NCBI GenBank assembly: GCA_009844085.1
Contig: VYCF01000024.1
Location: 186,001-250,000, forward strand
DNA from: Gammaproteobacteria bacterium
Lineage (GTDB): Bacteria; Pseudomonadota; Gammaproteobacteria; Pseudomonadales; Pseudohongiellaceae
Direction of reading: 5' to 3'
Length of the DNA: 64,000 bases
Both the position numbers and the translations under genes were made by a program. The notes beneath the pieces are model-generated. The model had not been told where the DNA came from and ran no database searches. It saw only the letters and a list, made by a program, of their open reading frames with translations. This document shows, piece by piece, positions 1 through 64,000 of this stretch. Numbering within the stretch: position 1 is the first letter of the stretch; the number at the start of each line of letters is the position of its first letter.

Positions 1-44
1 TAACGAATGCCGCGGGATCCGGAACCGGACTAGCCGGGAACCGG

Positions 45-1328
45 CTACTCCGCCGTGGAAATTCCGCTTTGCTTGATGTTTTCGTACATCAGCAGGGGTT
101 CCGATTCGCCCCGGATCACCGCGGCGTCGATAATCACCTTGCTGACATTTTCCAGCGATGGAATTCGATACATGGTGTCAAGCAACACCGATTCCATGAT
201 CGAACGCAATCCCCTCGCGCCGGTCTTGCGCTCCTGGGCTTTTTCCGCGATGGCGCCGAGGGCGTCGTCCCGGAACTGAATCTCGACCGAGTCCATGTCG
301 AACAGTTTTTCGTACTGCCTCGTCAGGGAATTCCTGGGCTCGCGGATGATTCTCACCAGGGCTTCGAGGTCGAGTTCGTCGAGCGTCGCGATCATCGGCA
401 GTCTGCCGACGAACTCCGGAATCAGGCCGTACTTGATCAGGTCTTCAGGCTCGACATCGCGCAGGGTTTCGCCGACCTGCTTCTTGTTGCTGGCGGATTG
501 CACTTCGGCGGTGAAACCGATCCCCGCCCTGTCCGAGCGCGCGCGAATGATCTTGTCGAGACCGGCGAAGGCGCCGCCGCAGACGAACAGGATGTTCGAG
601 GTGTCTACCTGCAGGAATTCCTGCTGCGGATGCTTGCGGCCTCCCTGGGGGGGAACCGAGGCGACCGTGCCTTCGATCAGCTTGAGCAGGGCCTGCTGTA
701 CGCCTTCTCCGGAGACGTCCCGGGTAATCGAAGGATTGTCGGATTTACGCGATAGCTTGTCGATTTCATCGATGTAAACGATGCCGACCTGGGCCTTGTC
801 GACATCGTAGTCGCACTTTTGCAGAAGCTTCTGGATGATGTTCTCGACGTCTTCGCCGACATAGCCGGCCTCGGTCAGGGTTGTGGCGTCGGCGATCGTG
901 AACGGCACCTCGAGCAGGCGCGCCAGCGTTTCCGCCAGCAGCGTCTTGCCCGTGCCGGTGGGGCCGATCATCAGTATGTTGCTTTTGCCGAGTTCCACGT
1001 CGGAACCGCGGCGGTCGGAACGGAGCCTCTTGTAGTGGTTGTATACCGCTACCGCGAGTACTTTTTTCGCATTGTCCTGCCCGATGACGTATTCATCGAG
1101 CGTACGCTTGATCTCTTCCGGAATCGGCAGTTTGCGGCCGCCAGTGGCGGCTTCCTGAACGCCGCTCTCTTCACGAATGATGTCATTGCAAAGATCGACG
1201 CATTCGTTGCAAACGTACACCGACGGCCCCGCGATGAGTTTGCGGACCTCGTGCTGGGATTTGCCGCAGAAAGAGCAGTTGAGTAACTCTCCGCCGCCGT
1301 TTCCCTTGTTATAACGATTGTTCGACAT
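45..1328 (-). CDS. clpX: ATP-dependent Clp protease ATP-binding subunit ClpX
   Basis: ClpX is the AAA+ unfoldase that recognises, unfolds and threads substrates into the ClpP chamber in the cytoplasm. The 427-residue product has the N-terminal zinc finger (Cys18, 21, 40, 43), Walker A GPTGTGKT at 122-129, the GYVG pore loop at 155-158, Walker [10 protein letters not shown] at 183-191, the RKH loop at 231-233 and the IGF loop at 270-272 that docks on ClpP. Length is normal for the family. It lies 57 bp downstream of clpP in the usual tig-clpP-clpX order. The left window edge lies just beyond its TAG stop, so a following lon gene cannot be seen. Confidence 0.98.
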
Positions 1329-1385
1329 TGTCAGACGACCTGTCGTTGGTCTTAATATGATACACGCGTCGGGAATACGCGCGCA

Positions 1386-2027
1386 TTAGTCCTTTGATTT
1401 GCCGATAGACTTATTATCTACCCGTGTTTCGATTACTTTATCCACAAGACCGTATTCCAGGGCCTGTTGCGCGTTCATGAAGTTGTCGCGTTCGGTGTCC
1501 CGGGCGATGATTTCCACGTCCTGGCCGGTATGGCGCGCGAGCAGATCGTTGAGAGTTTTTCGGATCCTGACGATCTCGTTGGCCTGAATTTCGATGTCGG
1601 AGGCCTGCCCCTGGGCGCCGCCGCTCGGCTGATGGATCATGATGCGCGAATGCGGCAGCACGAAACGTTTGCCCGGAGCGCCCCCTGCCAACAGCACCGC
1701 CCCCATGCTCGCGGCGTGTCCGACGCACATCGTGCTGACCTCGGGCTGAATGAACTGCATGGTGTCGTAGATCGACAAACCCGCGCTCACGGAACCGCCG
1801 GGGGAGTTGATATACAGGTGGATATCCTTGTCGGGGTTGTCTGACTCGAGGAAGAGCATCTGCGCCACGATCAGGTTCGCCATATGGTCCTCGACCGGAC
1901 CGGTCAGGAAAATCACGCGATCCTTGAGCAATCTCGAATAGATGTCGTACGAGCGCTCTCCCAGTGATGTCTGCTCCACCACGATGGGAACGAGCGCAGA
2001 CCGTGGAACTGATTGATTGCGGGTCAT
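1386..2027 (-). CDS. clpP: ATP-dependent Clp protease proteolytic subunit ClpP
   Basis: ClpP is the serine peptidase that forms the double-heptameric chamber of ClpXP/ClpAP. The 213-residue protein has the complete triad: Ser107 in GHAASMGA, His132 in MIHQPSGG and Asp181 in RDTERDNF. The first dozen residues correspond to the propeptide region usual in proteobacteria. Its start lies 6 bp after the tig stop, so tig, clpP and probably clpX can be read from one transcript. Nothing unusual was seen. Confidence 0.98.
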
Positions 2028-2033
2028 TGTGCG

Positions 2034-3326
2034 TCAGCCTCGAATCGCTTCCTGATAGGTGACCGTTTTTTCGGTCAACTTCGCCTGCTCGGATATATAG
2101 TCGAATACCTGATCTTCAAGCACGGAAGCTTCGATGGCCGACAATTGCTCCTCGTTGCCATAGTACCATCGCACGACCTCCTCCGGTGATTCGTAGGTCG
2201 AGGCGAGTTCCTCGATGGCTTCCCGCACCTTTGCGGCATCCGCCTTCAATTCTTTGGTCTTGACGATCTCGGTCAGCACCAGCCCCATGACAACCCGGCG
2301 CCGCGCCTGGTCCCGCAGCAGGTCATCCGGCAAATCCGGCATGTTCTCGCCGGCGCCGCCCATGCTTTCCGCCGCCTGCGCGCGCAACCGCGCGATTTCT
2401 TCGCTCATCATCGCTTCGGGCACGGTGATATTCGCGCGCTTGACTACCGCTTCGGTGATTTTTCCTTTCAACTTGCTGCGGCGGGCGGCTTTCAGTTCGC
2501 GTTCCATATTGCGGACGATTTCCTCGCGGAATGCCTCCTCTCCGCCTTCATCGACACCGAAGCTCCTGTAGAACTCATCGTCGACTTCGGGCAATCGCGC
2601 TTCACTGACGCGATTGAGCCTGATATCGAATTCCACGTCCTTGCCGGCGAGGTCTTCCTGGTGATATTCGTCGGGAAATTTCAACTTGCACCTGAATTCA
2701 TCGCCGGGCTGCCGATCCTTGATCGATTCTTCGAAGCCGGGAATCATGCGTTCCGAACCGATCAGCACACCCGCGTTTTCAGCCTTTCCGCCTTCGAATT
2801 CCTCACCGTCCACGCGCCCGGCGTAATCGATCGACACCAGGTCGTCAGCGGCGGCCGCACGCTCCACCTGTTCCCAGGTCTGCCGCTGCTTGCGCAAGGT
2901 TTCGATCATGTTGGCGATGTCTTCGTCAGTTACTTCGGCCGTCAGGCTTTCTACCTTTATGCGGGAGAAATCGGGCAACTCGATTTCAGGGACAACTTCG
3001 AAAACCGCGGCGAATTGCAGATCCTTGCCTTCGTCCAGTTCGGTCAGTTCCAGTTTCGGCTGGCCGGCGGGGCGCAATCCTTCCTGTTCGATCGCTTCCA
3101 CAAAGCTCTTGTTCATCAACTCGCCGACGACTTCCTGCCTGATGCCGGGGCCGAAACGTTTTTTCACGATGCTCAAGGGCACCTTGCCCTTGCGGAATCC
3201 GTTCAGTCTGATGTTTTTGGCGGTTTTCCGAAGGCGTTCAGTCACGCTTGCGTCCACTTCGGCGGCGGGCACCGCGATGGTCAGTTTCCTTTCAAGTCCC
3301 TCGGAACTGCTAAGTTCAACTCGCAT
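2034..3326 (-). CDS. tig: Trigger factor (ribosome-associated chaperone and prolyl isomerase)
   Basis: Trigger factor binds nascent chains at the ribosome exit tunnel. The protein (430 aa from the chosen start) has the ribosome-binding signature GFRKGKVP at about 43-50, a central FKBP-type PPIase domain (about 155-240, with GSERMIPGFEESI) and a long C-terminal helical chaperone domain. The frame is open 25 codons further upstream, but I start at the ATG at 3326 because MRVELSSSEGLERK is the conserved N-terminus and the length then matches the family norm of about 430. It heads the tig-clpP-clpX cluster. Confidence 0.96.
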   Translation of the reverse strand: MRVELSSSEGLERKLTIAVPAAEVDASVTERLRKTAKNIRLNGFRKGKVPLSIVKKRFGPGIRQEVVGELMNKSFVEAIEQEGLRPAGQPKLELTELDEGKDLQFAAVFEVVPEIELPDFSRIKVESLTAEVTDEDIANMIETLRKQRQTWEQVERAAAADDLVSIDYAGRVDGEEFEGGKAENAGVLIGSERMIPGFEESIKDRQPGDEFRCKLKFPDEYHQEDLAGKDVEFDIRLNRVSEARLPEVDDEFYRSFGVDEGGEEAFREEIVRNMERELKAARRSKLKGKITEAVVKRANITVPEAMMSEEIARLRAQAAESMGGAGENMPDLPDDLLRDQARRRVVMGLVLTEIVKTKELKADAAKVREAIEELASTYESPEEVVRWYYGNEEQLSAIEASVLEDQVFDYISEQAKLTEKTVTYQEAIRG

Positions 3327-3411
3327 AATGTTCTCTGCCGGGGGCAACGGGCGAGAGCGCGGCTCAGGCGCTCGCGGGGAAGGCGGATTCTCCCATATCA
3401 ATGGGGGCCGT

Positions 3412-4365
3412 TCAATTCAGCAGCATTTCGGACTCGCGCGAATTGCGGCGCAGACTGCCGAGTATCTGATCCATGTGGTGTATGAAAAAGAAGTGGCCTC
3501 GCTGGGAGACTCGATGCAATCGCGCCCTTGGGAGGCGGGCGGCAAGATACTCGCAATCCGAACGCAAGGTCAGCCGATCGGCGCAGCCATGCCAGATTTC
3601 CGTCGGAACCGCGATCTCTTCAAGCGGAACTTCGAGTTTGCGGAAGCTGATCGCGAGATCCTGCGCCATGCCGCGATAGCCGGCGCGTACCGATTCGGCC
3701 TGATCCGCTTCCAGGACATCGGCGATCTCGGGCCTTGCCAGCACTTTCTTGTCGGAGAAGCTCAGTTCCTCGCGCAATTTATCGAGCACCGCGCCCGGCT
3801 CGTCCGGAGAGAAGAATTGCTTCAACCGCAACAGCCTGTCCACGGCCAGGGGGATGACGCCGGCAAGCAAGGCGCAGGCCCCGCTCGGCGAGGCAAGGGC
3901 CCTGGCGGGAATGCCTGCGAGGTTGACCTGGGCCACTACCCGTTCCGGGCTCATGCGGCACAGATGCAAGGCATATATGCCGCCTCCGCCTTTCGCCACG
4001 ATACCGAACCGGTCAATGCCGAGTTCCGCGAGAACCGACAGCAGGTTCTCACAGAACGAACGCGGCGACTTGCAGACGAAATAGTCGGAACGGCCGACGC
4101 CGGGACGATCGAACGCGATGAGACGGTAGCCGCAGCGCAGGGCGCCCTGGTGCAGGAGGGAGGCTTCGAGCCGCGAACTGCCGGTATCGTGGAAATACAG
4201 GAGAGGAAATCCTTCCGGGTCGCCGTAGGCGTTGAAGGCAAGCCGCGAACCGTTCGGCAGGCGCAGCAGACCGTCAGCCTCGCGCAATGAATGCGGCGCC
4301 GGAAATATTCGGCCCCCGCTCGACGGTGCGAAATAGTCCGGAGTGTAGAATTGCCTGGCGTTCAC
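3412..4365 (-). CDS. Alpha/beta-hydrolase fold protein lacking the nucleophilic serine
   Basis: The fold is recognisable: HDTGSS oxyanion strand, FDRPGVGRSD, a nucleophile-elbow strand, a late acidic residue (GCADRLT) and a C-terminal histidine (QRGHFFFIHH). At the elbow the usual G-x-S-x-G is GIVAKGGGGIYAL, with Gly (codon GGA or GGC) where Ser/Cys/Asp should be, so ordinary esterase chemistry is unlikely. The frame is open to a TTG at 4461, but I prefer the GTG at 4365, which is preceded by purine-rich AAGGAAGCGGGAAGA; this gives 317 aa. It lies upstream of tig on the same strand and is divergent from the DUF6502-like gene. Its substrate is unknown. Confidence 0.75.
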   Translation of the reverse strand: MNARQFYTPDYFAPSSGGRIFPAPHSLREADGLLRLPNGSRLAFNAYGDPEGFPLLYFHDTGSSRLEASLLHQGALRCGYRLIAFDRPGVGRSDYFVCKSPRSFCENLLSVLAELGIDRFGIVAKGGGGIYALHLCRMSPERVVAQVNLAGIPARALASPSGACALLAGVIPLAVDRLLRLKQFFSPDEPGAVLDKLREELSFSDKKVLARPEIADVLEADQAESVRAGYRGMAQDLAISFRKLEVPLEEIAVPTEIWHGCADRLTLRSDCEYLAARLPRARLHRVSQRGHFFFIHHMDQILGSLRRNSRESEMLLN

Positions 4366-4495
4366 TCTTCCCGCTTCCTTCCTGAAATCCGTGCCTGAAA
4401 CCGGCTGGTGGGAAATTTTCCCACGCAGTATAACTCGATTTTTGTTACCGGAACATGACAAACTGCATTTTGTGGGAATTTTTTCCAGCCGTGGC

Positions 4496-4501
4496 TATAA
4501 T
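4496..4501 (+). promoter_or_regulatory. Putative -10 box (TATAAT) of the DUF6502-like gene
   Basis: A perfect TATAAT ends only 8 bp before the ATG at 4510, so the transcript would have almost no leader. I see no good -35 at 16-18 bp; TTGTGG at 4470-4475 is 20 bp away. No strong Shine-Dalgarno is present, which fits a near-leaderless message. This is a weak prediction. Confidence 0.3.
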
Positions 4502-4509
4502 TTGGGGCA

Positions 4510-5376
4510 ATGAGTCCAGCAGCACAACATCCGCCGGAAATGCCTCCTGCCCGTCTGGTCGACGCGGTGCGCCGGATCATGCGTCCCCTCGTACGGCTGC
4601 TGATCTCCTACCAGCTTACTTATCCGCTGTTGATCCGGATTCTGAAGTCAGTCTACGTCGAAGTGGCAGAATCGGAATTTTCCGTCGACAAGGCGCCGCT
4701 GTCGGATAGCCGCATCAATCTGCTTACCGGGATTCATCGCAAGGACATCAAGAAATTGCGCAATGAGCGCCCGGCGTCGGGACAGCCGGCTGCTGCCGCT
4801 TCCCTGGGTGCGCAACTCGTCGCCGAATGGCTGGGCTCCGACCGTTTTGCCGGCGGCGGCGAACCGCGCGCGCTGCCCCTGAAGACGACCGACCCCGACG
4901 TTCCCGGTTTCGACATCCTTGTCGCCGAAGTCTGCCGTCAGGATATCCGGCCGCGCGTGATCCTCGACGAATGGATCCAGCTCGGCGTCGCCAGACTGGC
5001 TAACGATCACGTCGTATTGAATACGGGCGCCTTTACTCCGGAACACGGATTCGACGAGAAGGTTTTCTTTTTCGGCAAGAACCTGCAGGACCATATCGCC
5101 GCGGGCGCCGACAATCTGCGCGGCCGCGAATCGCCTCACTTCGACCGCAGTGTCTATTACGACAGTCTCGGCCCGGGCTCGATCAAGGAGCTGAAAGATC
5201 TGGCCGATGAGTTGGGCATGCAAGCGCTGACCAGGCTCAACCGGCGCGCCCTCGCGCTGCAAAAGGCCGATTCCGCTCGATCCGCTCGTAACGGGCCGGG
5301 GTATCGGATAAACTTTGGTATCTTCAATTACACCACTTCAAAACGGACCGGAAAGGATTCCGGGGAAGAAGGCTGA
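4510..5376 (+). CDS. DUF6502-like protein
   Basis: This 288-residue soluble protein resembles the DUF6502 family of uncharacterised proteobacterial proteins. The N-terminal part looks like a winged-helix region (about residues 25-85: LVRLLISYQLTYPLLIRIL, then SRINLLTGIHRKDIKKL), which suggests a DNA-binding or regulatory role. The second half (about 130-250) is mixed alpha/beta with no catalytic motif I recognise. It overlaps the next gene by one base (TGATG), so the two are translationally coupled. The family name is from memory and the function is unknown. Confidence 0.7.
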   Translation: MSPAAQHPPEMPPARLVDAVRRIMRPLVRLLISYQLTYPLLIRILKSVYVEVAESEFSVDKAPLSDSRINLLTGIHRKDIKKLRNERPASGQPAAAASLGAQLVAEWLGSDRFAGGGEPRALPLKTTDPDVPGFDILVAEVCRQDIRPRVILDEWIQLGVARLANDHVVLNTGAFTPEHGFDEKVFFFGKNLQDHIAAGADNLRGRESPHFDRSVYYDSLGPGSIKELKDLADELGMQALTRLNRRALALQKADSARSARNGPGYRINFGIFNYTTSKRTGKDSGEEG

Positions 5377-6161
5377 TGCCCCAGATTCTCAATCAGCTAT
5401 CCAATCTGCAGAAACTGTTGCTGGCGCTGTTTTTACTTGCCGTCGCCGCACTCAATACCGGCAGTTCCGGAGGCATCAGATTCGGCGGCGACGAGGACGA
5501 AGGCAGCGGCTTCGGCGGCACGGGGAGAATGCCGACCGGGGGCAGCGGGCTGGGCGGCACCGGACTCAAGCCGTTTCTTGGAGATGCCGGCGAAGTCCGG
5601 ATTCGATTCGAGCCGAACGCTGTCCTGATCGCCGAGCAAGTCGTTGAAGAAGAAATCAGGCGCATTCCTGAAGCAAGCGAGGTCCTGCCGCCGGTAACGG
5701 TCGTCACCGCACCGGAATTTGCCGCGGAACACACGGCGGAAATCGCGATCACCGATTCGATCCAGGCGCAATTGCAACGCGACGCCGTGATTTATGAACG
5801 CATTCTGGAAAGCGTCGAAGGATATTATCCGCCCGAGATCGACCGGACCTCAGTGCGAACGTCCACGCCTGAACGGGCGCCGGAGCGGCATTTGACGGAA
5901 ACCGGACCGGAGGATACGGCAGTTGAAGTTGCCGCATCCGACCCGGCGCGAATTACCTGGGCCGAGTTGGCCAGCTATCTCGTCGAGAATGGCGCCGCCA
6001 CGGAAGCGGACGATGCCCTCGCGCCCGAGGCGGCGGAAAGTCCCGCCGCGGCCCAGCGACCCGATCGCATCAGGCGACCCGAACTGCCCCAGGTGCAAAG
6101 AGGCCGCGTGATCCAGCGACCCGCGATACTGCCTCCACGAGTGCAGCCGATGCGCTTCTGA
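5376..6161 (+). CDS. Exported Gly-rich hypothetical protein coupled to the DUF6502-like gene
   Basis: This 261-residue protein has an N-terminal hydrophobic segment (about 12-28, KLLLALFLLAVAALNTG) that could be a signal peptide or anchor. A Gly-rich stretch with two GGTG motifs follows (about 45-66). The remainder is low-complexity, rich in Glu, Pro, Ala and Arg, and lacks a recognisable domain. GAAGAAGG precedes its ATG, which overlaps the upstream stop. The coupling suggests it works with the DUF6502-like protein, perhaps as an envelope component. I do not recognise a function. Confidence 0.65.
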   Translation: MPQILNQLSNLQKLLLALFLLAVAALNTGSSGGIRFGGDEDEGSGFGGTGRMPTGGSGLGGTGLKPFLGDAGEVRIRFEPNAVLIAEQVVEEEIRRIPEASEVLPPVTVVTAPEFAAEHTAEIAITDSIQAQLQRDAVIYERILESVEGYYPPEIDRTSVRTSTPERAPERHLTETGPEDTAVEVAASDPARITWAELASYLVENGAATEADDALAPEAAESPAAAQRPDRIRRPELPQVQRGRVIQRPAILPPRVQPMRF

Positions 6162-6182
6162 CCTTCCGGCTGCGACCGACGC

Positions 6183-6959
6183 TCACCACGAATAACTCAA
6201 TTGTCCCTGCAAGGCATAGTCCGCGCTGCCCTCGGTGAAGCCGCGGCCGACCAGCGCGGTCAGCGACCAGCGGGGCGATAACTGAAAGCTCACATAGGGA
6301 TAGATTTCGTGGGTTTCCCTGGCGAAAACCGCCGGAGCCTCGCGATAGTCGTAAAACGCCCCGGCGCTGGTCCGCTCCGATAGCTGCCGCGCGAAACCGA
6401 GCTGCACAAAGCTGTTGTCGTTCAATCCGGGAAACAGGTCCGTTCGGCCACGGAAATTTCGCCCGAGACTGGCAAACCAGGTCGTTTCGCCGTAAACCTG
6501 CGAAAAATCGATCTGCAGGCTGAAATCGAGTTTCCCCGTACCCAGGCTCCGATTCTCATCCGCCGTCGGCAACTTGACATCAAGGCGCAAGTCCACGAAA
6601 GGCGCCCAGTCCGCAATTGGATCCAGCGCATAACTGATTCCGGCTATCGTGTCGCCGAATCCCGCCTCGGTAGTGACTTCGGAACCGGCGATGGCCCTGG
6701 TCACTTCGCCGATATTTACCAGCACGTTTCCGACGCCGGTTACCGACAGGCCCGCCGTCAGCAACTGGAATCCCCAGCGCTCTCCCTGCCATTGGTAGCC
6801 GATTGGAAGATAGCGGATCGTTGTGTCGGAATGCCCGTTGAACTTGCCTTCGGCGAAATAGGCGCCAAGGTTCAGCCTATGTTCCGGCTGCTGGGCGCAC
6901 GCGACCGCGGGCAGGATCAGAGCCCATAGCGGGGCCCATACCAGATAAGCGCTTCTCAC
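6183..6959 (-). CDS. Beta-barrel outer-membrane protein
   Basis: From a GTG at 6959 that overlaps the msrB stop (GTGA), the 258-residue product begins with a signal peptide ([18 protein letters not shown], cleavage near residue 20). Alternating hydrophobic beta-strands and a C-terminal aromatic residue (LQGQLSYSW) are typical of outer-membrane barrels; the pattern resembles Phenol_MetA_deg-type barrels. The frame stays open into msrB, but that extension is msrB read in another frame and has no signal peptide at its start. It probably shares the msrB transcript. Cargo is unknown. Confidence 0.75.
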
Positions 6960-7354
6960 TGCCGCTTCTGGAAATCGAGCGCGGCGGAGTTGATGCAATA
7001 ACGTAACCCGGTTTCGGGCGGGCCGTCGGAAAAAACATGGCCCAGATGGGAATCGCAACGGCTGCAGGTGACTTCGGTGCGAATCATGCCATGGGACTGA
7101 TCGAGTTTCTCCTCGACCGAGGCCTGTTCGGCGGGGGCGCTGAAGCTCGGCCAGCCCGAACCCGAGTCGTATTTGTCCTCGGACTTGAACAGTTCCTCGC
7201 CGCAGGCCGCGCACAGGTAAGTCCCCGTTTCCTTGCTGGCCCAGTACCGGCCCGTGAACGCCATCTCGGTGCCCTTTTCGCGGGTGACCCTGTATACGTC
7301 GGGCGCCAGCTCCTCGCGCCATTGTTCGTCCGATTTCTCAATCTTTCCTTTCAT
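6956..7354 (-). CDS. msrB: Peptide methionine (R)-S-oxide reductase MsrB
   Basis: MsrB reduces the R-epimer of methionine sulfoxide in proteins. The product is 132 aa from the ATG at 7354 (preceded by GGGGGTCAGG). It has two zinc-binding CxxC pairs (CAAC and CSRC), the GSGWPSF motif and the catalytic Cys in RYCINSAAL. The frame is open about 90 codons further upstream, but that part is Pro/Ala/His-rich, lies in the intergenic region facing alaA and is not conserved. Its stop overlaps the start of the barrel gene. Confidence 0.95.
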
Positions 7355-7433
7355 CCTGACCCCCTTGCTCACCCCCACAGAACAATTATCGGCTGAAGCC
7401 GGAACTTGCTTCAAGTTGACTCGGAATTGTGGC

Positions 7434-7458
7434 TTGACAGCGTATGTAGGGGTAAGTA
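7434..7458 (+). promoter_or_regulatory. Possible sigma-70 promoter for alaA
   Basis: A perfect TTGACA at 7434-7439 sits 53 bp before the alaA start. The best -10 is a weak TAAGTA at 7453-7458 or TAACGT at 7457-7462. A second -35-like TTGACT lies at 7416-7421. Only the -35 is convincing. Confidence 0.3.
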
Positions 7459-7491
7459 ACGTCCGCGGCTTTTGGATTTGGGCGCATTCTG

Positions 7492-8709
7492 ATGCAGAGA
7501 ATTGAGCAATCGCACAAGCTGGACAATGTCTGTTATGACATTCGTGGGCCTGTGCTGGAGCAGGCGCGGCGGCTGGAGGAGGATGGGCACCGGATTCTGA
7601 AACTGAATATCGGCAATCCGGCGGCATTCGGTTTCGATGCGCCGGACGAGATTCTGCACGACGTGATCCACAATCTCGCGAACGCCCAGGGTTACAGCGA
7701 TTCGAAGGGCCTGTTCCCCGCCCGCAAGGCCATCATGCACGAATGCCAGCAATTGCGGATCGGCGGGGTCGGGATCGAGGATATTTATCTCGGCAACGGG
7801 GTGAGCGAACTGATCACCATGGCGATGCAGGCGCTGCTCAACGATGGCGAGGAAGTGCTGATTCCGGCGCCGGACTATCCGCTGTGGACGGCGGCGGTCA
7901 GCCTTGGGGGCGGCGTGCCGGTGCATTACCGCTGCGACGAAGAACGGCTATGGTTTCCGGACACGGCGGACATCGAGGCCAGGATCACGCCGCGAACGCG
8001 GGCGCTGGTCATTATCAATCCGAACAATCCGACGGGCGCGGTTTACAGCAGGGAGATTCTGCTTGAGTTGGTCGAGATTGCGCGGCGGCATGAACTGATC
8101 CTGTTCGCCGACGAGATCTACAGCAAGATCGTTTACGACGGCGCCGAGTACATCCCGCTGGCTTCGCTGTGCGACGATCTCTTCATCGTCACTTTCAACG
8201 GCCTGTCGAAATCCTACCGTCTCGCCGGATTTCGTTCCGGCTGGATGATCCTGAGCGGGCCGAAGGAACTCGCAAGCAGTTATATCGAGGGGCTGGACAT
8301 ACTTTCCAACATGCGTTTGTGCGCCAATGTGCCCGCACAATTCGCCATACAGACCGCGCTCGGCGGATACCAGAGCATCAACGAACTGATTCTGCCGGGC
8401 GGGCGGCTTGCGCGGCAAAGAGACGCCGCCCTGGAAATGCTCAATGAAATTCCCGGGCTGAACTGCGTCAAGCCCTCCGGAGCGATTTACCTGTTTCCGG
8501 GACTTGATCCGGATCATTTCACCATCGGCAGCGACCTTGATCTCGTACTGGACATTCTGCTGCGGGAAAAAATCCTGCTGGTGCAAGGCAGCGCCTTCAA
8601 CAATCCGGGTTCCCGGCATTTCCGGCTGGTCTTCCTGCCGCATGAAGACGAGATGCAGGCGGCCATCGCCGCGGTCGCCCGGGTGCTCGACGACTATCGT
8701 ACCGGCTGA
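7492..8709 (+). CDS. alaA: Alanine-synthesising aminotransferase AlaA (YfbQ type)
   Basis: This fold-type-I PLP aminotransferase is expected to make alanine from pyruvate and glutamate. At 405 residues it matches E. coli AlaA in length. Visible motifs are the substrate/PLP loop NPNNPTG (176-182), [10 protein letters not shown] around 207-216, the Schiff-base Lys240 in [17 protein letters not shown], and a C-terminal FRLVFLP that carries the carboxylate-binding Arg. It is divergent from msrB and its 3' end overlaps convergent pdxB by 16 bp. Confidence 0.93.
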
Positions 8710-9881
8710 AGCGTGAACCCCGCGTCCGCGAGCCAGCTCCGCTGCCGATTCGTGAGCGGTTCCGCATCGCGCAGCCGAATCGCGGAAAACTCCTGGCGGC
8801 GCAACCGCGGCGTGCGCATCCGATCGAATTCTTTCGCGGTCAGGTCCGGGCTCCGCCCCGGCTCGTCCGCGGCCACCCGGCGTTTGAATTGCGAACTCAG
8901 ATCGGCCAAGGCCATGCAGTGGTCGATGATCCGCCAATGCCCCATGTCGTCCCTGGCCCATTCCGGCCGTACGTCCAGGATTGAAGGCGAGCCTCCCATC
9001 GAGTCTGTTTCCGATCGCGGCAATTCGAAATGCGCCGCCAGTTGGCGCGCCAGCATCAGGCCGGCCGCCCATTTCGCCTGCTCGCTATAGCCCGCGATAT
9101 GCGGCGTTGCCAGACTTGCCATTCCGGCAAGTGCGGCGTTTACGGCAGGTTCGTTCTCCCAGACGTCGATAACGCAATGAATTTCAGGCCCGCCTGAAAG
9201 CCTGGCCAGCAAGGCCTGCTCGTCGACCACTCCGCCGCGGCTCGTTTGCAGCAGCACCGCGCCCGGCCGCAAGCGCGCGAGCGCATCCGCGTCGAGCATG
9301 CCGGCCGTGGCGTGCCTGCCGGCATGGGTAAGCGGCACGTGCAAGCTGACGATATCGCAGTCAAGCGCGGCTTCCATGGATTGGAATTCGAACCCCGGCT
9401 CCAGGTTCGGCCTGGACTTTTCGGCTGCTTTCGCCAGAGGCGGATCGCAGACGATGACTTCATAATCGAGGGTCTGCAGTTTTCGCGCGAGACGACCGCC
9501 GATCGCGCCTGCGCCGATGACGCCGACGCGCCGGGTCGACCGATCGATGCAGCCGGCGAGAGTCAATCGGGCCAGGGCGCCAAGGCAATATTCCACTACG
9601 GCCGGGGCATTGGCGCCGCGGGCATGGGCAAAGGCGATTCCGGCTTCGCGCAGCCATCGCGTGTCGACGTGATCGACGCCGCTGGTCGCTGTGCCGGCGA
9701 ATCTCACTCCGGTTCCGGCCAGCAGGTCGCGGCCTACCTTTTGAACGGATCGTACGAGCAAGGCGTCCGCGTCCACGAGATCGCGCCTGGAAATGCTTCT
9801 GCCGGGCAGCAGCACGAGTTCTCCCAGGGGCTGAAATATCTCTTCGATGGCGAAGATGTCCTGGTCGGCGACAATCTTCAT
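8694..9881 (-). CDS. pdxB: 4-phosphoerythronate dehydrogenase PdxB
   Basis: PdxB oxidises 4-phospho-D-erythronate in the DXP-dependent pyridoxal phosphate pathway of gammaproteobacteria. The 395-aa protein has the D-2-hydroxyacid dehydrogenase core: the Rossmann loop GVIGAGAIGGRLA, TSRGGVVDE, the catalytic Glu in WENEP, and the catalytic His in TPHIAGYS. The C-terminal dimerisation domain extends to the end. It lies 3 bp after tusA and is the last gene of the fadB-fadA-ttcA-yheU-tusA-pdxB run. Confidence 0.95.
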   Translation of the reverse strand: MKIVADQDIFAIEEIFQPLGELVLLPGRSISRRDLVDADALLVRSVQKVGRDLLAGTGVRFAGTATSGVDHVDTRWLREAGIAFAHARGANAPAVVEYCLGALARLTLAGCIDRSTRRVGVIGAGAIGGRLARKLQTLDYEVIVCDPPLAKAAEKSRPNLEPGFEFQSMEAALDCDIVSLHVPLTHAGRHATAGMLDADALARLRPGAVLLQTSRGGVVDEQALLARLSGGPEIHCVIDVWENEPAVNAALAGMASLATPHIAGYSEQAKWAAGLMLARQLAAHFELPRSETDSMGGSPSILDVRPEWARDDMGHWRIIDHCMALADLSSQFKRRVAADEPGRSPDLTAKEFDRMRTPRLRRQEFSAIRLRDAEPLTNRQRSWLADAGFTLQPVR

Positions 9882-9884
9882 GCC

Positions 9885-10163
9885 TCAGCCGCTGTCGGAC
9901 GATTTCTTGCGGATCAGATAGATGTATTTTCCATCCCGCCGCTGCTGTTCGAGCAACTCATGGCCCAGATACAGGCAAAACTTGGGTATGTCGCGCGTCG
10001 TGGAAGGATCGGTGGCGATGATCCGCAATTTCTGCCCTCCCGCCAGATCGCGGATCTTGTTATGCAGCAACATCACCGGTTCCGGGCAAAACAGCCCGCA
10101 GGCGTCAACCTGGGTTATCGGCTCGATGTCGGAAGCGCTTGGAGGATTCGGATCGTTTTTCAT
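9885..10163 (-). CDS. tusA: Sulfur carrier protein TusA
   Basis: The 92-residue TusA/SirA-fold protein carries the active cysteine in [21 protein letters not shown] (Cys26 of CPEP). TusA relays persulfide sulfur from a cysteine desulfurase, classically towards tRNA 2-thiouridine synthesis. The stop-start overlap with yheU (ATGA at 10163) and proximity to ttcA, a tRNA thiolation enzyme, place it in a sulfur/tRNA-modification neighbourhood. A second TusA-like gene lies at 50632-50865. Confidence 0.9.
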
Positions 10164-10340
10164 TACCGCTTGACGAACAGTTGACAGGAACCGCTGTCCG
10201 GATCGTAGTCCAGGCCCAGCTTTCCGTCCTGCAATTGCGCTCGGATCTGCGCGACTTTCTCTGCCAGGCTATAGTCCCTGGCGCCATATTCGGTGCCCTC
10301 GCGGGTGACGAATTCCTCGATGACGGCGGTCAGCGCCTCA

Positions 10341-14556
<4,216 letters not shown>

Positions 14557-14589
14557 GCTCTCACTCCACTGCCCCGCGACTCGCGCGGC

Positions 14590-14617
14590 ATTATAACTTG
14601 CCCCGAACAGGCGGCAA
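14590..14617 (-). promoter_or_regulatory. Putative sigma-70 promoter of the fadBA operon
   Basis: On the minus strand, TTGCCG (14617-14612), a 16-bp spacer and a perfect TATAAT (14595-14590) lie about 35 bp before the fadB ATG. I could not identify a clear FadR- or PsrA-like palindrome next to it. Confidence 0.55.
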
Positions 14618-14643
14618 GGTGAGGCCCCTTCCTTCCGAACGGC

Positions 14644-14783
14644 GGCCTCGACCCGTTGCTGCCGGGCCGGGGGAGAGTACAGCGGACGCCGTAAATACGT
14701 CCCTGTAGGCTCCGGGCTCGGCGTCCTGCCTCGCACGCCCGCTGTACTCTCCCCCGTCCCGGCGGCGACTCACGACTGTGCTT
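14644..14783 (-). repeat. Hairpin repeat, copy A (inverted relative to copies B and C)
   Basis: This is one of three related elements of about 138 bp (see 16290-16427 and 61518-61655). An 18-bp perfect inverted repeat (14668-14685 with 14739-14756) encloses a 53-bp core containing the conserved TACAGGGACGTATT (minus strand). The core is nearly identical to that of copy C, but the stem sequence is completely different. The outer flanks share GTGAGTCGCCG with the other copies. It fills most of the interval between fadB and mazF. Confidence 0.85.
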
Positions 14784-14856
14784 GGATTGCGATTCCTGGC
14801 TTCGAGCAGAGTGTGCGAGACAGGACACCCACTCCGACCAATGGGCAACCCGGCTG

Positions 14857-15219
14857 TCAGGCGAGTTCGTTTACGGCCTCGGCACCGATCAACGGCAGCA
14901 GTTTCGCCAACGTTTCACGAAAATCGTCCAAACTCGCCTTGTCGATTTTCGTGGCTTTGCGTTCTCTCCAGGCGAGCGTCTGGACGATGTTCGCCACAAT
15001 GACAGATGGCTGTTCCAGGCCGGTGAGAGGAACCTCGTTAATTGAGCCGCGGACGCTGGTGCTGACCGGACAGCAAATCAGTAATCCTGTCCTTGCGTTG
15101 TACTCCCGGCTGCTCAATACCAGCGCGGGACGGTACTTACCGATTTCCTTGCCCTTGACGGGTTCGAAATCGAGCCAGATGACGTCTCTTCGTTCCGGTA
15201 CGTATCGCGTGGCGGCCAC
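14857..15219 (-). CDS. MazF/PemK-family mRNA interferase toxin
   Basis: The 120-aa protein has the MazF fold signature: an N-terminal PERRDVIWLDFEPVKGKE, then KYRPALVLSS and CPVSTSVRGS, with the Arg and Ser/Thr residues used in RNA cleavage. It is predicted to be a sequence-specific ribosome-independent endoribonuclease. It starts with GTG immediately after the antitoxin stop, as is typical of a coupled toxin-antitoxin pair. The target sequence cannot be predicted. Confidence 0.9.
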   Translation of the reverse strand: MAATRYVPERRDVIWLDFEPVKGKEIGKYRPALVLSSREYNARTGLLICCPVSTSVRGSINEVPLTGLEQPSVIVANIVQTLAWRERKATKIDKASLDDFRETLAKLLPLIGAEAVNELA

Positions 15220-15486
15220 TCAGTCTCCCATCTCGAAATCCGTCGGCGTCGCCAGCGCATCCACATGCGCCTTCGAAGGCGTGAGGTCTTCCAGCAATTC
15301 CCGTTCGCTGTAAGGGAGTTCGATCTTTTTTGCCGGACGCAGGACAGGTTTCACCACGAAGCCATCCGCACTGACGTCAACCACGACTTTGGCGCCTTCC
15401 TTGAGCCCCGGCAATTCCGCCATCAACCCAGTCACGCGCAATGCCAGACTGTTGCCCCATTTCTTGATCTCGGTTTCGACTTTCAT
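15220..15486 (-). CDS. MazE-type antitoxin (AbrB/SpoVT fold)
   Basis: The 88-residue protein has the swapped-hairpin DNA-binding N-terminus typical of MazE (ETEIKKWGNSLALRV and GLKEGAKVVVDV). Its C-terminal half is acidic and extended (LPYSERELLEDL), as expected for the toxin-wrapping tail. It is directly upstream of the toxin. A palindrome lies between its -35 and -10 boxes, consistent with autorepression. Confidence 0.88.
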   Translation of the reverse strand: MKVETEIKKWGNSLALRVTGLMAELPGLKEGAKVVVDVSADGFVVKPVLRPAKKIELPYSERELLEDLTPSKAHVDALATPTDFEMGD

Positions 15487-15520
15487 GTTTCTGTTAGCTT
15501 ACTAGTCCGAATTCTCACTT

Positions 15521-15548
15521 AGTGTATCCGATGTGGATACAATAGCAA
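15521..15548 (-). promoter_or_regulatory. mazEF promoter with embedded palindromic operator
   Basis: On the minus strand, TTGCTA (15548-15543) and TACACT (15526-15521) are separated by 16 bp. Between and overlapping them is the perfect inverted repeat TGTATCC-N5-GGATACA (15523-15541), which would place a bound MazE dimer on the polymerase site. The antitoxin ATG is 35 bp downstream. Confidence 0.6.
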
Positions 15549-15648
15549 ACTTTAAGGTTAGGTTGCATGGAGTGATCGGTACGGCCGTCCTGGACGCGAA
15601 TGTCTCTTCCAAGCTCATATGCCCGGAGCCTACCTATTGATTGTCACA

Positions 15649-16227
15649 CTAACTGACCCGGCCCACTCGTGACTTCGCTCGCTCGACAAGACCCTGAAAC
15701 TCGGGAAACGCTTCGTCGTATCGCAAGTGGGATGACGCCGGGTGTCCGATAACTGCATGCTCGATGTCCGCGGGCCATTCCAGTATGTGATCCGGCAACC
15801 TAAACCCCAACACCAGAACCGCATCGGGTTGCAAAGCGTCCAGCACGGTCCTGAACGGTGCTTGTGCTTCCACCCATTGGCGGAACATCGGATTGCCTCG
15901 CGGAGCATCCCCCACAAACGTCTGCACAAAATTGTAGAACGCGATCTCTTGAAACAGGCTGGCAATATCGGAATCGTCAATCCATCCCCTCTCCCCTCGA
16001 AGCACGTTTGCAATCTTCGTAAAGAACGGGAGCCGGCGATCTTCTTTCGGAAAACATTGCGTATGATACTCGACAACTTCTATGGTCACCTTGTTCTCTG
16101 GACAATTCCGCTTTAGCCAGTCGTAGTGCGATTCGCCAAGGACCAATACTCGAACCCCGAACCGACTTTGTCTTCCGTAGCGTTCACCGATCCAAGGGCG
16201 AAACCCAACGCCATTAAGCTTTTCCAT
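15649..16227 (-). CDS. Hypothetical protein with a uracil-DNA-glycosylase-superfamily-like fold
   Basis: This 192-aa protein starts at the ATG at 16227, with AGGAG 8 nt upstream. It has an N-terminal strand VRVLVLGESHYDW and a C-terminal VLVLGFRLPDHI followed by AVIGHPASSHLRYDE. The GES-H and late GHPASS arrangement resembles the two active-site loops of the UDG superfamily, but the catalytic Asp/Asn of known glycosylases is not evident. Base composition is slightly lower in GC than neighbouring core genes. It stands alone between mazEF and hairpin repeat B. Function is unknown. Confidence 0.65.
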   Translation of the reverse strand: MEKLNGVGFRPWIGERYGRQSRFGVRVLVLGESHYDWLKRNCPENKVTIEVVEYHTQCFPKEDRRLPFFTKIANVLRGERGWIDDSDIASLFQEIAFYNFVQTFVGDAPRGNPMFRQWVEAQAPFRTVLDALQPDAVLVLGFRLPDHILEWPADIEHAVIGHPASSHLRYDEAFPEFQGLVERAKSRVGRVS

Positions 16228-16247
16228 TTCCAATTCTCCTATTGGTA

Positions 16248-16469
16248 ACGAGATTCTGCGACTACGCCCAGAATAACTTGTTTCTGGGTCTGCACGATGT
16301 GAGTCGCCGTCGGGTGGCGCGGGGTTTAGCGGGCGTCCCCGACATGGATGTCGGGGCCGAATCGTACAGGGACGTATTCACAGCGTCCGCTAAATCCCGC
16401 GCCAGCCGGCGGCGACGGATCGAAGCCACCAACCACTACAACACACCCAACGAGATTCTGCGGCTACGC
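16248..16469. repeat. 20-bp direct repeats flanking hairpin repeat B
   Basis: A 20-bp sequence containing GAGATTCTGCG occurs at 16248-16267 and again at 16450-16469 with one mismatch, one on each side of hairpin repeat B. The right copy also forms an inverted repeat, ATTCTGCG (16455-16462) with CGCAGAAT (16479-16486). The rest of the interval from 16228 to 16566 holds no gene I can support. Confidence 0.6.
16290..16427 (+). repeat. Hairpin repeat, copy B
   Basis: This 138-bp element has inverted arms of 18 bp (16315-16332 with 16387-16404, one G-T type mismatch) around a 54-bp core. The core has an inner perfect hairpin CCCCGACA-TGGA-TGTCGGGG and then TACAGGGACGTATT. The outer flanks GTCGCCGTCGG and CCGGCGGCGAC also nearly pair. 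Flanks match copy C closely; the arms do not. Confidence 0.85.
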
Positions 16470-16566
16470 TTCGCTTCGCGCAGAATGACGGAGGGAGGGA
16501 GCCACTTCGGGCAGGATGGCGGGCATTCGGTTAGAATTTTGTGGGAATTTCTGGTGGAGGCCTTCG

Positions 16567-17613
16567 ATGCCTTTGCGGATGCTTGGATTGAGTCTGTTGC
16601 TGATGGCGGGTCAGGTCGGCGCATCCTCGAGCGGGGTGGTGCTGGTTTATCATCATGTGGCTACCGATACGCCGGCTTCGACCTCGATTTCGCCGGCGGA
16701 CTTTCGCTCGCACCTCGAGTATCTGCGCGATAACGGGTTCAACGTAATCGGGCTCGATGCGATGGTCGAGGCATTGCAATCCGGCGGGGAACTGCCGGAC
16801 CGGGCTGTGGCGATTACTTTCGACGACGGTTATTCGTCGATATACGAGACTGCTTTTCCGATGCTGCGGTCTTTCGATTTTCCCTTCACGCTTTTTCTGA
16901 GCACAGGCCCGATCGATCGGCGGTTGCGGAACTACATGAGCTGGGACCAGATCGGGGAAATGGCGTCCGCGGGCGTCCTGATCGCCAATCACATGGTGGA
17001 ACACCCGCATATGCTGGAACGGATGGAAGGCGAAAGCGAGGCGTCATGGATAGAGCGCCTGCGGGCCGAATTGTTGCAGGCGGAGCAGACGATCCTGGAA
17101 CGCACCGGCCAGTCCCACCGTTATCTGGCCTACCCCTATGGAGAGTTCGATCCGGCCATCAAGGACATGCTGCGGGAAGCGGACTTCATCGGATTCGCGC
17201 AGAACTCCGGCGCCATCGGGCCGAGTTCGGATTTCCTCGCCCTGCCACGCTATCCGCTGGCGGGAAGTTTTGCCGATCTGGAAAGCGCCAGCCTGAAATT
17301 CGCCACCCTGCCCTTCAATGTGCAATTGCTGGAGCCCGAATCACCGGTAACCGATGCGCCCACTCCGGCGGTGACGCTGCAATTTTCGCCCGCGGAAGTT
17401 GGCGCTTACGACCTGACGAGCCTGGGGTGCTTCGCCGGCGGACAGCCGATTCCGCTGGTATGGCTGGATCGGGATACGGGCATCGTGCGGCTGGAGCCGG
17501 AGACGAGCTTTTCCGGCCGCCGCTGGCGCTATATTTGCACCGCGCCGGACATCGGTTCGCGCAGGTTCCATTGGCACTCGGTCCAGTGGATCAATCCGAC
17601 GATTCCGGAATAA
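16567..17613 (+). CDS. Exported polysaccharide deacetylase (NodB homology domain)
   Basis: From the ATG at 16567 (GGTGGAGG at 16553-16560) the product is 348 aa with a signal peptide (MLGLSLLLMAGQVGA). NodB motifs follow: LVYHHV, the catalytic/metal TFDDGY, and a metal-binding H-x3-H in NHMVEHPHM, then YPYGEFD. These predict a zinc-dependent N- or O-deacetylase of cell-wall or exopolysaccharide sugar in the periplasm. The last 100 residues are an extra beta-rich region with two cysteines. It is convergent with the bax-like gene. Confidence 0.88.
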   Translation: MPLRMLGLSLLLMAGQVGASSSGVVLVYHHVATDTPASTSISPADFRSHLEYLRDNGFNVIGLDAMVEALQSGGELPDRAVAITFDDGYSSIYETAFPMLRSFDFPFTLFLSTGPIDRRLRNYMSWDQIGEMASAGVLIANHMVEHPHMLERMEGESEASWIERLRAELLQAEQTILERTGQSHRYLAYPYGEFDPAIKDMLREADFIGFAQNSGAIGPSSDFLALPRYPLAGSFADLESASLKFATLPFNVQLLEPESPVTDAPTPAVTLQFSPAEVGAYDLTSLGCFAGGQPIPLVWLDRDTGIVRLEPETSFSGRRWRYICTAPDIGSRRFHWHSVQWINPTIPE

Positions 17614-17628
17614 ATTCACAAGAGACTT

Positions 17629-17660
17629 TGCACAATGTGAGTTGCCGACGGCAACGGTTC
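17629..17660 (+). repeat. Short form of the hairpin-repeat end sequence
   Basis: TGCACAATGTGAGT, identical to the left flank of repeat copy C, is followed by a small perfect hairpin (GTTGCC-GAC-GGCAAC, 17641-17655) and CGGTTCG, which resembles the right flank of the long elements. The internal core is absent. It lies between convergent genes and could also act as a weak terminator. Confidence 0.5.
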
Positions 17661-17667
17661 GCGCTCA

Positions 17668-18552
17668 TCAGTTGAGCATGCCGATAGCGGTGGCGTAGTC
17701 GCCGTCGCGCGCCGTGAGATCGTTCTGCACGATGATCGTCTGCAACTCGTCGACATAGTTGCGGCCGCGCTGGGAGTAGCGATTGAGGCCGAAGGCGAGC
17801 ACGAGGGAATCGAGTTCCCGCTGCTGCAATTTCATCGTCTGCCGCAATTCGCGGAAGAACTGGTAGCTGTGATGGGTATTGATGTTCAGGAAGTAAGCTT
17901 CCATAGCGTCGTGCAAGGTCGCGAAACTACGCACTTCGTGCGTCGCCCCGCTACGCCGCTGCGCGGGCACGATGCCGCAGCCGGGGTCGAAGCACCATTG
18001 TCCGAACACGTTGTTGCCTTCGCGTACGAATCTGGAAGTGCCCCAGGCTGATTCGTTGGCTGCCTGGGCCAGCGCCAGGGACGTAGGCACGATGTCGACC
18101 CGGAACAACAGTTCATCCAGCCAGGCCTGGCGGGTTCCGTAATCGGTTTCGGCGACTTCGTAACGCGCGGCAATGTCCAGCAGCCAGTCACGCGAAGATG
18201 CGGTCAGCGCGCCGCCGTTGCGCAAGGTTCCGTCCATGGCGATCAGGCGCAGCCGGTCCAGCGTGATCAGATGATTCTGTTCGTCGACATAATCCTGAAT
18301 GAAATCCAGGAACGTTCGTTTTCGTTCGCCGACGGTTTCGGCGAGAGAAAGATCGGGAAAGACGGTCTGCGGCGACGGTGACGGTGTCGATAGAGCTTCG
18401 GAAATTGTCAATTCCGTGACTTCCGGTTCCTCCACCATCGTTTCACTGGTGATCCATCCGGCAAAAACGAGCAATCCGGCCGTGACTATCGTTACCAGCA
18501 GGTGTTCGGCGACGAAAGCCGGCAGGAGTTCGTTTTTCCTGGTTTTTTCCAT
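17668..18552 (-). CDS. Bax-type protein with glucosaminidase domain
   Basis: This 294-aa protein has one N-terminal membrane segment (about 18-36, LLVTIVTAGLLVFAGWI), an acidic linker and a C-terminal mannosyl-glycoprotein endo-beta-N-acetylglucosaminidase-like domain. The key motif is LALAQAANESAWGTSRF, which contains the putative catalytic Glu, followed by NNVFGQWCF. It resembles E. coli Bax and is probably a membrane-anchored peptidoglycan hydrolase. It is in tandem with bolA, a cell-shape regulator. Confidence 0.85.
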   Translation of the reverse strand: MEKTRKNELLPAFVAEHLLVTIVTAGLLVFAGWITSETMVEEPEVTELTISEALSTPSPSPQTVFPDLSLAETVGERKRTFLDFIQDYVDEQNHLITLDRLRLIAMDGTLRNGGALTASSRDWLLDIAARYEVAETDYGTRQAWLDELLFRVDIVPTSLALAQAANESAWGTSRFVREGNNVFGQWCFDPGCGIVPAQRRSGATHEVRSFATLHDAMEAYFLNINTHHSYQFFRELRQTMKLQQRELDSLVLAFGLNRYSQRGRNYVDELQTIIVQNDLTARDGDYATAIGMLN

Positions 18553-18612
18553 GGATCAGCAGTTCCCTGGTTTCTTTGTGCGATCGATCCGCGCCGAACG
18601 TGGACGCGGCGG

Positions 18613-18936
18613 TCAGGCGATTGCCCGGCTGCCGCCCCGGCAGTCGGGCGAACGGGGCGTCGTCTCTTCCCGTTCCCGCCACTCACCGGGGGTATACAGA
18701 TGGAGCGCGAGAGCATGAATGCCGCCGGCAAGTTCGGCCGACAGCAAGCTGTAGACCTGTTGATGCCTGGCGACACGGCTCATGCCGGCAAAGCGGGACG
18801 AAACCACCGTGAGCCTGAAATGCGAATCCGTCGCCGGGCCGCCGTGCATGTGGCTTTCGTTCAGCACTTCGAGAAATGCCGGTTCGAATTCCAGTTTCAG
18901 TTTCTGTTCGAGCGCTGTTTGCATGCGATTCAGCAT
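18613..18936 (-). CDS. bolA: BolA family protein
   Basis: BolA-type proteins bind monothiol glutaredoxins and can regulate transcription of cell-wall genes. The product has the class-II KH-like fold with LNESHMHGGPATDSHF, the conserved His-rich loop, and then HQQVYSLLSAELAGGIHALALH. The start is uncertain: I use the ATG at 18936, but a GTG at 18945 is in frame. A 19-residue Arg/Ser-rich tail extends beyond the E. coli length. Confidence 0.88.
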   Translation of the reverse strand: MLNRMQTALEQKLKLEFEPAFLEVLNESHMHGGPATDSHFRLTVVSSRFAGMSRVARHQQVYSLLSAELAGGIHALALHLYTPGEWREREETTPRSPDCRGGSRAIA

Positions 18937-19089
18937 CCCGTTCACGGCGCGGCACTATATACTAAAATCGGTCCTGCGGACAGGGTTTCGCGCTTTGCTT
19001 TCTTGAGTTCCCGAGCAGGCGCGCGACCGGTTATGGCCATATCGGCCCCTCTCCGCTGAACTTGACCAAGATTGAATTATAGCGAATAC

Positions 19090-19944
19090 ATGCCGATTTC
19101 CTGGTATCCCGGACATATGCACAAGGCGCGCAGGGAACTCGGCTCGCTGCTGCGCGGCGCCCGGATCGTAATTGAAGTGCTCGATGCGCGGATTCCAGCG
19201 GCAAGTTCCAATCCCCTGCTGGCCTCGATGCGGGGAAACCTGCCGCTCATCCGGGTACTCAACAAGTGCGACCTTGCAGATGACGGCCTTACCGCGGCCT
19301 GGCAGACTCATTTCGCCGGATTGCAGGACGGCGCATGCCTGAGTAATGGCAGAGACTCGCCACTGGACCGGAATCGGTTGCTTGAGCAGATTCGGCATTT
19401 GGCAGGCGCCTCTCCCGGCGGCAAGGCCGGAAAACCGGGCCGCATTGCGATCGTCGGAATTCCGAACGTCGGCAAATCCTCGCTGATGAACTGGTGTATC
19501 GACCGCAAGCTGGCGCGAACCGGCAATACGCCGAGCGTAACCCGGGAACAGCAATTCACGCGTTTCGCCGGGGACTGGACCATGGTCGATACGCCCGGCA
19601 TGTTGCGGCCCAAACTGGAAGACCAGCATGCCGCGTTTCTCATGGCGAGCATCGGCAGCATCGGCGCAGCAGCCGCCGATACCATGGAAGTGGCCGGATT
19701 TTTGGCCGGTCTGCTGCTGGAACGGCATCGGGAGCGGCTCGAGGATCGTTATGGGCTCGAAACATCCGATGCAACTCCGGGAAAGTTATTTGATAGGATT
19801 GCCGTTTCGCGCGGGGCGCTGAAAAAAGCCGGCCTCGCCGACCCGGAAAAGGCTGCGGAAATTCTGCTCAACGACTTCCGCGCCGCGAGACTGGGCAAAA
19901 TCACCCTGGAGTATCCGCCGAATCCCGAAAGCGGGCAGGCCTGA
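19090..19944 (+). CDS. ylqF: YlqF/RbgA-type circularly permuted GTPase
   Basis: The G-motifs occur in permuted order: G4 (LNKCDLADD) precedes G1 (GIPNVGKSSLMN), then G3 (DTPGML). This is the hallmark of the YlqF/RbgA family, which assists assembly of the large ribosomal subunit. The N-terminal SWYPGHMHKARREL is family-specific. I use the ATG at 19090 (284 aa); an in-frame TTG at 19072 has no better ribosome-binding site. It lies 7 bp upstream of the M16 peptidase gene. Confidence 0.9.
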   Translation: MPISWYPGHMHKARRELGSLLRGARIVIEVLDARIPAASSNPLLASMRGNLPLIRVLNKCDLADDGLTAAWQTHFAGLQDGACLSNGRDSPLDRNRLLEQIRHLAGASPGGKAGKPGRIAIVGIPNVGKSSLMNWCIDRKLARTGNTPSVTREQQFTRFAGDWTMVDTPGMLRPKLEDQHAAFLMASIGSIGAAAADTMEVAGFLAGLLLERHRERLEDRYGLETSDATPGKLFDRIAVSRGALKKAGLADPEKAAEILLNDFRAARLGKITLEYPPNPESGQA

Positions 19945-19951
19945 CAAACAA

Positions 19952-22918
19952 ATGACCGATACCAGTTCCCATGTTACCGGCGCTGATGAGACCGATCAGG
20001 CCGCAAAATCGCACCCTGCCTTTCGCTGGCGCCGGAGCAGCCGGGTCGACTCGCTCAATATCGGCGTAGAAGAGTACGAACATCGCGCTACCGGCGCCTT
20101 GCATTACCATCTCGACAGCGAGAGCCCCGAAAACGTTTTCCTGGTGGCTTTCCGCACGGCGCCGATGGATTCGACCGGCGTTGCGCATATTCTCGAACAC
20201 ACCAGTCTCTGCGGCAGCGCCAGGTTTCCGGTGCGGGACCCGTTCTTCATGATGACCCGCCGCTCGCTGAATACCTTCATGAACGCATTCACCAGTAGCG
20301 ACTGGACCGCCTATCCTTTTGCCAGCAAAAATAGAAAGGACTTCAATAATCTTTTACAAGTGTATATTGATGCTGCATTTTCGCCCAATCTTCATGAGCT
20401 GGATTTTGCCCAGGAAGGACATCGGCTCGAATTCGCCGAGGCAGACGACCCGAACAGCGAACTGACGATCAAGGGCGTCGTCTACAACGAAATGAAGGGC
20501 GCCATGAGTTCGCCGGTCAGCGTTCTCTGGCATACCATGTGCCGCTACCTGTTTCCGGAAACCACCTATCATTTCAACAGCGGCGGCGACCCGGGAGAGA
20601 TTCCGAAACTCGGCTACGGTCAACTGCTCGACTTTCACCGCCGGCATTACCACCCGGGCAATTCGGTGTTCATGACCTTCGGCGACATTCCGGCCGGCGA
20701 TCACCAGGCGCGCTTCGAGGAGTACGCCCTGTCTGCATTCGAAGCGCTTGAAACGAACATCACGATCGCAGACGAATCGCGTTATCCGGCGCCGGTCCGC
20801 GTCGAAGAGCGATACTACGCGGAAGAAGAAAACCTCGAGCGCAAGACTCATGTCCTGCTTGGCTGGCTGCTTGGCCGAAGCAGCGAACTCGAAGAACAAT
20901 TCCGCGCACAACTGCTGGCGAGCGTATTGCTGGACAACAGCGCCAGCCCGTTGCTCAAGGCCCTTGAATCCAGCGATCTGGGCGCCTCGCCTTCTCCGCT
21001 ATGCGGACTGGAATCCTCCTTTCGCGAAATGAGTTTCATGGCCGGTCTCGAAGGCTGCGCTCCCGACGCCACCGGGCAGGTCGAGCAATTGATCGTCGAA
21101 ACGCTCAAACAGGTTGCCCGGGAGGGCGTGCCGTTGGAGCAGGTCGAAGCGGCCTTGCATCAACTGGAACTCGATCAGCGCGAAATCACAGGGGGTTCGT
21201 ATCCCTATGGCCTGCAATTGATCCTGGCAGGACTGCCGGCCGCGATACATCGCGGCGACCCGGTCGCCATGCTCGATCTGGATCCCGTGCTGGCGAAGTT
21301 GCGGGAGGCGATTCGCGACCCCGGATTCATACCCGGCCTGGCGCGCGATCTGTTACTCGACAATCCGCACCGCGTCACGCTCACACTGGTTCCGGATCCC
21401 GAACTCGAGGCGCGCAGGACCGCGGCCGAAAAGCGGCGGCTGGCAAGAATTCGCGATTCGCTGCAACAGGATGAGAAGGCAAGAATCATCGAACGCTCGC
21501 GCCTGCTCGAGGAACGGCAGATGCAGGCGGACGATCCGGAAATCCTGCCGAAAGTCGGACTTGAAGACGTTCCGGCGGAAATGAGCGAGCCGCAGCGCCA
21601 GACCCTGCGCCTGCCCGATGGCGATGCCGTCAGCTTTTACGCCCAGGGAACCAATGGCCTGGCCTATCAGCAGATCGTCTTCCACCTGCCGCGGCTGGAA
21701 GAGGATTTGCTCGATTGTCTGCAACTGTACGCGGCCTGCCTCGGCGAACTCGGCGTCGGGGAAAGGGATTACGCCGCGGTCCAGACCTGGCAGTCCCGCA
21801 TCTGCGGCGGCATCGACAGTTTCAGCAGCATCCGGGCGCATCTCGGCGACGTGCAATCGAATCACGCCCTTTTTACCGTTTCTTCCAGGTGCCTGATCGA
21901 CAAGCACGCGGAGCTTGCCGATCTAATGCACGCCACGATCCGGGAATTGCGTTTCGACGAGGGCCGCCGCCTGAAGGAGCTTGTTGAACAAATTATGGCG
22001 CGCAAGGAAAACAGCATAACTTCCCAGGGCCACAATCTGGCCATGAGCCTCGCGTGCAGCCGGATGAGTCCGGCCGCCCAGCTTGCGCACAATACCAGCG
22101 GGCTGGAGAGCATCCGGCGCTTGCGGGAACTGGCGCGCGAAATACCGGAAACCGGAGCGCAGCAAGACCTGCTTGCGCGGTTCGCTCATTTGCATCGGCA
22201 AATTGTCGATAGCGAGCGGCAGTTCCTGCTGATCGCGGAACCCGAGCACCGCGACCGCCTGCTGGACGAACTGGCGGCAACCTGGTCGGGCCCCGCAAAG
22301 AGCGGCGCGGACGGCAAACTCGCCCTGCCCTCGCTGCGCGAACGCGCGTGCGAAGTCTGGACCACGGCGACCTCGGTGAATTTCTGCGCCAAGGCCTGGC
22401 CTACGGTCCCGGGCGATCATGAAGACAATCCCGTGCTGCACGTGCTCGGCCGCTTCATCAACAACGGCTTTCTGCATCGCGCGATCAGGGAACAGGGCGG
22501 CGCCTACGGCAGCGGGGCCGGTCAGAATTCCAACACAGCCGTGTTTCGATGCTTTTCCTATCGCGACCCGCGGCTGAACGAAACACTGGGGGATTTCGAT
22601 CGGGCGCTGGACTGGGTATTGCAAGGGAAGCACAAGGAAAGTCAGTTGGAAGAGGCGATTCTCGGCGTGATCGCTTCGATGGACAAACCGTCCTCTCCCG
22701 CGGGCGAGGCGAAAATCGCCTTTTATGACAATCTGTTCGGCCGCAGCCTTGAGCAGAGGCTGGTCTTCCGCAAGCGGGCGCTCGCCACTACGCTGGCGGA
22801 TCTCAAGACGGTAACGGAACGCTATTTCAATTCCGATGCCGCAAGTTACGGCCTCATTACCAGCCGGGAAGCGGCGAACTCCCTGCAACTCAAGGACTTG
22901 CGCGTCGTCAATCTGTAA
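19952..22918 (+). CDS. M16C family zinc metallopeptidase (PreP/presequence-protease-like)
   Basis: This 988-residue protein has the inverted zinc motif HILEH at 79-83, with the distal Glu in GVVYNEMKGAM. The size and two-half architecture match the M16C PreP/CYM1 family, which degrades oligopeptides inside a closed chamber. No signal peptide is visible, so it is predicted to be cytoplasmic. It follows the YlqF gene by 7 bp. The C-terminal half (from about residue 560) is the catalytically inactive repeat. Confidence 0.93.
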   Translation: MTDTSSHVTGADETDQAAKSHPAFRWRRSSRVDSLNIGVEEYEHRATGALHYHLDSESPENVFLVAFRTAPMDSTGVAHILEHTSLCGSARFPVRDPFFMMTRRSLNTFMNAFTSSDWTAYPFASKNRKDFNNLLQVYIDAAFSPNLHELDFAQEGHRLEFAEADDPNSELTIKGVVYNEMKGAMSSPVSVLWHTMCRYLFPETTYHFNSGGDPGEIPKLGYGQLLDFHRRHYHPGNSVFMTFGDIPAGDHQARFEEYALSAFEALETNITIADESRYPAPVRVEERYYAEEENLERKTHVLLGWLLGRSSELEEQFRAQLLASVLLDNSASPLLKALESSDLGASPSPLCGLESSFREMSFMAGLEGCAPDATGQVEQLIVETLKQVAREGVPLEQVEAALHQLELDQREITGGSYPYGLQLILAGLPAAIHRGDPVAMLDLDPVLAKLREAIRDPGFIPGLARDLLLDNPHRVTLTLVPDPELEARRTAAEKRRLARIRDSLQQDEKARIIERSRLLEERQMQADDPEILPKVGLEDVPAEMSEPQRQTLRLPDGDAVSFYAQGTNGLAYQQIVFHLPRLEEDLLDCLQLYAACLGELGVGERDYAAVQTWQSRICGGIDSFSSIRAHLGDVQSNHALFTVSSRCLIDKHAELADLMHATIRELRFDEGRRLKELVEQIMARKENSITSQGHNLAMSLACSRMSPAAQLAHNTSGLESIRRLRELAREIPETGAQQDLLARFAHLHRQIVDSERQFLLIAEPEHRDRLLDELAATWSGPAKSGADGKLALPSLRERACEVWTTATSVNFCAKAWPTVPGDHEDNPVLHVLGRFINNGFLHRAIREQGGAYGSGAGQNSNTAVFRCFSYRDPRLNETLGDFDRALDWVLQGKHKESQLEEAILGVIASMDKPSSPAGEAKIAFYDNLFGRSLEQRLVFRKRALATTLADLKTVTERYFNSDAASYGLITSREAANSLQLKDLRVVNL

Positions 22919-23061
22919 ACAAGGCGATCGCGCGCGGCCGATTGAAAATTTTTTGTCCTGCGGGGAACTTTTGCGGCAAGGGTGTGTCTGAGAGTGCGTA
23001 GGTGGATTTTGTCCAGCAGTATCGGACCTTGATTCATTTATCTCTCCCTTGATAGAACGTT

Positions 23062-23093
23062 GGCCCGGTACGCAAGTACCGGGCCTTTTTTTT
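23062..23093 (+). terminator. Rho-independent terminator
   Basis: A perfect 10-bp stem (GGCCCGGTAC, 23062-23071, with its complement at 23076-23085) closes a GCAA tetraloop and is followed by eight T. It is 144 bp downstream of the M16 peptidase gene and should end its transcript. The stretch from 22919 to 23061 shows no gene. Confidence 0.92.
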
Positions 23094-23103
23094 GAATTTC
23101 CCT

Positions 23104-23144
23104 TATACTGGCAACGTTTGGCCGCAGTATTGCGGCCTCTTTTT
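23104..23144 (+). promoter_or_regulatory. Leader with TATACT box and terminator-like hairpin (candidate attenuator)
   Basis: A TATACT -10-like box (23104-23109) is followed by the hairpin GGCCGCA-GTAT-TGCGGCC (23120-23137) and the T-rich run TCTTTTT. The hairpin ends only about 10 bp before the ATG at 23155. It would therefore fall in the 5' leader of the oxidoreductase operon if transcription starts near 23115. There is no clear -35 and no Shine-Dalgarno before the ATG. Confidence 0.45.
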
Positions 23145-23154
23145 AATTGGCCTC

Positions 23155-24930
23155 ATGAAACCGACCGATATCAGCAATCCGGACTACTTTCACAAGGTGG
23201 TCGATTGTCAATGGGCGTGCCCCGCGCATACGCCGGTGCCGGAATACATCCGGCTGATCGCCGAGAAGCGCTATACGGACGCCTACATGATCAACTGGGA
23301 ATCCAATGTCTTCCCGGGAATTCTCGGCCGGACCTGCGATCGGCCCTGCGAGCCCGCTTGCCGACGCGTCCGGGTCGAGGAGCAGCCGGTGGCGATCTGC
23401 CGGCTCAAAAGAGTGGCGGCCGACTACAAGTCCGACATACAAGCCCGATTGCCGAAGATTCCGAAAAAGAAAAACGGCAGGCATATCGCCCTCGTCGGCG
23501 CCGGTCCTGCTTCGCTGACCGTGGCCCGGGATCTGCTGCCCCTCGGTTACGAGATAACCCTCTTCGACCGGGACGACGCGTCCGGCGGCGCCATGCGCAC
23601 GCAGATTCCGCGTTTCCGCCTGCCGGTGGAGGTGCTCGAGGAAGAACTGAACTATATCCTCGATATGGGCATCAATTGCCGTTTCGGTACTGAAATCACC
23701 AGCATGAAGGAGTTGCTTGCAGAAGATTTCGACGCGATTTTCGTCGGCACCGGCGCTCCGCTCGGCAAGACTCTCAAGCTGCCCGGCCATGAAGAAGCCG
23801 CAGCGAACATTCATACCGGAATCGAATGGCTGGCGAATGTCGCCTTCGAGCATATCGATTCCATCGGCGAAACCGTGATCGTGCTCGGCGGCGGCAATAC
23901 CGCCATGGATTGCTGCCGCAGTTCCAAGCGGCTCGGCGGCAAGGACGTCAAGGTCGTGGTGCGCAGCGGCTTCGATGAGATGAAGGCCTCGCCCTGGGAA
24001 ATCGAAGACGCCATGAACGAGGATATTCCCATCCTCAACTTTTGCGTACCCAAGCGTTATTTGCTCAAAGACGGCAAACTGTGCGGCATGGAATTCGAAA
24101 AAGTGCGCCGGGAATACGACGAGAACGGCAAGCGGCTGCTGATTCCGACCGGCGAAGATCCGCTGGTTCTGCCTTGTGACGACGTATTGTGCGCGATCGG
24201 TCAGGACAACGCCTTTCCCTGGATCGAACGCAATCTCGGCATCGAATTCGATCGCTGGGAACTGCCCGTGCTCAACCAGACCACGTTCCAGTCCACCAAC
24301 GAGAAAGTGTTCTTCGGCGGCGACGCCGCGCTCGGGCCCGACAATATCATCACCGCCGTGGCGCACGGGCACTCCGCCGCGCTTTCGATCCATCTGCTAT
24401 GCGAAGGCCAGGACGTGAACGACCGTCCCGGCGACCTGACCACGCTCGACAGCCAGAAGATGGGCATCCATCAATGGTCCTACGACAACGACATCAGCCA
24501 CGACGTGCGCTATATCGTGCCCCATGCTTCCAAGGAGAAGACACTCAACGACATCAATGTCGAAGTGGAACTCGGCTTCGACGAGGAACTGGGTTTTGCC
24601 GAAACCCAGCGGTGCCTGAATTGCGACGTGCAGACCGTATTCACGGCAAAAACCTGTATCGAATGCGACGCCTGCGTCGATATCTGCCCGACCGACTGCA
24701 TCACCTTCACGGCAAACGGCGCGGAAAAGGATCTGCGCCAGCGTCTGTTGGCGCCGGCGGAAAACCTCGAACAGGATCTGTACGTTTCCGACACCCTCGG
24801 CACCGGACGCATCATGGCCAAGAACGAAGACCTCTGCCTGCATTGCGGACTGTGCGCCGAACGTTGCCCGACTTCCGCCTGGGACATGCAGAAATATCTA
24901 TACAACACGGCCAAAGCGGTTAACGCATGA
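23155..24930 (+). CDS. FAD/NAD(P)-dependent oxidoreductase with 4Fe-4S domain (GltD-like)
   Basis: From the ATG at 23155 the product is 591 aa. The N-terminus has the Cys-rich GltD-type cluster region (CQWACPAHTPVPEYI and RTCDRPCEPACRR). An FAD Rossmann fold (LVGAGPASLTVARDL) and a second nucleotide-binding fold (VIVLGGGNTAMDCC) follow. The C-terminus is a two-cluster ferredoxin domain (CIECDACVDICPTDC, CLHCGLCAERCPTSA). It overlaps korA by 4 bp (ATGA) and is probably the electron-transfer subunit that couples the 2-oxoacid oxidoreductase to NAD(P). An earlier in-frame start at 23092 lies upstream of the hairpin leader and is rejected. Confidence 0.88.
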   Translation: MKPTDISNPDYFHKVVDCQWACPAHTPVPEYIRLIAEKRYTDAYMINWESNVFPGILGRTCDRPCEPACRRVRVEEQPVAICRLKRVAADYKSDIQARLPKIPKKKNGRHIALVGAGPASLTVARDLLPLGYEITLFDRDDASGGAMRTQIPRFRLPVEVLEEELNYILDMGINCRFGTEITSMKELLAEDFDAIFVGTGAPLGKTLKLPGHEEAAANIHTGIEWLANVAFEHIDSIGETVIVLGGGNTAMDCCRSSKRLGGKDVKVVVRSGFDEMKASPWEIEDAMNEDIPILNFCVPKRYLLKDGKLCGMEFEKVRREYDENGKRLLIPTGEDPLVLPCDDVLCAIGQDNAFPWIERNLGIEFDRWELPVLNQTTFQSTNEKVFFGGDAALGPDNIITAVAHGHSAALSIHLLCEGQDVNDRPGDLTTLDSQKMGIHQWSYDNDISHDVRYIVPHASKEKTLNDINVEVELGFDEELGFAETQRCLNCDVQTVFTAKTCIECDACVDICPTDCITFTANGAEKDLRQRLLAPAENLEQDLYVSDTLGTGRIMAKNEDLCLHCGLCAERCPTSAWDMQKYLYNTAKAVNA

Positions 24931-26768
24931 GCAAGCGCAAATCCGCAAAGACCTCGAAGCGTCTTTCCGGAGTCAACAATTTCGTCGTCAAGTTCGCGAA
25001 CGTGAACGGTTCCGGCTCGGCCAGCGCCAACAACCTGTTCGCCAAATCGATCTTCCGCATGGGCATTCCGGTAAGCCCCCATAATATCTTTCCATCCAAT
25101 ATCCAGGGCCTGCCCACCTGGTACGAAGTGCGCATCAACGACAAGGGCTACCTCGGACGCAGGGACGGCGTGGACCTCATGGTCGCGGTAAACGAGCAGA
25201 CCATTGTCCGGGACATCGAATCGGTGCTGCCGGGCGGCTATGTGCTTTACGATTCGTCCAAGGCGCTCCGGCCCCTGCGCAAGGACGTGAATTTCCTGCC
25301 GATCCCGCTGAAGGAAATCTGCCTGCGAGAGTTCGAGCATCCGGGACAACGCCAGTTGTTTCAGAATATCGTCTACGTGGGCGCCCTGGCGGCCTTTCTG
25401 TCGATCGATTTCGAAGTTCTCACGAACATGGTCAGTCAGCAGTTCCGCGGCAAGGAGAAGCTCATACTGCCGAACGTTCATGCGTTGGAACTCGGCTACC
25501 ACTACGCCAATGACAATTTCGACTGCCCGCTGCCGATCCGGCTGAAACCTTCGCGCAAGGCCAAGGGCAAGATACTCATGGACGGCAATACCGCGATCGG
25601 CCTGGGCTGTGTCTATGGCGGCGCGACCGTCGCTTCCTGGTATCCGCTGACGCCATCGACTTCGGTAGTCGATGCGTACGGCAAATTCTGCAAGCGCATG
25701 CGAATCGACCCCGGCACCGGCAAGAGAAAATTCTCCATCGTGCAGGCCGAAGACGAACTCGCCGCCATCGGCATCGCCATCGGCGCGAGCTGGAACGGAG
25801 CACGCGCGTTTACCGCATCGAGCGGTCCGGGCGTATCGCTGATGCAGGAATTTCTCGGCCTGGCCTATTTCGCCGAAGTTCCCGTGGTGCTGTTCAACAT
25901 CCAGCGCGTGGGCCCTTCGACCGGCATGCCGACCCGGACCCAGCAAGGCGATCTGCTGACCTGCGCCTTTGCCTCCCACGGCGATACCCGGCACATATTG
26001 CTGTTTCCGTCGACCCCCAAGGAGTGTTTCGAATTCGCCGCAAGTTCCTTCGACATCGCGGACAGGCTGCAGACTCCCGTAATCGTCATGAGCGACCTTG
26101 AACTCGGCATGAACGATCATGTCTGCGATCCGCTGGAATGGGACGATGCGCGCAAGTACGACCGCGGCAAGGTATTGAGCGCGGAAGCGCTCGAAGAGAT
26201 CGAAAAATACGGCCGCTATGCCGATGTCGACGGCGACGGCATTCCCTGGCGCACGTACCCCGGCGCCCATCCCGAAAAGGGCAGCTATTTCACGCGTGGC
26301 AGTTCCCATGACGCCATGGCCGCGTATACCGAAGACGGCAACGTCTACGCTGAAGTGATGGATCGGCTGGCAAAGAAATTCGCCGGTTCGCTGAAATATC
26401 TGCCGCAGCCGGAAATCGAGTCCGAAGGCAACAAGCGCGGCATGATCTATTTCGGCACCACCGCCAGCGCCATTCCCGAAGTGCACGACAAGCTCGCGAA
26501 ACGGGGCATCATGCTCGACACCATGCGAATCCGTTCGTTCCCGTTCCACGAGGAAGTCACGCGCTTCATCGACGAGCACGAACTCGTCTACGTGATCGAA
26601 CAGAATCGCGACGCCCAGTTGAAAAGCCTGCTCAAGATCGAGTGCAACGCCACCGACGAAAAAATGCACTCGATCCTGAGCTATAGCGGCGTGGTCACGA
26701 GCGCCGACTGCATCGAATCGGCGATTCTGGAAGACCTGTCCGAAATGTCGAAACTGGCCTCCGCCTGA
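24927..26768 (+). CDS. korA: 2-oxoacid:acceptor oxidoreductase, fused gamma/alpha subunit (KorA-like)
   Basis: The 613-aa protein has an N-terminal gamma domain (about 15-190; GVNNFVVKFANVNGSGSASANNLFAKSIFRMG). The alpha-subunit pyrimidine-binding domain follows (DGNTAIGLGCVYGGATVASWYPLTPST; SSGPGVSLMQEFLGLAYFAEVPVVLFNIQRVGPSTGMPTRTQQGD). With the adjacent KorB it would oxidatively decarboxylate a 2-oxoacid to acyl-CoA, reducing ferredoxin. The gamma-alpha order resembles 2-oxoglutarate:ferredoxin oxidoreductases, but substrate specificity is inferred. Confidence 0.85.
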   Translation: MSKRKSAKTSKRLSGVNNFVVKFANVNGSGSASANNLFAKSIFRMGIPVSPHNIFPSNIQGLPTWYEVRINDKGYLGRRDGVDLMVAVNEQTIVRDIESVLPGGYVLYDSSKALRPLRKDVNFLPIPLKEICLREFEHPGQRQLFQNIVYVGALAAFLSIDFEVLTNMVSQQFRGKEKLILPNVHALELGYHYANDNFDCPLPIRLKPSRKAKGKILMDGNTAIGLGCVYGGATVASWYPLTPSTSVVDAYGKFCKRMRIDPGTGKRKFSIVQAEDELAAIGIAIGASWNGARAFTASSGPGVSLMQEFLGLAYFAEVPVVLFNIQRVGPSTGMPTRTQQGDLLTCAFASHGDTRHILLFPSTPKECFEFAASSFDIADRLQTPVIVMSDLELGMNDHVCDPLEWDDARKYDRGKVLSAEALEEIEKYGRYADVDGDGIPWRTYPGAHPEKGSYFTRGSSHDAMAAYTEDGNVYAEVMDRLAKKFAGSLKYLPQPEIESEGNKRGMIYFGTTASAIPEVHDKLAKRGIMLDTMRIRSFPFHEEVTRFIDEHELVYVIEQNRDAQLKSLLKIECNATDEKMHSILSYSGVVTSADCIESAILEDLSEMSKLASA

Positions 26769-26782
26769 CCGGTGATCGAACC

Positions 26783-26800
26783 ATGAGCTACTTTCCATGA
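26783..26800 (+). other. Five-codon minicistron (MSYFP) overlapping the korB start
   Basis: ATGAGCTACTTTCCATGA encodes Met-Ser-Tyr-Phe-Pro and its TGA overlaps the korB ATG (ATGA). The first nine bases nearly duplicate the start of korB (ATGAGTTAC), so it may be a tandem duplication of the start region, a reinitiation device or chance. No strong Shine-Dalgarno precedes either start. Confidence 0.35.
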
Positions 26801-27852
26801 GTTACATTGTCAAACCACGATTCCACCATCCGGGACTCCAGAAGAACGACCTGGGCTATACCCGGCGGGACTATGAAGGCACGCTGACCACCTTGTGCGG
26901 CGGTTGCGGCCACGACTCGATCAGCGCCGCCATCATTCACGCGGTGCATGACATGTCGCTGGCGCCCCATCAGGTCGCCAAGGTGTCCGGCATCGGCTGT
27001 TCGTCCAAGATTCCCGCGTATTTTCTCGAAAGGTCCCATGGCTTCAATTCGGTCCATGGACGCATGCCTTCGATCGCGACCGGCGCCAATCTGGCAAACC
27101 GCGAGTTGTATTACATCGGCATCTCAGGCGACGGCGACACGGCGTCCATCGGGCTCGGCCAGTTCTGTCATATCGTTCGCCGCCGCATCAACATGCTCTA
27201 CATGGTGGCCAATAACGGCACCTACGGTCTCACCAAGGGTCAACTTTCTGCAACGGCGGATCCCGGCTCAAAGACCAAGTTCGGCGAGGAAAGCCAGTAC
27301 GACAATATCGATCTGGTGAGCCTGGCCATCGATCTCGGCGCGAGTTTCGTGGCGCGCAGCTTTTCCGGGGACAAGGAACAGCTCGTGCCGCTGATCCAGG
27401 CGGGCCTGAGTCATCGCGGCTTTGCGTTCATCGACGTGATTTCGCCTTGCGTGACTTTCAACAACACGCCCTTCTCCACCCATGGCTACAAGAACACCTG
27501 GGAAAACAACGTAGTTTTAAGCGAGATCGATTTCGTTCCCATGCGCAAGGAAATCACCGCCAGGTATTCCGCCGGAAAGGAAAAGGAAATCACCTTGCAT
27601 GACGGCTCGGTCATTCATCTGCACAAGACAAGCGGCGATTACGACCCCTATGATCGCGAGAACGCCTTGTACCACGTGAACGAATACAAGAAGCAGGGCA
27701 AGATCGCGACGGGGCTGCTCTACATCAATCAGTCGCAATCCGATCTGCACGAACTGAACGACACCGTCGACAAGCCCTTCAACCGCCTGAACGAACACGA
27801 TCTTTGCCCGGGCGGAGACGTGCTGCAGGACATCAACGAAACTTTCATGTAG
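26797..27852 (+). CDS. korB: 2-oxoacid:acceptor oxidoreductase, TPP-binding beta subunit (KorB-like)
   Basis: The 351-aa beta subunit carries thiamine diphosphate and a 4Fe-4S cluster. Visible signatures are LCGGCGHDSIS, SGIGCSSKIPAYF, HGRMPSIATGANLAN and the TPP/Mg motif GDGDTASIGLGQF, with VANNGTYGLTKGQ. It forms one enzyme with the upstream alpha/gamma subunit and the flavoprotein. Its 3' end overlaps convergent djlA by 8 bp. Confidence 0.88.
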   Translation: MSYIVKPRFHHPGLQKNDLGYTRRDYEGTLTTLCGGCGHDSISAAIIHAVHDMSLAPHQVAKVSGIGCSSKIPAYFLERSHGFNSVHGRMPSIATGANLANRELYYIGISGDGDTASIGLGQFCHIVRRRINMLYMVANNGTYGLTKGQLSATADPGSKTKFGEESQYDNIDLVSLAIDLGASFVARSFSGDKEQLVPLIQAGLSHRGFAFIDVISPCVTFNNTPFSTHGYKNTWENNVVLSEIDFVPMRKEITARYSAGKEKEITLHDGSVIHLHKTSGDYDPYDRENALYHVNEYKKQGKIATGLLYINQSQSDLHELNDTVDKPFNRLNEHDLCPGGDVLQDINETFM

Positions 27853-28630
27853 CGCGGCTTGACTTGATCAGTTCATACGCCGCCTTGATCTCCTGGGCCT
27901 TGCGCGTGGCGATGTCCATCATTTCATCGGGCAGGCCCTTGGCAACGAGTTTGTCGGGATGATGCTGATTCATTTGCCGGCGATAAGCCTTCTTCAGTTC
28001 GGCATCGCCCGCCCCTTCGCTTACGCCAAGCAATTTGTACGCCGCCCGCAATTGCTCTTCGCTCGATTCGGTCTGCGCGAACTGGGCCTGCCCTGAAATT
28101 CTCCCCAGCAGTTGATCGAGTTGCCGTGGCGAGAAACCGAGTTGGGTGGCGATGCTTTGCAGCAGATTCCGCTCCCTGGCGTCGAGTTTGCCGTCGGCAA
28201 ACGCCGTCGCGATGACGATTTCCAAAAACATCTGCAGCAATGTGCTGCGCCGGGCCGCTTCCTGCCGAAACTGGTCAAGCACCTGGAAAAGAGGAAATCC
28301 GTCCTGTTTGCCTGCATTGAACAGGTCGATCGCGACCTGACGCTGCCGCGGCGACAGCCGCATCTGCTCCATGACGCGCTCGGCGAGTTCGACTTCATGC
28401 CTGCTGACATGTCCATCCGACTTGGCGATATAGCCCATGACGGAAAATGTCGCGGTGAAGAAAGCGGTCTGGACCCGCTCGGTGCTGCCCCGGCCGAGAA
28501 AATCGCCTGAGCCGACGGAATCGAGGCCGGTATCGAAATAGTTACCGAGAACGGCGCCGAGCAGCGCGCCAAGCGGACCGCCGAGCATGAAGCCGAAAGT
28601 TCCGCCGACGACTTTTCCCCACCAACTCAT
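27845..28630 (-). CDS. djlA: Co-chaperone DjlA (membrane-anchored J-domain protein)
   Basis: DjlA is a type-III DnaK co-chaperone of the inner membrane. The 261-aa protein starts with a Gly-rich membrane segment (GGTFGFMLGGPLGALLGAVLG), followed by a TerB-like helical domain (about 50-185). The C-terminal J-domain carries the HPD motif at 224-226. Domain order and length match E. coli DjlA. It is 2 bp downstream of ligA. Confidence 0.92.
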   Translation of the reverse strand: MSWWGKVVGGTFGFMLGGPLGALLGAVLGNYFDTGLDSVGSGDFLGRGSTERVQTAFFTATFSVMGYIAKSDGHVSRHEVELAERVMEQMRLSPRQRQVAIDLFNAGKQDGFPLFQVLDQFRQEAARRSTLLQMFLEIVIATAFADGKLDARERNLLQSIATQLGFSPRQLDQLLGRISGQAQFAQTESSEEQLRAAYKLLGVSEGAGDAELKKAYRRQMNQHHPDKLVAKGLPDEMMDIATRKAQEIKAAYELIKSSRAT

Positions 28631-28632
28631 TG

Positions 28633-31621
<2,989 letters not shown>

Positions 31622-31706
31622 TTGTCCACAACCACACGTTCCTGAATTGTTGTTCGGGTCATTTGCTATATCCACCGGTTGGGTGAATTTCTTTAGCAAA
31701 AAATTC

Positions 31707-34700
31707 CTAACTCGTCGCCATTTCGGCGGCTTCGTCGATATCGACGCTGACAACCCGGGAAATGCCCGCTTCCTGCATCGTGATGCCGAGCAGTTGATTG
31801 GCGGTTTCCATCGAAATCTTGTTGTGGGTGACGAGAATGAATTGCACGCGCGCCGCCAGTTCCCGCAGGAGGGCGGAGAAACGATTGGTGTTGGTATCGT
31901 CGAGCGGCGCGTCGACCTCGTCGAGCATGCAAAACGGCGAAGGATTGAGCTGGAAGATGGTGAATACCAGGGCGATGGCGGTCATCGCTTTCTCGCCACC
32001 GGAAAGCAGATGGATGCTCACGTTCTTCTTCCCCGGCGGCCGCGCCATGATGGTCACGCCGGCATTGAGCAGATCTTCGCCGGTCAACTCGAGCCAGGCC
32101 TGGCCGCCGCCGAACAGGCGGGCAAAAAGGCCTTTCAACCCCTGATTGATGTCGTCCAGCGTGGCGCCGAAACGGGACCGGGTCTCGCCGTCGATCTTTC
32201 TCATCGCGTCTTCCAGTGTGGACAAGGCCTTTTCGAGTTCGTCGTTCTGCTTGTCGAGCCAGACCTTTCGTTCCGATTGCTGTTCGAATTCTTCCGCCGC
32301 CGCCAGATTGACCGCGCCGATCCGCTGGATGCGGCCATCGAGTTTTTCCAGTAATTCTTCGCAGGACTGCGCGGTCTGATCTTCGGGAAGATCGTCGAGA
32401 ACCTGCCGCGGACTCAATCCGGCCTGTTCGAGTCTGGCAAGCAGGTCTTCGCTTTTCACCGCGGCGCGTTCGTTCTCGATGCGATGGCGCTGGATTTCCT
32501 CCAGGACGCCGGTATGACGCTGCTGCAACTGCCGGCGCGTCAATTCCCGGGCTTTCAGCTTCTCTTCGGCTGCCTCAAAAGCGGTCCTCGCTTCGCGCAA
32601 TTCCTTTTCGACATCGGCTGCCTGCTTCAGCTTTTCCTGCAATTGCTTCCGCAATTGCTCGCCGGGCTCCCTGGTTTCCTCCAACTGGGCCTCCAGGGTC
32701 CGGATTCTTTCCGCGTCGCGCTGGACCTGAACCGCCATGCGGTCCATGTTCTCTCGGGTCGATTTCAATTGCGTGCCGAGTTCGTTCTTCTTCAGGGCAA
32801 GTTTGTGCAATTCGTCCTTGTCGCTGGCTGCACGGGTCCGTTGCTCTTCAAGCTGTTTTCGATCTTGCTCCCGTTCGCGCGCGTATTCCTGTCGGCGTCC
32901 GGCGTCCGCCTTCATCTGGTCGCGCGCTTCCTGAAGGCGCCGGCCCGATTCTTCCGCGCTGGCCCGATCCAGTTCGATCTGTCCCCGCAACTCACCGAGC
33001 TCCGCTTCAATCCGTTCACGACGCTCGATATTTCCCTTTATGCGGGTGTTTTCGGCCGAGATTTCCGCACGAATCCTTTCCAGGTCCGCGGTCTTCTTAT
33101 GCAAGAGTTCCAGGCATCGTTCGCGTTCTTCTTCCGCCGCGGCCAGCGTCCGGCGAAACTGTTCGCGCTGTTTTTCGAGCTTGCCGGATTTTTCTTCCAT
33201 CGAAACGATCTCGGCTTGCAGACTGTCGATTACCGATTGCCGCAGGACGACGGATTGCTCCCGGTCGGCCTTGCCGATCCGGATCCAGCCTGTGGCGATC
33301 CATACCCCTTCGGGGCAGATCACGGACTCTCCCGCCCGCAATTTGCCTCGCACCGCCAGGGCCTCTTTCAGACTTCCGGCGCCATGCACGGCGCGCAAGA
33401 GATCGTTGAGCGGCCGGCTGCTTTCGACCTTGCCGGCTAATGGCGGCGGCAGGTCTTTCCTCGCCTCCACCGAGGTGGCGTCTCCAGCATCGAGCAAGGT
33501 CAGATCCGCCCTGGGCAGATCTGCAAGCAGCGAATCAGGCAATTCGTCCAGGCAGATTCCGCGCAGGCGGTCTCCCAGCACGAATTCCACAGCAGTTTCC
33601 CAGCCCGGTTCGATCCGCAGGGATTCGCCGAGCCTGGAAGAACCTTCCAGGCCTTGCTTCTTCAGCCATTCCGCAGGCGCCGTGTCGTCGCTGCCGAGCG
33701 CCGCCTGCTGCAAGGCGTCAAGCGAAGCCTTTCGCCCGCCGGCTTCCCGGATTCCCGAACGGACACGATCTAGTTCTTCGCCGCTAGCCGCGAGCAGTTT
33801 TCGCGTACTCTCCAATTCGGCCGCCGCTTCGCCATGACTGCCGCGCAAGCGTTCCAGTTCCTCTTCCAGTTCGGACGCCTGCCGCTCCCGGCCGGCAATG
33901 TCACCGGGCTCCGTATCGAGTTCGGCCAATTCGGTTTGCAAACGCTCCCGGCTCTGGCGCGCACGCTCGATGCTGTTTTCGAATTGGCGGATCCTGGACT
34001 GTTCGACTTCGGCGGTCTGGCGCGGCGTTTCCGCTTCGAGGCTGAAGTCGTCCCATTGCCGCTGGCTTAACTGCTGGCGGCTTTCCGTTTCCCCGGCGAG
34101 ACGCGAAGATTCGCTTTCCCTCTCTTCGGCCGCCGCCACGTCGACCGAGATCTGTTCGAGTTCCCGCTCGATCCGGGTCACACGGGCCAGGTCGGAATCG
34201 AGTTCGTCCGAAGTCTGGCGCCATTCGCCGCGGGTCTTTTCCAGATCCCCGCCAAGTTGCGCGACTTTCTCGCTGTGATGTTCTATTGACTGCTCGATGC
34301 GCGCAATGTCGTTGCCGATCTGGATACTCCTGCCCTGGATGTCGGAAACGCCGGCATTCAGTTCCGCATTGTGCGCCCGGCTCTGTTCGATGGCGGATTC
34401 CTCCTCGAGTTGACCTGCCGCGACTTTCTCCTTGCGGGTTTCCAGTTCAGCCAGGGTCCGCTCGAATGCATTCATTTCCTGCGCCAGGCCCTGCCACTGC
34501 AACGCGTGCAACCGGGCTTCGACGGTTCGCTGCTCTTCCATCAGCTCCCGGTAGCGCTGGGCCGCCCGCGACTGCCGCTCGAGATGTTCAAGTTGCCGCT
34601 GCAACTCGCCGCGCACGTCCGCCAGCCGCTCCAGGTTCTCGCGGGTCCTGGCAATGCGCGCCGCGGTTTCCTTGCGCCGTTCGCGATATTTCGAGATGCC

Positions 34701-35204
34701 TGCTGCCTCCTCGATATAGACCCGCAATTCTTCCGGCCTGGACTCGATCAGGCGGCTGATCATGCCTTGCTCGACGATGGAATAACTGCGCGGGCCGAGT
34801 CCGGTGCCGAGAAAGAGTTCGGTGATGTCCCGCCGCCGGCATCGCGTTCCGTTGAGCGAGTAAACCGATTCGCCGCCCCGTTCGACTTTCCGCTTGATCG
34901 AGATTTCCGCGTAGCCGGCGTATTCGCCTTGCAGGCGGTTGTCCGGATTGTCGAAGACGAGTTCCACCGAGGCGAGACCGACCGCATTCCGGACCGCAGA
35001 ACCGTTGAAGATGACGTCGGCCATCTGTTCACCGCGCAGGTTTCGCGGCGAACTTTCGCCCATGACCCAGCGCACTGCGTCGATCACGTTCGACTTGCCG
35101 CAGCCGTTGGGTCCGACTACGGCGCAGATGTTCGAAGGGAAGTTGATGGTGGTAGGGTCAACGAATGACTTGAAACCGGCCAATCTGATGCATTTCAGTC
35201 GCAT
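31707..35204 (-). CDS. smc: Chromosome segregation protein SMC
   Basis: SMC is the structural ATPase that compacts and segregates chromosomes. The 1165-aa protein has Walker A GPNGCGKSN at 31-39, two long coiled-coil arms, a hinge around 490-660, and the C-terminal signature LLSGGEKAMTAIALVF with Walker B MLDEVDAPLDD. Its presence instead of MukB fits a non-enteric gammaproteobacterium. The usual ScpA/ScpB partners are not in the window. Confidence 0.96.
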   Translation of the reverse strand: MRLKCIRLAGFKSFVDPTTINFPSNICAVVGPNGCGKSNVIDAVRWVMGESSPRNLRGEQMADVIFNGSAVRNAVGLASVELVFDNPDNRLQGEYAGYAEISIKRKVERGGESVYSLNGTRCRRRDITELFLGTGLGPRSYSIVEQGMISRLIESRPEELRVYIEEAAGISKYRERRKETAARIARTRENLERLADVRGELQRQLEHLERQSRAAQRYRELMEEQRTVEARLHALQWQGLAQEMNAFERTLAELETRKEKVAAGQLEEESAIEQSRAHNAELNAGVSDIQGRSIQIGNDIARIEQSIEHHSEKVAQLGGDLEKTRGEWRQTSDELDSDLARVTRIERELEQISVDVAAAEERESESSRLAGETESRQQLSQRQWDDFSLEAETPRQTAEVEQSRIRQFENSIERARQSRERLQTELAELDTEPGDIAGRERQASELEEELERLRGSHGEAAAELESTRKLLAASGEELDRVRSGIREAGGRKASLDALQQAALGSDDTAPAEWLKKQGLEGSSRLGESLRIEPGWETAVEFVLGDRLRGICLDELPDSLLADLPRADLTLLDAGDATSVEARKDLPPPLAGKVESSRPLNDLLRAVHGAGSLKEALAVRGKLRAGESVICPEGVWIATGWIRIGKADREQSVVLRQSVIDSLQAEIVSMEEKSGKLEKQREQFRRTLAAAEEERERCLELLHKKTADLERIRAEISAENTRIKGNIERRERIEAELGELRGQIELDRASAEESGRRLQEARDQMKADAGRRQEYAREREQDRKQLEEQRTRAASDKDELHKLALKKNELGTQLKSTRENMDRMAVQVQRDAERIRTLEAQLEETREPGEQLRKQLQEKLKQAADVEKELREARTAFEAAEEKLKARELTRRQLQQRHTGVLEEIQRHRIENERAAVKSEDLLARLEQAGLSPRQVLDDLPEDQTAQSCEELLEKLDGRIQRIGAVNLAAAEEFEQQSERKVWLDKQNDELEKALSTLEDAMRKIDGETRSRFGATLDDINQGLKGLFARLFGGGQAWLELTGEDLLNAGVTIMARPPGKKNVSIHLLSGGEKAMTAIALVFTIFQLNPSPFCMLDEVDAPLDDTNTNRFSALLRELAARVQFILVTHNKISMETANQLLGITMQEAGISRVVSVDIDEAAEMATS

Positions 35205-35383
35205 GAATCGTCTTGCCTGTCTTTGTTCCCGCCCGACTGCCGAGCTTGCGCCGGTATCCTTGTTTCTTGAAATCGACAGGTACGCGCCAGAGTGTAACCG
35301 AATTGCCCGAAAACCCGCCAGTCATGCTGACGTTTCTTCCCGGAAATCACTCGAATGTCGCGCTGATGTCAACCTGATGTCGT

Positions 35384-35423
35384 GGTAAACGCAACCATGA
35401 CAACGTTTACCCTCGCTTATAAT
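35384..35423 (+). promoter_or_regulatory. Operator/promoter of the orphan ribbon-helix-helix gene
   Basis: A perfect inverted repeat GGTAAACG-N12-CGTTTACC (35384-35391 and 35404-35411) overlaps a -35-like ATGACA (35397-35402). A perfect TATAAT lies at 35418-35423 (15-bp spacing). Upstream, CTGATGTC occurs twice in tandem (11-bp period, around 35363-35381). The arrangement fits autoregulation by a ribbon-helix-helix dimer. No gene is seen in the rest of 35205-35512. Confidence 0.6.
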
Positions 35424-35512
35424 CGGTATCGGGGAGGCAAAGCCGGCACACACAAAAATCGGGGCCGGCAAAGCCAGCGCAATACGATCGGCGGCTTCCA
35501 GGAGGGGAACAA

Positions 35513-35743
35513 ATGCTCAGAATCGACTTGCCGCGGGAACTCGAAAACGAACTTACGCTGCTCGCCGCACTCACCGGCAAATCGACCCAGTTTCACGTTC
35601 GGCAGGCGATCCTGGAATATCTCGAAGACCTCGACGACCGTATAGTGGCCGAAAAATGGCTCGAAGAGTCGCTGGCGACGGAAGATGGCGGACCGGACGG
35701 GACTCGAACCCGCGACCTCCGGCGTGACAGGCCGGCATTCTAA
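35513..35743 (+). CDS. Orphan RelB/CopG-type ribbon-helix-helix antitoxin, 3' end antisense to tRNA-Asp
   Basis: An ideal AGGAGG Shine-Dalgarno precedes the ATG. Residues 1-55 (MLRIDLPRELENELTLLAAL, TGKSTQFHVRQAILEYLEDL) look like a ribbon-helix-helix antitoxin that binds DNA as a dimer. The last 19 residues are encoded by the complement of tRNA-Asp and are probably not native. No RelE/ParE-type toxin follows: the place where it should begin is occupied by the tRNA. I read it as the intact 5' part of a toxin-antitoxin operon whose remainder was lost. It may still be expressed. Confidence 0.55.
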   Translation: MLRIDLPRELENELTLLAALTGKSTQFHVRQAILEYLEDLDDRIVAEKWLEESLATEDGGPDGTRTRDLRRDRPAF

Positions 35744-35762
35744 CCGACTGAACTACCGGTCC
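35686..35762 (-). tRNA. tRNA-Asp (anticodon GTC)
   Basis: A full cloverleaf of 77 nt on the minus strand has acceptor GGACCGG/CCGGTCC, the anticodon stem CCGGC around CTGTCAC, the T-loop GGTTCGAGTCC, discriminator G and an encoded CCA. It is 33 bp downstream of tRNA-Val on the same strand, so both are probably co-transcribed. The complementary strand is read by the 3' end of the orphan antitoxin frame. Confidence 0.97.
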
Positions 35763-35795
35763 GTTTTGAGACGTCAGCCCGACCGGGGATGACTT

Positions 35796-35871
35796 TGGTG
35801 GGTGGTGAGGGATTTGAACCCCCGACATTCGCCTTGTAAGGGCGACGCTCTCCCAACTGAGCTAACCACCC
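35796..35871 (-). tRNA. tRNA-Val (anticodon TAC)
   Basis: A 76-nt cloverleaf with acceptor GGGTGGT/ACCACCC, D-arm TTAGCTCAGTTGGGAGAGC, anticodon loop CTTACAA, T-arm GGGGGTTCAAATCCC, discriminator A and an encoded CCA. It is first in the tRNA-Val/tRNA-Asp pair and divergent from queD. Confidence 0.97.
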
Positions 35872-35999
35872 GAGCTCAGGCGAACGCGAATTGTACTCGC
35901 TTGGCGTGTTCTGTCAACAAAGGCCGGGGCATCGAGCGGGACTTGTGGCAAAATGCCCATTCGCCTGAACGGCCCGGCGCCCGGCGGCGCCATCGCGCT

Positions 36000-36353
36000 A
36001 TGAAAATCTATAAGGAATTTCGGATCGAGGCGGCTCATCGCCTGCCAAATCTGCCTGCGGAACACAAGTGCTCGCGCCTGCACGGGCATTCGTTCCGGAT
36101 CGCTGTAACGGTGGAAGGTCCACTACAACAGCCACAAGGCTGGGTTCAGGATTTTGCCGATATCGCCGACGCCTTCCAGCCCCTGTTCGAGCAACTCGAT
36201 CATCGCTATCTGAACGAGATCGAGGGGCTTGAGAATCCCACGAGCGAAAACCTCGCGATCTGGATCTGGGAGCGGCTGAAAGCTTCCCTGCCCGGCCTGG
36301 CCGAAGTCGAAGTCCGCGAAACCTGCACCAGCGGCTGCCGGTACACTGGGTGA
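36000..36353 (+). CDS. queD: 6-carboxy-5,6,7,8-tetrahydropterin synthase QueD
   Basis: QueD converts dihydroneopterin triphosphate to carboxytetrahydropterin, feeding QueE and QueC (61.8-63.1 kb in this window) in queuosine synthesis. The 117-aa protein has the zinc ligands His13, His28 and His30 (EAAHRLP, LHGHSF) and the catalytic Cys24. I start at the ATG at 36000, since the longer open frame would overlap tRNA-Val. Confidence 0.93.
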   Translation: MKIYKEFRIEAAHRLPNLPAEHKCSRLHGHSFRIAVTVEGPLQQPQGWVQDFADIADAFQPLFEQLDHRYLNEIEGLENPTSENLAIWIWERLKASLPGLAEVEVRETCTSGCRYTG

Positions 36354-36421
36354 GGCCCGGTCGGCGAAGCCGACAAAAAGCAACGCTTTTTGAGGGCCGA
36401 ACGACTTGCCATGGATGGCAA
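36354..36421. repeat. Multi-hairpin structured region after queD
   Basis: Directly after the queD stop, GGCCC (36354-36358) pairs with GGGCC (36394-36398) around two perfect inner hairpins: GTCGGC-GAA-GCCGAC (36360-36374) and AAAAAGC-AAC-GCTTTTT (36375-36391). A third hairpin, TTGCCA-TGGA-TGGCAA (36406-36421), has the same TGGA loop as the inner hairpin of repeat copy B. It may terminate queD transcription or be another dispersed repeat. From 36422 to 36615 I see no gene. Confidence 0.6.
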
Positions 36422-36615
36422 GGCCGGGGGTCGGAGAAACCACCAACGCCGCGCCAGGGATGGCATGTACAATCCAATTCGACGAGGGACTGCCCGCCCC
36501 GGCGCGTTAACCACTATCCCTGCCCGGACGTTGTATGGGCAAGAACCGAGGTATCTTGCCGACGGCAGGCACCTGCAGGGCAATTCAAATCAACCTGGAA
36601 AATTGGAGCAGGAAT

Positions 36616-37038
36616 ATGGAAGCGACAGTAGAAGCTATCGTAATACCAACCGTGGTTTTCGGCGCTCTGGTGCTGATCGTATGGCTTACCGGAAAAGTCA
36701 GACTGTATAGAATCGAGAAGCAAGTTGAACTTCAGCAGCAATTGCTAACGAAATTCGAATCGGCAGGAGAACTGGCCGAGTTCCTGTCTACTGAAAGTGG
36801 CAAACAATTCATGCGGCAATTTGATTCTAAGCCTCACCGGGGAATTCTGATTACACTTTCATTCGGTATCGTCTTATCTTTCGTGGGATTGGTTTTGCTG
36901 GGGCTTATACCCTTCCGCGCAGGCGATCTCTACCAAGGAGGGATCATGCTCGCGTTTGGACTGGGTCTAGTAGCCGCGGCCGCGGTCTCAAGGCGTCTAT
37001 CGGTACAATGGGAAAAAGAATCCCGCAACGGGTACTGA
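36616..37038 (+). CDS. Small inner-membrane protein upstream of an ECF sigma factor
   Basis: This 140-aa protein starts at 36616 with GGAGCAGGA upstream. It has an N-terminal membrane segment (about 5-25), a charged helical stretch with FESAGELAEFLSTESGKQFM, and two C-terminal hydrophobic segments (about 78-100 and 108-125). It is 9 bp upstream of the sigma gene on the same strand, so it probably belongs to that operon as an envelope component. I do not recognise its family with confidence. Confidence 0.7.
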   Translation: MEATVEAIVIPTVVFGALVLIVWLTGKVRLYRIEKQVELQQQLLTKFESAGELAEFLSTESGKQFMRQFDSKPHRGILITLSFGIVLSFVGLVLLGLIPFRAGDLYQGGIMLAFGLGLVAAAAVSRRLSVQWEKESRNGY

Positions 37039-37047
37039 TATCCGGAT

Positions 37048-37545
37048 ATGGACGAAGCCGCTTTTCGCGAGGTTCATGCGCAAACGGCCCGGCGGCTTCG
37101 CGCCTTCCTGATCTCGGCGCTGAAAGACCCGCCGCTGGCGGACGACTTGCTGCAAGAGGCCTATATCCGCCTGCTCCGCGCGGACTTGAAGGACGCGAAC
37201 ATACACCAGGTTCGCTCTTATCTTTACAAGACCGCGCTGAGCCTGGTGGCGGATCACGGACGCAAATTGACCCGGCAAAGGAGATTGCGCGAGAGCTTGC
37301 CAGAGCCGGAGCCGGATCGCCCGCGGCCCGACTTGAGTATCGATATGCAGCGCCTGTTTGATAAGCTGGCGCCGAGGCAACAGGCCCTGCTCTGGCTTGC
37401 CTACGTGGAAGGGGCGAGTCACCGCGAGATTGCGGGCGCGCTGGAAATACGCGAATCGGGGGTACGGGTGGCGCTGTTCCGGGCGCGCGGAAAAATGGCG
37501 CAGATTCTCGAAAAACATGGCTGGAATGCGGGAGAAACAACATGA
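37048..37545 (+). CDS. ECF-type RNA polymerase sigma factor
   Basis: The 165-aa protein has region 2 (about 8-75, with DDLLQEAYIRLLRAD) and region 4 (about 105-158, LDKLAPRQQALLWLAYVEGASHREIAGAL followed by an HTH); there is no region 1.1 or 3. It is followed, with a 4-bp overlap, by a zinc-finger membrane protein typical of an anti-sigma factor. Target promoters cannot be named from this window. Confidence 0.9.
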   Translation: MDEAAFREVHAQTARRLRAFLISALKDPPLADDLLQEAYIRLLRADLKDANIHQVRSYLYKTALSLVADHGRKLTRQRRLRESLPEPEPDRPRPDLSIDMQRLFDKLAPRQQALLWLAYVEGASHREIAGALEIRESGVRVALFRARGKMAQILEKHGWNAGETT

Positions 37546-38009
37546 ATGTCGATTCATGCCCGAAGTCCGAAGCAGTCGTTCAGGCCGTTCGCTCGAACAA
37601 TTGGCCCGACAGCTTGCGAGCTCATATCGATCGTTGCAAGTCCTGCCGCGAGACCAGCCAGGTGGCCTCCTGGATGGCGCGGATGGCCGAAAGTTTTGAA
37701 TCGATTCCGGGCGAATTACCCGACCCGGAATTGATATGGCTCAAGGCGAAGATCAACAGGCGCTCGCAGTTGCCGGCGCGGGCGCTGCTTCCGCTCAAGG
37801 CCGGCGGTCTGTTTGGGGCGGCCGGACTCAGTTTGCTGCTCGCGACCGTGCCGGAAAGTGCGTGGAACAGGATTCAGGCGTGGCAGCCGGTAGAACTCTC
37901 GATCACGCAATTGCAGGAATTGCTGGTCGCCACGTCGGCGACTTTCTGGTGGATTCCCCTCGCCGCCGTCTTATTGTTTCTGTTCGTATTCACTACCAGC
38001 GAAGTCTGA
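37542..38009 (+). CDS. Putative membrane anti-sigma factor
   Basis: The 155-aa protein has an N-terminal H-x3-C-x2-C element (HIDRCKSC, about 28-35) resembling the zinc-binding anti-sigma (ZAS) domain. One hydrophobic segment lies near 85-103 and another near 133-150. Overlap with the ECF gene (ATGA at 37542) supports co-synthesis and sequestration of the sigma at the membrane. The inducing signal is unknown. Confidence 0.75.
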   Translation: MNVDSCPKSEAVVQAVRSNNWPDSLRAHIDRCKSCRETSQVASWMARMAESFESIPGELPDPELIWLKAKINRRSQLPARALLPLKAGGLFGAAGLSLLLATVPESAWNRIQAWQPVELSITQLQELLVATSATFWWIPLAAVLLFLFVFTTSEV

Positions 38010-38040
38010 AGGCCACGGCGCAATATTGCCTCGCCGGCAC

Positions 38041-38060
38041 GGGCGAGGCATGCCTCGCCC
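38041..38060. terminator. 20-bp perfect palindrome between convergent genes
   Basis: GGGCGAGGCATGCCTCGCCC is perfectly self-complementary and lies between the anti-sigma gene and the convergent ung stop (38061). It could work as a bidirectional terminator or be a REP-like unit. A partial repeat, GCCTCGCC, lies just upstream at about 38028-38036. There is no clear T-tract on either side. Confidence 0.5.
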
Positions 38061-38771
38061 CTACGGCTCCAGCGGTAACTGCCATTCTATGACTTCCTTG
38101 CCCTGTTCCCGCAGATAATCGTTCGCCCGCGAGAAATGCCGGCAGCCGAAAAATCCCCGGTCGGCCGAGAAAGGCGAAGGATGCGGCGCGGCCAGCACGA
38201 GATGGGTGTCCCTATCGATGATCGCTCCCTTGCGCTGGGCGTAGGCGCCCCAAAGCATGAACACCAGCCCGCTGCGTTTCTCGTTGAGGCATTGCACGAT
38301 GCGGTCGGTGAATTGCTCCCAGCCCTTGCCCTGATGCGAGGCCGCGCGCCGGGCTTCGACCGTGAGCACGGCGTTCAGCAGGAGCACGCCCTGCCCCGCC
38401 CAATATTCCAGGCAGCCATGCCCCGGGATTGTGAAGTCGAGGTCGGTTTGCAATTCCCGGAATATATTCTGCAACGAAGGCGGTGCGGCGATTCCCGGTG
38501 GCACCGAAAAGCAGAGGCCGTGGGCCTGGCCCGGTCCGTGATAAGGGTCCTGGCCGAGGATGACGACCTTGACCGCGTCGAAGGGCGTCGAGTCGAGCGC
38601 GTTGAAGATATTGCCGCCAGGGGGATAGATCCGCTTGCCCGCGGCTTTCTGCTCACGCAGAAAAGCGCTCAGTTCGCGCATATACGACTGGTCGAATTCT
38701 CCGGCCAGTTCCCGCAACCAGGAAGCTTCGAGCTTGACCTGCCGCTCCGCGGCCCGGGCTTCAGCTTGCAT
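38061..38771 (-). CDS. ung: Uracil-DNA glycosylase (family 1)
   Basis: Ung removes uracil from DNA. The 236-aa protein has the catalytic loop [14 protein letters not shown] (GQDPYH at 73-78, general base Asp75), the Asn-bearing [10 protein letters not shown], and the leucine-loop motif [14 protein letters not shown]. The ATG lies inside the last codons of lysS (11-bp overlap). Confidence 0.96.
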
Positions 38772-40251
38772 GGTCCGGCCGCATATGCGGGAAAAGCAGG
38801 ACGTCCTTGATCGAAGGCGAATCGGTCAGCAACATGACGAGCCGGTCGATGCCGAGACCCTCGCCCGCCGCGGGAGGCATGCCGTATTCGAGCGCCGTGA
38901 TGTAATCCTCGTCGTAATACATCGCCTCGTCGTCACCGGATTCGCGCCGCTCGGCCTGGGCGCGGAATCGTTCGGCCTGGTCTTCGGGGTCGTTCAGTTC
39001 GGAAAATCCGTTTGCCAGTTCCTGGCCGGCGATGAAAAGCTCGAACCGATCGACGATGCCGGGGTCGTCGTCGTTGCGGCGCGACAGGGGCGATACTTCG
39101 GTCGGATAGTCGACGATGAAGACCGGATCGATCAATCGATCCTCGACTTTCTGCTCGAATACCTCCATCAGCAGCTTGCCCCCGGCCCATGCGGGATCGA
39201 AGGAAACATCGAGTTCGCGCGCCAGGGATTGAAGGCCGTCGAGACTGTCCAGTCCGGATGCATCGGAGAGGCCGCAATATTCGACCACTGCATCGCGTAC
39301 GCTCAGCCGCCTGAACGGTTCGGCAAGATCGATCGCATTGCCTTGCCAACTAAAAGCGGTCCTGCCCAACGTCTCCTGCGCCACGGTCCGCAACAGGTCT
39401 TCGGTCAGATCCATGAAATCCGAGAAAACCTTGTTGGCCTGATAGAACTCGAGCATGGTGAACTCGGGATTGTGTTTCGTCGAGAGCCCCTCGTTGCGGA
39501 AATTGCGATTCAATTCGAATACCGCCTCGAAACCGCCAACGAGCAGTCGCTTCAGATACAACTCAGGCGCCACGCGCAGATACATCGGCAGATCGAGCGC
39601 GTTGTGATGGGTGGCGAAAGGACGCGCCGCGGCCCCGCCGGGGATGATCTGCAACATGGGGGTTTCGACTTCCATGAATCCGGCTTTCTCGAAATAGTTT
39701 CGGATCGAACGCAGGATCGCCGAACGCAAGGCGAATCGCTCCCGGGTTCCGGGGTTGGCGATCAGGTCGACATAGCGGCGCCGGTAACGCAGTTCGGTAT
39801 CGGTCAGTCCCTTGTGCTTGTCGGGCAGCGGACGCAGCGACTTGCTGAGCAGCAGGAAATGCGCCGCGCGCACGGTCAACTCGCCCTTGCCGGTGCGGAA
39901 CAACTCTCCTTCCACGCCGATGATGTCGCCGAGATCGAGCAACTTGAGCAGTTCCGTGAGCGCCGCCGGAAGCTGCTTGTTATTCATGTACAACTGCATG
40001 GGGCCGCTGCCGTCGTCGATCACGAGGAAAGGACCGCGCATGCGAATCACGCGGCCTGCCATGCGCACCTGCCGCGAGAGATTGGTCAGCGCATCCGCAT
40101 CGAGGTCCATGCAGTCCATGGCGACCTTTCGGGCGCGGTCCGTGGGCTTGAAGCCGTTGGGAAACGCCAGCCCCTGTTCGCGCAACAACGCAAGCTTTCG
40201 CCGCCGTTCGGCGATCAGTTTGTTTTCGGTTATGGCTTCGGTTTCCTGCAT
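38761..40251 (-). CDS. lysS: Lysyl-tRNA synthetase (class II)
   Basis: LysS charges tRNA-Lys. The 496-aa protein has an N-terminal OB anticodon-binding domain ([27 protein letters not shown]), class-II motif 1 ([14 protein letters not shown]), motif 2 ([24 protein letters not shown]) and motif 3 ([20 protein letters not shown]). It is 9 bp downstream of prfB, the conserved prfB-lysS pair. Confidence 0.97.
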
Positions 40252-40260
40252 CCGGCTGCC

Positions 40261-41359
40261 TTACAGTCCCGACTTGAGGCTTGCTTCGATGAACATGTCG
40301 AGCCCTCCGTCGAGCACGGCGCTGGTGTTCGTGGTTTCTGTTCCCGTGCGCAAATCCTTGATACGCGAGGAATCGAGCACATAAGAGCGAATCTGGCTGC
40401 CCCAGCCGATATCCGCCTTCGATTCTTCTATGCTTTGTGATTCTTCTTTTCGGCGAAGTTCTTCCATTTCATGAATTTTCGCCTTCAATTGCCGGATCGC
40501 CATTTCCCTGTTCTTGTGCTGCGAACGCTGGCTCTGGCATTGCACGACGATCCCCGTGGGCTCGTGCGTGAGTCGCACCGCGGAATCGGTCTTGTTGACG
40601 TGCTGACCGCCGGCGCCGCTCGATCGATAGGTATCGACGCGAACCTGGCTCATGTCGAGATTCACCTCGATATCGTCCTCGATTTCGGGCGAAACGAAAA
40701 CAGCCGCGAACGAAGTATGGCGCCGATTGCCCGAATCGAAGGGCGACTTGCGCACGAGCCGGTGGACGCCGGTTTCGGTGCGCAGCCAACCGAATGCGTA
40801 ATCGCCACGGACATGCACGGTGGCGCTCTTTATGCCCGCCACATCGCCGCCGGAGACTTCGATCAGTTCCGTGGCGAAACCCTTGTCTTCGCCCCAGCGC
40901 AGATACATGCGCAAGAGCATTTCCGCCCAGTCCTGGGCCTCGGTGCCGCCGGACCCCGCCTGGATGTCGAGATAGGCGTTCGCCTGGTCCTTCTCGCCGG
41001 CGAACATGCGCCGGAATTCGAGCGCTTCCAGTTTCGCCAGCAGGGACTTGAGTTCGGCCTCCGCCTCATTCAGCAACTCGGAATCGTTTTCCTCGCGGGC
41101 CAACTCGAACAGTTCACGCAGTTCCCCCGAGCCCGCTTCGAGTTCGTCGATGGCGCCGGTCGCGCCGGCAAGTTCGGTTTGCTCGCGGCCCAGCGCCTGG
41201 GCGCGGTCGGGCTGCTCCCAGACCGCAGGTTCGGCCAGTTCGAGTTCGACCTCGGTCAGACGCTCGCGCTTGGCGGCATAGTCAAAGATACCCCCTGAGA
41301 CTTTCGGTGCGCTCGGCAATTTCCTTCAGTTTGTTGAGTTGCGTACTGACTTCCAGCAT
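40261..41359 (-). CDS. prfB: Peptide chain release factor 2, with programmed +1 frameshift
   Basis: RF2 reads UGA and UAA stops. The gene starts at the ATG at 41359 and meets an in-frame TGA after 25 codons (41284-41282). It has the classic signal there: internal Shine-Dalgarno AGGGGG (41296-41291), then TATCTTTGAC. A +1 slip at CTT continues in the frame that ends at 40261, giving about 365 aa. The GGQ catalytic motif ([20 protein letters not shown]) is intact. High RF2 should favour termination at this TGA, giving autoregulation. Confidence 0.97.
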
Positions 41360-41406
41360 GTTTCCGTTCCGCTCATTTTTTGCTTGGCTTTAACGCGACA
41401 GGGATT

Positions 41407-41763
41407 CTATCCCAATCCGGCGTCACGGGCGCGTTCCCGGCCGAGCAGTATGCGTTTTATATCGCCCTGTTCCGCGTAGCTCAGGTACAGCAGGTAAATG
41501 CCAAGGAACAGCATGCCGCCGAAGAACGCCAACAAGCTCAAGGCGAAAGCCGTCTGGGTGAAGTGGTTGCGCCATGCCGTCCATATTCCAGACAACATGA
41601 GGAAACCCGTAAAATCCAGATTGAACTGGCCGGCCCAGTTCAGCCCCGTCATGTCGCCGATGAACACCGAAAACAGGTCCGCACCGTGATTGGTGATCAC
41701 GACAAAGGTATAGCTTACGAGTACGGCCAGAAAAGCCGCCAGAAACAGTCGAAACGAATTCAT
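41407..41763 (-). CDS. Small multi-pass membrane protein (DUF2834-like)
   Basis: This 118-aa protein has about three hydrophobic segments (5-23, 50-65, 70-95) separated by NHGADLFSVFIGDMTGLNWAGQF and AWRNHFTQ. The pattern resembles DUF2834 and related small bacterial membrane proteins, but I am not certain. It is upstream of prfB on the same strand and divergent from the MnmC-type gene. Function is unknown. Confidence 0.6.
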   Translation of the reverse strand: MNSFRLFLAAFLAVLVSYTFVVITNHGADLFSVFIGDMTGLNWAGQFNLDFTGFLMLSGIWTAWRNHFTQTAFALSLLAFFGGMLFLGIYLLYLSYAEQGDIKRILLGRERARDAGLG

Positions 41764-41808
41764 TGCCTAAATCCTATTGCACATGAGTTGCGCGGTGCGC
41801 CGCGGGAG

Positions 41809-43080
41809 ATGCAAGGCAAGCTATCATGCCGTGGGAAAGCGAACAACAAGGCATCTCCCGGCTTGAAAATCGACTGCGCAAAACTGCAACGGACAGCCGC
41901 AGTTATCGGGGCGGGGGTCGCGGGCAGCAGCACGGCCCGGCATCTGGCGCGCAAGGGCTGGCAGGTTACGGTTTTCGAGCAGGCTGCAAACCTTGAGCAT
42001 GGCGTCAACGCTTTGGGGCAATTGGCGCTGCGCTGCCGCATTTTCGCCCAGGACAATTCCCTCGCGCGCTTCTTCCTTGCCGGTTTCCTCTATTCGGCGC
42101 GTGAATTCCAGCGGCTGTCCCGCGACGAGGGGCTCGACTGGCATCCCTGCGGCCTTGTGCAGTTGCAGCAGGCAGGCAAACGCCGGCAAAACGATCCCGC
42201 GGCGCTGGAACGACTGTATCCCGAAGAGGTGTTGCTATGGCGCTCGCAGGAACAATTGCGGGCGCTTACCGGACTGCCGCTGGCCCGGTCAGGCTGGCAC
42301 AGTCCGGCCGCCGGCTGGCTGGATCCACTCGAATTGTGCCAAACCTGGTTGAATCATCCGGCTATCGAACTGAAACAGGGGACAGCCATCGATCAAATAG
42401 TGAGGGAAAGCGATGGCTGGCGCTTGCTCTCGGACAGCAAGGACATAGGCGGCCGGGACTTTCCGGTAGTGGTGATCGCCTGTGGCATGGGCGCCCTGCG
42501 TTTTCCGCAATCGGCAAGCCTGCCGCTGCAGTCCGTACCGGGCGAGGTCTTGCGCATCCGGGAGTCGGAGGCCAGCGGCGCAATTCACCACATCATCCAG
42601 GGAGAACGCGGCATTTTCCCCGCCTACCAGGGCCGGCATTGCATCTCGGCGAGTTTCGGGACAGATGAGAACGCGCAGGAGGACTTGACAGGCCAGAGCC
42701 TGGCAATGGTCGGTGACCTTTTCAATTCACCACTGCAACTCAAACTCGAAGGGATTGAAAGCGCCAAAGCCAAACGTTGCCAGTCCGCCGATTTTGCCCC
42801 GGTACTGGGAGCGGCGCCCGACTTCGCCGAATGCAGGCGGTTATACGCGCCTCTTGCCCGCAATGCCCGCGCCGCCGGCCTGCCGCCGCCGGCTCATCTG
42901 CCCGGATTGTTCTTCAATCTCGCCCACGGCTCCCATGGACTATGCAGCGCGCCGCTGGCCGCCGAGTATCTCGCCAGCGTAATCCATGGCGAGAATCCAC
43001 CGCTGAGCCGGGAAATCGCCGGCGCCCTCGATCCCCTGCGCTTTCTCATCCGGCGCCTGCAAAGACAACAAGTGGATTGA
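41809..43080 (+). CDS. FAD-dependent oxidoreductase resembling the C-terminal domain of MnmC
   Basis: MnmC matures the wobble uridine of some tRNAs; its C-terminal FAD domain removes the carboxymethyl group. This 423-aa product has an FAD-binding Rossmann fold (AAVIGAGVAGSSTARHLARKGW) and MnmC-like signatures (ANLEHGVNALGQLALRC, FFLAGFLYSAREF, GLVQLQQ, GWLDPLELCQTWL, GSHGLCSAPLAAEYLAS, RFLIRRLQR). The methyltransferase domain of E. coli MnmC is absent. The start is uncertain: an ATG at 41809 is used, although the conserved fold begins about 25 residues later. Confidence 0.75.
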   Translation: MQGKLSCRGKANNKASPGLKIDCAKLQRTAAVIGAGVAGSSTARHLARKGWQVTVFEQAANLEHGVNALGQLALRCRIFAQDNSLARFFLAGFLYSAREFQRLSRDEGLDWHPCGLVQLQQAGKRRQNDPAALERLYPEEVLLWRSQEQLRALTGLPLARSGWHSPAAGWLDPLELCQTWLNHPAIELKQGTAIDQIVRESDGWRLLSDSKDIGGRDFPVVVIACGMGALRFPQSASLPLQSVPGEVLRIRESEASGAIHHIIQGERGIFPAYQGRHCISASFGTDENAQEDLTGQSLAMVGDLFNSPLQLKLEGIESAKAKRCQSADFAPVLGAAPDFAECRRLYAPLARNARAAGLPPPAHLPGLFFNLAHGSHGLCSAPLAAEYLASVIHGENPPLSREIAGALDPLRFLIRRLQRQQVD

Positions 43081-43100
43081 TCCTGCCCGGTGACCGCCGT

Positions 43101-44402
43101 TTACACGAGGCGATTGAAAAATTCCGTCACACAAGCGAGCAGATAGTCGGGATCTTCGCTGCCCGCCAATTCGCGAATCGAGTGCATGCCGAATTGCGCG
43201 ACGCCGATGTCGAGCACGGGAATGCCTAGCTCGGCCGCGGTCAAGGGTCCGATCGTGCTGCCGCAGGCCAGATCGGCGCGATTGGCGAACCATTGGCATG
43301 GCACGCCTGTCCGCTCGCAAAGCGACCGGAACAGTGCCGCCGAGGTGCTGCTGCCGGCATAACGCTGGTTGGCGTTGCTTTTCACGACCGGACCGCCGTT
43401 CAGTAGCGGCCTGTGCTCGCCGTCGTGCTTGCCGGGGAAATTCGGATGCACGCCATGGGCGTTGTCGATGGATAGCATCAGCGATTGCCGGATGGTCCTG
43501 GAAAAGGCGTCGGCATGGGTGTCCTCTTGCGCGATCAGCCGCTCGAGTACGGTGCGCAGAAAGGTTCCCTGAGCGCCCGAGGCGGATACACTGCCCACTT
43601 CCTCGTGGTCGTTGCAGACGATCATCGAGGCGTGTTCGTCATCGGCCGCTAGCAGCGCTCGCAACGCGACGTAGGTGCTCAGCAGATTGTCGAGCCGCGC
43701 CGACGCGATGAATTCGCTGCGCAAGCCGACTCGCGCCGGCGGCTGGGTGTCGTAAAGCAGCAGATCCCACGACAGCACCCTGGCGATGGAGTCATCGCCG
43801 CCGGCATTGATTCGGTCGAGCAAGACCTGCTCAAGATCGAAGGATTCGCCTTCTCCAAGTCGCAGCATCACCGGAGACAATTCGGTCTGCGGATTGATAT
43901 TGCGGCCCTTGTTGGCCTCCCGGTCCAGATGGATGGCGAGACTGGGAATGAAGGCTATGGGATCGCGGAAATCCACCAGGGTGGAAACCAGTTGTCCGTC
44001 CGAATCAGCGCCTGTTACGCGACCGGCGACGGAAAGATCGCGGTCGTACCAGGGGTGCAGAAGCACGCCGCCATAGGTCTCGACATTGAACTGGGCATAG
44101 CCCTGGCTGTGCCGGGTCGGGCGTGGCCGAATCCGCAGGCAAGGGCTGTCGGTATGCACGCCCGCAAGCCGGATGCCACCGTCGAGCAATGCGCGCCGGC
44201 CGGCGCGAAAGGCGATCAGGGAGCCGTCGTCTCGCGTGACAAAGCCGGCCTTGCAACCTTCCGCGGGCCAACGGTCGGTTTCGCGCAGATGCGCAAATCC
44301 CGCTTCAGCGAGCAGGTTGCACGCATTGTCCACCGCGTGCCAGGGCGTAGGAGAGCGCCGGATGAAATCGAGCAGATCGTCGATCAGGACCGCGTTTGGC
44401 AT
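43101..44402 (-). CDS. apeB: M18 family aminopeptidase
   Basis: This 433-aa protein is a tetrahedral di-zinc aminopeptidase. Metal ligands and catalytic residues are visible in HTDSPCLRIRP, ASARLDNLLS, NDHEEVGSVSASGAQGTFL, SIDNAHGVHPNF and GMHSIRELAG. It would release N-terminal residues from peptides in the cytoplasm. It is 7 bp downstream of the FKBP isomerase gene. Confidence 0.92.
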   Translation of the reverse strand: MPNAVLIDDLLDFIRRSPTPWHAVDNACNLLAEAGFAHLRETDRWPAEGCKAGFVTRDDGSLIAFRAGRRALLDGGIRLAGVHTDSPCLRIRPRPTRHSQGYAQFNVETYGGVLLHPWYDRDLSVAGRVTGADSDGQLVSTLVDFRDPIAFIPSLAIHLDREANKGRNINPQTELSPVMLRLGEGESFDLEQVLLDRINAGGDDSIARVLSWDLLLYDTQPPARVGLRSEFIASARLDNLLSTYVALRALLAADDEHASMIVCNDHEEVGSVSASGAQGTFLRTVLERLIAQEDTHADAFSRTIRQSLMLSIDNAHGVHPNFPGKHDGEHRPLLNGGPVVKSNANQRYAGSSTSAALFRSLCERTGVPCQWFANRADLACGSTIGPLTAAELGIPVLDIGVAQFGMHSIRELAGSEDPDYLLACVTEFFNRLV

Positions 44403-44409
44403 TCAGGCG

Positions 44410-45126
44410 CTATTCGACGATTTCCAGCAACTCGACATCGAAGATCAGCACCGAGTTGGGTGGAATCGCCGGGGTCGGGGAAGATTCGCCGTAAGCCATG
44501 TCCGCGGGAAGGAAAAGCCGCCAGCGGTCGCCGACGCTCATCAATTGCAAGGCCTCGGTCCAGCCGGGAATCACTTGGGAAAGCATGAACTGGGCGGGCT
44601 CGCCGCGGTCCACCGAACTGTCGAACACCGTGCCGTCGATCAATGTGCCATGGTAATGCGCGACGACGCCGTCCGAGGCCGAGGGCGAGGCGCCGCCGGG
44701 GCCGGCTTCGAGAACTTCGTATTGCAGGCCCGAATCGAGCGTGACGACTTCGCCGCGTCCGCCGTTCTGGGCCAGAAACTCCTGCCCGGCGGCCAGGGCC
44801 TCGGCGGCGTTGCGCTGGGCTTCGACCGCTTGCTGTTCCATCAATTCCTGCTGGCGCTGCTGGAAAATCTCCAGGGCCGCGAACATTTCGTCCATGGTCA
44901 TGCTGAAATCGCCGTTGAAGGAATCGGTCACGCCTGCGAGGAAAATGTCTGAATCCAGGCCATCGAGCAAACCCTGGGAAACCAGGTTCATGCCCACGTT
45001 CATGCCGATGGCATAGGCGATCTGCGAATCTTCGCTGTCGAGGTTCGGGGCGTCCTGAGCCAGCGCGGAGGGCTGCCAGATACCGGTCATGAGGCACAGG
45101 GCCAGTGTTGCCGGGAAAGTTCTCAT
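44410..45126 (-). CDS. Exported FKBP-type peptidyl-prolyl isomerase
   Basis: From the ATG at 45126 (AGAGGAAGCAAGA upstream) the 238-aa product has a signal peptide (TLALCLMTGIWQPSALAQ), an N-terminal Mip/FkpA dimerisation helix region (to about 120) and a C-terminal FKBP domain (GVVAHYHGTLIDGTVFDSS; VIPGWTEALQLMSVGDRWRLFLPADMAYG). Predicted location is the periplasm or outer membrane. The frame extends 17 codons further upstream, but that would precede the signal peptide. Confidence 0.92.
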   Translation of the reverse strand: MRTFPATLALCLMTGIWQPSALAQDAPNLDSEDSQIAYAIGMNVGMNLVSQGLLDGLDSDIFLAGVTDSFNGDFSMTMDEMFAALEIFQQRQQELMEQQAVEAQRNAAEALAAGQEFLAQNGGRGEVVTLDSGLQYEVLEAGPGGASPSASDGVVAHYHGTLIDGTVFDSSVDRGEPAQFMLSQVIPGWTEALQLMSVGDRWRLFLPADMAYGESSPTPAIPPNSVLIFDVELLEIVE

Positions 45127-45168
45127 TCTTGCTTCCTCTGGGTTGGAGAAGCGCATGCTATCCATATT

Positions 45169-45209
45169 GCCGCGCAAATGCCAGAATGCGCGGCTTCGAA
45201 CCGTCGCCG
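45169..45209. repeat. Inverted repeat plus remnant of the hairpin-repeat right end
   Basis: GCCGCGCA (45169-45176) pairs perfectly with TGCGCGGC (45187-45194) across 10 nt. Immediately beside it, the 18 bases at 45192-45209 match the right end of repeat copy B in inverse orientation with one mismatch. It lies between the PLP decarboxylase gene and the FKBP gene. Confidence 0.45.
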
Positions 45210-45228
45210 TCTGGCGGGCATACTTTGA

Positions 45229-46656
45229 CTATTTTTTGCTTGCTTCGTGACCAAGCCGGGCAACGAGATCGAGCGTCGATTTCACATCTTCCCAGGTAGT
45301 CGAATGGTTGACGATGCAGATGCGCAAGGTGAATTTGCCTTTCAACGAGGTCGAGGAAAAGAATGCGTGCTCGCTCCAGAAAATTTCCGCCAGCACTTTC
45401 CTGTTTATCTCTTCCAGCATCCGCTCGTCATCGCCGCGACTGGAATTGAAGCGGAAGCAAACGATGCCCAAAGTGACCTTGTGCGTCAATTCCAGCGCCG
45501 CACTCGACTCGATGTATTGCGCTGCGCGTTGCGCCAGCTCCAGTCCGTTCCGGACCGCGTCGCGAAATTTTTCCATGCCGAAAGTCTGCACGGACATCCA
45601 GATCTTCAGTGCGCGCGCCGCGCGGCTGAGTTGCAGGCCGCGATCCGACATGTTCGGATGATTGGCGCCCCAGATCGTGTCCTGCAACACATCGTGGCCC
45701 ATCGCGAAAGTGGTTTCGAGATGCTTCAGGTCTTTCACCAGCAAGGCGCCCGCTTCGTACGGCTGGAAAAACCATTTGTGCGCATCCAGGTTTATCGAAT
45801 CCGCCCGCTCGATTCCCCGCAGCAACTCTTTGCCGCGTTCTGTGACGAGCGCGAACCCGCCATACGCCGCGTCCACATGCAACCAGATGCTCTCATCCGC
45901 GCAAAAGTCGGCCATCGGGCCCAAGGGGTCGATCGCTCCTGTACTGGCGGTCCCCGCATTCGCGCATACCACAATGGGATGAAGCCCCCGCGCGCGGTCC
46001 TCGCTCACCATGCGGCGTAATTCAGGCATGTCCATGCGATAATCGTCGTCGGAACTGACTACCCGGATATTCTCGCGCCGAACCCCGACGATTACCGCCG
46101 CTTTTTTCAGGGCGCTGTGACTTCGGTCGCTCATGTAAACGGAAGGAATTTGAGGGTTTCCCGCCGCGTCCCGCGCCGTCACGAGCGCTTCCATGATTGC
46201 GGCCGAACCGCCGCTGGTCAGCATGCCTCCGGCGGTTTCGGGGTATCCGATCCAGTTTCGCATCCAGTCCACGACCACGAGTTCCAACTGGCTGGCGCCG
46301 CTCGCGGTGAGCCAGGTAGCGACATTCAGGTTGAAGCCCGCGCAAAGAAAATCCGCGACTACGCCCGGCCATGTCGGGGAAGTGGGAACGAAACCGAAGC
46401 ATCTGGGATGATCCAGCCGCGTTGCAAAGGGAAGAATATCCCGCACGGCCTGTTCGAGCACATCCATTGCCGGGCGACCTTGTTCGGGCGGAGACCCGCC
46501 GAATTGTTCATCCAGCACCGCACGGAACTCCCCCTCCCAGGGCCTGTCGTTCCCCAGCGCTTTGGTTCGGTCTACCAGAACTTCAGCCGCCTTGCCTGCC
46601 AGGCTCAGCATCTCCTCAGGCTCCATTTCAAGTCCGTGCCTGGCGTCGTCCTGCAT
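45229..46656 (-). CDS. PLP-dependent group II amino-acid decarboxylase
   Basis: The 475-aa protein (ATG at 46656) belongs to the aromatic-amino-acid/glutamate decarboxylase-like family. Key residues are the ring-stacking His180 (SDRSHSALKKA), Asp262 in HVDAAYGG, and the Schiff-base Lys294 in NLDAHKWFFQPYEAGALLV. Substrate specificity cannot be read from sequence alone; the HPRCFGFVPTSPTW loop resembles aromatic decarboxylases. The longer frame to 46761 crosses the intergenic region and is not used. Confidence 0.88.
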   Translation of the reverse strand: MQDDARHGLEMEPEEMLSLAGKAAEVLVDRTKALGNDRPWEGEFRAVLDEQFGGSPPEQGRPAMDVLEQAVRDILPFATRLDHPRCFGFVPTSPTWPGVVADFLCAGFNLNVATWLTASGASQLELVVVDWMRNWIGYPETAGGMLTSGGSAAIMEALVTARDAAGNPQIPSVYMSDRSHSALKKAAVIVGVRRENIRVVSSDDDYRMDMPELRRMVSEDRARGLHPIVVCANAGTASTGAIDPLGPMADFCADESIWLHVDAAYGGFALVTERGKELLRGIERADSINLDAHKWFFQPYEAGALLVKDLKHLETTFAMGHDVLQDTIWGANHPNMSDRGLQLSRAARALKIWMSVQTFGMEKFRDAVRNGLELAQRAAQYIESSAALELTHKVTLGIVCFRFNSSRGDDERMLEEINRKVLAEIFWSEHAFFSSTSLKGKFTLRICIVNHSTTWEDVKSTLDLVARLGHEASKK

Positions 46657-46789
46657 TTTTTGTCCCCGATCGAATCCTTTCGGAATACTATAAGACTTCA
46701 CCCCCCTAACGAAACATCCCCCAAATGCGGGATATGGGACAATTTGTGTGTCAGATGCCAAAATACCCGGACAGCCACTGAATGCGGCA

Positions 46790-47299
46790 ATGATCGTGAG
46801 GAACGCTTTTTCGCTATTGCTTGTTCTGGCCGCGGTTCTGGCAGCCTGCGGTCAGAATTATTCGGTTTCCGTGAACGACCGGGCGATCTTCGACCCTGCC
46901 GGGAGATTGCCGACCGGTGAAGTCTCCGATGCCGACCTGCAAGGCTGCATCAATTTCGCGCTTGCGCAGCAGAACGTCCAAAGCGCCGCCGAATTGTCGG
47001 TACTTTCCTGCCCGGGTTCGGAAATCCGCTCGCTGGAAGCCATCACGGTGCTGGAACAAGTTCGTTTTCTCGACCTGGGCAATAACAGCATCAGCAATGT
47101 CACTCCCCTGGAAGACCTGCCACTGTTGAGTGCGGTGAATCTTTCAAATAATGCGATAACCGACGCCGGACCGCTGCTCAACATCGAAAATCTCATTTCC
47201 CTGAACCTGCAGGGCAATGACGCCATCCCCTGCTCGCAGGTCGCCGACTTGCGGGAGCGGCTCGGGGAGAATCTGCTGGCACCGGACGGGTGTGAGTGA
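46790..47299 (+). CDS. Leucine-rich-repeat lipoprotein
   Basis: From the ATG at 46790 the 169-aa protein has a signal peptide ending in a lipobox (VLAAVLAACGQ). Three to four leucine-rich repeats follow (LEQVRFLDLGNNSIS, LPLLSAVNLSNNAIT, IENLISLNLQGNDAI). Such repeats bind proteins; here it would be anchored to the inner leaflet of the outer membrane. A GTG at 46748 is an alternative start but would place 14 residues before the signal peptide. It is convergent with rmuC. Confidence 0.78.
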   Translation: MIVRNAFSLLLVLAAVLAACGQNYSVSVNDRAIFDPAGRLPTGEVSDADLQGCINFALAQQNVQSAAELSVLSCPGSEIRSLEAITVLEQVRFLDLGNNSISNVTPLEDLPLLSAVNLSNNAITDAGPLLNIENLISLNLQGNDAIPCSQVADLRERLGENLLAPDGCE

Positions 47300-47314
47300 C
47301 AAGCGCAAGCTGAT

Positions 47315-48562
47315 TCAGGAGTCTTTTGGCACGTCTCCCGGATCTTCTCCTAACCCGGCGGGCAACTGCTTTGTGGTCTTGGCGCCCAAGTCCTGCAGCA
47401 TCTCGGCTTGTCGGACGAGATTGCCCTTGCCGGAAGTCAGTTTACTACGCGCTGATTCGAAGCTTTTTTGTGTTTTATCGATTTGTTGGCCGACACTATC
47501 CAAGTCATCTACGAATCCCACGAATTTGTCATACAACTGGCCAGCTCTACCGGCGATTTCGGTTGCATATTGATTTTGTTTCTCAAGCCGCCAGATGTTT
47601 TCGACAATCTTCAAGATAGCCAGCAGTGTAGTTGGTCCCATGAAGATTACTTTCTTGTCGAACGCGTCCTGAATGATATTGGCAGCTACTTCCATGGTCT
47701 TGACATAAGCAGCCTCGACCGGCATGAAAAGGAAAACATAATCAAGCGTGTTCACCCCGATAAGATTTTGGTAATTTTTCGACGCCAATTCCCTTATATG
47801 ATTGCGTACCGACTGCACGTGATCCTGCAATCTTGGTTCACGGTCTTCTTCCGTTTCTTCCTGGCAGTACTTGGTCCATGCAGTCAGTGAGACCTTGGAA
47901 TCTACAATGATGTCCCGGGAGCCGGGAAGATGCACGATAACATCCGGCCGAAATAATCCGCCCTCCTCGCCCTTGAGACTCTTTTGGACTTCGTATTCAC
48001 GACCCTCGACCAGGCCCGAGGCTTCCAGGAGTGATTCCAGCACAAATTCGCCCCAGTCCCCCTGGGCCTTGCTGTCCTTTGTGAGCGCCCGTGTCAAATT
48101 GGCGGCGTCCTCGCTGATTTGGTTGTTTAGTTTCGTGAGCTGCTCAATTTCGAGCTTGAGTGATGTTCTTTCCCTGAACTCTTGTTTGTGCGTGTCTTCA
48201 AACTGCTTTTTGAATTCCTTGATGTTGTCCTTAAGTGGGTTCAGGAGAGCTTCAAGACCTTCCTTATTGCGTTTCTGAAACTGTACGCTCTTGTCTTCGA
48301 ATATCTTATTGGCGAGATTTTGAAAAGTATCAGTCAGATTTTTTCTGGACTCCTCAAACCACTCATCCTTAATCTGCTGAGACTTTTCCTCAGCCTTGAG
48401 TTCCGTTTCCAATCGAGTGATCGTAGTCCCCCGTTCTTCCAATTCATCGCGCAGCCTTTCGTTCTCCTTGCGGAGCCCCGATGAACGCCAAAATGCAAAT
48501 ACGCAAAGTCCGAGCAGTAGCAGCAGACAAATTCCCAGAATGATGCTGACTGTACTCGCCAT
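47315..48562 (-). CDS. rmuC: DNA recombination protein RmuC homologue
   Basis: RmuC limits recombination at inverted repeats in E. coli and has a nuclease-like fold. The 415-aa protein has an N-terminal membrane segment (IILGICLLLLLGLCVFAFW), a coiled coil (about 30-150), and the core with GDWGEFVLESLLEASGL, FRPDVIVHLPGSRDIIVDSKVSLTAW and VFLFMPVEAAY. The start is the ATG at 48562; a TTG lies one codon upstream. The gene looks somewhat AT-richer than its neighbours. Confidence 0.9.
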   Translation of the reverse strand: MASTVSIILGICLLLLLGLCVFAFWRSSGLRKENERLRDELEERGTTITRLETELKAEEKSQQIKDEWFEESRKNLTDTFQNLANKIFEDKSVQFQKRNKEGLEALLNPLKDNIKEFKKQFEDTHKQEFRERTSLKLEIEQLTKLNNQISEDAANLTRALTKDSKAQGDWGEFVLESLLEASGLVEGREYEVQKSLKGEEGGLFRPDVIVHLPGSRDIIVDSKVSLTAWTKYCQEETEEDREPRLQDHVQSVRNHIRELASKNYQNLIGVNTLDYVFLFMPVEAAYVKTMEVAANIIQDAFDKKVIFMGPTTLLAILKIVENIWRLEKQNQYATEIAGRAGQLYDKFVGFVDDLDSVGQQIDKTQKSFESARSKLTSGKGNLVRQAEMLQDLGAKTTKQLPAGLGEDPGDVPKDS

Positions 48563-48595
48563 CAACTCAAGTTCCGAGAATATGGGTAAACGGAA

Positions 48596-49711
48596 TCAGA
48601 CAAGATTTTCGATGATGACCTGGAGCAGTTCCCGGTTGAGGCGGACCGCTTCGTCCGGTTCTTCGGGCAGTTCGGACGTGACGTCGACGCTGTCGCCGTT
48701 GCGCTCGAGGCGTACGGTGAAATCGCGGAAAACCAGTTCCGGCGCCTCGTTTGAGCCGCCGAACAGACGGCGCACGAAACCGGGCTCCGGCTGCTCGCGG
48801 ACGATGCCCGCGAAACGCACGTTGAATACCGATTCGTCGCGATTCGAATCGACGATTTCGATATCGGCGTTATCGAGCGCCTGTCGCACCTGCACCCAGG
48901 CGCGGTCGTAGTCGATGCGCAATTGCAGATAGGGGTTGCCGCCGAGGTTTTCGACGATGTTCGCCTTGCGCGCACCCTCGATCGTGCCGGCCAGCAAACT
49001 CGCGGTCGACGCCTGGTAGATGTCGTTCCGATCCGCCAGGTATTGGGAAATGGCGCCGAGAATCTGTCTTTCCATGTCGAAGTCGTCGGACACCTCGGGC
49101 CATTCGACCGTCAGGGGGACCGGCTGGGTGCGCAGGTTCTGCAAGTGTCTCACCGTGATTTCCGACGAGGCGGAATGCAGCCCCGGTTCGATCACTATGC
49201 GGTACTTCTGCCTGGTTTCGGGGGCGTTGCCGGCTTCGAGCCAGGCGGTTTCCATGGTGCCGAGGCCGGGGTCGGCCAGATCGAGTTCAAGATCGAGTTC
49301 GCTCCAGAAATCCCGCACCAGGGGCCAGACCTGGGCAGGAGTGGCGTCGATGACGATCCAGCGGCGGTCTCCGAGATTCTGGATGACGACGCCTTCGCGG
49401 CGCCGGGTCTCGATGGGCTTGGGCAGTGGAATGTCGTCTTCGAAAGCCAGCCCGGAAATCACCGGATTTTCCGGGATGACATAGAGCGCGTCGATCGTGT
49501 AACTGTCGAGTTCCGGCGGGATTTCCATCGGCGGCAAGATGCGCGCGTCGCGATAGGTCTCCGGATCACCGCCGATGCCGAACACGCCGTCCTCGCCGCC
49601 GATGCCCAGCAGGCCGCCGCCTTCGTCTTCCTCTTCACCGCCGCCGAAAAAGGAGCAGCCGGAAAATGCGGCCAGCGCCGCCAATAACAGGATTGCCCTC
49701 GCTCTAGACAT
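48596..49711 (-). CDS. bamC: Outer-membrane assembly lipoprotein BamC
   Basis: BamC is a lipoprotein of the BAM beta-barrel assembly complex. From the ATG at 49711 (AAGGAAA upstream) the 371-aa product has a lipobox (AALAAFSGCSFFGGG), an extended Gly/acidic N-terminal segment (binds BamD in E. coli) and two helix-grip domains. The start lies inside the end of dapA. The dapA-bamC order is the usual one. Confidence 0.88.
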   Translation of the reverse strand: MSRARAILLLAALAAFSGCSFFGGGEEEDEGGGLLGIGGEDGVFGIGGDPETYRDARILPPMEIPPELDSYTIDALYVIPENPVISGLAFEDDIPLPKPIETRRREGVVIQNLGDRRWIVIDATPAQVWPLVRDFWSELDLELDLADPGLGTMETAWLEAGNAPETRQKYRIVIEPGLHSASSEITVRHLQNLRTQPVPLTVEWPEVSDDFDMERQILGAISQYLADRNDIYQASTASLLAGTIEGARKANIVENLGGNPYLQLRIDYDRAWVQVRQALDNADIEIVDSNRDESVFNVRFAGIVREQPEPGFVRRLFGGSNEAPELVFRDFTVRLERNGDSVDVTSELPEEPDEAVRLNRELLQVIIENLV

Positions 49712-50627
49712 ACAGTTTCCTTGTCGCGCCCGCGTTCTCAAGTTGGATGCCGGCATGCTCCATGGCCGCTTCGACCCGGCCGTGAAATTGCGCGTCGAGT
49801 TCCACCAGCGGCAGCCTGATTCCCGGGGGAATCATTCCCAGGCGCTGTAACGCCCATTTTACCGGCACCGGATTTCCCTGTACAAACAAGTCCTTGTGCA
49901 ATGGCGTCAACTCCTCGTTGAGAGCGGCTGAGAGTTCGAAATCGCCGGTCAGGGCGAGGTCGCACATCTGTGCCATCTTGACCGGGGCGACGTTTGCCGT
50001 CACTGAAATCGTACCGCGAGCGCCGGCCCGCATGAGTTCGAAGGTCGCCGCGTCTTCGCCGCTGTACACCGCTACATTTGCGACCGCACAACGCCGAACA
50101 AGTTCCCTGCCACGCTCGACGTCGCCGGTGGCGTCCTTGATCGCGACGATATTGTCGACCTCCGCGAGGCGCAACACCGTCTCCAGTTCGAGATCGCATG
50201 CCGTTCTGCCCGGCACGTTATAAAGAATCTGTGGAATATCGACTTCTTCGGCGATGGTTCGATAGTGCTGATACAGGCCTTCCTGGGACGGCTTGTTGTA
50301 ATAAGGGGTCACCAGCAAGGCGGCATCGGCGCCGTGCTCCCTGGCGGAATGCGTCAGATGCAGGGCCTCACGGGTATTGTTGGAGCCGGTGCCGGCGATG
50401 ATCGGAATGCGGCCTGCGGCCCGGCGCACGGCGTGGGCGACGAGATCGCAATGCTCGTCATGTGACAGGGTCGCCGATTCGCCGGTCGTGCCGGCGATAA
50501 CGACGGCATGGGTGCCCGCCTCGATATGCCATTCGAGCAGCCGGTCGAAGCCGGATTCGTCGAGCGAACCATCGGTTTCCATGGGCGTGACCATGGCGAC
50601 GATGCTGCCGGCAATCGAGGTTTTCAC
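49704..50627 (-). CDS. dapA: 4-hydroxy-tetrahydrodipicolinate synthase DapA
   Basis: DapA condenses pyruvate with aspartate semialdehyde, the first step specific to lysine/diaminopimelate synthesis. The 307-aa (beta/alpha)8 protein has the Schiff-base Lys164 (VAIKDATGD), Tyr136 (ILYNVPGRT), the Tyr of TPYYNKPSQ and the GTTGESATLSHDEH loop. It starts with GTG after GGGTGAGG and is 4 bp downstream of the TusA-like gene. Confidence 0.96.
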   Translation of the reverse strand: MKTSIAGSIVAMVTPMETDGSLDESGFDRLLEWHIEAGTHAVVIAGTTGESATLSHDEHCDLVAHAVRRAAGRIPIIAGTGSNNTREALHLTHSAREHGADAALLVTPYYNKPSQEGLYQHYRTIAEEVDIPQILYNVPGRTACDLELETVLRLAEVDNIVAIKDATGDVERGRELVRRCAVANVAVYSGEDAATFELMRAGARGTISVTANVAPVKMAQMCDLALTGDFELSAALNEELTPLHKDLFVQGNPVPVKWALQRLGMIPPGIRLPLVELDAQFHGRVEAAMEHAGIQLENAGATRKLYV

Positions 50628-50631
50628 GGCC

Positions 50632-50865
50632 TCACCCTTTTTTGATCCAGTAGTAGTAGGCGCTCCGGTCCTTGCGGAAATCCAGGATCTGGTGGTCGCT
50701 ATGTTCCGCGAACATGTGGAAATCCCTCTCCGAACCGGGATCGGTCGCGACCACCTTCAGCACCTGGCTCGCCTGCATGCCGTTCAGCGCCAGTTTGGCT
50801 TTCAGCAAGGGCATCGGACATTGCAATCCGCTCAGATCCAGCTCGACATCCGCTTCATGACTCAT
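50632..50865 (-). CDS. TusA/SirA-like sulfurtransferase-fold protein
   Basis: This 77-aa protein has the CPxP signature (LDLSGLQCPMPLLKAKLAL, active Cys in CPMP). It is a second TusA-family member in this window and may serve a different sulfur-relay partner; its position upstream of dapA does not identify one. Confidence 0.85.
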   Translation of the reverse strand: MSHEADVELDLSGLQCPMPLLKAKLALNGMQASQVLKVVATDPGSERDFHMFAEHSDHQILDFRKDRSAYYYWIKKG

Positions 50866-50897
50866 CCGGCCATTTTAGCAACTAGCCCGTGGACATG

Positions 50898-50937
50898 TCT
50901 GCAAAGCGTGAGTCGGCGACGGTTCGAAGCCTCGAAC
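50898..50937 (+). repeat. Second short form of the hairpin-repeat ends
   Basis: TGCAAAGCGTGAGTCG, like the left flank of the long repeats, runs directly into GCGACGGTTCGAAGCC, like their right flank, with no core between. GTTCGA-AGCC-TCGAAC (50922-50937) can form a small hairpin. It lies in the short interval upstream of bepA. Confidence 0.5.
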
Positions 50938-50981
50938 AGAATTATGTTAACCTGTCGGCATTCCGATACAGGGCCACATTC

Positions 50982-52436
50982 ATGCGTTCGCACCTGCTGG
51001 CTTCCCTTGCGCTGTTGATTGGCGTTTCACTTTTCCTGCCGCACGCCTCCGCGCAACCGCGCCTGCCTTCGCTCGGTGACCGGATATCCGGAACCGTTTC
51101 GCTGGAAGAAGAATATCGCATGGGGCAGCAGTTTCTGGCCCAGATCCGACGCAGCACGCCGACCATTCCGGACGCCCTGCTCAACAGTTATCTCGAGAAC
51201 GTCACCTACCGGCTGGCGTCGCGCTCCGAACTCAGGGACCATCGACTTTCCTTCGTCATCATCGACAGCGAGGAACTGAACGCTTTCGCCGCGCCGGGCG
51301 GCATCATCGGAGTCAATACCGGACTATTTGTCAATGCCGAAAACGAGGCCGAGTTCGCCTCGGTCATGGCCCACGAGATCGCCCACGTCAGCCAGCGGCA
51401 TTTCGCCCGCGGCGTCGATGAGGCCCAGGTCGGCAGAATTCCCTATCTCGCCACCTTGCTCGCCAGCGTGATCGTCATGGCCACTTCCGACGCGCAACAT
51501 GGCACCGCGGCGATAACCGCGGCCCAGGGCATGGCCGTCAGCAATCAGCTCCGCCACAGTCGAAGCAATGAAGCCGAAGCCGACCGTATCGGTCAGAACA
51601 CCATGTTCAACGCGGGACTCGACCCCGCCGCCATGGGCACGCTGTTCGAGCGGCTCGTGGCCCTGAATCGGCTCGGCAGCCGGCCGCCCGAATTCCTGCT
51701 GTCGCATCCGGTGACCGAATCGCGGGTAGCCGACGCCCGCAGTCGTGCGGTGCGTTATCCATCACGCCCCTATTCCGACAATCTCGAATATCGGCTGATG
51801 CGGGCGCGGGTGGTCAATCACTATGCGGCCGACAAGCGCTTGCTCGTGGCCGACTACGAGAGACGGATCGGAGAGCGGCGCGACGAAATCCAGGAGGACG
51901 CGTTCACTTATGCGCTGGCGGTCGCGTATTGGGAAAACGAGCAATACGCGCTCGCCCGACAAACGCTGGCGCGCTTGCTGGCCAAGGAGCCCAACCGCAT
52001 CTCCTACGTGGCCACTGAGGCGGAATTTCTGATTGCCCAGAACGAGGAAGGCCAGGCCATTCCCTATCTGCGCCGCCACCTGGAAATCAATCCGGACAAT
52101 CATGCATTGACGATGACGCTTGCGGACGCCCTGATCGAAGCCCGCGCCTACGAACAGGCGGCAGACTTGCTCGATGCCCATACCCAGGCCCGTCCCGACG
52201 ACCACCATATCTGGTATCAACTGGCAGAAGTACAGGGTCAGGCGGGCAATATCAGCGAGGTACACCAGGCCCGGGCGGAATATTTCACTCTCGTGGGAGA
52301 TTTCTCCGCTGCGCGCAATCAACTGCGATACGCCTTGCGGCTCGAACAGGAGGCCGGGTCGTCGCCTACCGAACAAGCGCGGCTGCAACAGAAAATCAGG
52401 GACGTCGAACGGACTATCGCAGAACTCAGCGGCTGA
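50982..52436 (+). CDS. bepA: BepA-like periplasmic M48 metalloprotease with TPR domain
   Basis: BepA (YfgC) assists or degrades outer-membrane proteins such as LptD in the periplasm. From the ATG at 50982 the 484-aa protein has a signal peptide ([21 protein letters not shown]), the zinc motif HEIAH at 131-135 with the distal Glu in [11 protein letters not shown], and a C-terminal TPR array (about 300-484). The start 31 codons upstream crosses the short repeat and is rejected. Its 3' end overlaps nadA by 11 bp, convergently. Confidence 0.92.
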
Positions 52437-53541
52437 GCGGCCGGGGTCTCGACACGGTCAGGCTGTTTCGCCCCGCAAAGTCGAGCATGCGCTGCAAGGG
52501 GATCATCGCCCGCTTTCCGAGTTCAATGTCCACATGCACTTCGTTGCCGCCGGTCTCCAGCGAGTCGTGCAAGTCCTGCAATGAATTAAGCCCCATCCAG
52601 GGACAGCTCGCGCAACTGCGGCATTCGGCGCCATTACCGGCCGTGGGAGCGACGATGAACTCCTTGCCGGGGGCTTCCATCTGCAATTTGTGAAAGATTC
52701 CCTGGTCGGTGGCGACGATGAACTGCCGATTGGGCAGATCCCGGGCGGCGCGGATGATCTGCGTCGTGGAACCGACGAAATCCGCCAGTTCAAGAACGCC
52801 GGAAGGCGATTCCGGATGCGCCAGCACCGCGGCTTCCGGATACACCTGGATCAGATCCCGCAGCCCGCGCGCCTTGAACTCTTCATGCACGATACAGGCC
52901 GCGTCCCAAAGCAGCATTTCCGCCCCGGTCACGCGTTCGATGTACGCGCCGAGATGGCGGTCCGGCGCCCATAGAATCTTTTCGCCCCCGGTGGCCAGAT
53001 GATCGACGATGTCGACCGCGATGCTCGAAGTCACTACCCAGTCTGCGCGCGCCTTTACCGCAGCCGAAGTATTGGCGTAGACAACGACGGTGTGTTCCGG
53101 GTGGGCGTCGCAGAACCGGGAAAACTCATCGATCGGACAGGCGAGATCGAGCGAGCAGGTGGCTTCCAGCGTCGGCATCAGCACGGTCTTGTCCGGGCTG
53201 AGAATCTTTGCCGTTTCACCCATGAAGCGCACGCCGGCCACAACCAGCACGTCGGCGTCGCAATCCCTGCCGAAACGCGCCATTTCGAGACTGTCCCCAA
53301 CGAAACCGCCGGTCTTCTCGGCCAGTTCCTGCAAGTCCGCATCGACGTAATAATGCGCGACAATCATGGCGTTCCTGCGCTCAAGCAGGTCCATGATCGC
53401 GTCCCGGTATGCAGCGCGCTCGCGCACACTCGGCGCATCGGGCTGCACAGCCCGGTCGAGATGCTGTTTTACCAGCAAGCTGTCGGCAATCAGCCGGCTT
53501 TCGTCAACTACGCCACTGCGAGAAAGATGAGATTTCTGCAT
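52426..53541 (-). CDS. nadA: Quinolinate synthase NadA
   Basis: NadA, an Fe-S enzyme, condenses iminoaspartate with dihydroxyacetone phosphate in NAD biosynthesis. From the ATG at 53541 (GGTGAGG upstream) the product is about 371 aa. It has [18 protein letters not shown], and cysteine ligands in [16 protein letters not shown] and [10 protein letters not shown]. It marks the left boundary of the accessory block; in related genomes nadA is typically close to the tRNA-Lys/queC region that here lies 8 kb away. Confidence 0.95.
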
Positions 53542-53648
53542 ATGAGCCTCACCAAGTTGACCAATTATGTTACCATGCCGCGAAAATTTGAGTCTAGACC
53601 AGATTTTAATAGAAGCGCTCTCTCGCAAACTCTTCTGAGAAGTGAATA

Positions 53649-53663
53649 GTCGGTAACACCGAC
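53649..53663 (+). repeat. Small hairpin before the accessory membrane-protein gene
   Basis: GTCGGT-AAC-ACCGAC is a perfect 6-bp hairpin 19 bp upstream of the ATG at 53683, just before the AGGA ribosome-binding site. It could modulate translation. The rest of 53542-53682 shows no clear promoter. Confidence 0.35.
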
Positions 53664-53682
53664 AAAGGATAGGAATAAATTT

Positions 53683-54246
53683 ATGATCAATGTACCTGTT
53701 GTTATAGCTGCCGGTACAATTGGCGCGTTCATTTCAGGCCTTATTGGATTTCTAAGTTTGATAATTAGTAAGGATCAAAAAGTTTCTGAATTTCGTCAAT
53801 TATGGATTGATGGTCTTCGCAAAGATGTATCAATATTCATTTCATACATATATGCCAAAGTTGGACTTCAAGTCAAAGGTGTCATAGAAGATTCTACAGA
53901 GGATTCGCAAATTATAAGTTCAGACATTTTTCATGCAAGCAAGGCCGCATCAAGAATTCGACTAAGACTAAATCGCAAAGAAAATGAATCCGATAGTATT
54001 CTGAAAAAAATATCGAAAATTGAAGAATTGAGTAGTTTTGGTTTAATTCCCGACACTGACGAAATTGTTAGTGAAGTGAACGAACTCGTCCAGCTTACGC
54101 AAGATTTACTAAAGAATGAGTGGAAAAGAGTTAAACGTGGAGAATTAACCTATCTGATTGCAAAGTGGTTGGCGATAGTCTTCCTTATTTGTGCGATGAT
54201 TATTCCTTTTATCCTCCATCATAAAGGAGTTCTAAATTTTGTGTGA
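53683..54246 (+). CDS. Hypothetical two-transmembrane protein at the edge of the accessory block
   Basis: This 187-aa protein has an N-terminal membrane segment (about 5-28, [23 protein letters not shown]), a long charged helical middle (30-155) and a C-terminal segment (about 160-182, [17 protein letters not shown]). Codon use is strongly AT-rich, unlike nadA next to it. It is convergent with the six-gene operon and could be a membrane effector or an unrelated passenger. I do not recognise a family. Confidence 0.65.
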
Positions 54247-54293
54247 AAATTTATAATTCCAGGTTAAGGAAGAATTAACTTGCACTCTATAAA

Positions 54294-55322
54294 TTACCTT
54301 ACGGTAAAAGCTGGATGATTTGATGAAGGCTGGGCATACGCATCACTTATTAAGCTATTGACTGCTACAGCCAAATCTACGCCATGACTTCTTGTGTTAT
54401 CTGTTACAATTTTCTTAGCACCGGTCGCTCTTATGTATTCAATCGTACCTTCAAAATCAGCGTGGTTGGTTAGCGCTACTCCGAAGGCCTTCTCAGAATA
54501 CTCAACAACTGGATTGTCAGGCTTCGTCATGAAAGCACTACAGGAAATGCTAGTTCCTTCAATGAGCTCGTTTCGGAATCCATCGCCTTTAGCGTAGAGT
54601 CGAACATATGACTTACCATTTAGGGCAACTCGCCCTTTTTCTGAATCAGTACTGGTGACAGACCCTAAAGCGAAGCCATTAGCCTGATACACTGAAATTT
54701 CACTGATTAGTCTCTTGCTTCCCAAGATTGGAACCCCAATGTTGGCGGACAATATATGTAGAACCCGCTCTATAGTCCCTCTATGGGCATGAATATGTAC
54801 GGAACCATGACGAAGTCTTTGACTAACGATTTCGAGTAGACAACTTTCGGCCTCTCCTTGTGAGTACTTGCGGATGCTCGCTGAGCTCCCATAAGTACTA
54901 TCTACGACAAGTTCATCGACTTGAATCACATCGTTTATAGGCCATGAGAAATCCCCAGAATACCCACAACGAAGTCCGTCCGGGTATTCCACTACAACTT
55001 GGGTGGAACCCAGCATATGTCCTGATCTAACGAATGTGAGCTTTGTTCCATCCTCCAATTCTTTCTCTTCGCCCCAACCGAGTGAAATTATATTATCTCG
55101 ATATTCAATGTCGGCGTTCAGTTCTGCTATCAGGAGCGCCTTGGTTTCCCTACTCATGAAAATATCTTGCAGGCCTTTGCTTCTGTTAAAATCTCCCATG
55201 TGATCGTCATGGATGTGTGTCTGTACGCGAAAATCAAAGCCTTCTGCGTAACCGTCACAAACCAGATTAGTTCCAAGGCGTACGGCGCCATTGTCAAATA
55301 CGTCAACTCTCAGATGATCCAT
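54294..55322 (-). CDS. Beta-CASP metallo-beta-lactamase-fold nuclease
   Basis: The 342-aa protein has the metal motif HIHDDH (36-41), His102 in SGHMLGS, Asp124 in SGDFSW, the CPSF-like DSTYGS (141-146) and a late motif NHADF (His287). These are hallmarks of beta-CASP nucleases that process RNA or DNA ends (CPSF73/SNM1-related). The beta-CASP insert is short. It is the last gene of the operon; its start overlaps the preceding gene by 20 bp and has GGAGA upstream. Whether the substrate is DNA or RNA is unknown. Confidence 0.8.
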   Translation of the reverse strand: MDHLRVDVFDNGAVRLGTNLVCDGYAEGFDFRVQTHIHDDHMGDFNRSKGLQDIFMSRETKALLIAELNADIEYRDNIISLGWGEEKELEDGTKLTFVRSGHMLGSTQVVVEYPDGLRCGYSGDFSWPINDVIQVDELVVDSTYGSSASIRKYSQGEAESCLLEIVSQRLRHGSVHIHAHRGTIERVLHILSANIGVPILGSKRLISEISVYQANGFALGSVTSTDSEKGRVALNGKSYVRLYAKGDGFRNELIEGTSISCSAFMTKPDNPVVEYSEKAFGVALTNHADFEGTIEYIRATGAKKIVTDNTRSHGVDLAVAVNSLISDAYAQPSSNHPAFTVR

Positions 55323-56025
55323 TCTCCAATGCCTTTGCTACGAGCGCTCTGATCCTTGCCTCTATATTTTCTTTACCAATTTCTAACATTGAGGCATTAA
55401 AGTCCTCGTTACCCACAAGCGTAAATAGCTTAGGGCCGAGACGACCGGTCGCACTTCTAATTCCTAAATTTACTATTGCGGAAGTCAAAATTGAATCTCT
55501 GGCAGATTGGGTCTTCTGTGCCAAAATCGATTCGCTTTCTGTAGACATCGATCCAACAAACACAAACCGCTTTGTGACCTGTTTCCGCATACCAAGCACT
55601 TCATTTAAACATTCACGGATGGTCTTTTCTGATCGATTTCGGAGTTGCGCTATTTGCCGGACTTCTTTACTTGTTAGTCCGTCTGACATTATAGCCTCAG
55701 CGACAATGCGTTGCTCCTTATCATCATTTAGTTTTGTTAGCTCGAACGCAGCTGTGAATCCTAGAAAACTCTTATCCGCACCCCATCCTACTAAATGTCG
55801 TAAATCTTCCGGAAGATTGAGGATGGTTAAGAATCTACCTATATGCCCAACACCGTCGAGTTGGATAGCTTTAGCACAGTCTTGGAGGGACATACCTTCC
55901 GAGCGAGCCTTTTGCAGAAGTTCTCCCACTTCAATTGGTGATAGAGGGCGCCCCTTCTTGTGTGTCCCATATCCGAGAGACATACGAAGGCGACCAAGTT
56001 CCAATGCATTTAGCCCAGCAAGCAT
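55303..56025 (-). CDS. ParB-like HTH protein lacking the ParB/sulfiredoxin nuclease domain
   Basis: The 240-aa protein resembles the central HTH part of ParB/Spo0J: LSPIEVGELLQKARSEGMSL, a helix-turn-helix (about 45-72), and NLPEDLRHLVGWG, followed by a second helical region to about 150. The N-terminal part that binds CTP in ParB is missing. The last 90 residues are unassigned. It follows the canonical parB by 3 bp and probably acts with it as a DNA-binding partner. The genes are not near-identical duplicates. Confidence 0.6.
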   Translation of the reverse strand: MLAGLNALELGRLRMSLGYGTHKKGRPLSPIEVGELLQKARSEGMSLQDCAKAIQLDGVGHIGRFLTILNLPEDLRHLVGWGADKSFLGFTAAFELTKLNDDKEQRIVAEAIMSDGLTSKEVRQIAQLRNRSEKTIRECLNEVLGMRKQVTKRFVFVGSMSTESESILAQKTQSARDSILTSAIVNLGIRSATGRLGPKLFTLVGNEDFNASMLEIGKENIEARIRALVAKALENGSSES

Positions 56026-56028
56026 ACT

Positions 56029-56856
56029 TTAACCACCTTCCAAGGCTCCACGATCAACTAAGGCTTCTTCGATTAGCAGGGCCACTGTTTCATCCTGATT
56101 CGCCCCTTCTTCCTTGGCCACTTGCTGAATAGCCGCATGAACGTTTTGAGTAACGGTTGCAATCACTTGGACTACCTTTGATCCTGTTTTTGCTTGTTCA
56201 ATGACTTCATCAACATTACGATCGGGGTTGTCCTTAATTGCTTCAATTACTTTTTTCCGTTGGACTCCGCTCATAGGGGCTGTCTCCTTGGCTAGTTGAA
56301 CAGCAACCTCCGGGTTAACAACCCCTTCGTCATCGCTCGCAGCATCTTGTGCCTTTACCGCCACATTTACATCAACGACACCCTCATCAACCAGATCTTT
56401 CAGATCTTTGATCAGCCTGGGATACTTAATGTATTCGGAGACCTTGCTTCTTGGCAGACCGGTGGTTTCTACCACTTCTTTGACAGTCCCATAAAAATTG
56501 TATAAGACATTCACCCCATCCTTCAGTTCCTTTCCAGTAAGCTGCCGTCGAATCAAGTTTTCTGTTATGGAGATGGCCTTCGCTTGTCCCTCGTCGACCC
56601 GCTCATCCAGTACAGCTGCGGAAATTTTTTCCTTCCCCAAGTGTTTATGGGCCAAAAAACGTCTTTGCCCAGTTAGAATCTCCCACTTACCTTCCTCACG
56701 GGCTTGGCAAACGACGATGGGTTGCAACAGACCTTGAATTTCAATGCTTCTTGCTAACTCATCTATCTCTTGTCCAGTGTTTTGCGTACGAACTTGCCCC
56801 TTGCCGATAACCATATCATCCAAGGGAATTTCACGATACTCCACGATTTTTGCCAT
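56029..56856 (-). CDS. ParB/Spo0J-family protein
   Basis: The 275-aa protein has the ParB N-terminal fold (MAKIVEYREIPLDDMVIG), the nucleotide-binding motif LTGQRRFLAHKHLG (61-74) and ITENLIRRQLT (97-107), then an HTH domain (about 110-155, with VVETTGLPRSKVSEYI). No ParA accompanies it, so plasmid partition is unlikely. In this operon it may be a site-specific DNA-loading clamp or nuclease component. It is 4 bp downstream of the SNF2 gene. Confidence 0.85.
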   Translation of the reverse strand: MAKIVEYREIPLDDMVIGKGQVRTQNTGQEIDELARSIEIQGLLQPIVVCQAREEGKWEILTGQRRFLAHKHLGKEKISAAVLDERVDEGQAKAISITENLIRRQLTGKELKDGVNVLYNFYGTVKEVVETTGLPRSKVSEYIKYPRLIKDLKDLVDEGVVDVNVAVKAQDAASDDEGVVNPEVAVQLAKETAPMSGVQRKKVIEAIKDNPDRNVDEVIEQAKTGSKVVQVIATVTQNVHAAIQQVAKEEGANQDETVALLIEEALVDRGALEGG

Positions 56857-56860
56857 TTCC

Positions 56861-58252
56861 TTAATTTTCCTCCTGCCTTTCTGTAGTTGAATTCATGCCA
56901 CTTTCGGAAAGTTCGAGAATATACATCAATTCCTTTACGGAGAAACCGCGAGAAGCGGTTTCCACGGATTCGACAATATCGCTGAACATTTCCTCTTTGC
57001 TACCCAAAATGCTAGCTATACGTTCTTCGATCGTATCAACAACCAAAAATCGAACAACATGAAGCGGATCTTCCCGATCAAACCTATGTGCTCGGTAAAT
57101 CGCTTGCATCTCGACAGCTGGGTTCCACCATCTGTCAAACATTACAACGTGCGTCGCCTCTCCCAGATTCAATCCCACGCCACCGGCCCTCAACGATATG
57201 AACAGGATTCGGGGTGACCTGCCAGTTTTGAAGCTCTCTATGGCATTCTGCCGCTCATCAATCGACATTGAGCCCGTTATGAAATCGCAAGGAATGCTAA
57301 TCTGCTGAGAAAGCCATTTCAAGGTCTCGACGAACTGCGAAAAAACCAGCACTCGAGCGTTTGCCCCCATGCCCTCGCAAAGCTCCTTCAAAGCATCCAG
57401 TTTGGACGATTTATTGGTCTCGGAGTCAAAATTGCACACAATCTTAAGGCGAGTTATCAACCCAAGCAATACAGCCGCAGGGCTCTCGGCGTCTGTACCG
57501 ACGGCATTCTTTCGCTCCATCCATAGTTGATCGTAGGCAACTTTTTGTGAAGATAGTAACTCTAGCTTCATGTCCTGAATGATGACAGGAGGAAGTTCCC
57601 CTCTGACCTCACGTTTCCTTCTACGCAGCATCATTGAACTTAGCATGGACGAAAGTTGCGTACTTGAGAGGTCCGTTGGTAAGGATGGATTCAGAAATCC
57701 AAGAATTGAGGCCACATCCTCCGCGTCGTTCTCTAGGGGAGTGGCAGATAGGGCCCAAGAGTGCTTTCGAGGGAGTAATCGACAGGCTAACGATGTTCGG
57801 GAGTACTTGTTCTTTATGCGCTGGGCTTCGTCAAGAATTACTATGTCAAACGTGTTGGCTGGAATCCGGTCAAGACCGTCTTTTCTGATTTGTTCATAGG
57901 AGCCAACCAAAACTGGAACAGGGAGCATGTATAGAGCTTCGCGATCACTGATAGTTCCTTGCAGGCGTCGAACCGCGAGTGATGGAGCCCATATGTCCAG
58001 TTCCGCCATCCAATTGGTAATCAGCGATGCAGGGGCAACGATGAGTGAACGCCTGATATCATTTTTTGCGTTCAACAAGAGGGCCAGGGCAACTGAGGCC
58101 TGGACCGTCTTACCCAAGCCCATTTCGTCAGCAAGCAGCGCTGCACTTGAACGAAAGAGGAAGGAAACGCCTTCCCATTGGTAGTCGTGTAACCTACTCG
58201 GGACACCGAGCATGTCCTCAGCGTGGTGTCGAAGTTCCAATATCTCGTTCAT
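56861..58252 (-). CDS. Minimal SNF2-family DNA translocase/helicase
   Basis: The 463-aa protein contains little beyond the two RecA-like lobes: motif I DEMGLGKT (42-49), motif II DEAQ, motif III SATPLEN, motif V SLRAGGVGLNL and motif VI IYRAHRFDR. No extra nuclease or zinc domain is present. SNF2 proteins translocate on duplex DNA and occur in many restriction and defence systems. It is 21 bp downstream of the DUF262 gene and 4 bp before parB. Confidence 0.9.
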   Translation of the reverse strand: MNEILELRHHAEDMLGVPSRLHDYQWEGVSFLFRSSAALLADEMGLGKTVQASVALALLLNAKNDIRRSLIVAPASLITNWMAELDIWAPSLAVRRLQGTISDREALYMLPVPVLVGSYEQIRKDGLDRIPANTFDIVILDEAQRIKNKYSRTSLACRLLPRKHSWALSATPLENDAEDVASILGFLNPSLPTDLSSTQLSSMLSSMMLRRRKREVRGELPPVIIQDMKLELLSSQKVAYDQLWMERKNAVGTDAESPAAVLLGLITRLKIVCNFDSETNKSSKLDALKELCEGMGANARVLVFSQFVETLKWLSQQISIPCDFITGSMSIDERQNAIESFKTGRSPRILFISLRAGGVGLNLGEATHVVMFDRWWNPAVEMQAIYRAHRFDREDPLHVVRFLVVDTIEERIASILGSKEEMFSDIVESVETASRGFSVKELMYILELSESGMNSTTERQEEN

Positions 58253-58273
58253 CCGACTCGGCTCTGTTGGTAG

Positions 58274-60040
58274 CTACGCTTTACCTGGGGAAAATTGCCA
58301 CACTGATGCAGCCTCCTTTGCAAGTGCCTTGGATCTCTTCTCGATGACCTTTGGTGTCCATTCCTCGTGGCTCTCAGCGACTGTTCTGGGCATCTGTAAC
58401 GTACTATTCTCGTACAACTGCGCTTTGGCCTGAAAACTTTTGTTAAATTCTTCGCTGGATCGATTTTCCCTTCTAGTCAGAATCACCATATTGCCGGTGC
58501 GATAGATGCATTCCTTTGCGCTTTCCTCCGAAAATGCCTTCCAATCAGACCAGTATTGATCGGATTGCGGCAGTACATGCTCAACAGTGCAGTGATCTCG
58601 CCTCAAAATCTCAGAACCAACCTGAAGTTTGGAGTTAATGCCAAATAAGAATCGTAGTGCTTTGGCATTGGTGCGTATTTCCATGTCTGTCATTCGGCGG
58701 ATAAATCTTGCATTGTCAATCACTTCATATTCGTCCGTTCCAGCTAGCTCCTCATAGATATCGAGCGATTGCAAATCAGTTCCCTTGAAAACATCCATGG
58801 CAAAATTAGAAAACGCTGCTTCGAATTTGGAGGGTTCAAACTTGGAAGCCACGAAAGTGGTCCTCATCACGAATGAAGTGAGATTTTTTAGGCTACGAGC
58901 CACCACCAAGCCAACCTTACGTTTCGCCTCTTTATCCTTTTCTTCAAGGAATCGATGCAACAGAGCGAACACCAAGGGTTGAGTCACCTTATAGTCCTTG
59001 AGCTCGCTGAGCAAAACAGTAACGTCTCTATAGCCGGTGGTCTTGGGAAGGTTCGTATTTATTACCGCATCCGGTCTCGAAGACGTAAGTGTCCGAAACA
59101 GTTGCATGCTCTCTTGCTTACCCAGTCCGGCGATGAGTCGGTATACGTAGCTCGATGGATCATTTTGTCCAGCAGCTCTTTCTACTTTTTGTCTGGCTTC
59201 TCTATAGAACCTGTTCTTCTGTAGATATCCATACTTGCATTGCAAATAGCATCGGAAATATTCCTGCACATTGCTTGGCCCTAAAACTACGGCTGGCGAC
59301 TCTAGTCTTTCATGGACAGTCTCCCGGCGGTTAGGGTCGTACTGGTCAGAAAAATACGAATACAATCGATTACGGATCAAATCGACATCGTCTAGGGGTT
59401 TGCCGCGGGCATTCAGTGATTCGAATACTGAATTCGCATCCACATCACCGGGCACTTCGAGCATCGACACCTCAACATTTTGCATAACAAAATCTGAAAA
59501 GCTCTCGATTGTTCGTCGATCCATTGCTCCTACGAACATATCGATTACATCCCACGCGGATGTGAGTGCCCCATTGGTTCCAATATCGTGACCTCGAATC
59601 AATTGCTGATATGTGGATTTGTTTCGCCTTGGAGGCTCAATTCTTGGCTTGTACTTGGCAGCGTCAGACAGCTTGAGTATGTGGTAATCAGGCTCGTCAA
59701 ACAAGGCACGTAGTCCACGTGTCTCTCTCGCACTATCTGGAGGCAGCATCTTTTCAAAACGACGGCAGAGGGCGGCGATCAGTAAAGACAGTGTTATGAG
59801 TCGTTGTTGTCCATCATTGATCCTTAGCGAAGGTGTCGAGTTCGACTTGACGAGCATTATCGAACCAACGAAATAACATGCTTTATCGGCCTCCGCCGCG
59901 TCGTGCAGGTCGGTCAGCAGTTCACCAACTTGCTCTACCTTCCAGTCATAGTAGCGCTGATGCCAAGGGACAGTGAAGCATCCCGAACACAGGACTTCTG
60001 ACACGAGGCGAACCTCGGATGTGATCTTTGTCTTGCTCAA
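58274..60040 (-). CDS. DUF262-DUF1524 protein (SspE/GmrSD-like nuclease architecture)
   Basis: The 588-aa protein has the DUF262 ParB-like signature VPWHQRYYDW (24-33) and NDGQQRLITL (75-84). The C-terminal DUF1524 HNH-like region runs from about 483 to 545 (VEHVLPQ, then GNMVILTRREN). This is the architecture of GmrSD type IV enzymes and of SspE, which senses phosphorothioate DNA. It lies 23 bp downstream of the DndC-like gene. I infer a modification-dependent or modification-inhibited nuclease. Confidence 0.82.
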   Translation of the reverse strand: MSKTKITSEVRLVSEVLCSGCFTVPWHQRYYDWKVEQVGELLTDLHDAAEADKACYFVGSIMLVKSNSTPSLRINDGQQRLITLSLLIAALCRRFEKMLPPDSARETRGLRALFDEPDYHILKLSDAAKYKPRIEPPRRNKSTYQQLIRGHDIGTNGALTSAWDVIDMFVGAMDRRTIESFSDFVMQNVEVSMLEVPGDVDANSVFESLNARGKPLDDVDLIRNRLYSYFSDQYDPNRRETVHERLESPAVVLGPSNVQEYFRCYLQCKYGYLQKNRFYREARQKVERAAGQNDPSSYVYRLIAGLGKQESMQLFRTLTSSRPDAVINTNLPKTTGYRDVTVLLSELKDYKVTQPLVFALLHRFLEEKDKEAKRKVGLVVARSLKNLTSFVMRTTFVASKFEPSKFEAAFSNFAMDVFKGTDLQSLDIYEELAGTDEYEVIDNARFIRRMTDMEIRTNAKALRFLFGINSKLQVGSEILRRDHCTVEHVLPQSDQYWSDWKAFSEESAKECIYRTGNMVILTRRENRSSEEFNKSFQAKAQLYENSTLQMPRTVAESHEEWTPKVIEKRSKALAKEAASVWQFSPGKA

Positions 60041-60063
60041 TGGATCGTCCTTGTCAACTGCAA

Positions 60064-61227
60064 TTAAACAACGGCTTCAAGGCTGCGATGCAATGCCTGG
60101 CGCGCATCTTCTTTGATCTCGTCTCTCCACCATACGTCTTCGATACAATCGATCTCGGCCGGCAGAATCAACTGCTCGCCTATCTCCGATTCCAGCTCCC
60201 TCAGCTTGTTGAGAATCAGCTTGCGAACTTCAAGTTTGAATGGTCCCAGGATTGGGCTCCCGTCCTCGCGATATTCGACATTTCCGTTTCGTCGCACAGG
60301 CAATCGATTTTCCTTGTCTTCCCTAAGTTCCAACAGCCACTCTCTAAAATCGAATAGTGCTTCCAATTTGTCGGTTTCACCGTGGCCGGAGTCTATCAGC
60401 CCTTTGAGGCTCCGGTCCTTCTGGACAACAGTACAGGTCCAGCAGCCAAATCGTGGCGACGTGCTGCCGCAGGAAGGAGCCTGTTCCTTCGTGACGACTA
60501 AAGGACACTCCCCTCCCCCCGCATTGCGATACAGGGTAATCAAGCGCCGATGGGTGCCCCCCCATGGTGGATTCCGTTGCATAAGCGTCATCCACACGTC
60601 GTTGTCTTCCAAGTCGGCCAGCGGCGCAAACATCTGGCAGCCCTCGACTAAACCTTGCGGATTCAATTTCTGGGCGGAAACACCTCGGTTGTTCATCGCG
60701 CGCCGGCGATTGTCCGACTCCGCGCGCCGCGTGCCGATCAGCAAAATGGCGCCGTTGAACTCCTGCGTGAGCCGAAGGATCAGCTTATTCGTCGGCGAGA
60801 TTTTCATCCGGTCGGTACACCAGCGAAAATTCCTGGTGGGCGGAATGTAGCCCCTCCCAATGACACTGACCCAGAAAGTCTGATCAATGCATGGCGTCGT
60901 AACTTCAGTTGAGATGGGGAGGCCCGATTTGCCCCCAGCGAGATCGATTTGGCGCAGCGAATTTCGGAGATGATTGATGACGAGCGGAGATTCCACCAGT
61001 GTATCGTTGCCTACCACCAGAACCTGGCGGCCTCTCTGCTTCAGCGGAAGCTCCGCGATGACCTCCCAGACCAGTTGTAGCAGCAGGGTAGAATCCTTGC
61101 CGCCCGAATACGCAACGATCCAAGGATAGCTATGAGCCTCCAGGTACTCGGACCGAATGACTCCTTTGATGTCCTCAAGGCGAGAGGGTAAGTCTGAGAT
61201 CGAAATGGGAACGGCTGGCTGTGTCAT
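60064..61227 (-). CDS. DndC-like PP-loop sulfurtransferase (PAPS-reductase fold, Fe-S)
   Basis: DndC/SspD proteins adenylate and help install sulfur in the DNA backbone. This 387-aa protein has the PP-loop SGGKDS (41-46), the DndC-type RWCTDRMK (Cys137), IGTRRAESDNRR (164-175) and candidate 4Fe-4S cysteines Cys241, Cys253, Cys262 and Cys265 (GCWTC). It is the first gene of the six-gene operon. No cysteine desulfurase or other Dnd/Ssp protein is in the window, so sulfur would have to come from a housekeeping IscS. It could instead modify a base or RNA. Confidence 0.85.
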   Translation of the reverse strand: MTQPAVPISISDLPSRLEDIKGVIRSEYLEAHSYPWIVAYSGGKDSTLLLQLVWEVIAELPLKQRGRQVLVVGNDTLVESPLVINHLRNSLRQIDLAGGKSGLPISTEVTTPCIDQTFWVSVIGRGYIPPTRNFRWCTDRMKISPTNKLILRLTQEFNGAILLIGTRRAESDNRRRAMNNRGVSAQKLNPQGLVEGCQMFAPLADLEDNDVWMTLMQRNPPWGGTHRRLITLYRNAGGGECPLVVTKEQAPSCGSTSPRFGCWTCTVVQKDRSLKGLIDSGHGETDKLEALFDFREWLLELREDKENRLPVRRNGNVEYREDGSPILGPFKLEVRKLILNKLRELESEIGEQLILPAEIDCIEDVWWRDEIKEDARQALHRSLEAVV

Positions 61228-61517
61228 ATCCTGTTGCGGCTCCTTTCCGCTAAATCCATGGAAACCCTGAGTGTGCGACCAAATGGTATACGCATATCTT
61301 CCGGTTAGCCATGAATCCAGAGAAAATAAATCGGCCCGCTTCTGGGAGTCTACATAACCCCGCGAAAGCTCGTCCGCTGCAACTCCGAATTGCTACCACC
61401 AACAGCATCTAGAAGGGTTATCGGCCTACACTCCGATTACTTCGATGACCCTGCGTACGGCAGGAAACTTTCAAAAACCGCCTACGCAACGTATTTCGAA
61501 ACCACGCAACGTGGGAT
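61228..61517. other. Intergenic region upstream of the DndC-like operon
   Basis: About 290 bp contain no gene I can support. On the minus strand a weak TATACC box occurs near 61286-61291, but no good -35 accompanies it. ACGCAACGT occurs twice (around 61485-61512), the second copy within a small hairpin CCACG-CAA-CGTGG. No integrase, attachment-site repeat or phage gene is visible. Confidence 0.4.
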
Positions 61518-61655
61518 CTGCACAATGTGAGTCGCCGTCGGGCTGTGGAGGGTGCAGCGGGCGTGCGAGGCAGGGATGCCGAGCCCGAAGCCTACAGGGA
61601 CGTATTTACGGCGTCCGCTGCACCCTCCACAGCCCGACGGTGACGGATCGGAGCC
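61518..61655 (+). repeat. Hairpin repeat, copy C
   Basis: This 138-bp element has perfect 26-bp inverted arms (61535-61560 with 61615-61640) around a 54-bp core containing TACAGGGACGTATT. The core is almost identical to that of copy A, and the flanks match copy B. The arms are unrelated in sequence to both except for the innermost few bases (AGCGG/CCGCT). It lies between the accessory operon and tRNA-Lys. Confidence 0.88.
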
Positions 61656-61678
61656 ACAAATCGTCAAGAAAAGGGAAG

Positions 61679-61754
61679 TGGTGGGTCGTATAGGATTCGA
61701 ACCTATGACCAAAAGGTTAAAAGCCTTCTGCTCTACCAACTGAGCTAACGACCC
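61679..61754 (-). tRNA. tRNA-Lys (anticodon TTT)
   Basis: A 76-nt cloverleaf with acceptor GGGTCGT/ACGACCC, D-arm TTAGCTCAGTTGGTAGAGC, anticodon loop CTTTTAA, T-arm ATAGGTTCGAATCCTAT, discriminator A and an encoded CCA. It lies 36 bp downstream of queC on the same strand. It is the right-hand boundary of the accessory block, but I found no copy of its 3' end at the other boundary. Confidence 0.97.
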
Positions 61755-61790
61755 GCGGAGGGCGCAATCTTACTACCAAATCAGAAAAAC

Positions 61791-62468
61791 TCAAGCCGGG
61801 CGATAGCGTGTCGGATCCGCGATGCCGGCTGCCGCGAAGCCCTCGCGGCGCAGCCGGCAACTGTCGCATTGACCGCAGGCCAGGCCCTGCTCGTCGGCCT
61901 GATAGCAAGACAGCGTGTCGGCGTAATCCACCCCGAGTTCCGTTCCGGCGCGAATGATCTCCGCCTTGCTCATGTGAATCAGCGGCGCTTCCAGGGTGAT
62001 CTTCCTGCCTTCGACGCCGGCCTTGGTGGCGACATCCACGAGTTGCTGGAACGCCTCGATGTATTCGGGCCTGCAGTCGGGGTAGCCCGAATAGTCAAGG
62101 GCGTTTACGCCGATGAAAATGGCGCCGGCGCCGATGACTTCGGCCCAGGCGAGCGCGTTGGAAAGAAAGATCGTGTTGCGGGCGGGTACGTAGGTTGCCG
62201 GGATTCCTTCACTGGGCGACTCGGGAACCCTGATATTGCTGTCGGTCAGGGCCGAGCCGCCGAACTGTCCGAGCGGCAGCTTGAGCACGCGATGCTCGAC
62301 GACTTCCTGATTCCGCGCCTGCCGCCTGGCCGACTCGACCTCGGCCGCCGAGCGTTGGCCGTAATCGAAACTGAGCGCGTGACAGCGGTAACCGCGCTTT
62401 GCCGCAATAGCCAGGCAAGTCGCCGAATCGAGTCCGCCGGAGAGCAGCACTACCGCCGATTGCCGCAT
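61791..62468 (-). CDS. queC: 7-cyano-7-deazaguanine synthase QueC
   Basis: QueC converts carboxydeazaguanine to preQ0 using ATP and ammonia. The 225-aa protein has the PP-loop SGGLDS (10-15), [12 protein letters not shown], and the zinc cysteines in [20 protein letters not shown]. It follows queE (23-bp gap) and precedes tRNA-Lys. Confidence 0.96.
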
Positions 62469-62491
62469 CGGATATCCTCCCTTGCCCCGGC

Positions 62492-63130
62492 CTAGCGTCC
62501 CGGTTCCGAATTCCAGAGCACCTTGTGCAACTGGATCTGCATCCGCACCGGCAAACGGTCATCGAGAATCCATTGCGCGAGTTGCGCCGGATCGAGTTCT
62601 TCGTGGGAAGGCGAGAACAGCACGTCGTCGATGCGCTCGGCAAGTCCGAATTTCCTGACCTGCCACGCGCTCCATTCGTAGTCCTTGCGGTCGCAGATCA
62701 CGAATTTGACCTGGTCGGTAGCGCGCAGGTGTTGCAAATTTTCGTATCGATTACGATGCGATTCGCGAGAACCCGGCGTTTTCAGGTCCATGACTATACA
62801 AACCCGGGGGTCGACCTCTTCCACCGGCATGGCGCCGCCGGTTTCCAGTGAAACCTCGAAGTCTCGATCACACAGCGCCTTGAGCAGATCGAGACACTCC
62901 GGCTGGGCCAGCGGTTCGCCGCCGGTCACGGTTACATGGCGGCAATTCCAGGAGGCGACCCGGTCGAGGATGTTCTCGAGTCCCATCAGTTCGCCACCGC
63001 TGAACGCATAGGCGGTATCGCAATAGACGCAGCGCAATGGGCAACCGGTCAGACGTACGAATACCGTCGGAATGCCCATGGTCCGGGTCTCCCCTTGCAG
63101 GGAATGGAAGATTTCGGTGATTCGGATCAA
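62492..63130 (-). CDS. queE: 7-carboxy-7-deazaguanine synthase QueE
   Basis: QueE is a radical-SAM enzyme that contracts carboxytetrahydropterin to carboxydeazaguanine. The 212-aa protein has the C-x3-C-x2-C cluster motif [21 protein letters not shown] at the N-terminus and [10 protein letters not shown]. It overlaps the cpoB stop by 4 bp (ATGA) and is followed by queC. With queD at 36 kb this completes QueD-QueE-QueC. Confidence 0.95.
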
Positions 63131-64000
63131 TCGAGTGACTGAAGGTTGGAGTCGGCGAGATTCGCGACTCCGGTGTTAGGGTAGCTGCGCTTGATGTCGT
63201 TGAAGAGATTTCGGGCTCGCGAGGTATCGCCGAGACGCTGAAAGGCTTGCCCGAGACCGTACATCGCATCGGGCAATTTCGGCGAGTCACCGTACTCGTT
63301 CAATATGATTTCATAGGAATCCCTGGCTTCGTCGAATCGGCCCAGATAAAGATACGACTGGCCTTTCCAGTAATGCGCGTTGGCGACGAATCTGCCCTCG
63401 GGATAGACGCTGAGATATTGATCGAACTCGGCGATGGAGCGCTCGAAATTCTCGTTGATCGCGGACTCATAGGCCATCTGGTAGAGTTGCTGCTCGCTCA
63501 GTACGACCGGTGGCAATGTCGATATGCGGCCGCGCCTCGGAACGGGATCGGCCGCTGCGGGTGAAGCGGATTCCGCATTCGCCGGATCCGGCGAAGCCGC
63601 CGGAGGCGACTCCGCCAATGAAGGCGGGGTTGTCTCGGAGGGAGTGGTTTGCGCCGGCGAATTCGCGTCCGGAACAGCCGTGACAGGCGCCGCGCCGTTT
63701 TCCAGCGCCTGCAGCCGCTCGTCCATATCGGTATAACGATTCAGGGAATCGCGCTGCAGCCTGCGCAGTTCGAATCCCTGTTCTTCGACCAGTGCGCGCA
63801 GGGCCTGCAATTCCGCGCGCATCTGGTTGTTCTGATCGAGCAGCAGCGACAGCGCGTCGTTATTGGCGCCGGCCGCCCCCCCTGCTTGAGTCTGGTTCTG
63901 GCCCGGGAACAATGGGCGCTCCTGCGCAGGCAACATCGCTGCCGCTAGCAGCAGGAATGCGCCGGTCAGAATCCTCGAACCGTCAAGCAGCAGGCCCCTG
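63127..64000 (-). CDS. cpoB: Cell division coordinator CpoB (YbgF), 5' end beyond the window
   Basis: CpoB links outer-membrane constriction (Tol-Pal) with peptidoglycan synthesis in the periplasm. The frame stays open to the window edge. The codons before the ATG at 63936 encode GAFLLLAAAMLPAQE, the hydrophobic core and cleavage site of a signal peptide, so the true start lies beyond 64000. After a coiled-coil (about 30-80 from that ATG) and a Pro/Ser/Ala linker, the C-terminus has TPR repeats (YESAINENFERSIAEFDQYL, AHYWKGQSYLYLGRFDEA). The cpoB-queE-queC-tRNA-Lys order is common in gammaproteobacteria. Confidence 0.92.
   Translation of the reverse strand, partial: RGLLLDGSRILTGAFLLLAAAMLPAQERPLFPGQNQTQAGGAAGANNDALSLLLDQNNQMRAELQALRALVEEQGFELRRLQRDSLNRYTDMDERLQALENGAAPVTAVPDANSPAQTTPSETTPPSLAESPPAASPDPANAESASPAAADPVPRRGRISTLPPVVLSEQQLYQMAYESAINENFERSIAEFDQYLSVYPEGRFVANAHYWKGQSYLYLGRFDEARDSYEIILNEYGDSPKLPDAMYGLGQAFQRLGDTSRARNLFNDIKRSYPNTGVANLADSNLQSLD

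Follow-up and report, generated by a model that had tools for sequence, protein, structure and literature searches.

The locus and its genomic setting

The window, that is, the whole stretch of 64,000 nucleotides analysed here, carries six genes on its minus strand between positions 54294 and 61227, and a check of the open reading frames confirmed their coordinates. They follow one another in the order DndC, DUF262, SNF2, ParB, ParB-like and beta-CASP, and all details of the packing given in the original prediction are correct: one strand, intergenic gaps of 23, 21, 4 and 3 bp, and an overlap of 20 bp between the final two genes. The features of the locus are as follows.

60064..61227, minus strand: first gene, dndC-like sulfurtransferase, 387 aa (TIGR03183, PP-loop, Cys residues)
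58274..60040, minus strand: protein with DUF262 (GmrSD_N) and DUF1524/HNH (GmrSD_C), 588 aa, TTG start, candidate reader/effector (profile matches)
56861..58252, minus strand: SNF2-family ATPase/translocase, 463 aa (PF00176, SNF2-rel_dom, and PF00271, Helicase_C)
56029..56856, minus strand: ParB/Noc-type protein, 275 aa (PF02195, ParB_N, and TIGR00180, parB_part, above cut-off)
55303..56025, minus strand: ParB-like protein ParB2, 240 aa, without the N-terminal CTPase domain (HTH_ParB match)
54294..55322, minus strand: predicted beta-CASP metallo-beta-lactamase-fold nuclease, 342 aa (20-bp overlap with the ParB2 gene)
61228..61333, minus strand: conserved upstream/promoter block of the operon (alignment of four relatives, mean identity 89%)
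54312..61314, minus strand: mobile unit (blastn, 82.6-82.7% over 7.0 kb against L012 and L013)
53629..61678, no strand: AT-rich genomic island, flanked by nadA and by the 3' side of tRNA-Lys (61679-61754)

The GC content is 43-48% across the operon as against ~60% in the window, and a relative (G011) has only ~430 bp at the nadA/tRNA-Lys site where the window has the island. Two congeneric genomes, L012 and L013, contain the stretch 54312..61314 at another site; the homology stops shortly inside the last gene at one end and, at the other, 87 bp upstream of dndC. The six genes are one mobile unit. Wherever it could be computed, dN/dS of the operon genes lies between 0.035 and 0.13, which indicates purifying selection, two gene pairs being left out for saturated dS and for an in-frame stop codon in the SNF2 alignment of L021. 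A dense defence context is rejected, only a few of the 97 ORFs flanking the loci having a PADLOC match. An origin from phages or plasmids is likewise rejected: among 72,556 plasmids no beta-CASP or ParB match was found, viral contigs gave no beta-CASP or DndC match, and the viral ParB matches are distant (29-44% over partial length).

The encoded proteins

The first protein reaches 335.1 bits against TIGR03183 (cut-off 290.4) and matches BrxP at 36 bits, and is thus DndC rather than BrxP. Its PP-loop, SGGKDS, is intact at residues 41-46, Cys137, 241, 253, 262 and 265 are invariant among 16 aligned orthologues, and the RFGCWTCT block and all catalytic and cluster cysteines are unchanged. The window's DndC is a short form, ~80-100 residues of the canonical protein being absent at the C-terminus. 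In E. coli B7A, DndD is bound by DndC residues 433-482 together with the C-terminal helix (PMC12193691), and the DndC of the six-gene form stops short of this region. Because short DndC forms adjoin DndD-like ATPases on Mesorhizobium and Aureimonas plasmids, the missing tail alone is no proof of independence from DndD and was withdrawn as a stand-alone argument. The cysteine desulfurase IscS is encoded outside the operon, above cut-off, on contig C4 of the window's genome.

The DUF262 protein contains GmrSD_N (97 bits) and GmrSD_C (78 bits), both above cut-off. It is nearer to DndI and to PADLOC Orf5/HEC-06 than to SspE, with which the original prediction had grouped it, and DndI (9jfl) is its best solved relative by sequence. 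The DGQQR motif and the HNH residues His488 and Asn533 are intact and invariant, and the protein is a candidate DndI/SspE-like NTPase-nickase that may serve as reader and effector. DndI is a proven phosphorothioate-sensing nickase (PMC11662687). Phosphorothioate is sensed by a tyrosine, Y25 in DndI and Y30/Y63 in SspE; the position of DndI Tyr25 is taken in the window's protein by His27, which is near-invariant across the six-gene form (only L020 keeps Tyr) and is flanked by the invariant Pro25 and Gln28. Since almost every carrier has histidine in place of the sulfur-sensing tyrosine, either the mark itself or the way it is read may differ.

The SNF2 protein has a DEAQ box and no fused nuclease, and its closest solved structure by sequence is the SNF2/Rad54-family helicase 1z63. 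In ParB, an N-terminal domain of the CTPase type is followed by an HTH and a C-terminal segment, of which residues 228-268 appear to resemble a ribbon-helix-helix; the GQRR and ENLxR boxes are invariant in 21 orthologues and the predicted model matches Noc/ParB CTPase structures. The boxes of the N-domain and the HTH place the protein in the ParB/Noc CTPase family, with putative CTP binding. ParB2 matches HTH_ParB just under the cut-off (E 2.4e-4; 21.7 versus 22.6 bits) and aligns weakly and co-linearly to ParB residues 100-236. The last protein is assigned to the beta-CASP fold, which is familiar chiefly from enzymes of RNA 3'-end processing and of DNA repair. Its profile matches are TIGR04122/aCPSF1-like and below cut-off, the score of 59.5 bits against TIGR04122, the ligase-associated exonuclease, being far under the 325-bit cut-off. 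The metal motif HxHxDH is intact and invariant, and the AlphaFold2 model (mean pLDDT 90) matches the nucleases CPSF73, SNM1/SNM1A and TTHA0252; motif and fold together make this a beta-CASP protein of predicted nuclease activity.

Distribution and co-evolution of the six genes

The possible objection that the six genes are not found together elsewhere is refuted, since they occur together in 20 loci, the window's included, from several (about ten) phyla. Nearly all of these loci come from MAGs, and they represent Gamma- and Alphaproteobacteria, Binatia, Bacteroidota, Rhodothermaceae, Dadabacteria and Acidobacteria. The gene order is fixed in 19 of the 20, and order, spacing and the 20-bp overlap recur in loci from other phyla. 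In every locus with a testable flank (29/29), a member of the beta-CASP family is found no more than 10 kb from dndC; distant beta-CASP matches at 30% identity (L065, with a second MBL gene and DUF72 next to it) were not counted as members. The operon is patchy, being present in one of 369 Gammaproteobacteria and in four of 37 genomes of the genus.

Mirror-tree comparison gave r 0.90 for DndC and DUF262 and 0.71-0.79 within the remaining four genes, as against 0.47-0.63 between these two groups (0.53-0.63 for DndC with the four genes). By this co-evolution the operon splits into two modules, a writer-reader pair of DndC and the DndI-like DUF262 protein, and SNF2-ParB-ParB2-beta-CASP, hereafter module 2; in L026 the two lie on opposite strands.

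A sister architecture with DndCDE

In Poribacteria, Gemmatimonadota, Planctomycetota and Acidobacteriota, ParB and beta-CASP genes, usually with SNF2, stand beside DndC-DndD-DndE. At L033 module 2 is accompanied by DndCDE, a cysteine desulfurase and a Dnd-associated DGQHR protein, and at L034 by DndCDE and DndB. Module 2 is not rigid: the DndCDE-type locus L061 lacks SNF2, and none was seen in L034. Its presence beside complete DndCDE marks module 2 as a companion of DndC systems in general, which ties it to DNA phosphorothioation and makes it no isolated novelty. In the DndC tree the six-gene form is a single clade (support 100/99) on a long branch (1.33), and members of the DndCDE form fall among canonical DndC; module 2 has thus joined at least two DndC lineages.

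The earlier observation that DndD and DndE are absent from the operon can be extended to almost all host genomes. Neither DndD (TIGR03185) nor DndE was found above cut-off, genome-wide, in the six-gene carriers checked except G064, whose genome contains a dnd locus apart from the operon, and the idea that both are encoded elsewhere in the genome is rejected for all of these carriers but that one. In the window's genome nothing exceeds the TIGR03185 cut-off, the best hit (70 bits) being a PbeC-type ATPase; there is no TIGR03184 (DndE) match, and a PbeA/PbeC-type locus lies on another contig. In the window's version the DUF262 gene sits where DndD/DndE would be.

Proposed function and alternative explanations

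We consider it reasonably probable that the operon encodes a restriction-modification defence system of two co-evolving modules that works with a DNA-sulfur mark of phosphorothioate type; the sulfur modification, the order of action, the target of each nuclease and a role against phages are proposed from gene families and context. The housekeeping cysteine desulfurase IscS would pass sulfur onto DndC, and the charged enzyme would mark host DNA, while the DndI-like DUF262-HNH protein would sense the mark via its NTPase domain and nick DNA that does not bear it. The four genes of module 2 would find and degrade foreign DNA: ParB may load as a nucleotide-dependent clamp, with ParB2 assisting, SNF2 would translocate this complex on the duplex, and nicked or unmarked DNA would be degraded by the beta-CASP nuclease. 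Since DndD and DndE are missing and DUF262 is found in their place, the clamp and translocase of the window's version may also present DNA to DndC. More tentatively, the window's form could exemplify sulfur modification-restriction without the DndD/DndE ATPase core, in which a ParB clamp and SNF2 translocase would act as DNA scanner and beta-CASP would be a restriction effector alongside a DndI-like nickase whose sulfur-sensing pocket is altered.

It is conceivable, though doubtful, that the mark is not a canonical phosphorothioate: DndC proteins of the short lineage could produce a different sulfur modification or act at other sites, and the reader could have changed with them. The separate clade of this DndC on its long branch, the exchange of Tyr for His between two invariant residues and the absence of DndD/E all fit such a change, but neither the RFGCWTCT block nor any catalytic or cluster cysteine is altered, module 2 is common to canonical DndCDE, and L020 keeps Tyr. 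Module 2 might instead be part of the writing machinery, its clamp and translocase scanning and its beta-CASP protein nicking DNA for the sulfur swap by DndC in replacement of DndD/E, with DUF262 as sole restriction enzyme. In Ssp, the nickase SspB belongs to the writer, and the existence of a six-gene form without DndD/E and the co-variation of DndC with module 2 could be taken in the same sense; this reading is nonetheless unlikely, as module 2 is equally present with complete DndD and DndE, and so is not simply their replacement, and as DndC co-varies most with DUF262. A cassette for DNA repair, genome maintenance or RNA processing is improbable: although the beta-CASP relatives include the ligase-associated repair exonuclease (TIGR04122) and CPSF-type RNA nucleases, and relatives with housekeeping roles exist for ParB, SNF2 and MBL proteins alike, the patchy and mobile distribution, the strict dndC link and the DUF262-HNH nickase match no constant repair pathway. 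The AT-rich location at a tRNA might suggest that unrelated island genes have come together here by chance, but this is rejected: all six recur in 19 more loci, mostly with identical order and overlap, and they are under purifying selection.

If the favoured reading of a sulfur-based defence system is true, Dnd and Ssp would be joined by a third way of marking DNA with sulfur, built with a ParB clamp, a minimal SNF2 motor and a beta-CASP nuclease, none of which the literature searched describes for systems of this kind. It would become testable whether DndC needs DndD/E and whether ParB-type clamps serve as DNA scanners in restriction. In sponge metagenomes, phosphorothioation genes are reported to be enriched yet looked "not functionally complete" (PMC5099237); a DndC gene set without DndD/E would look incomplete in this way and may explain the puzzle.

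Comparison with known systems

The six-gene set has no match among the systems of PADLOC-DB or in the literature searched, in agreement with the original prediction that it fits no named system. Its standing as a candidate new system holds to that extent and is qualified by the travels of module 2 with complete DndCDE.

Type 4 BREX likewise has a PAPS-reductase-type enzyme within a multi-gene defence cluster, but the operon is without PglZ, BrxL, BrxC and DUF4007 (PADLOC) and has DndC, not BrxP. The SNF2 proteins of Dpd, Zorya and DISARM share the ATPase domain, whereas the window's SNF2 is minimal (463 aa) and without fused domains, and the other genes of those systems are absent. A helicase-type ATPase accompanies DndC in DndCDEA-PbeABCD / CxC ATPase systems too, yet the operon lacks the CxC ATPase, the HKD nuclease-helicase and the small protein. 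With SspABCD-SspE the operon has in common a PP-loop sulfurtransferase and a DUF262-HNH effector, but it encodes DndC in place of SspD and a DUF262 protein of ~590 aa instead of ~770, and none of SspA, SspB (DUF4007) and SspC. Outside the operon, DUF4007 was found in 7 of 21 carrier genomes, among them that of the window, and SspB, not being a constant partner, was rejected as a hidden one.

From Dnd (DndABCDE with DndFGH), whose DndC sulfurtransferase it shares, the window's form differs by its short DndC and by the absence of DndD, DndE, DndB and DndFGH (no DndF, DndG or DndH was detected among seven proteins scanned at the operon), and adds SNF2-ParB-ParB2-beta-CASP, a set not mentioned in the main text of the 2024 Dnd survey (PMC10853773). 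The sister architecture carries DndD and DndE besides DndC, and some of its loci add DndB or a DndA-like desulfurase. Compared with IscS-DndBCDE-DndI (PMC11662687; PADLOC Orf5/HEC-06-like DUF262), the operon has its DUF262 gene inside the dndC operon rather than with dndFGH, and its protein has His27 at the site of Tyr25 of DndI, which needs DndBCDE. The two nevertheless share a DndC-based writer and a DUF262-HNH protein with DGQQR and the DUF1524 HNH intact, and the nickase DndI is the closest solved relative of the window's protein.

Operon and genomic island

The original prediction of six open reading frames, with their strand, spacing and gene families, was re-checked and agreed throughout, dndC being the first gene, at the right side, and the beta-CASP gene the last. 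GC content in the operon region is 43-48%, vs about 60% around it. The features discussed are the following:

54294-61227 (-): operon encoding DndC, DUF262-HNH, SNF2, ParB, ParB2 (ParB-like, without the N-terminal CTPase domain) and beta-CASP
53683-54246 (+): 187-aa protein with probable membrane segments at both ends and no family
61531-61563 and 61612-61644: 33-nt inverted repeat, 94% complementary, 48-nt loop
61679-61754: tRNA-Lys, with the right boundary of the island at its 3' side

The left boundary is nadA. In the window 8.05 kb separates nadA from tRNA-Lys; in the congeneric genome G011 (L098), where queC stands with the same tRNA-Lys near nadA, the distance is ~430 bp. The island has therefore been inserted; no integrase was recognized within it. 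A 41%-identical copy of the 187-aa protein occupies the same place in genome G022 (L011, 5328-5900). Next to the cassette in G018 and G033 no copy was found, and the protein is therefore probably an island passenger outside the system. The inverted repeat, between the operon promoter and tRNA-Lys, is possibly a terminator or a mobile-element remnant.

Conservation, mobility and modularity

Across 84,980 species genomes, a beta-CASP alignment retrieved 23 loci, and the proposed association of the six genes was borne out by the complete set in 20 loci, window included. Gene order is identical in 19 of these; in L026 the dndC-DUF262 pair and the SNF2-ParB-ParB2-beta-CASP block lie on opposite strands. 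Most loci retain the 20-bp overlap of ParB2 and beta-CASP. By record titles, six-gene loci occur in Gamma- and Alphaproteobacteria, Binatia, Dadabacteria, Bacteroidota/Rhodothermaceae and Acidobacteria/Thermoanaerobaculia/Holophagales. In two congeneric genomes the entire cassette occupies a different chromosomal site, and its homology to the window (82.6-82.7%) has sharp ends at 54312-61314, so all six genes travel together. Between close relatives dN/dS is 0.035-0.13 for the gene pairs where it was computable. The system is rare, occurring in 1/369 Gammaproteobacteria, 1/392 in the Planctomycete phylum, 1/298 in the Gemmatimonadete phylum, 6/85 in the Poribacteria phylum and 4/37 in the window's genus (window counted).

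When pairwise identities are compared over 15 non-redundant loci of the six-gene form, r (used descriptively) is 0.90 for DndC and DUF262, 0.71-0.79 within SNF2, ParB, ParB2 and beta-CASP, and 0.47-0.63 between the two sets, a split that agrees with the opposite strands of L026 and with separate operons in Poribacteria. On the DndC phylogeny, DndC of the six-gene form makes up a single clade (support 100/99) neighboring short DndC from Mesorhizobium and Aureimonas plasmids, and DndC from loci with DndD and DndE falls among canonical DndC; therefore, the four-gene module has joined with at least two DndC lineages.

DndC with and without DndD and DndE

Of the six-gene genomes tested with DndD and DndE profiles, the window's own among them, only G064 (L023) gave matches above cut-off; it carries a complete dnd locus apart from the operon, on a different contig. 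Matches above cut-off were likewise lacking in G022, where a contig end truncates the operon. DndC of E. coli B7A binds DndD via residues 433-482 and the C-terminal helix (PMC12193691). On this numbering, approximate because transferred through the 541-residue Pseudoalteromonas DndC, six-gene DndC covers 8-24% of 433-482 and almost wholly lacks the helix, all of these proteins ending near residue 436-444 of the 541-residue reference (two proteins place a couple of last residues further). As a counter-case, the short plasmid forms of DndC, without the same region, nevertheless adjoin DndD-like ATPases. Rhizobial plasmids carry short DndC, a sister lineage of six-gene DndC, with a DndD-like ATPase and FtsK-type genes (L068, 10811-21535; L069, 9941-14905). 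Hymenobacter and Streptomyces plasmids carry a lone full-length dndC (L071, 8010-9353; L074, 4989-6413; L078, 5022-6575), with no annotated dndD or dndE in the stretch read around it, which hints at DndC acting without them, or at another role.

In L033 (Gemmatimonadaceae) and L036 (Poribacteria), dndD and dndE occupy the place of the DUF262 gene, scoring above the NCBIfam cut-offs (DndD 503.6 and 550.8 bits; DndE 91.7 and 92.1 bits). DndC is full-length in both, and above cut-off in L033, the one checked, where a cysteine desulfurase lies directly downstream and a Dnd-associated DGQHR protein is also present. Five more Poribacteria loci have dndC-dndD-dndE adjoining ParB-ParB2-beta-CASP, mostly as convergent operons, with SNF2 in L060, L062 and L063. 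In L034 (Gemmataceae) DndB and DndC occur with an HNH protein, and the contig ends with a fragment of DndD. The acidobacterial L064 (24-9565) is intermediate between the two architectures, with DndD, DndE, an Orf5/DndI-type DUF262 protein, SNF2, beta-CASP, ParB2, ParB and, at the locus edge, the C-terminal part of a DndC. The beta-CASP gene lies within 10 kb of dndC in 29/29 loci with a readable flank (L014 and L066, cut by contig ends, are outside this count). As DndC, DndD and DndE are the established DNA phosphorothioation machinery (PMC12193691, PMC10853773), this association is the strongest evidence for a phosphorothioation link.

Candidate effectors and proposed mechanism

The DUF262 protein shares its domain order with SspE and DndI, its best solved relative being DndI (9jfl), and its DGQQR motif, HNH histidine and HNH asparagine are all invariant. 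The phosphorothioate-sensing tyrosine (Y25 in DndI, Y30/Y63 in SspE; PMC11662687, PMC13251355) is, in contrast, replaced by a nearly invariant histidine flanked by invariant Pro25 and Gln28, with tyrosine retained in L020 and the intermediate L064. No Pfam family matched the beta-CASP protein; its predicted structure (pLDDT 90), however, shows a CPSF73/SNM1-type nuclease fold, and its metal motif is intact. ParB is of the Noc/ParB type with invariant nucleotide boxes, and ParB2 bears a weak sequence likeness to the ParB HTH region by itself.

From these parts we infer the whole mechanism. IscS, encoded on contig C4 of the window's genome, would supply DndC with sulfur, and DndC would mark host DNA. 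The DUF262 protein would read the mark and nick unmarked DNA. ParB, assisted by ParB2, would clamp DNA, SNF2 would move it and beta-CASP would degrade it. The four-gene module may also present DNA to DndC, replacing DndD/E.

Comparison with known systems

No second DndC was found in the window's genome. Contig C11 (L067, L085) carries PbeA- and PbeC-type genes of a CxC ATPase system, and a cysteine desulfurase gene lies ~6 kb from them. Contig C70 has two DUF4007 (SspB-like) genes (6894-7754 and 65562-67564), one adjoining a cysteine desulfurase; they probably mark Ssp or type 4 BREX loci, and the genome thus seems to hold several sulfur-mark systems. The main text of a 2024 comparative Dnd survey lists HKD, HNH, REase, NERD, URI, HEPN and PIN nucleases with DndB, and no beta-CASP, lactamase, DUF262 or ParB-SNF2 module. 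The six-gene combination was not described in the main texts of the published open-access papers searched. Since genes that define Dnd, Ssp, BREX and Pbe were looked for and are missing, the operon is assigned to none of these systems, and we rate it as a probable sulfur-mark defence that uses a new combination of components.

Follow-up and report, generated by a model that had tools for sequence, protein, structure and literature searches.

The 64-kb window (the whole stretch of 64,000 nucleotides that was analysed) contains an operon of six minus-strand genes encoding, in order, a DndC, a DUF262-HNH nuclease, a SNF2 helicase, a ParB protein, a ParB-HTH protein and a beta-CASP nuclease. Together with ∼88 bp upstream of dndC, these genes make up a cassette at 54294..61315, as delimited by blastn to a related locus (L002). 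The first gene, encoding a dndC-like DNA sulfurtransferase (60064..61227, minus strand), was confirmed as an open reading frame of 387 amino acids; what a first-pass annotation had taken for a stand-alone gene instead heads an operon. The protein scores 335.1 bits against the DndC equivalog TIGR03183, above the curated cut-off of 290.4, and is matched by the PADLOC DndC models at 1.2e-110. Based on these curated sequence models, its identity is DndC far beyond chance, and the same models rule out a CysH or a tRNA thiolase, the alternative groupings that the annotation had named. The models and the phylogenetic tree described below, in which SspD falls far outside the DndC branch, likewise rule out SspD. 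All of the DndC hallmarks originally listed (SGGKDS, RWCTD, GTRRAES and C241-x11-C253-x8-C262-x2-C265) are present.

Relatives were obtained by scanning 84,980 species genomes and analysing the best 80 loci of a longer list. Among these 80, 24 loci (L002-L023, L027 and L048) encode a DndC with 58% identity or more, the next best having 51%, and are here referred to as the clade, which has 25 members when the window is included. SGGKDS and residues C137, C241, C253, C262 and C265 are kept in all 25 aligned DndCs. The roles of the Fe-S cysteines are taken from PMC12193691, which also reports a DndC loop that contacts DNA and is proposed to read the DNA motif; this loop is PTRNFRW in 24 of the 25 and carries TRS in L022. 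Its TRN is similar to the TRS loop of enzymes acting at GAAC/GTTC (PMC12193691), making GAAC-like sites a first guess for the motif. An orphan or decaying gene is ruled out by the conserved operon and the invariant active-site residues.

The second gene of the operon (58274..60040, minus strand) encodes a 588-amino acid nuclease of the GmrSD/DndI/SspE type, comprising a DUF262 domain (DGQQR) and an HNH domain (DUF1524). It matches GmrSD_N (2.1e-27) and GmrSD_C (1.1e-21), and among solved structures its best profile match is to DndI (9jfl; 1.1e-28, covering both domains), with SspE (6jiv) at 1.2e-17. The DGQQR and HNH residues are conserved in an alignment of 19 of the 24 available rows, comprising the window and 18 of 23 loci. 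The position of the phosphorothioate (PT)-sensing tyrosine (Y30/Y63 in SspE, Y25 in DndI) is His27 in the window nuclease, and across the 19 aligned nucleases it is histidine in 17, tyrosine in one (L016) and arginine in one (L022). With this replacement, the known way of reading PT may not apply to the nuclease, and the missing tyrosine weighs most heavily against a simple SspE- or DndI-like mechanism.

The remaining four genes, all on the minus strand, encode a putative DNA-tracking and degradation module. The SNF2-family helicase/translocase core (56861..58252; 463 amino acids) matches SNF2-rel_dom (5.4e-44) and Helicase_C (3.4e-23), and its GLGKT and DEAQ motifs do not vary among 17 sequences. 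The ParB protein (56029..56856; 275 amino acids) has a CTPase-type N-terminal domain and a helix-turn-helix (HTH); ParB_N is matched at 1.7e-16 and is present in all 15 members. Its conserved GQRR and ENLIRR sequences are motifs of ParB CTPases, and both profile and fold searches match it to Noc/ParB structures, the domain placement in its structure model being uncertain given a pTM of 0.48 and a pLDDT of 79. The ParB-HTH protein (55303..56025; 240 amino acids) has no CTPase domain and carries an unmatched C-terminal alpha/beta domain. Its HTH_ParB match (2.4e-4) lies slightly under the Pfam cut-off, it aligns solely to the HTH part of Spo0J/Noc (best 1.6e-4), and its model (pLDDT 89.7) has a fold matching the Noc/Spo0J HTH (best E 2e-3). 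The last gene (54294..55322; 342 amino acids) overlaps the ParB-HTH gene by 20 bp and encodes a metallo-beta-lactamase (MBL)/beta-CASP nuclease that matches TIGR04122 at 2.3e-16, under that model's cut-off, and has profile matches to FttA/CPSF and SNM1A/DCLRE1A; its motifs HxHxDH, DSTYG and NHADF are conserved or nearly so. A promoter and terminator scan of 61100-61800 found none.

The GC content of the 54-60 kb region is 43-48%, compared with ∼60% in most of the window. A blastn comparison between the window and L002 returned one 7.0-kb block (54306-61315) at 84.5% identity with unrelated flanks. The cassette adjoins a tRNA-Lys gene (61679..61754, minus strand; ARAGORN), and three close relatives with the cassette at another site still have the queC-tRNA-Lys pair. 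It was found in 2 of 25 same-genus genomes, and a ParB-HTH profile searched over 398 Pseudomonadota genomes matched its own genome and none of the other 397, indicating that the system is rare in this group. The patchy occurrence and the different insertion sites point to a mobile cassette. No direct repeats of at least 12 nt were found within 53600-54330 or within 61200-61800, each searched separately, and the window has no second copy of the 43-base end of tRNA-Lys. A viral origin is ruled out, as 16 viral-contig relatives are all at most 49% identical and 18 phage-collection records are all below 60%, the best listed being 41.7%. Between the cassette and tRNA-Lys lies a 33-nt inverted repeat (61531-61644; 94% complementary, 48-nt spacer), and the window has repeat copies at 14649-14781 and 16286-16432 that are 78-84% identical, in both orientations, to a stretch near 61.5-61.7 kb. 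A 187-amino acid plus-strand open reading frame in a low-GC stretch at 53683-54246, outside the block shared with L002, has no convincing family match.

The full six-gene operon occurs in 17 of the 24 clade loci, one of which (L004) has an insertion and broken genes; L015 is cut by a contig end after the SNF2 gene, and the contig of L013 ends after DndC. A second arrangement, B, consists of DndC, nuclease, GIY-YIG and DndB genes without SNF2 or ParB genes at the locus, and is intact in L010, L017, L020 and L022 and broken in L012. The nuclease gene directly follows dndC in 23 of the 24 loci, the contig ending in the 24th, and the pair is broken in L004 and L012. The two genes overlap by 4 bp in 15 of the 23, and the 20-bp overlap of the ParB-HTH and MBL genes recurs in 13 of 17. 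Directly upstream of DndC, 18 of the 24 loci encode a DndA/IscS-type cysteine desulfurase, which is missing from L002, L005, L027, L017 and L022; in L010 the upstream sequence is too short to decide. The desulfurase of L009 scores 405 bits for DndA (cut-off 480) and 488 for the IscS model (cut-off 548), in both cases below the cut-off. In the tree output, nine phylum labels are attached to the clade DndCs and seven to the full-operon members. Judging from the names of the metagenome-assembled genomes (MAGs), our guess is that many of these relatives have sponge or coral hosts.

Some copies have further neighbours. In L007, the gene directly upstream of the cassette desulfurase (6776-8257) encodes a DNA phosphorothioation-associated putative methyltransferase (TIGR04096, 538 bits), and L018 has a DGQHR/DndB-like gene beside the cassette. 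In L012 (9548-11251), the N-terminal DUF262 part of the nuclease is joined in frame to a DndB-like protein, which reflects either a deletion or a new fusion. Locus L089, on a Streptomyces plasmid with a MobF relaxase, has dndC without annotated dndD or dndE and an HNH endonuclease gene two genes downstream.

The 105-row tree places the 25 clade members on a single branch (100/100) inside DndC, with L074 as their sister on a long branch (100/97). The tree left out two long plasmid proteins (L108, L109), two duplicates (L001, L031), the SspD sequences of L112, L113 and L116, whose start was not parsed, and CysH and TtcA; of the rows labelled D, L049, L058 and L064 show a DndD fragment or none. 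At L074 (3785-6643), a DGQHR/DndB-like gene comes after DndC, together with a 141-amino acid open reading frame that has no match, and no DndD was found. Arrangement B does not form one branch of the clade, suggesting that the downstream module was probably exchanged or lost more than once. Partner distances correlate with those of DndC at r of 0.98 for the nuclease, 0.92 for SNF2, 0.89 for ParB, 0.86 for ParB-HTH and 0.81 for the MBL protein, calculated over the window and 16 of the 17 full-operon loci with the broken L004 left out. For every partner, 0 of 2000 permutations in a Mantel test were as high.

No gene for DndA/SspA, DndD, DndE, a CxC ATPase, DndB, SspB or SspC was found in the 64-kb window by tblastn with 17 Dnd/Ssp reference proteins, the sole match being a weak one of SspD to DndC itself; the same 17 queries found their targets in control loci. 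Neither DndD nor DndE is encoded within the fetched stretch of any of the 24 clade loci. Nearly all of the other 56 of the best 80 loci have a DndD-type ATPase gene adjoining dndC, the exceptions being L058 (none found), L074 (DndB only), and L049 and L064 (fragments). We also considered loss of the DndD-binding C-terminus seen in long DndCs as evidence, and dropped the argument because short DndCs that do have DndD also lack that C-terminus.

Genome-wide counts cover 23 of the 24 clade genomes, with L016 left out. DndE scores over the cut-off in 2 of the 23, as does DndD in the same two genomes, with DndE beside it at loci separate from the cassette. Weaker DndD-like ATPases occur in 4 more, giving 6 of 23 in all, and SspB occurs in 5. 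Together, these searches leave 16 of the 23 genomes with no DndD-like ATPase (E≤1e-10), DndE or SspB, absences that are soft because the clade genomes are mostly incomplete MAGs. Of the two control genomes, L030 gave DndD over the cut-off and L024 slightly under it; the DndE model failed on L024 and gave L030 a low score, making it a less sensitive test than that for DndD.

The bacterium carrying the window (genome 97.4% complete, 77 contigs) has other PT-related genes. Contig C70 has two SspB-SspC-SspD sets (L120, L085; L121, L086), one with SspA and the other flanked by a DndB-like gene, an unmatched 275-amino acid open reading frame and a SNF2 helicase 33% identical to that of the cassette. 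Contig C11 (L082:4194-11963) encodes a CxC/PbeC-like ATPase, a PbeA-like protein and a PT-DNA restriction endonuclease (NF045808, 232 bits). The desulfurase gene is absent from the window's copy of the cassette, and an IscS-like gene (55% identity) is found elsewhere in the genome. The initial claim that no other phosphorothioation gene accompanies dndC thus stands for the 64-kb window by tblastn and fails for the genome, given its SspBCD sets and its IscS-like and Pbe-like genes. This organism probably makes PT itself, and unless their motifs are different, the endonuclease on C11 could turn on self-DNA marked with PT. The first-pass annotation had also raised the prospect of a complete dnd or ssp set elsewhere that uses this dndC: complete ssp sets do exist, yet nothing suggests such use, since each has its own SspD.

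DndC and the nuclease never separate and usually occur with a desulfurase, suggesting a two-part core of sulfur marking and a gated nickase, and because arrangement B keeps this pair and swaps the rest, the SNF2 and ParB proteins look exchangeable. We propose, with moderate confidence, that the cassette is a mobile restriction-modification-like element marking DNA with sulfur, with a core of DndC and nuclease and an exchangeable SNF2/ParB/MBL restriction module. The intact DndC active site, the recurrent operon, the correlated distances and the absence of DndD and DndE support this proposal. Against it speak the missing PT-sensing tyrosine, the PT-DNA restriction endonuclease encoded in the same genome, the lack of a desulfurase gene in this copy and the published view, cited below, that Dnd modification needs the ABC ATPase and DndE. 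The cassette is likely to be a new form of sulfur-based DNA defence without the usual partner genes, and its role is probably antiviral. Gene content, operon structure, conservation, phylogeny and the lack of DndD and DndE are observed, and from them we infer all function and every biochemical step. Sulfur would be loaded onto DndC by a cysteine desulfurase, which most relatives encode in the operon and which is probably the genomic IscS in the present case. DndC would recognise a short motif via its conserved loop, activate the backbone phosphate with ATP and install the phosphorothioate without DndD or DndE, either alone or with its nuclease partner. Unmarked DNA would be nicked by the DUF262-HNH protein under the control of NTP hydrolysis at DGQQR. 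The exchangeable module that finds, tracks and degrades such DNA would consist of the SNF2 motor, the beta-CASP nuclease and a ParB CTPase clamp working with its HTH partner.

The SNF2 and ParB proteins may have a more central role. A bolder and rather doubtful reading is a PT machine without an ABC ATPase and DndE or SspB and SspC, where DNA is scanned for DndC by a SNF2 motor together with a ParB-type CTP clamp and unmarked DNA is passed to the two nucleases; if true, parts of the chromosome segregation machinery were recruited to a sulfur-based self/non-self check. In a related but distinct explanation, which we regard as possible though rather doubtful, the SNF2 and ParB proteins are DNA-handling subunits of the modification itself that replace the DndD ATPase and the DNA binder DndE, DndC being inactive without them. 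DndD/DndE or SspC/SspB provide activities of the same kinds as an ATP motor, a CTP clamp and a DNA-binding protein, and a SNF2 helicase also adjoins one of the SspBCD sets in the same genome. The C-terminal tail of the ParB protein may moreover be ribbon-helix-helix (RHH)-like, as one of 15 members matches RHH_6 (E 0.028), and DndE is a double RHH protein according to PMC10853773. However, the replacement of DNA-handling subunits by ParB and SNF2 proteins, as first suggested, is less supported in light of arrangement B, where four intact loci and the broken L012 have DndC and nuclease without either protein at the locus. The distances of DndC also correlate best with those of the nuclease (0.98), ahead of SNF2 (0.92) and the ParB proteins (0.86-0.89).

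It is improbable that DndC sulfurates or activates another substrate, such as RNA, a nucleotide or a protein, within an abortive-infection system. The DNA-contact loop (PMC12193691) is almost invariant in the clade (24/25), and DGQHR/DndB-like and dnd_rel_methyl genes, which are PT-associated, lie beside some copies, leaving this earlier suggestion with little support. A DndA/IscS-type desulfurase attached in 18 of the 24 loci also speaks against a different substrate, although the nuclease lacks the known PT-sensing tyrosine and DndC-like enzymes without DndD do occur in other contexts, for example among PAPS-reductase-like genes of phages and plasmids. Very improbable is a type IV-like system that depends on modification, with the DndC product serving as a signal and the nucleases directed at phage DNA that is marked or modified in some other way. 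The nuclease belongs to the GmrSD family, members of which attack modified DNA, and the genome does have a PT-dependent nuclease, but a linked modification enzyme and nuclease that move as one unit fit self-marking better. Least probable of all is that DndC acts in trans with DNA-handling subunits from other PT loci (the two SspBCD sets and the CxC/Pbe-like ATPase) and so widens the range of motifs, because although this genome does contain such loci, both Ssp sets come with their own SspD, SspB and DndD-like ATPases are found in just 5 and 6 of 23 clade genomes, respectively, and DndC distances follow those of its own operon.

PMC10853773, a 2024 survey, regards DndD and DndE as the indispensable core of Dnd modification and considers that the modification component would not function if the ABC ATPase and DndE were missing. 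A DndC clade spread over nine phyla without these two proteins, and travelling with a nuclease of its own, offers a direct way to test what DNA sulfuration minimally requires. The cassette further connects ParB CTP switches with DNA-backbone defence.

Our searches of open-access papers, which leave out most subscription journals and preprints, turned up no account of this gene set. Like Dnd (DndABCDE), the cassette is associated with a cysteine desulfurase, adjoining DndC in 18 of 24 relatives and here represented by the genomic IscS-like gene, but it lacks the DndD ABC ATPase and DndE. In Salmonella, DndI coupled to iscS-dndBCDE is described as a PT-sensing antiphage system in PMC11662687. 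That system likewise combines DndC with a DUF262-HNH nuclease of ∼590 amino acids and draws its sulfur from IscS, whereas the window cassette lacks DndB, DndD and DndE, has histidine at the DndI Tyr25 position and has an additional SNF2-ParB-ParB-MBL module. With SspABCD-SspE it shares an NTP-gated DUF262-HNH effector with the DGQQR and HNH residues; unlike that system it has DndC rather than SspD, no SspB or SspC in the operon, and no conservation of Tyr30/Tyr63. The PbeABCD/CxC-ATPase systems similarly couple a helicase/nuclease module to PT modification, but with different proteins, and the Pbe-like genes of the same genome lie outside the cassette on contig C11. The cassette SNF2 protein resembles the helicase part of DpdE (1.2e-62) from the 7-deazaguanine system Dpd, which also has a ParB-family partner; the modification enzyme here is DndC, however, and none of the nine proteins scanned matched DpdA. 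The nearest precedent for a DndC-like enzyme without DndD and DndE is the TdpABC system of thermophiles (An et al. 2025), in which the DndC-like TdpC reportedly modifies DNA without DndD or DndE and alongside a separate restriction complex.
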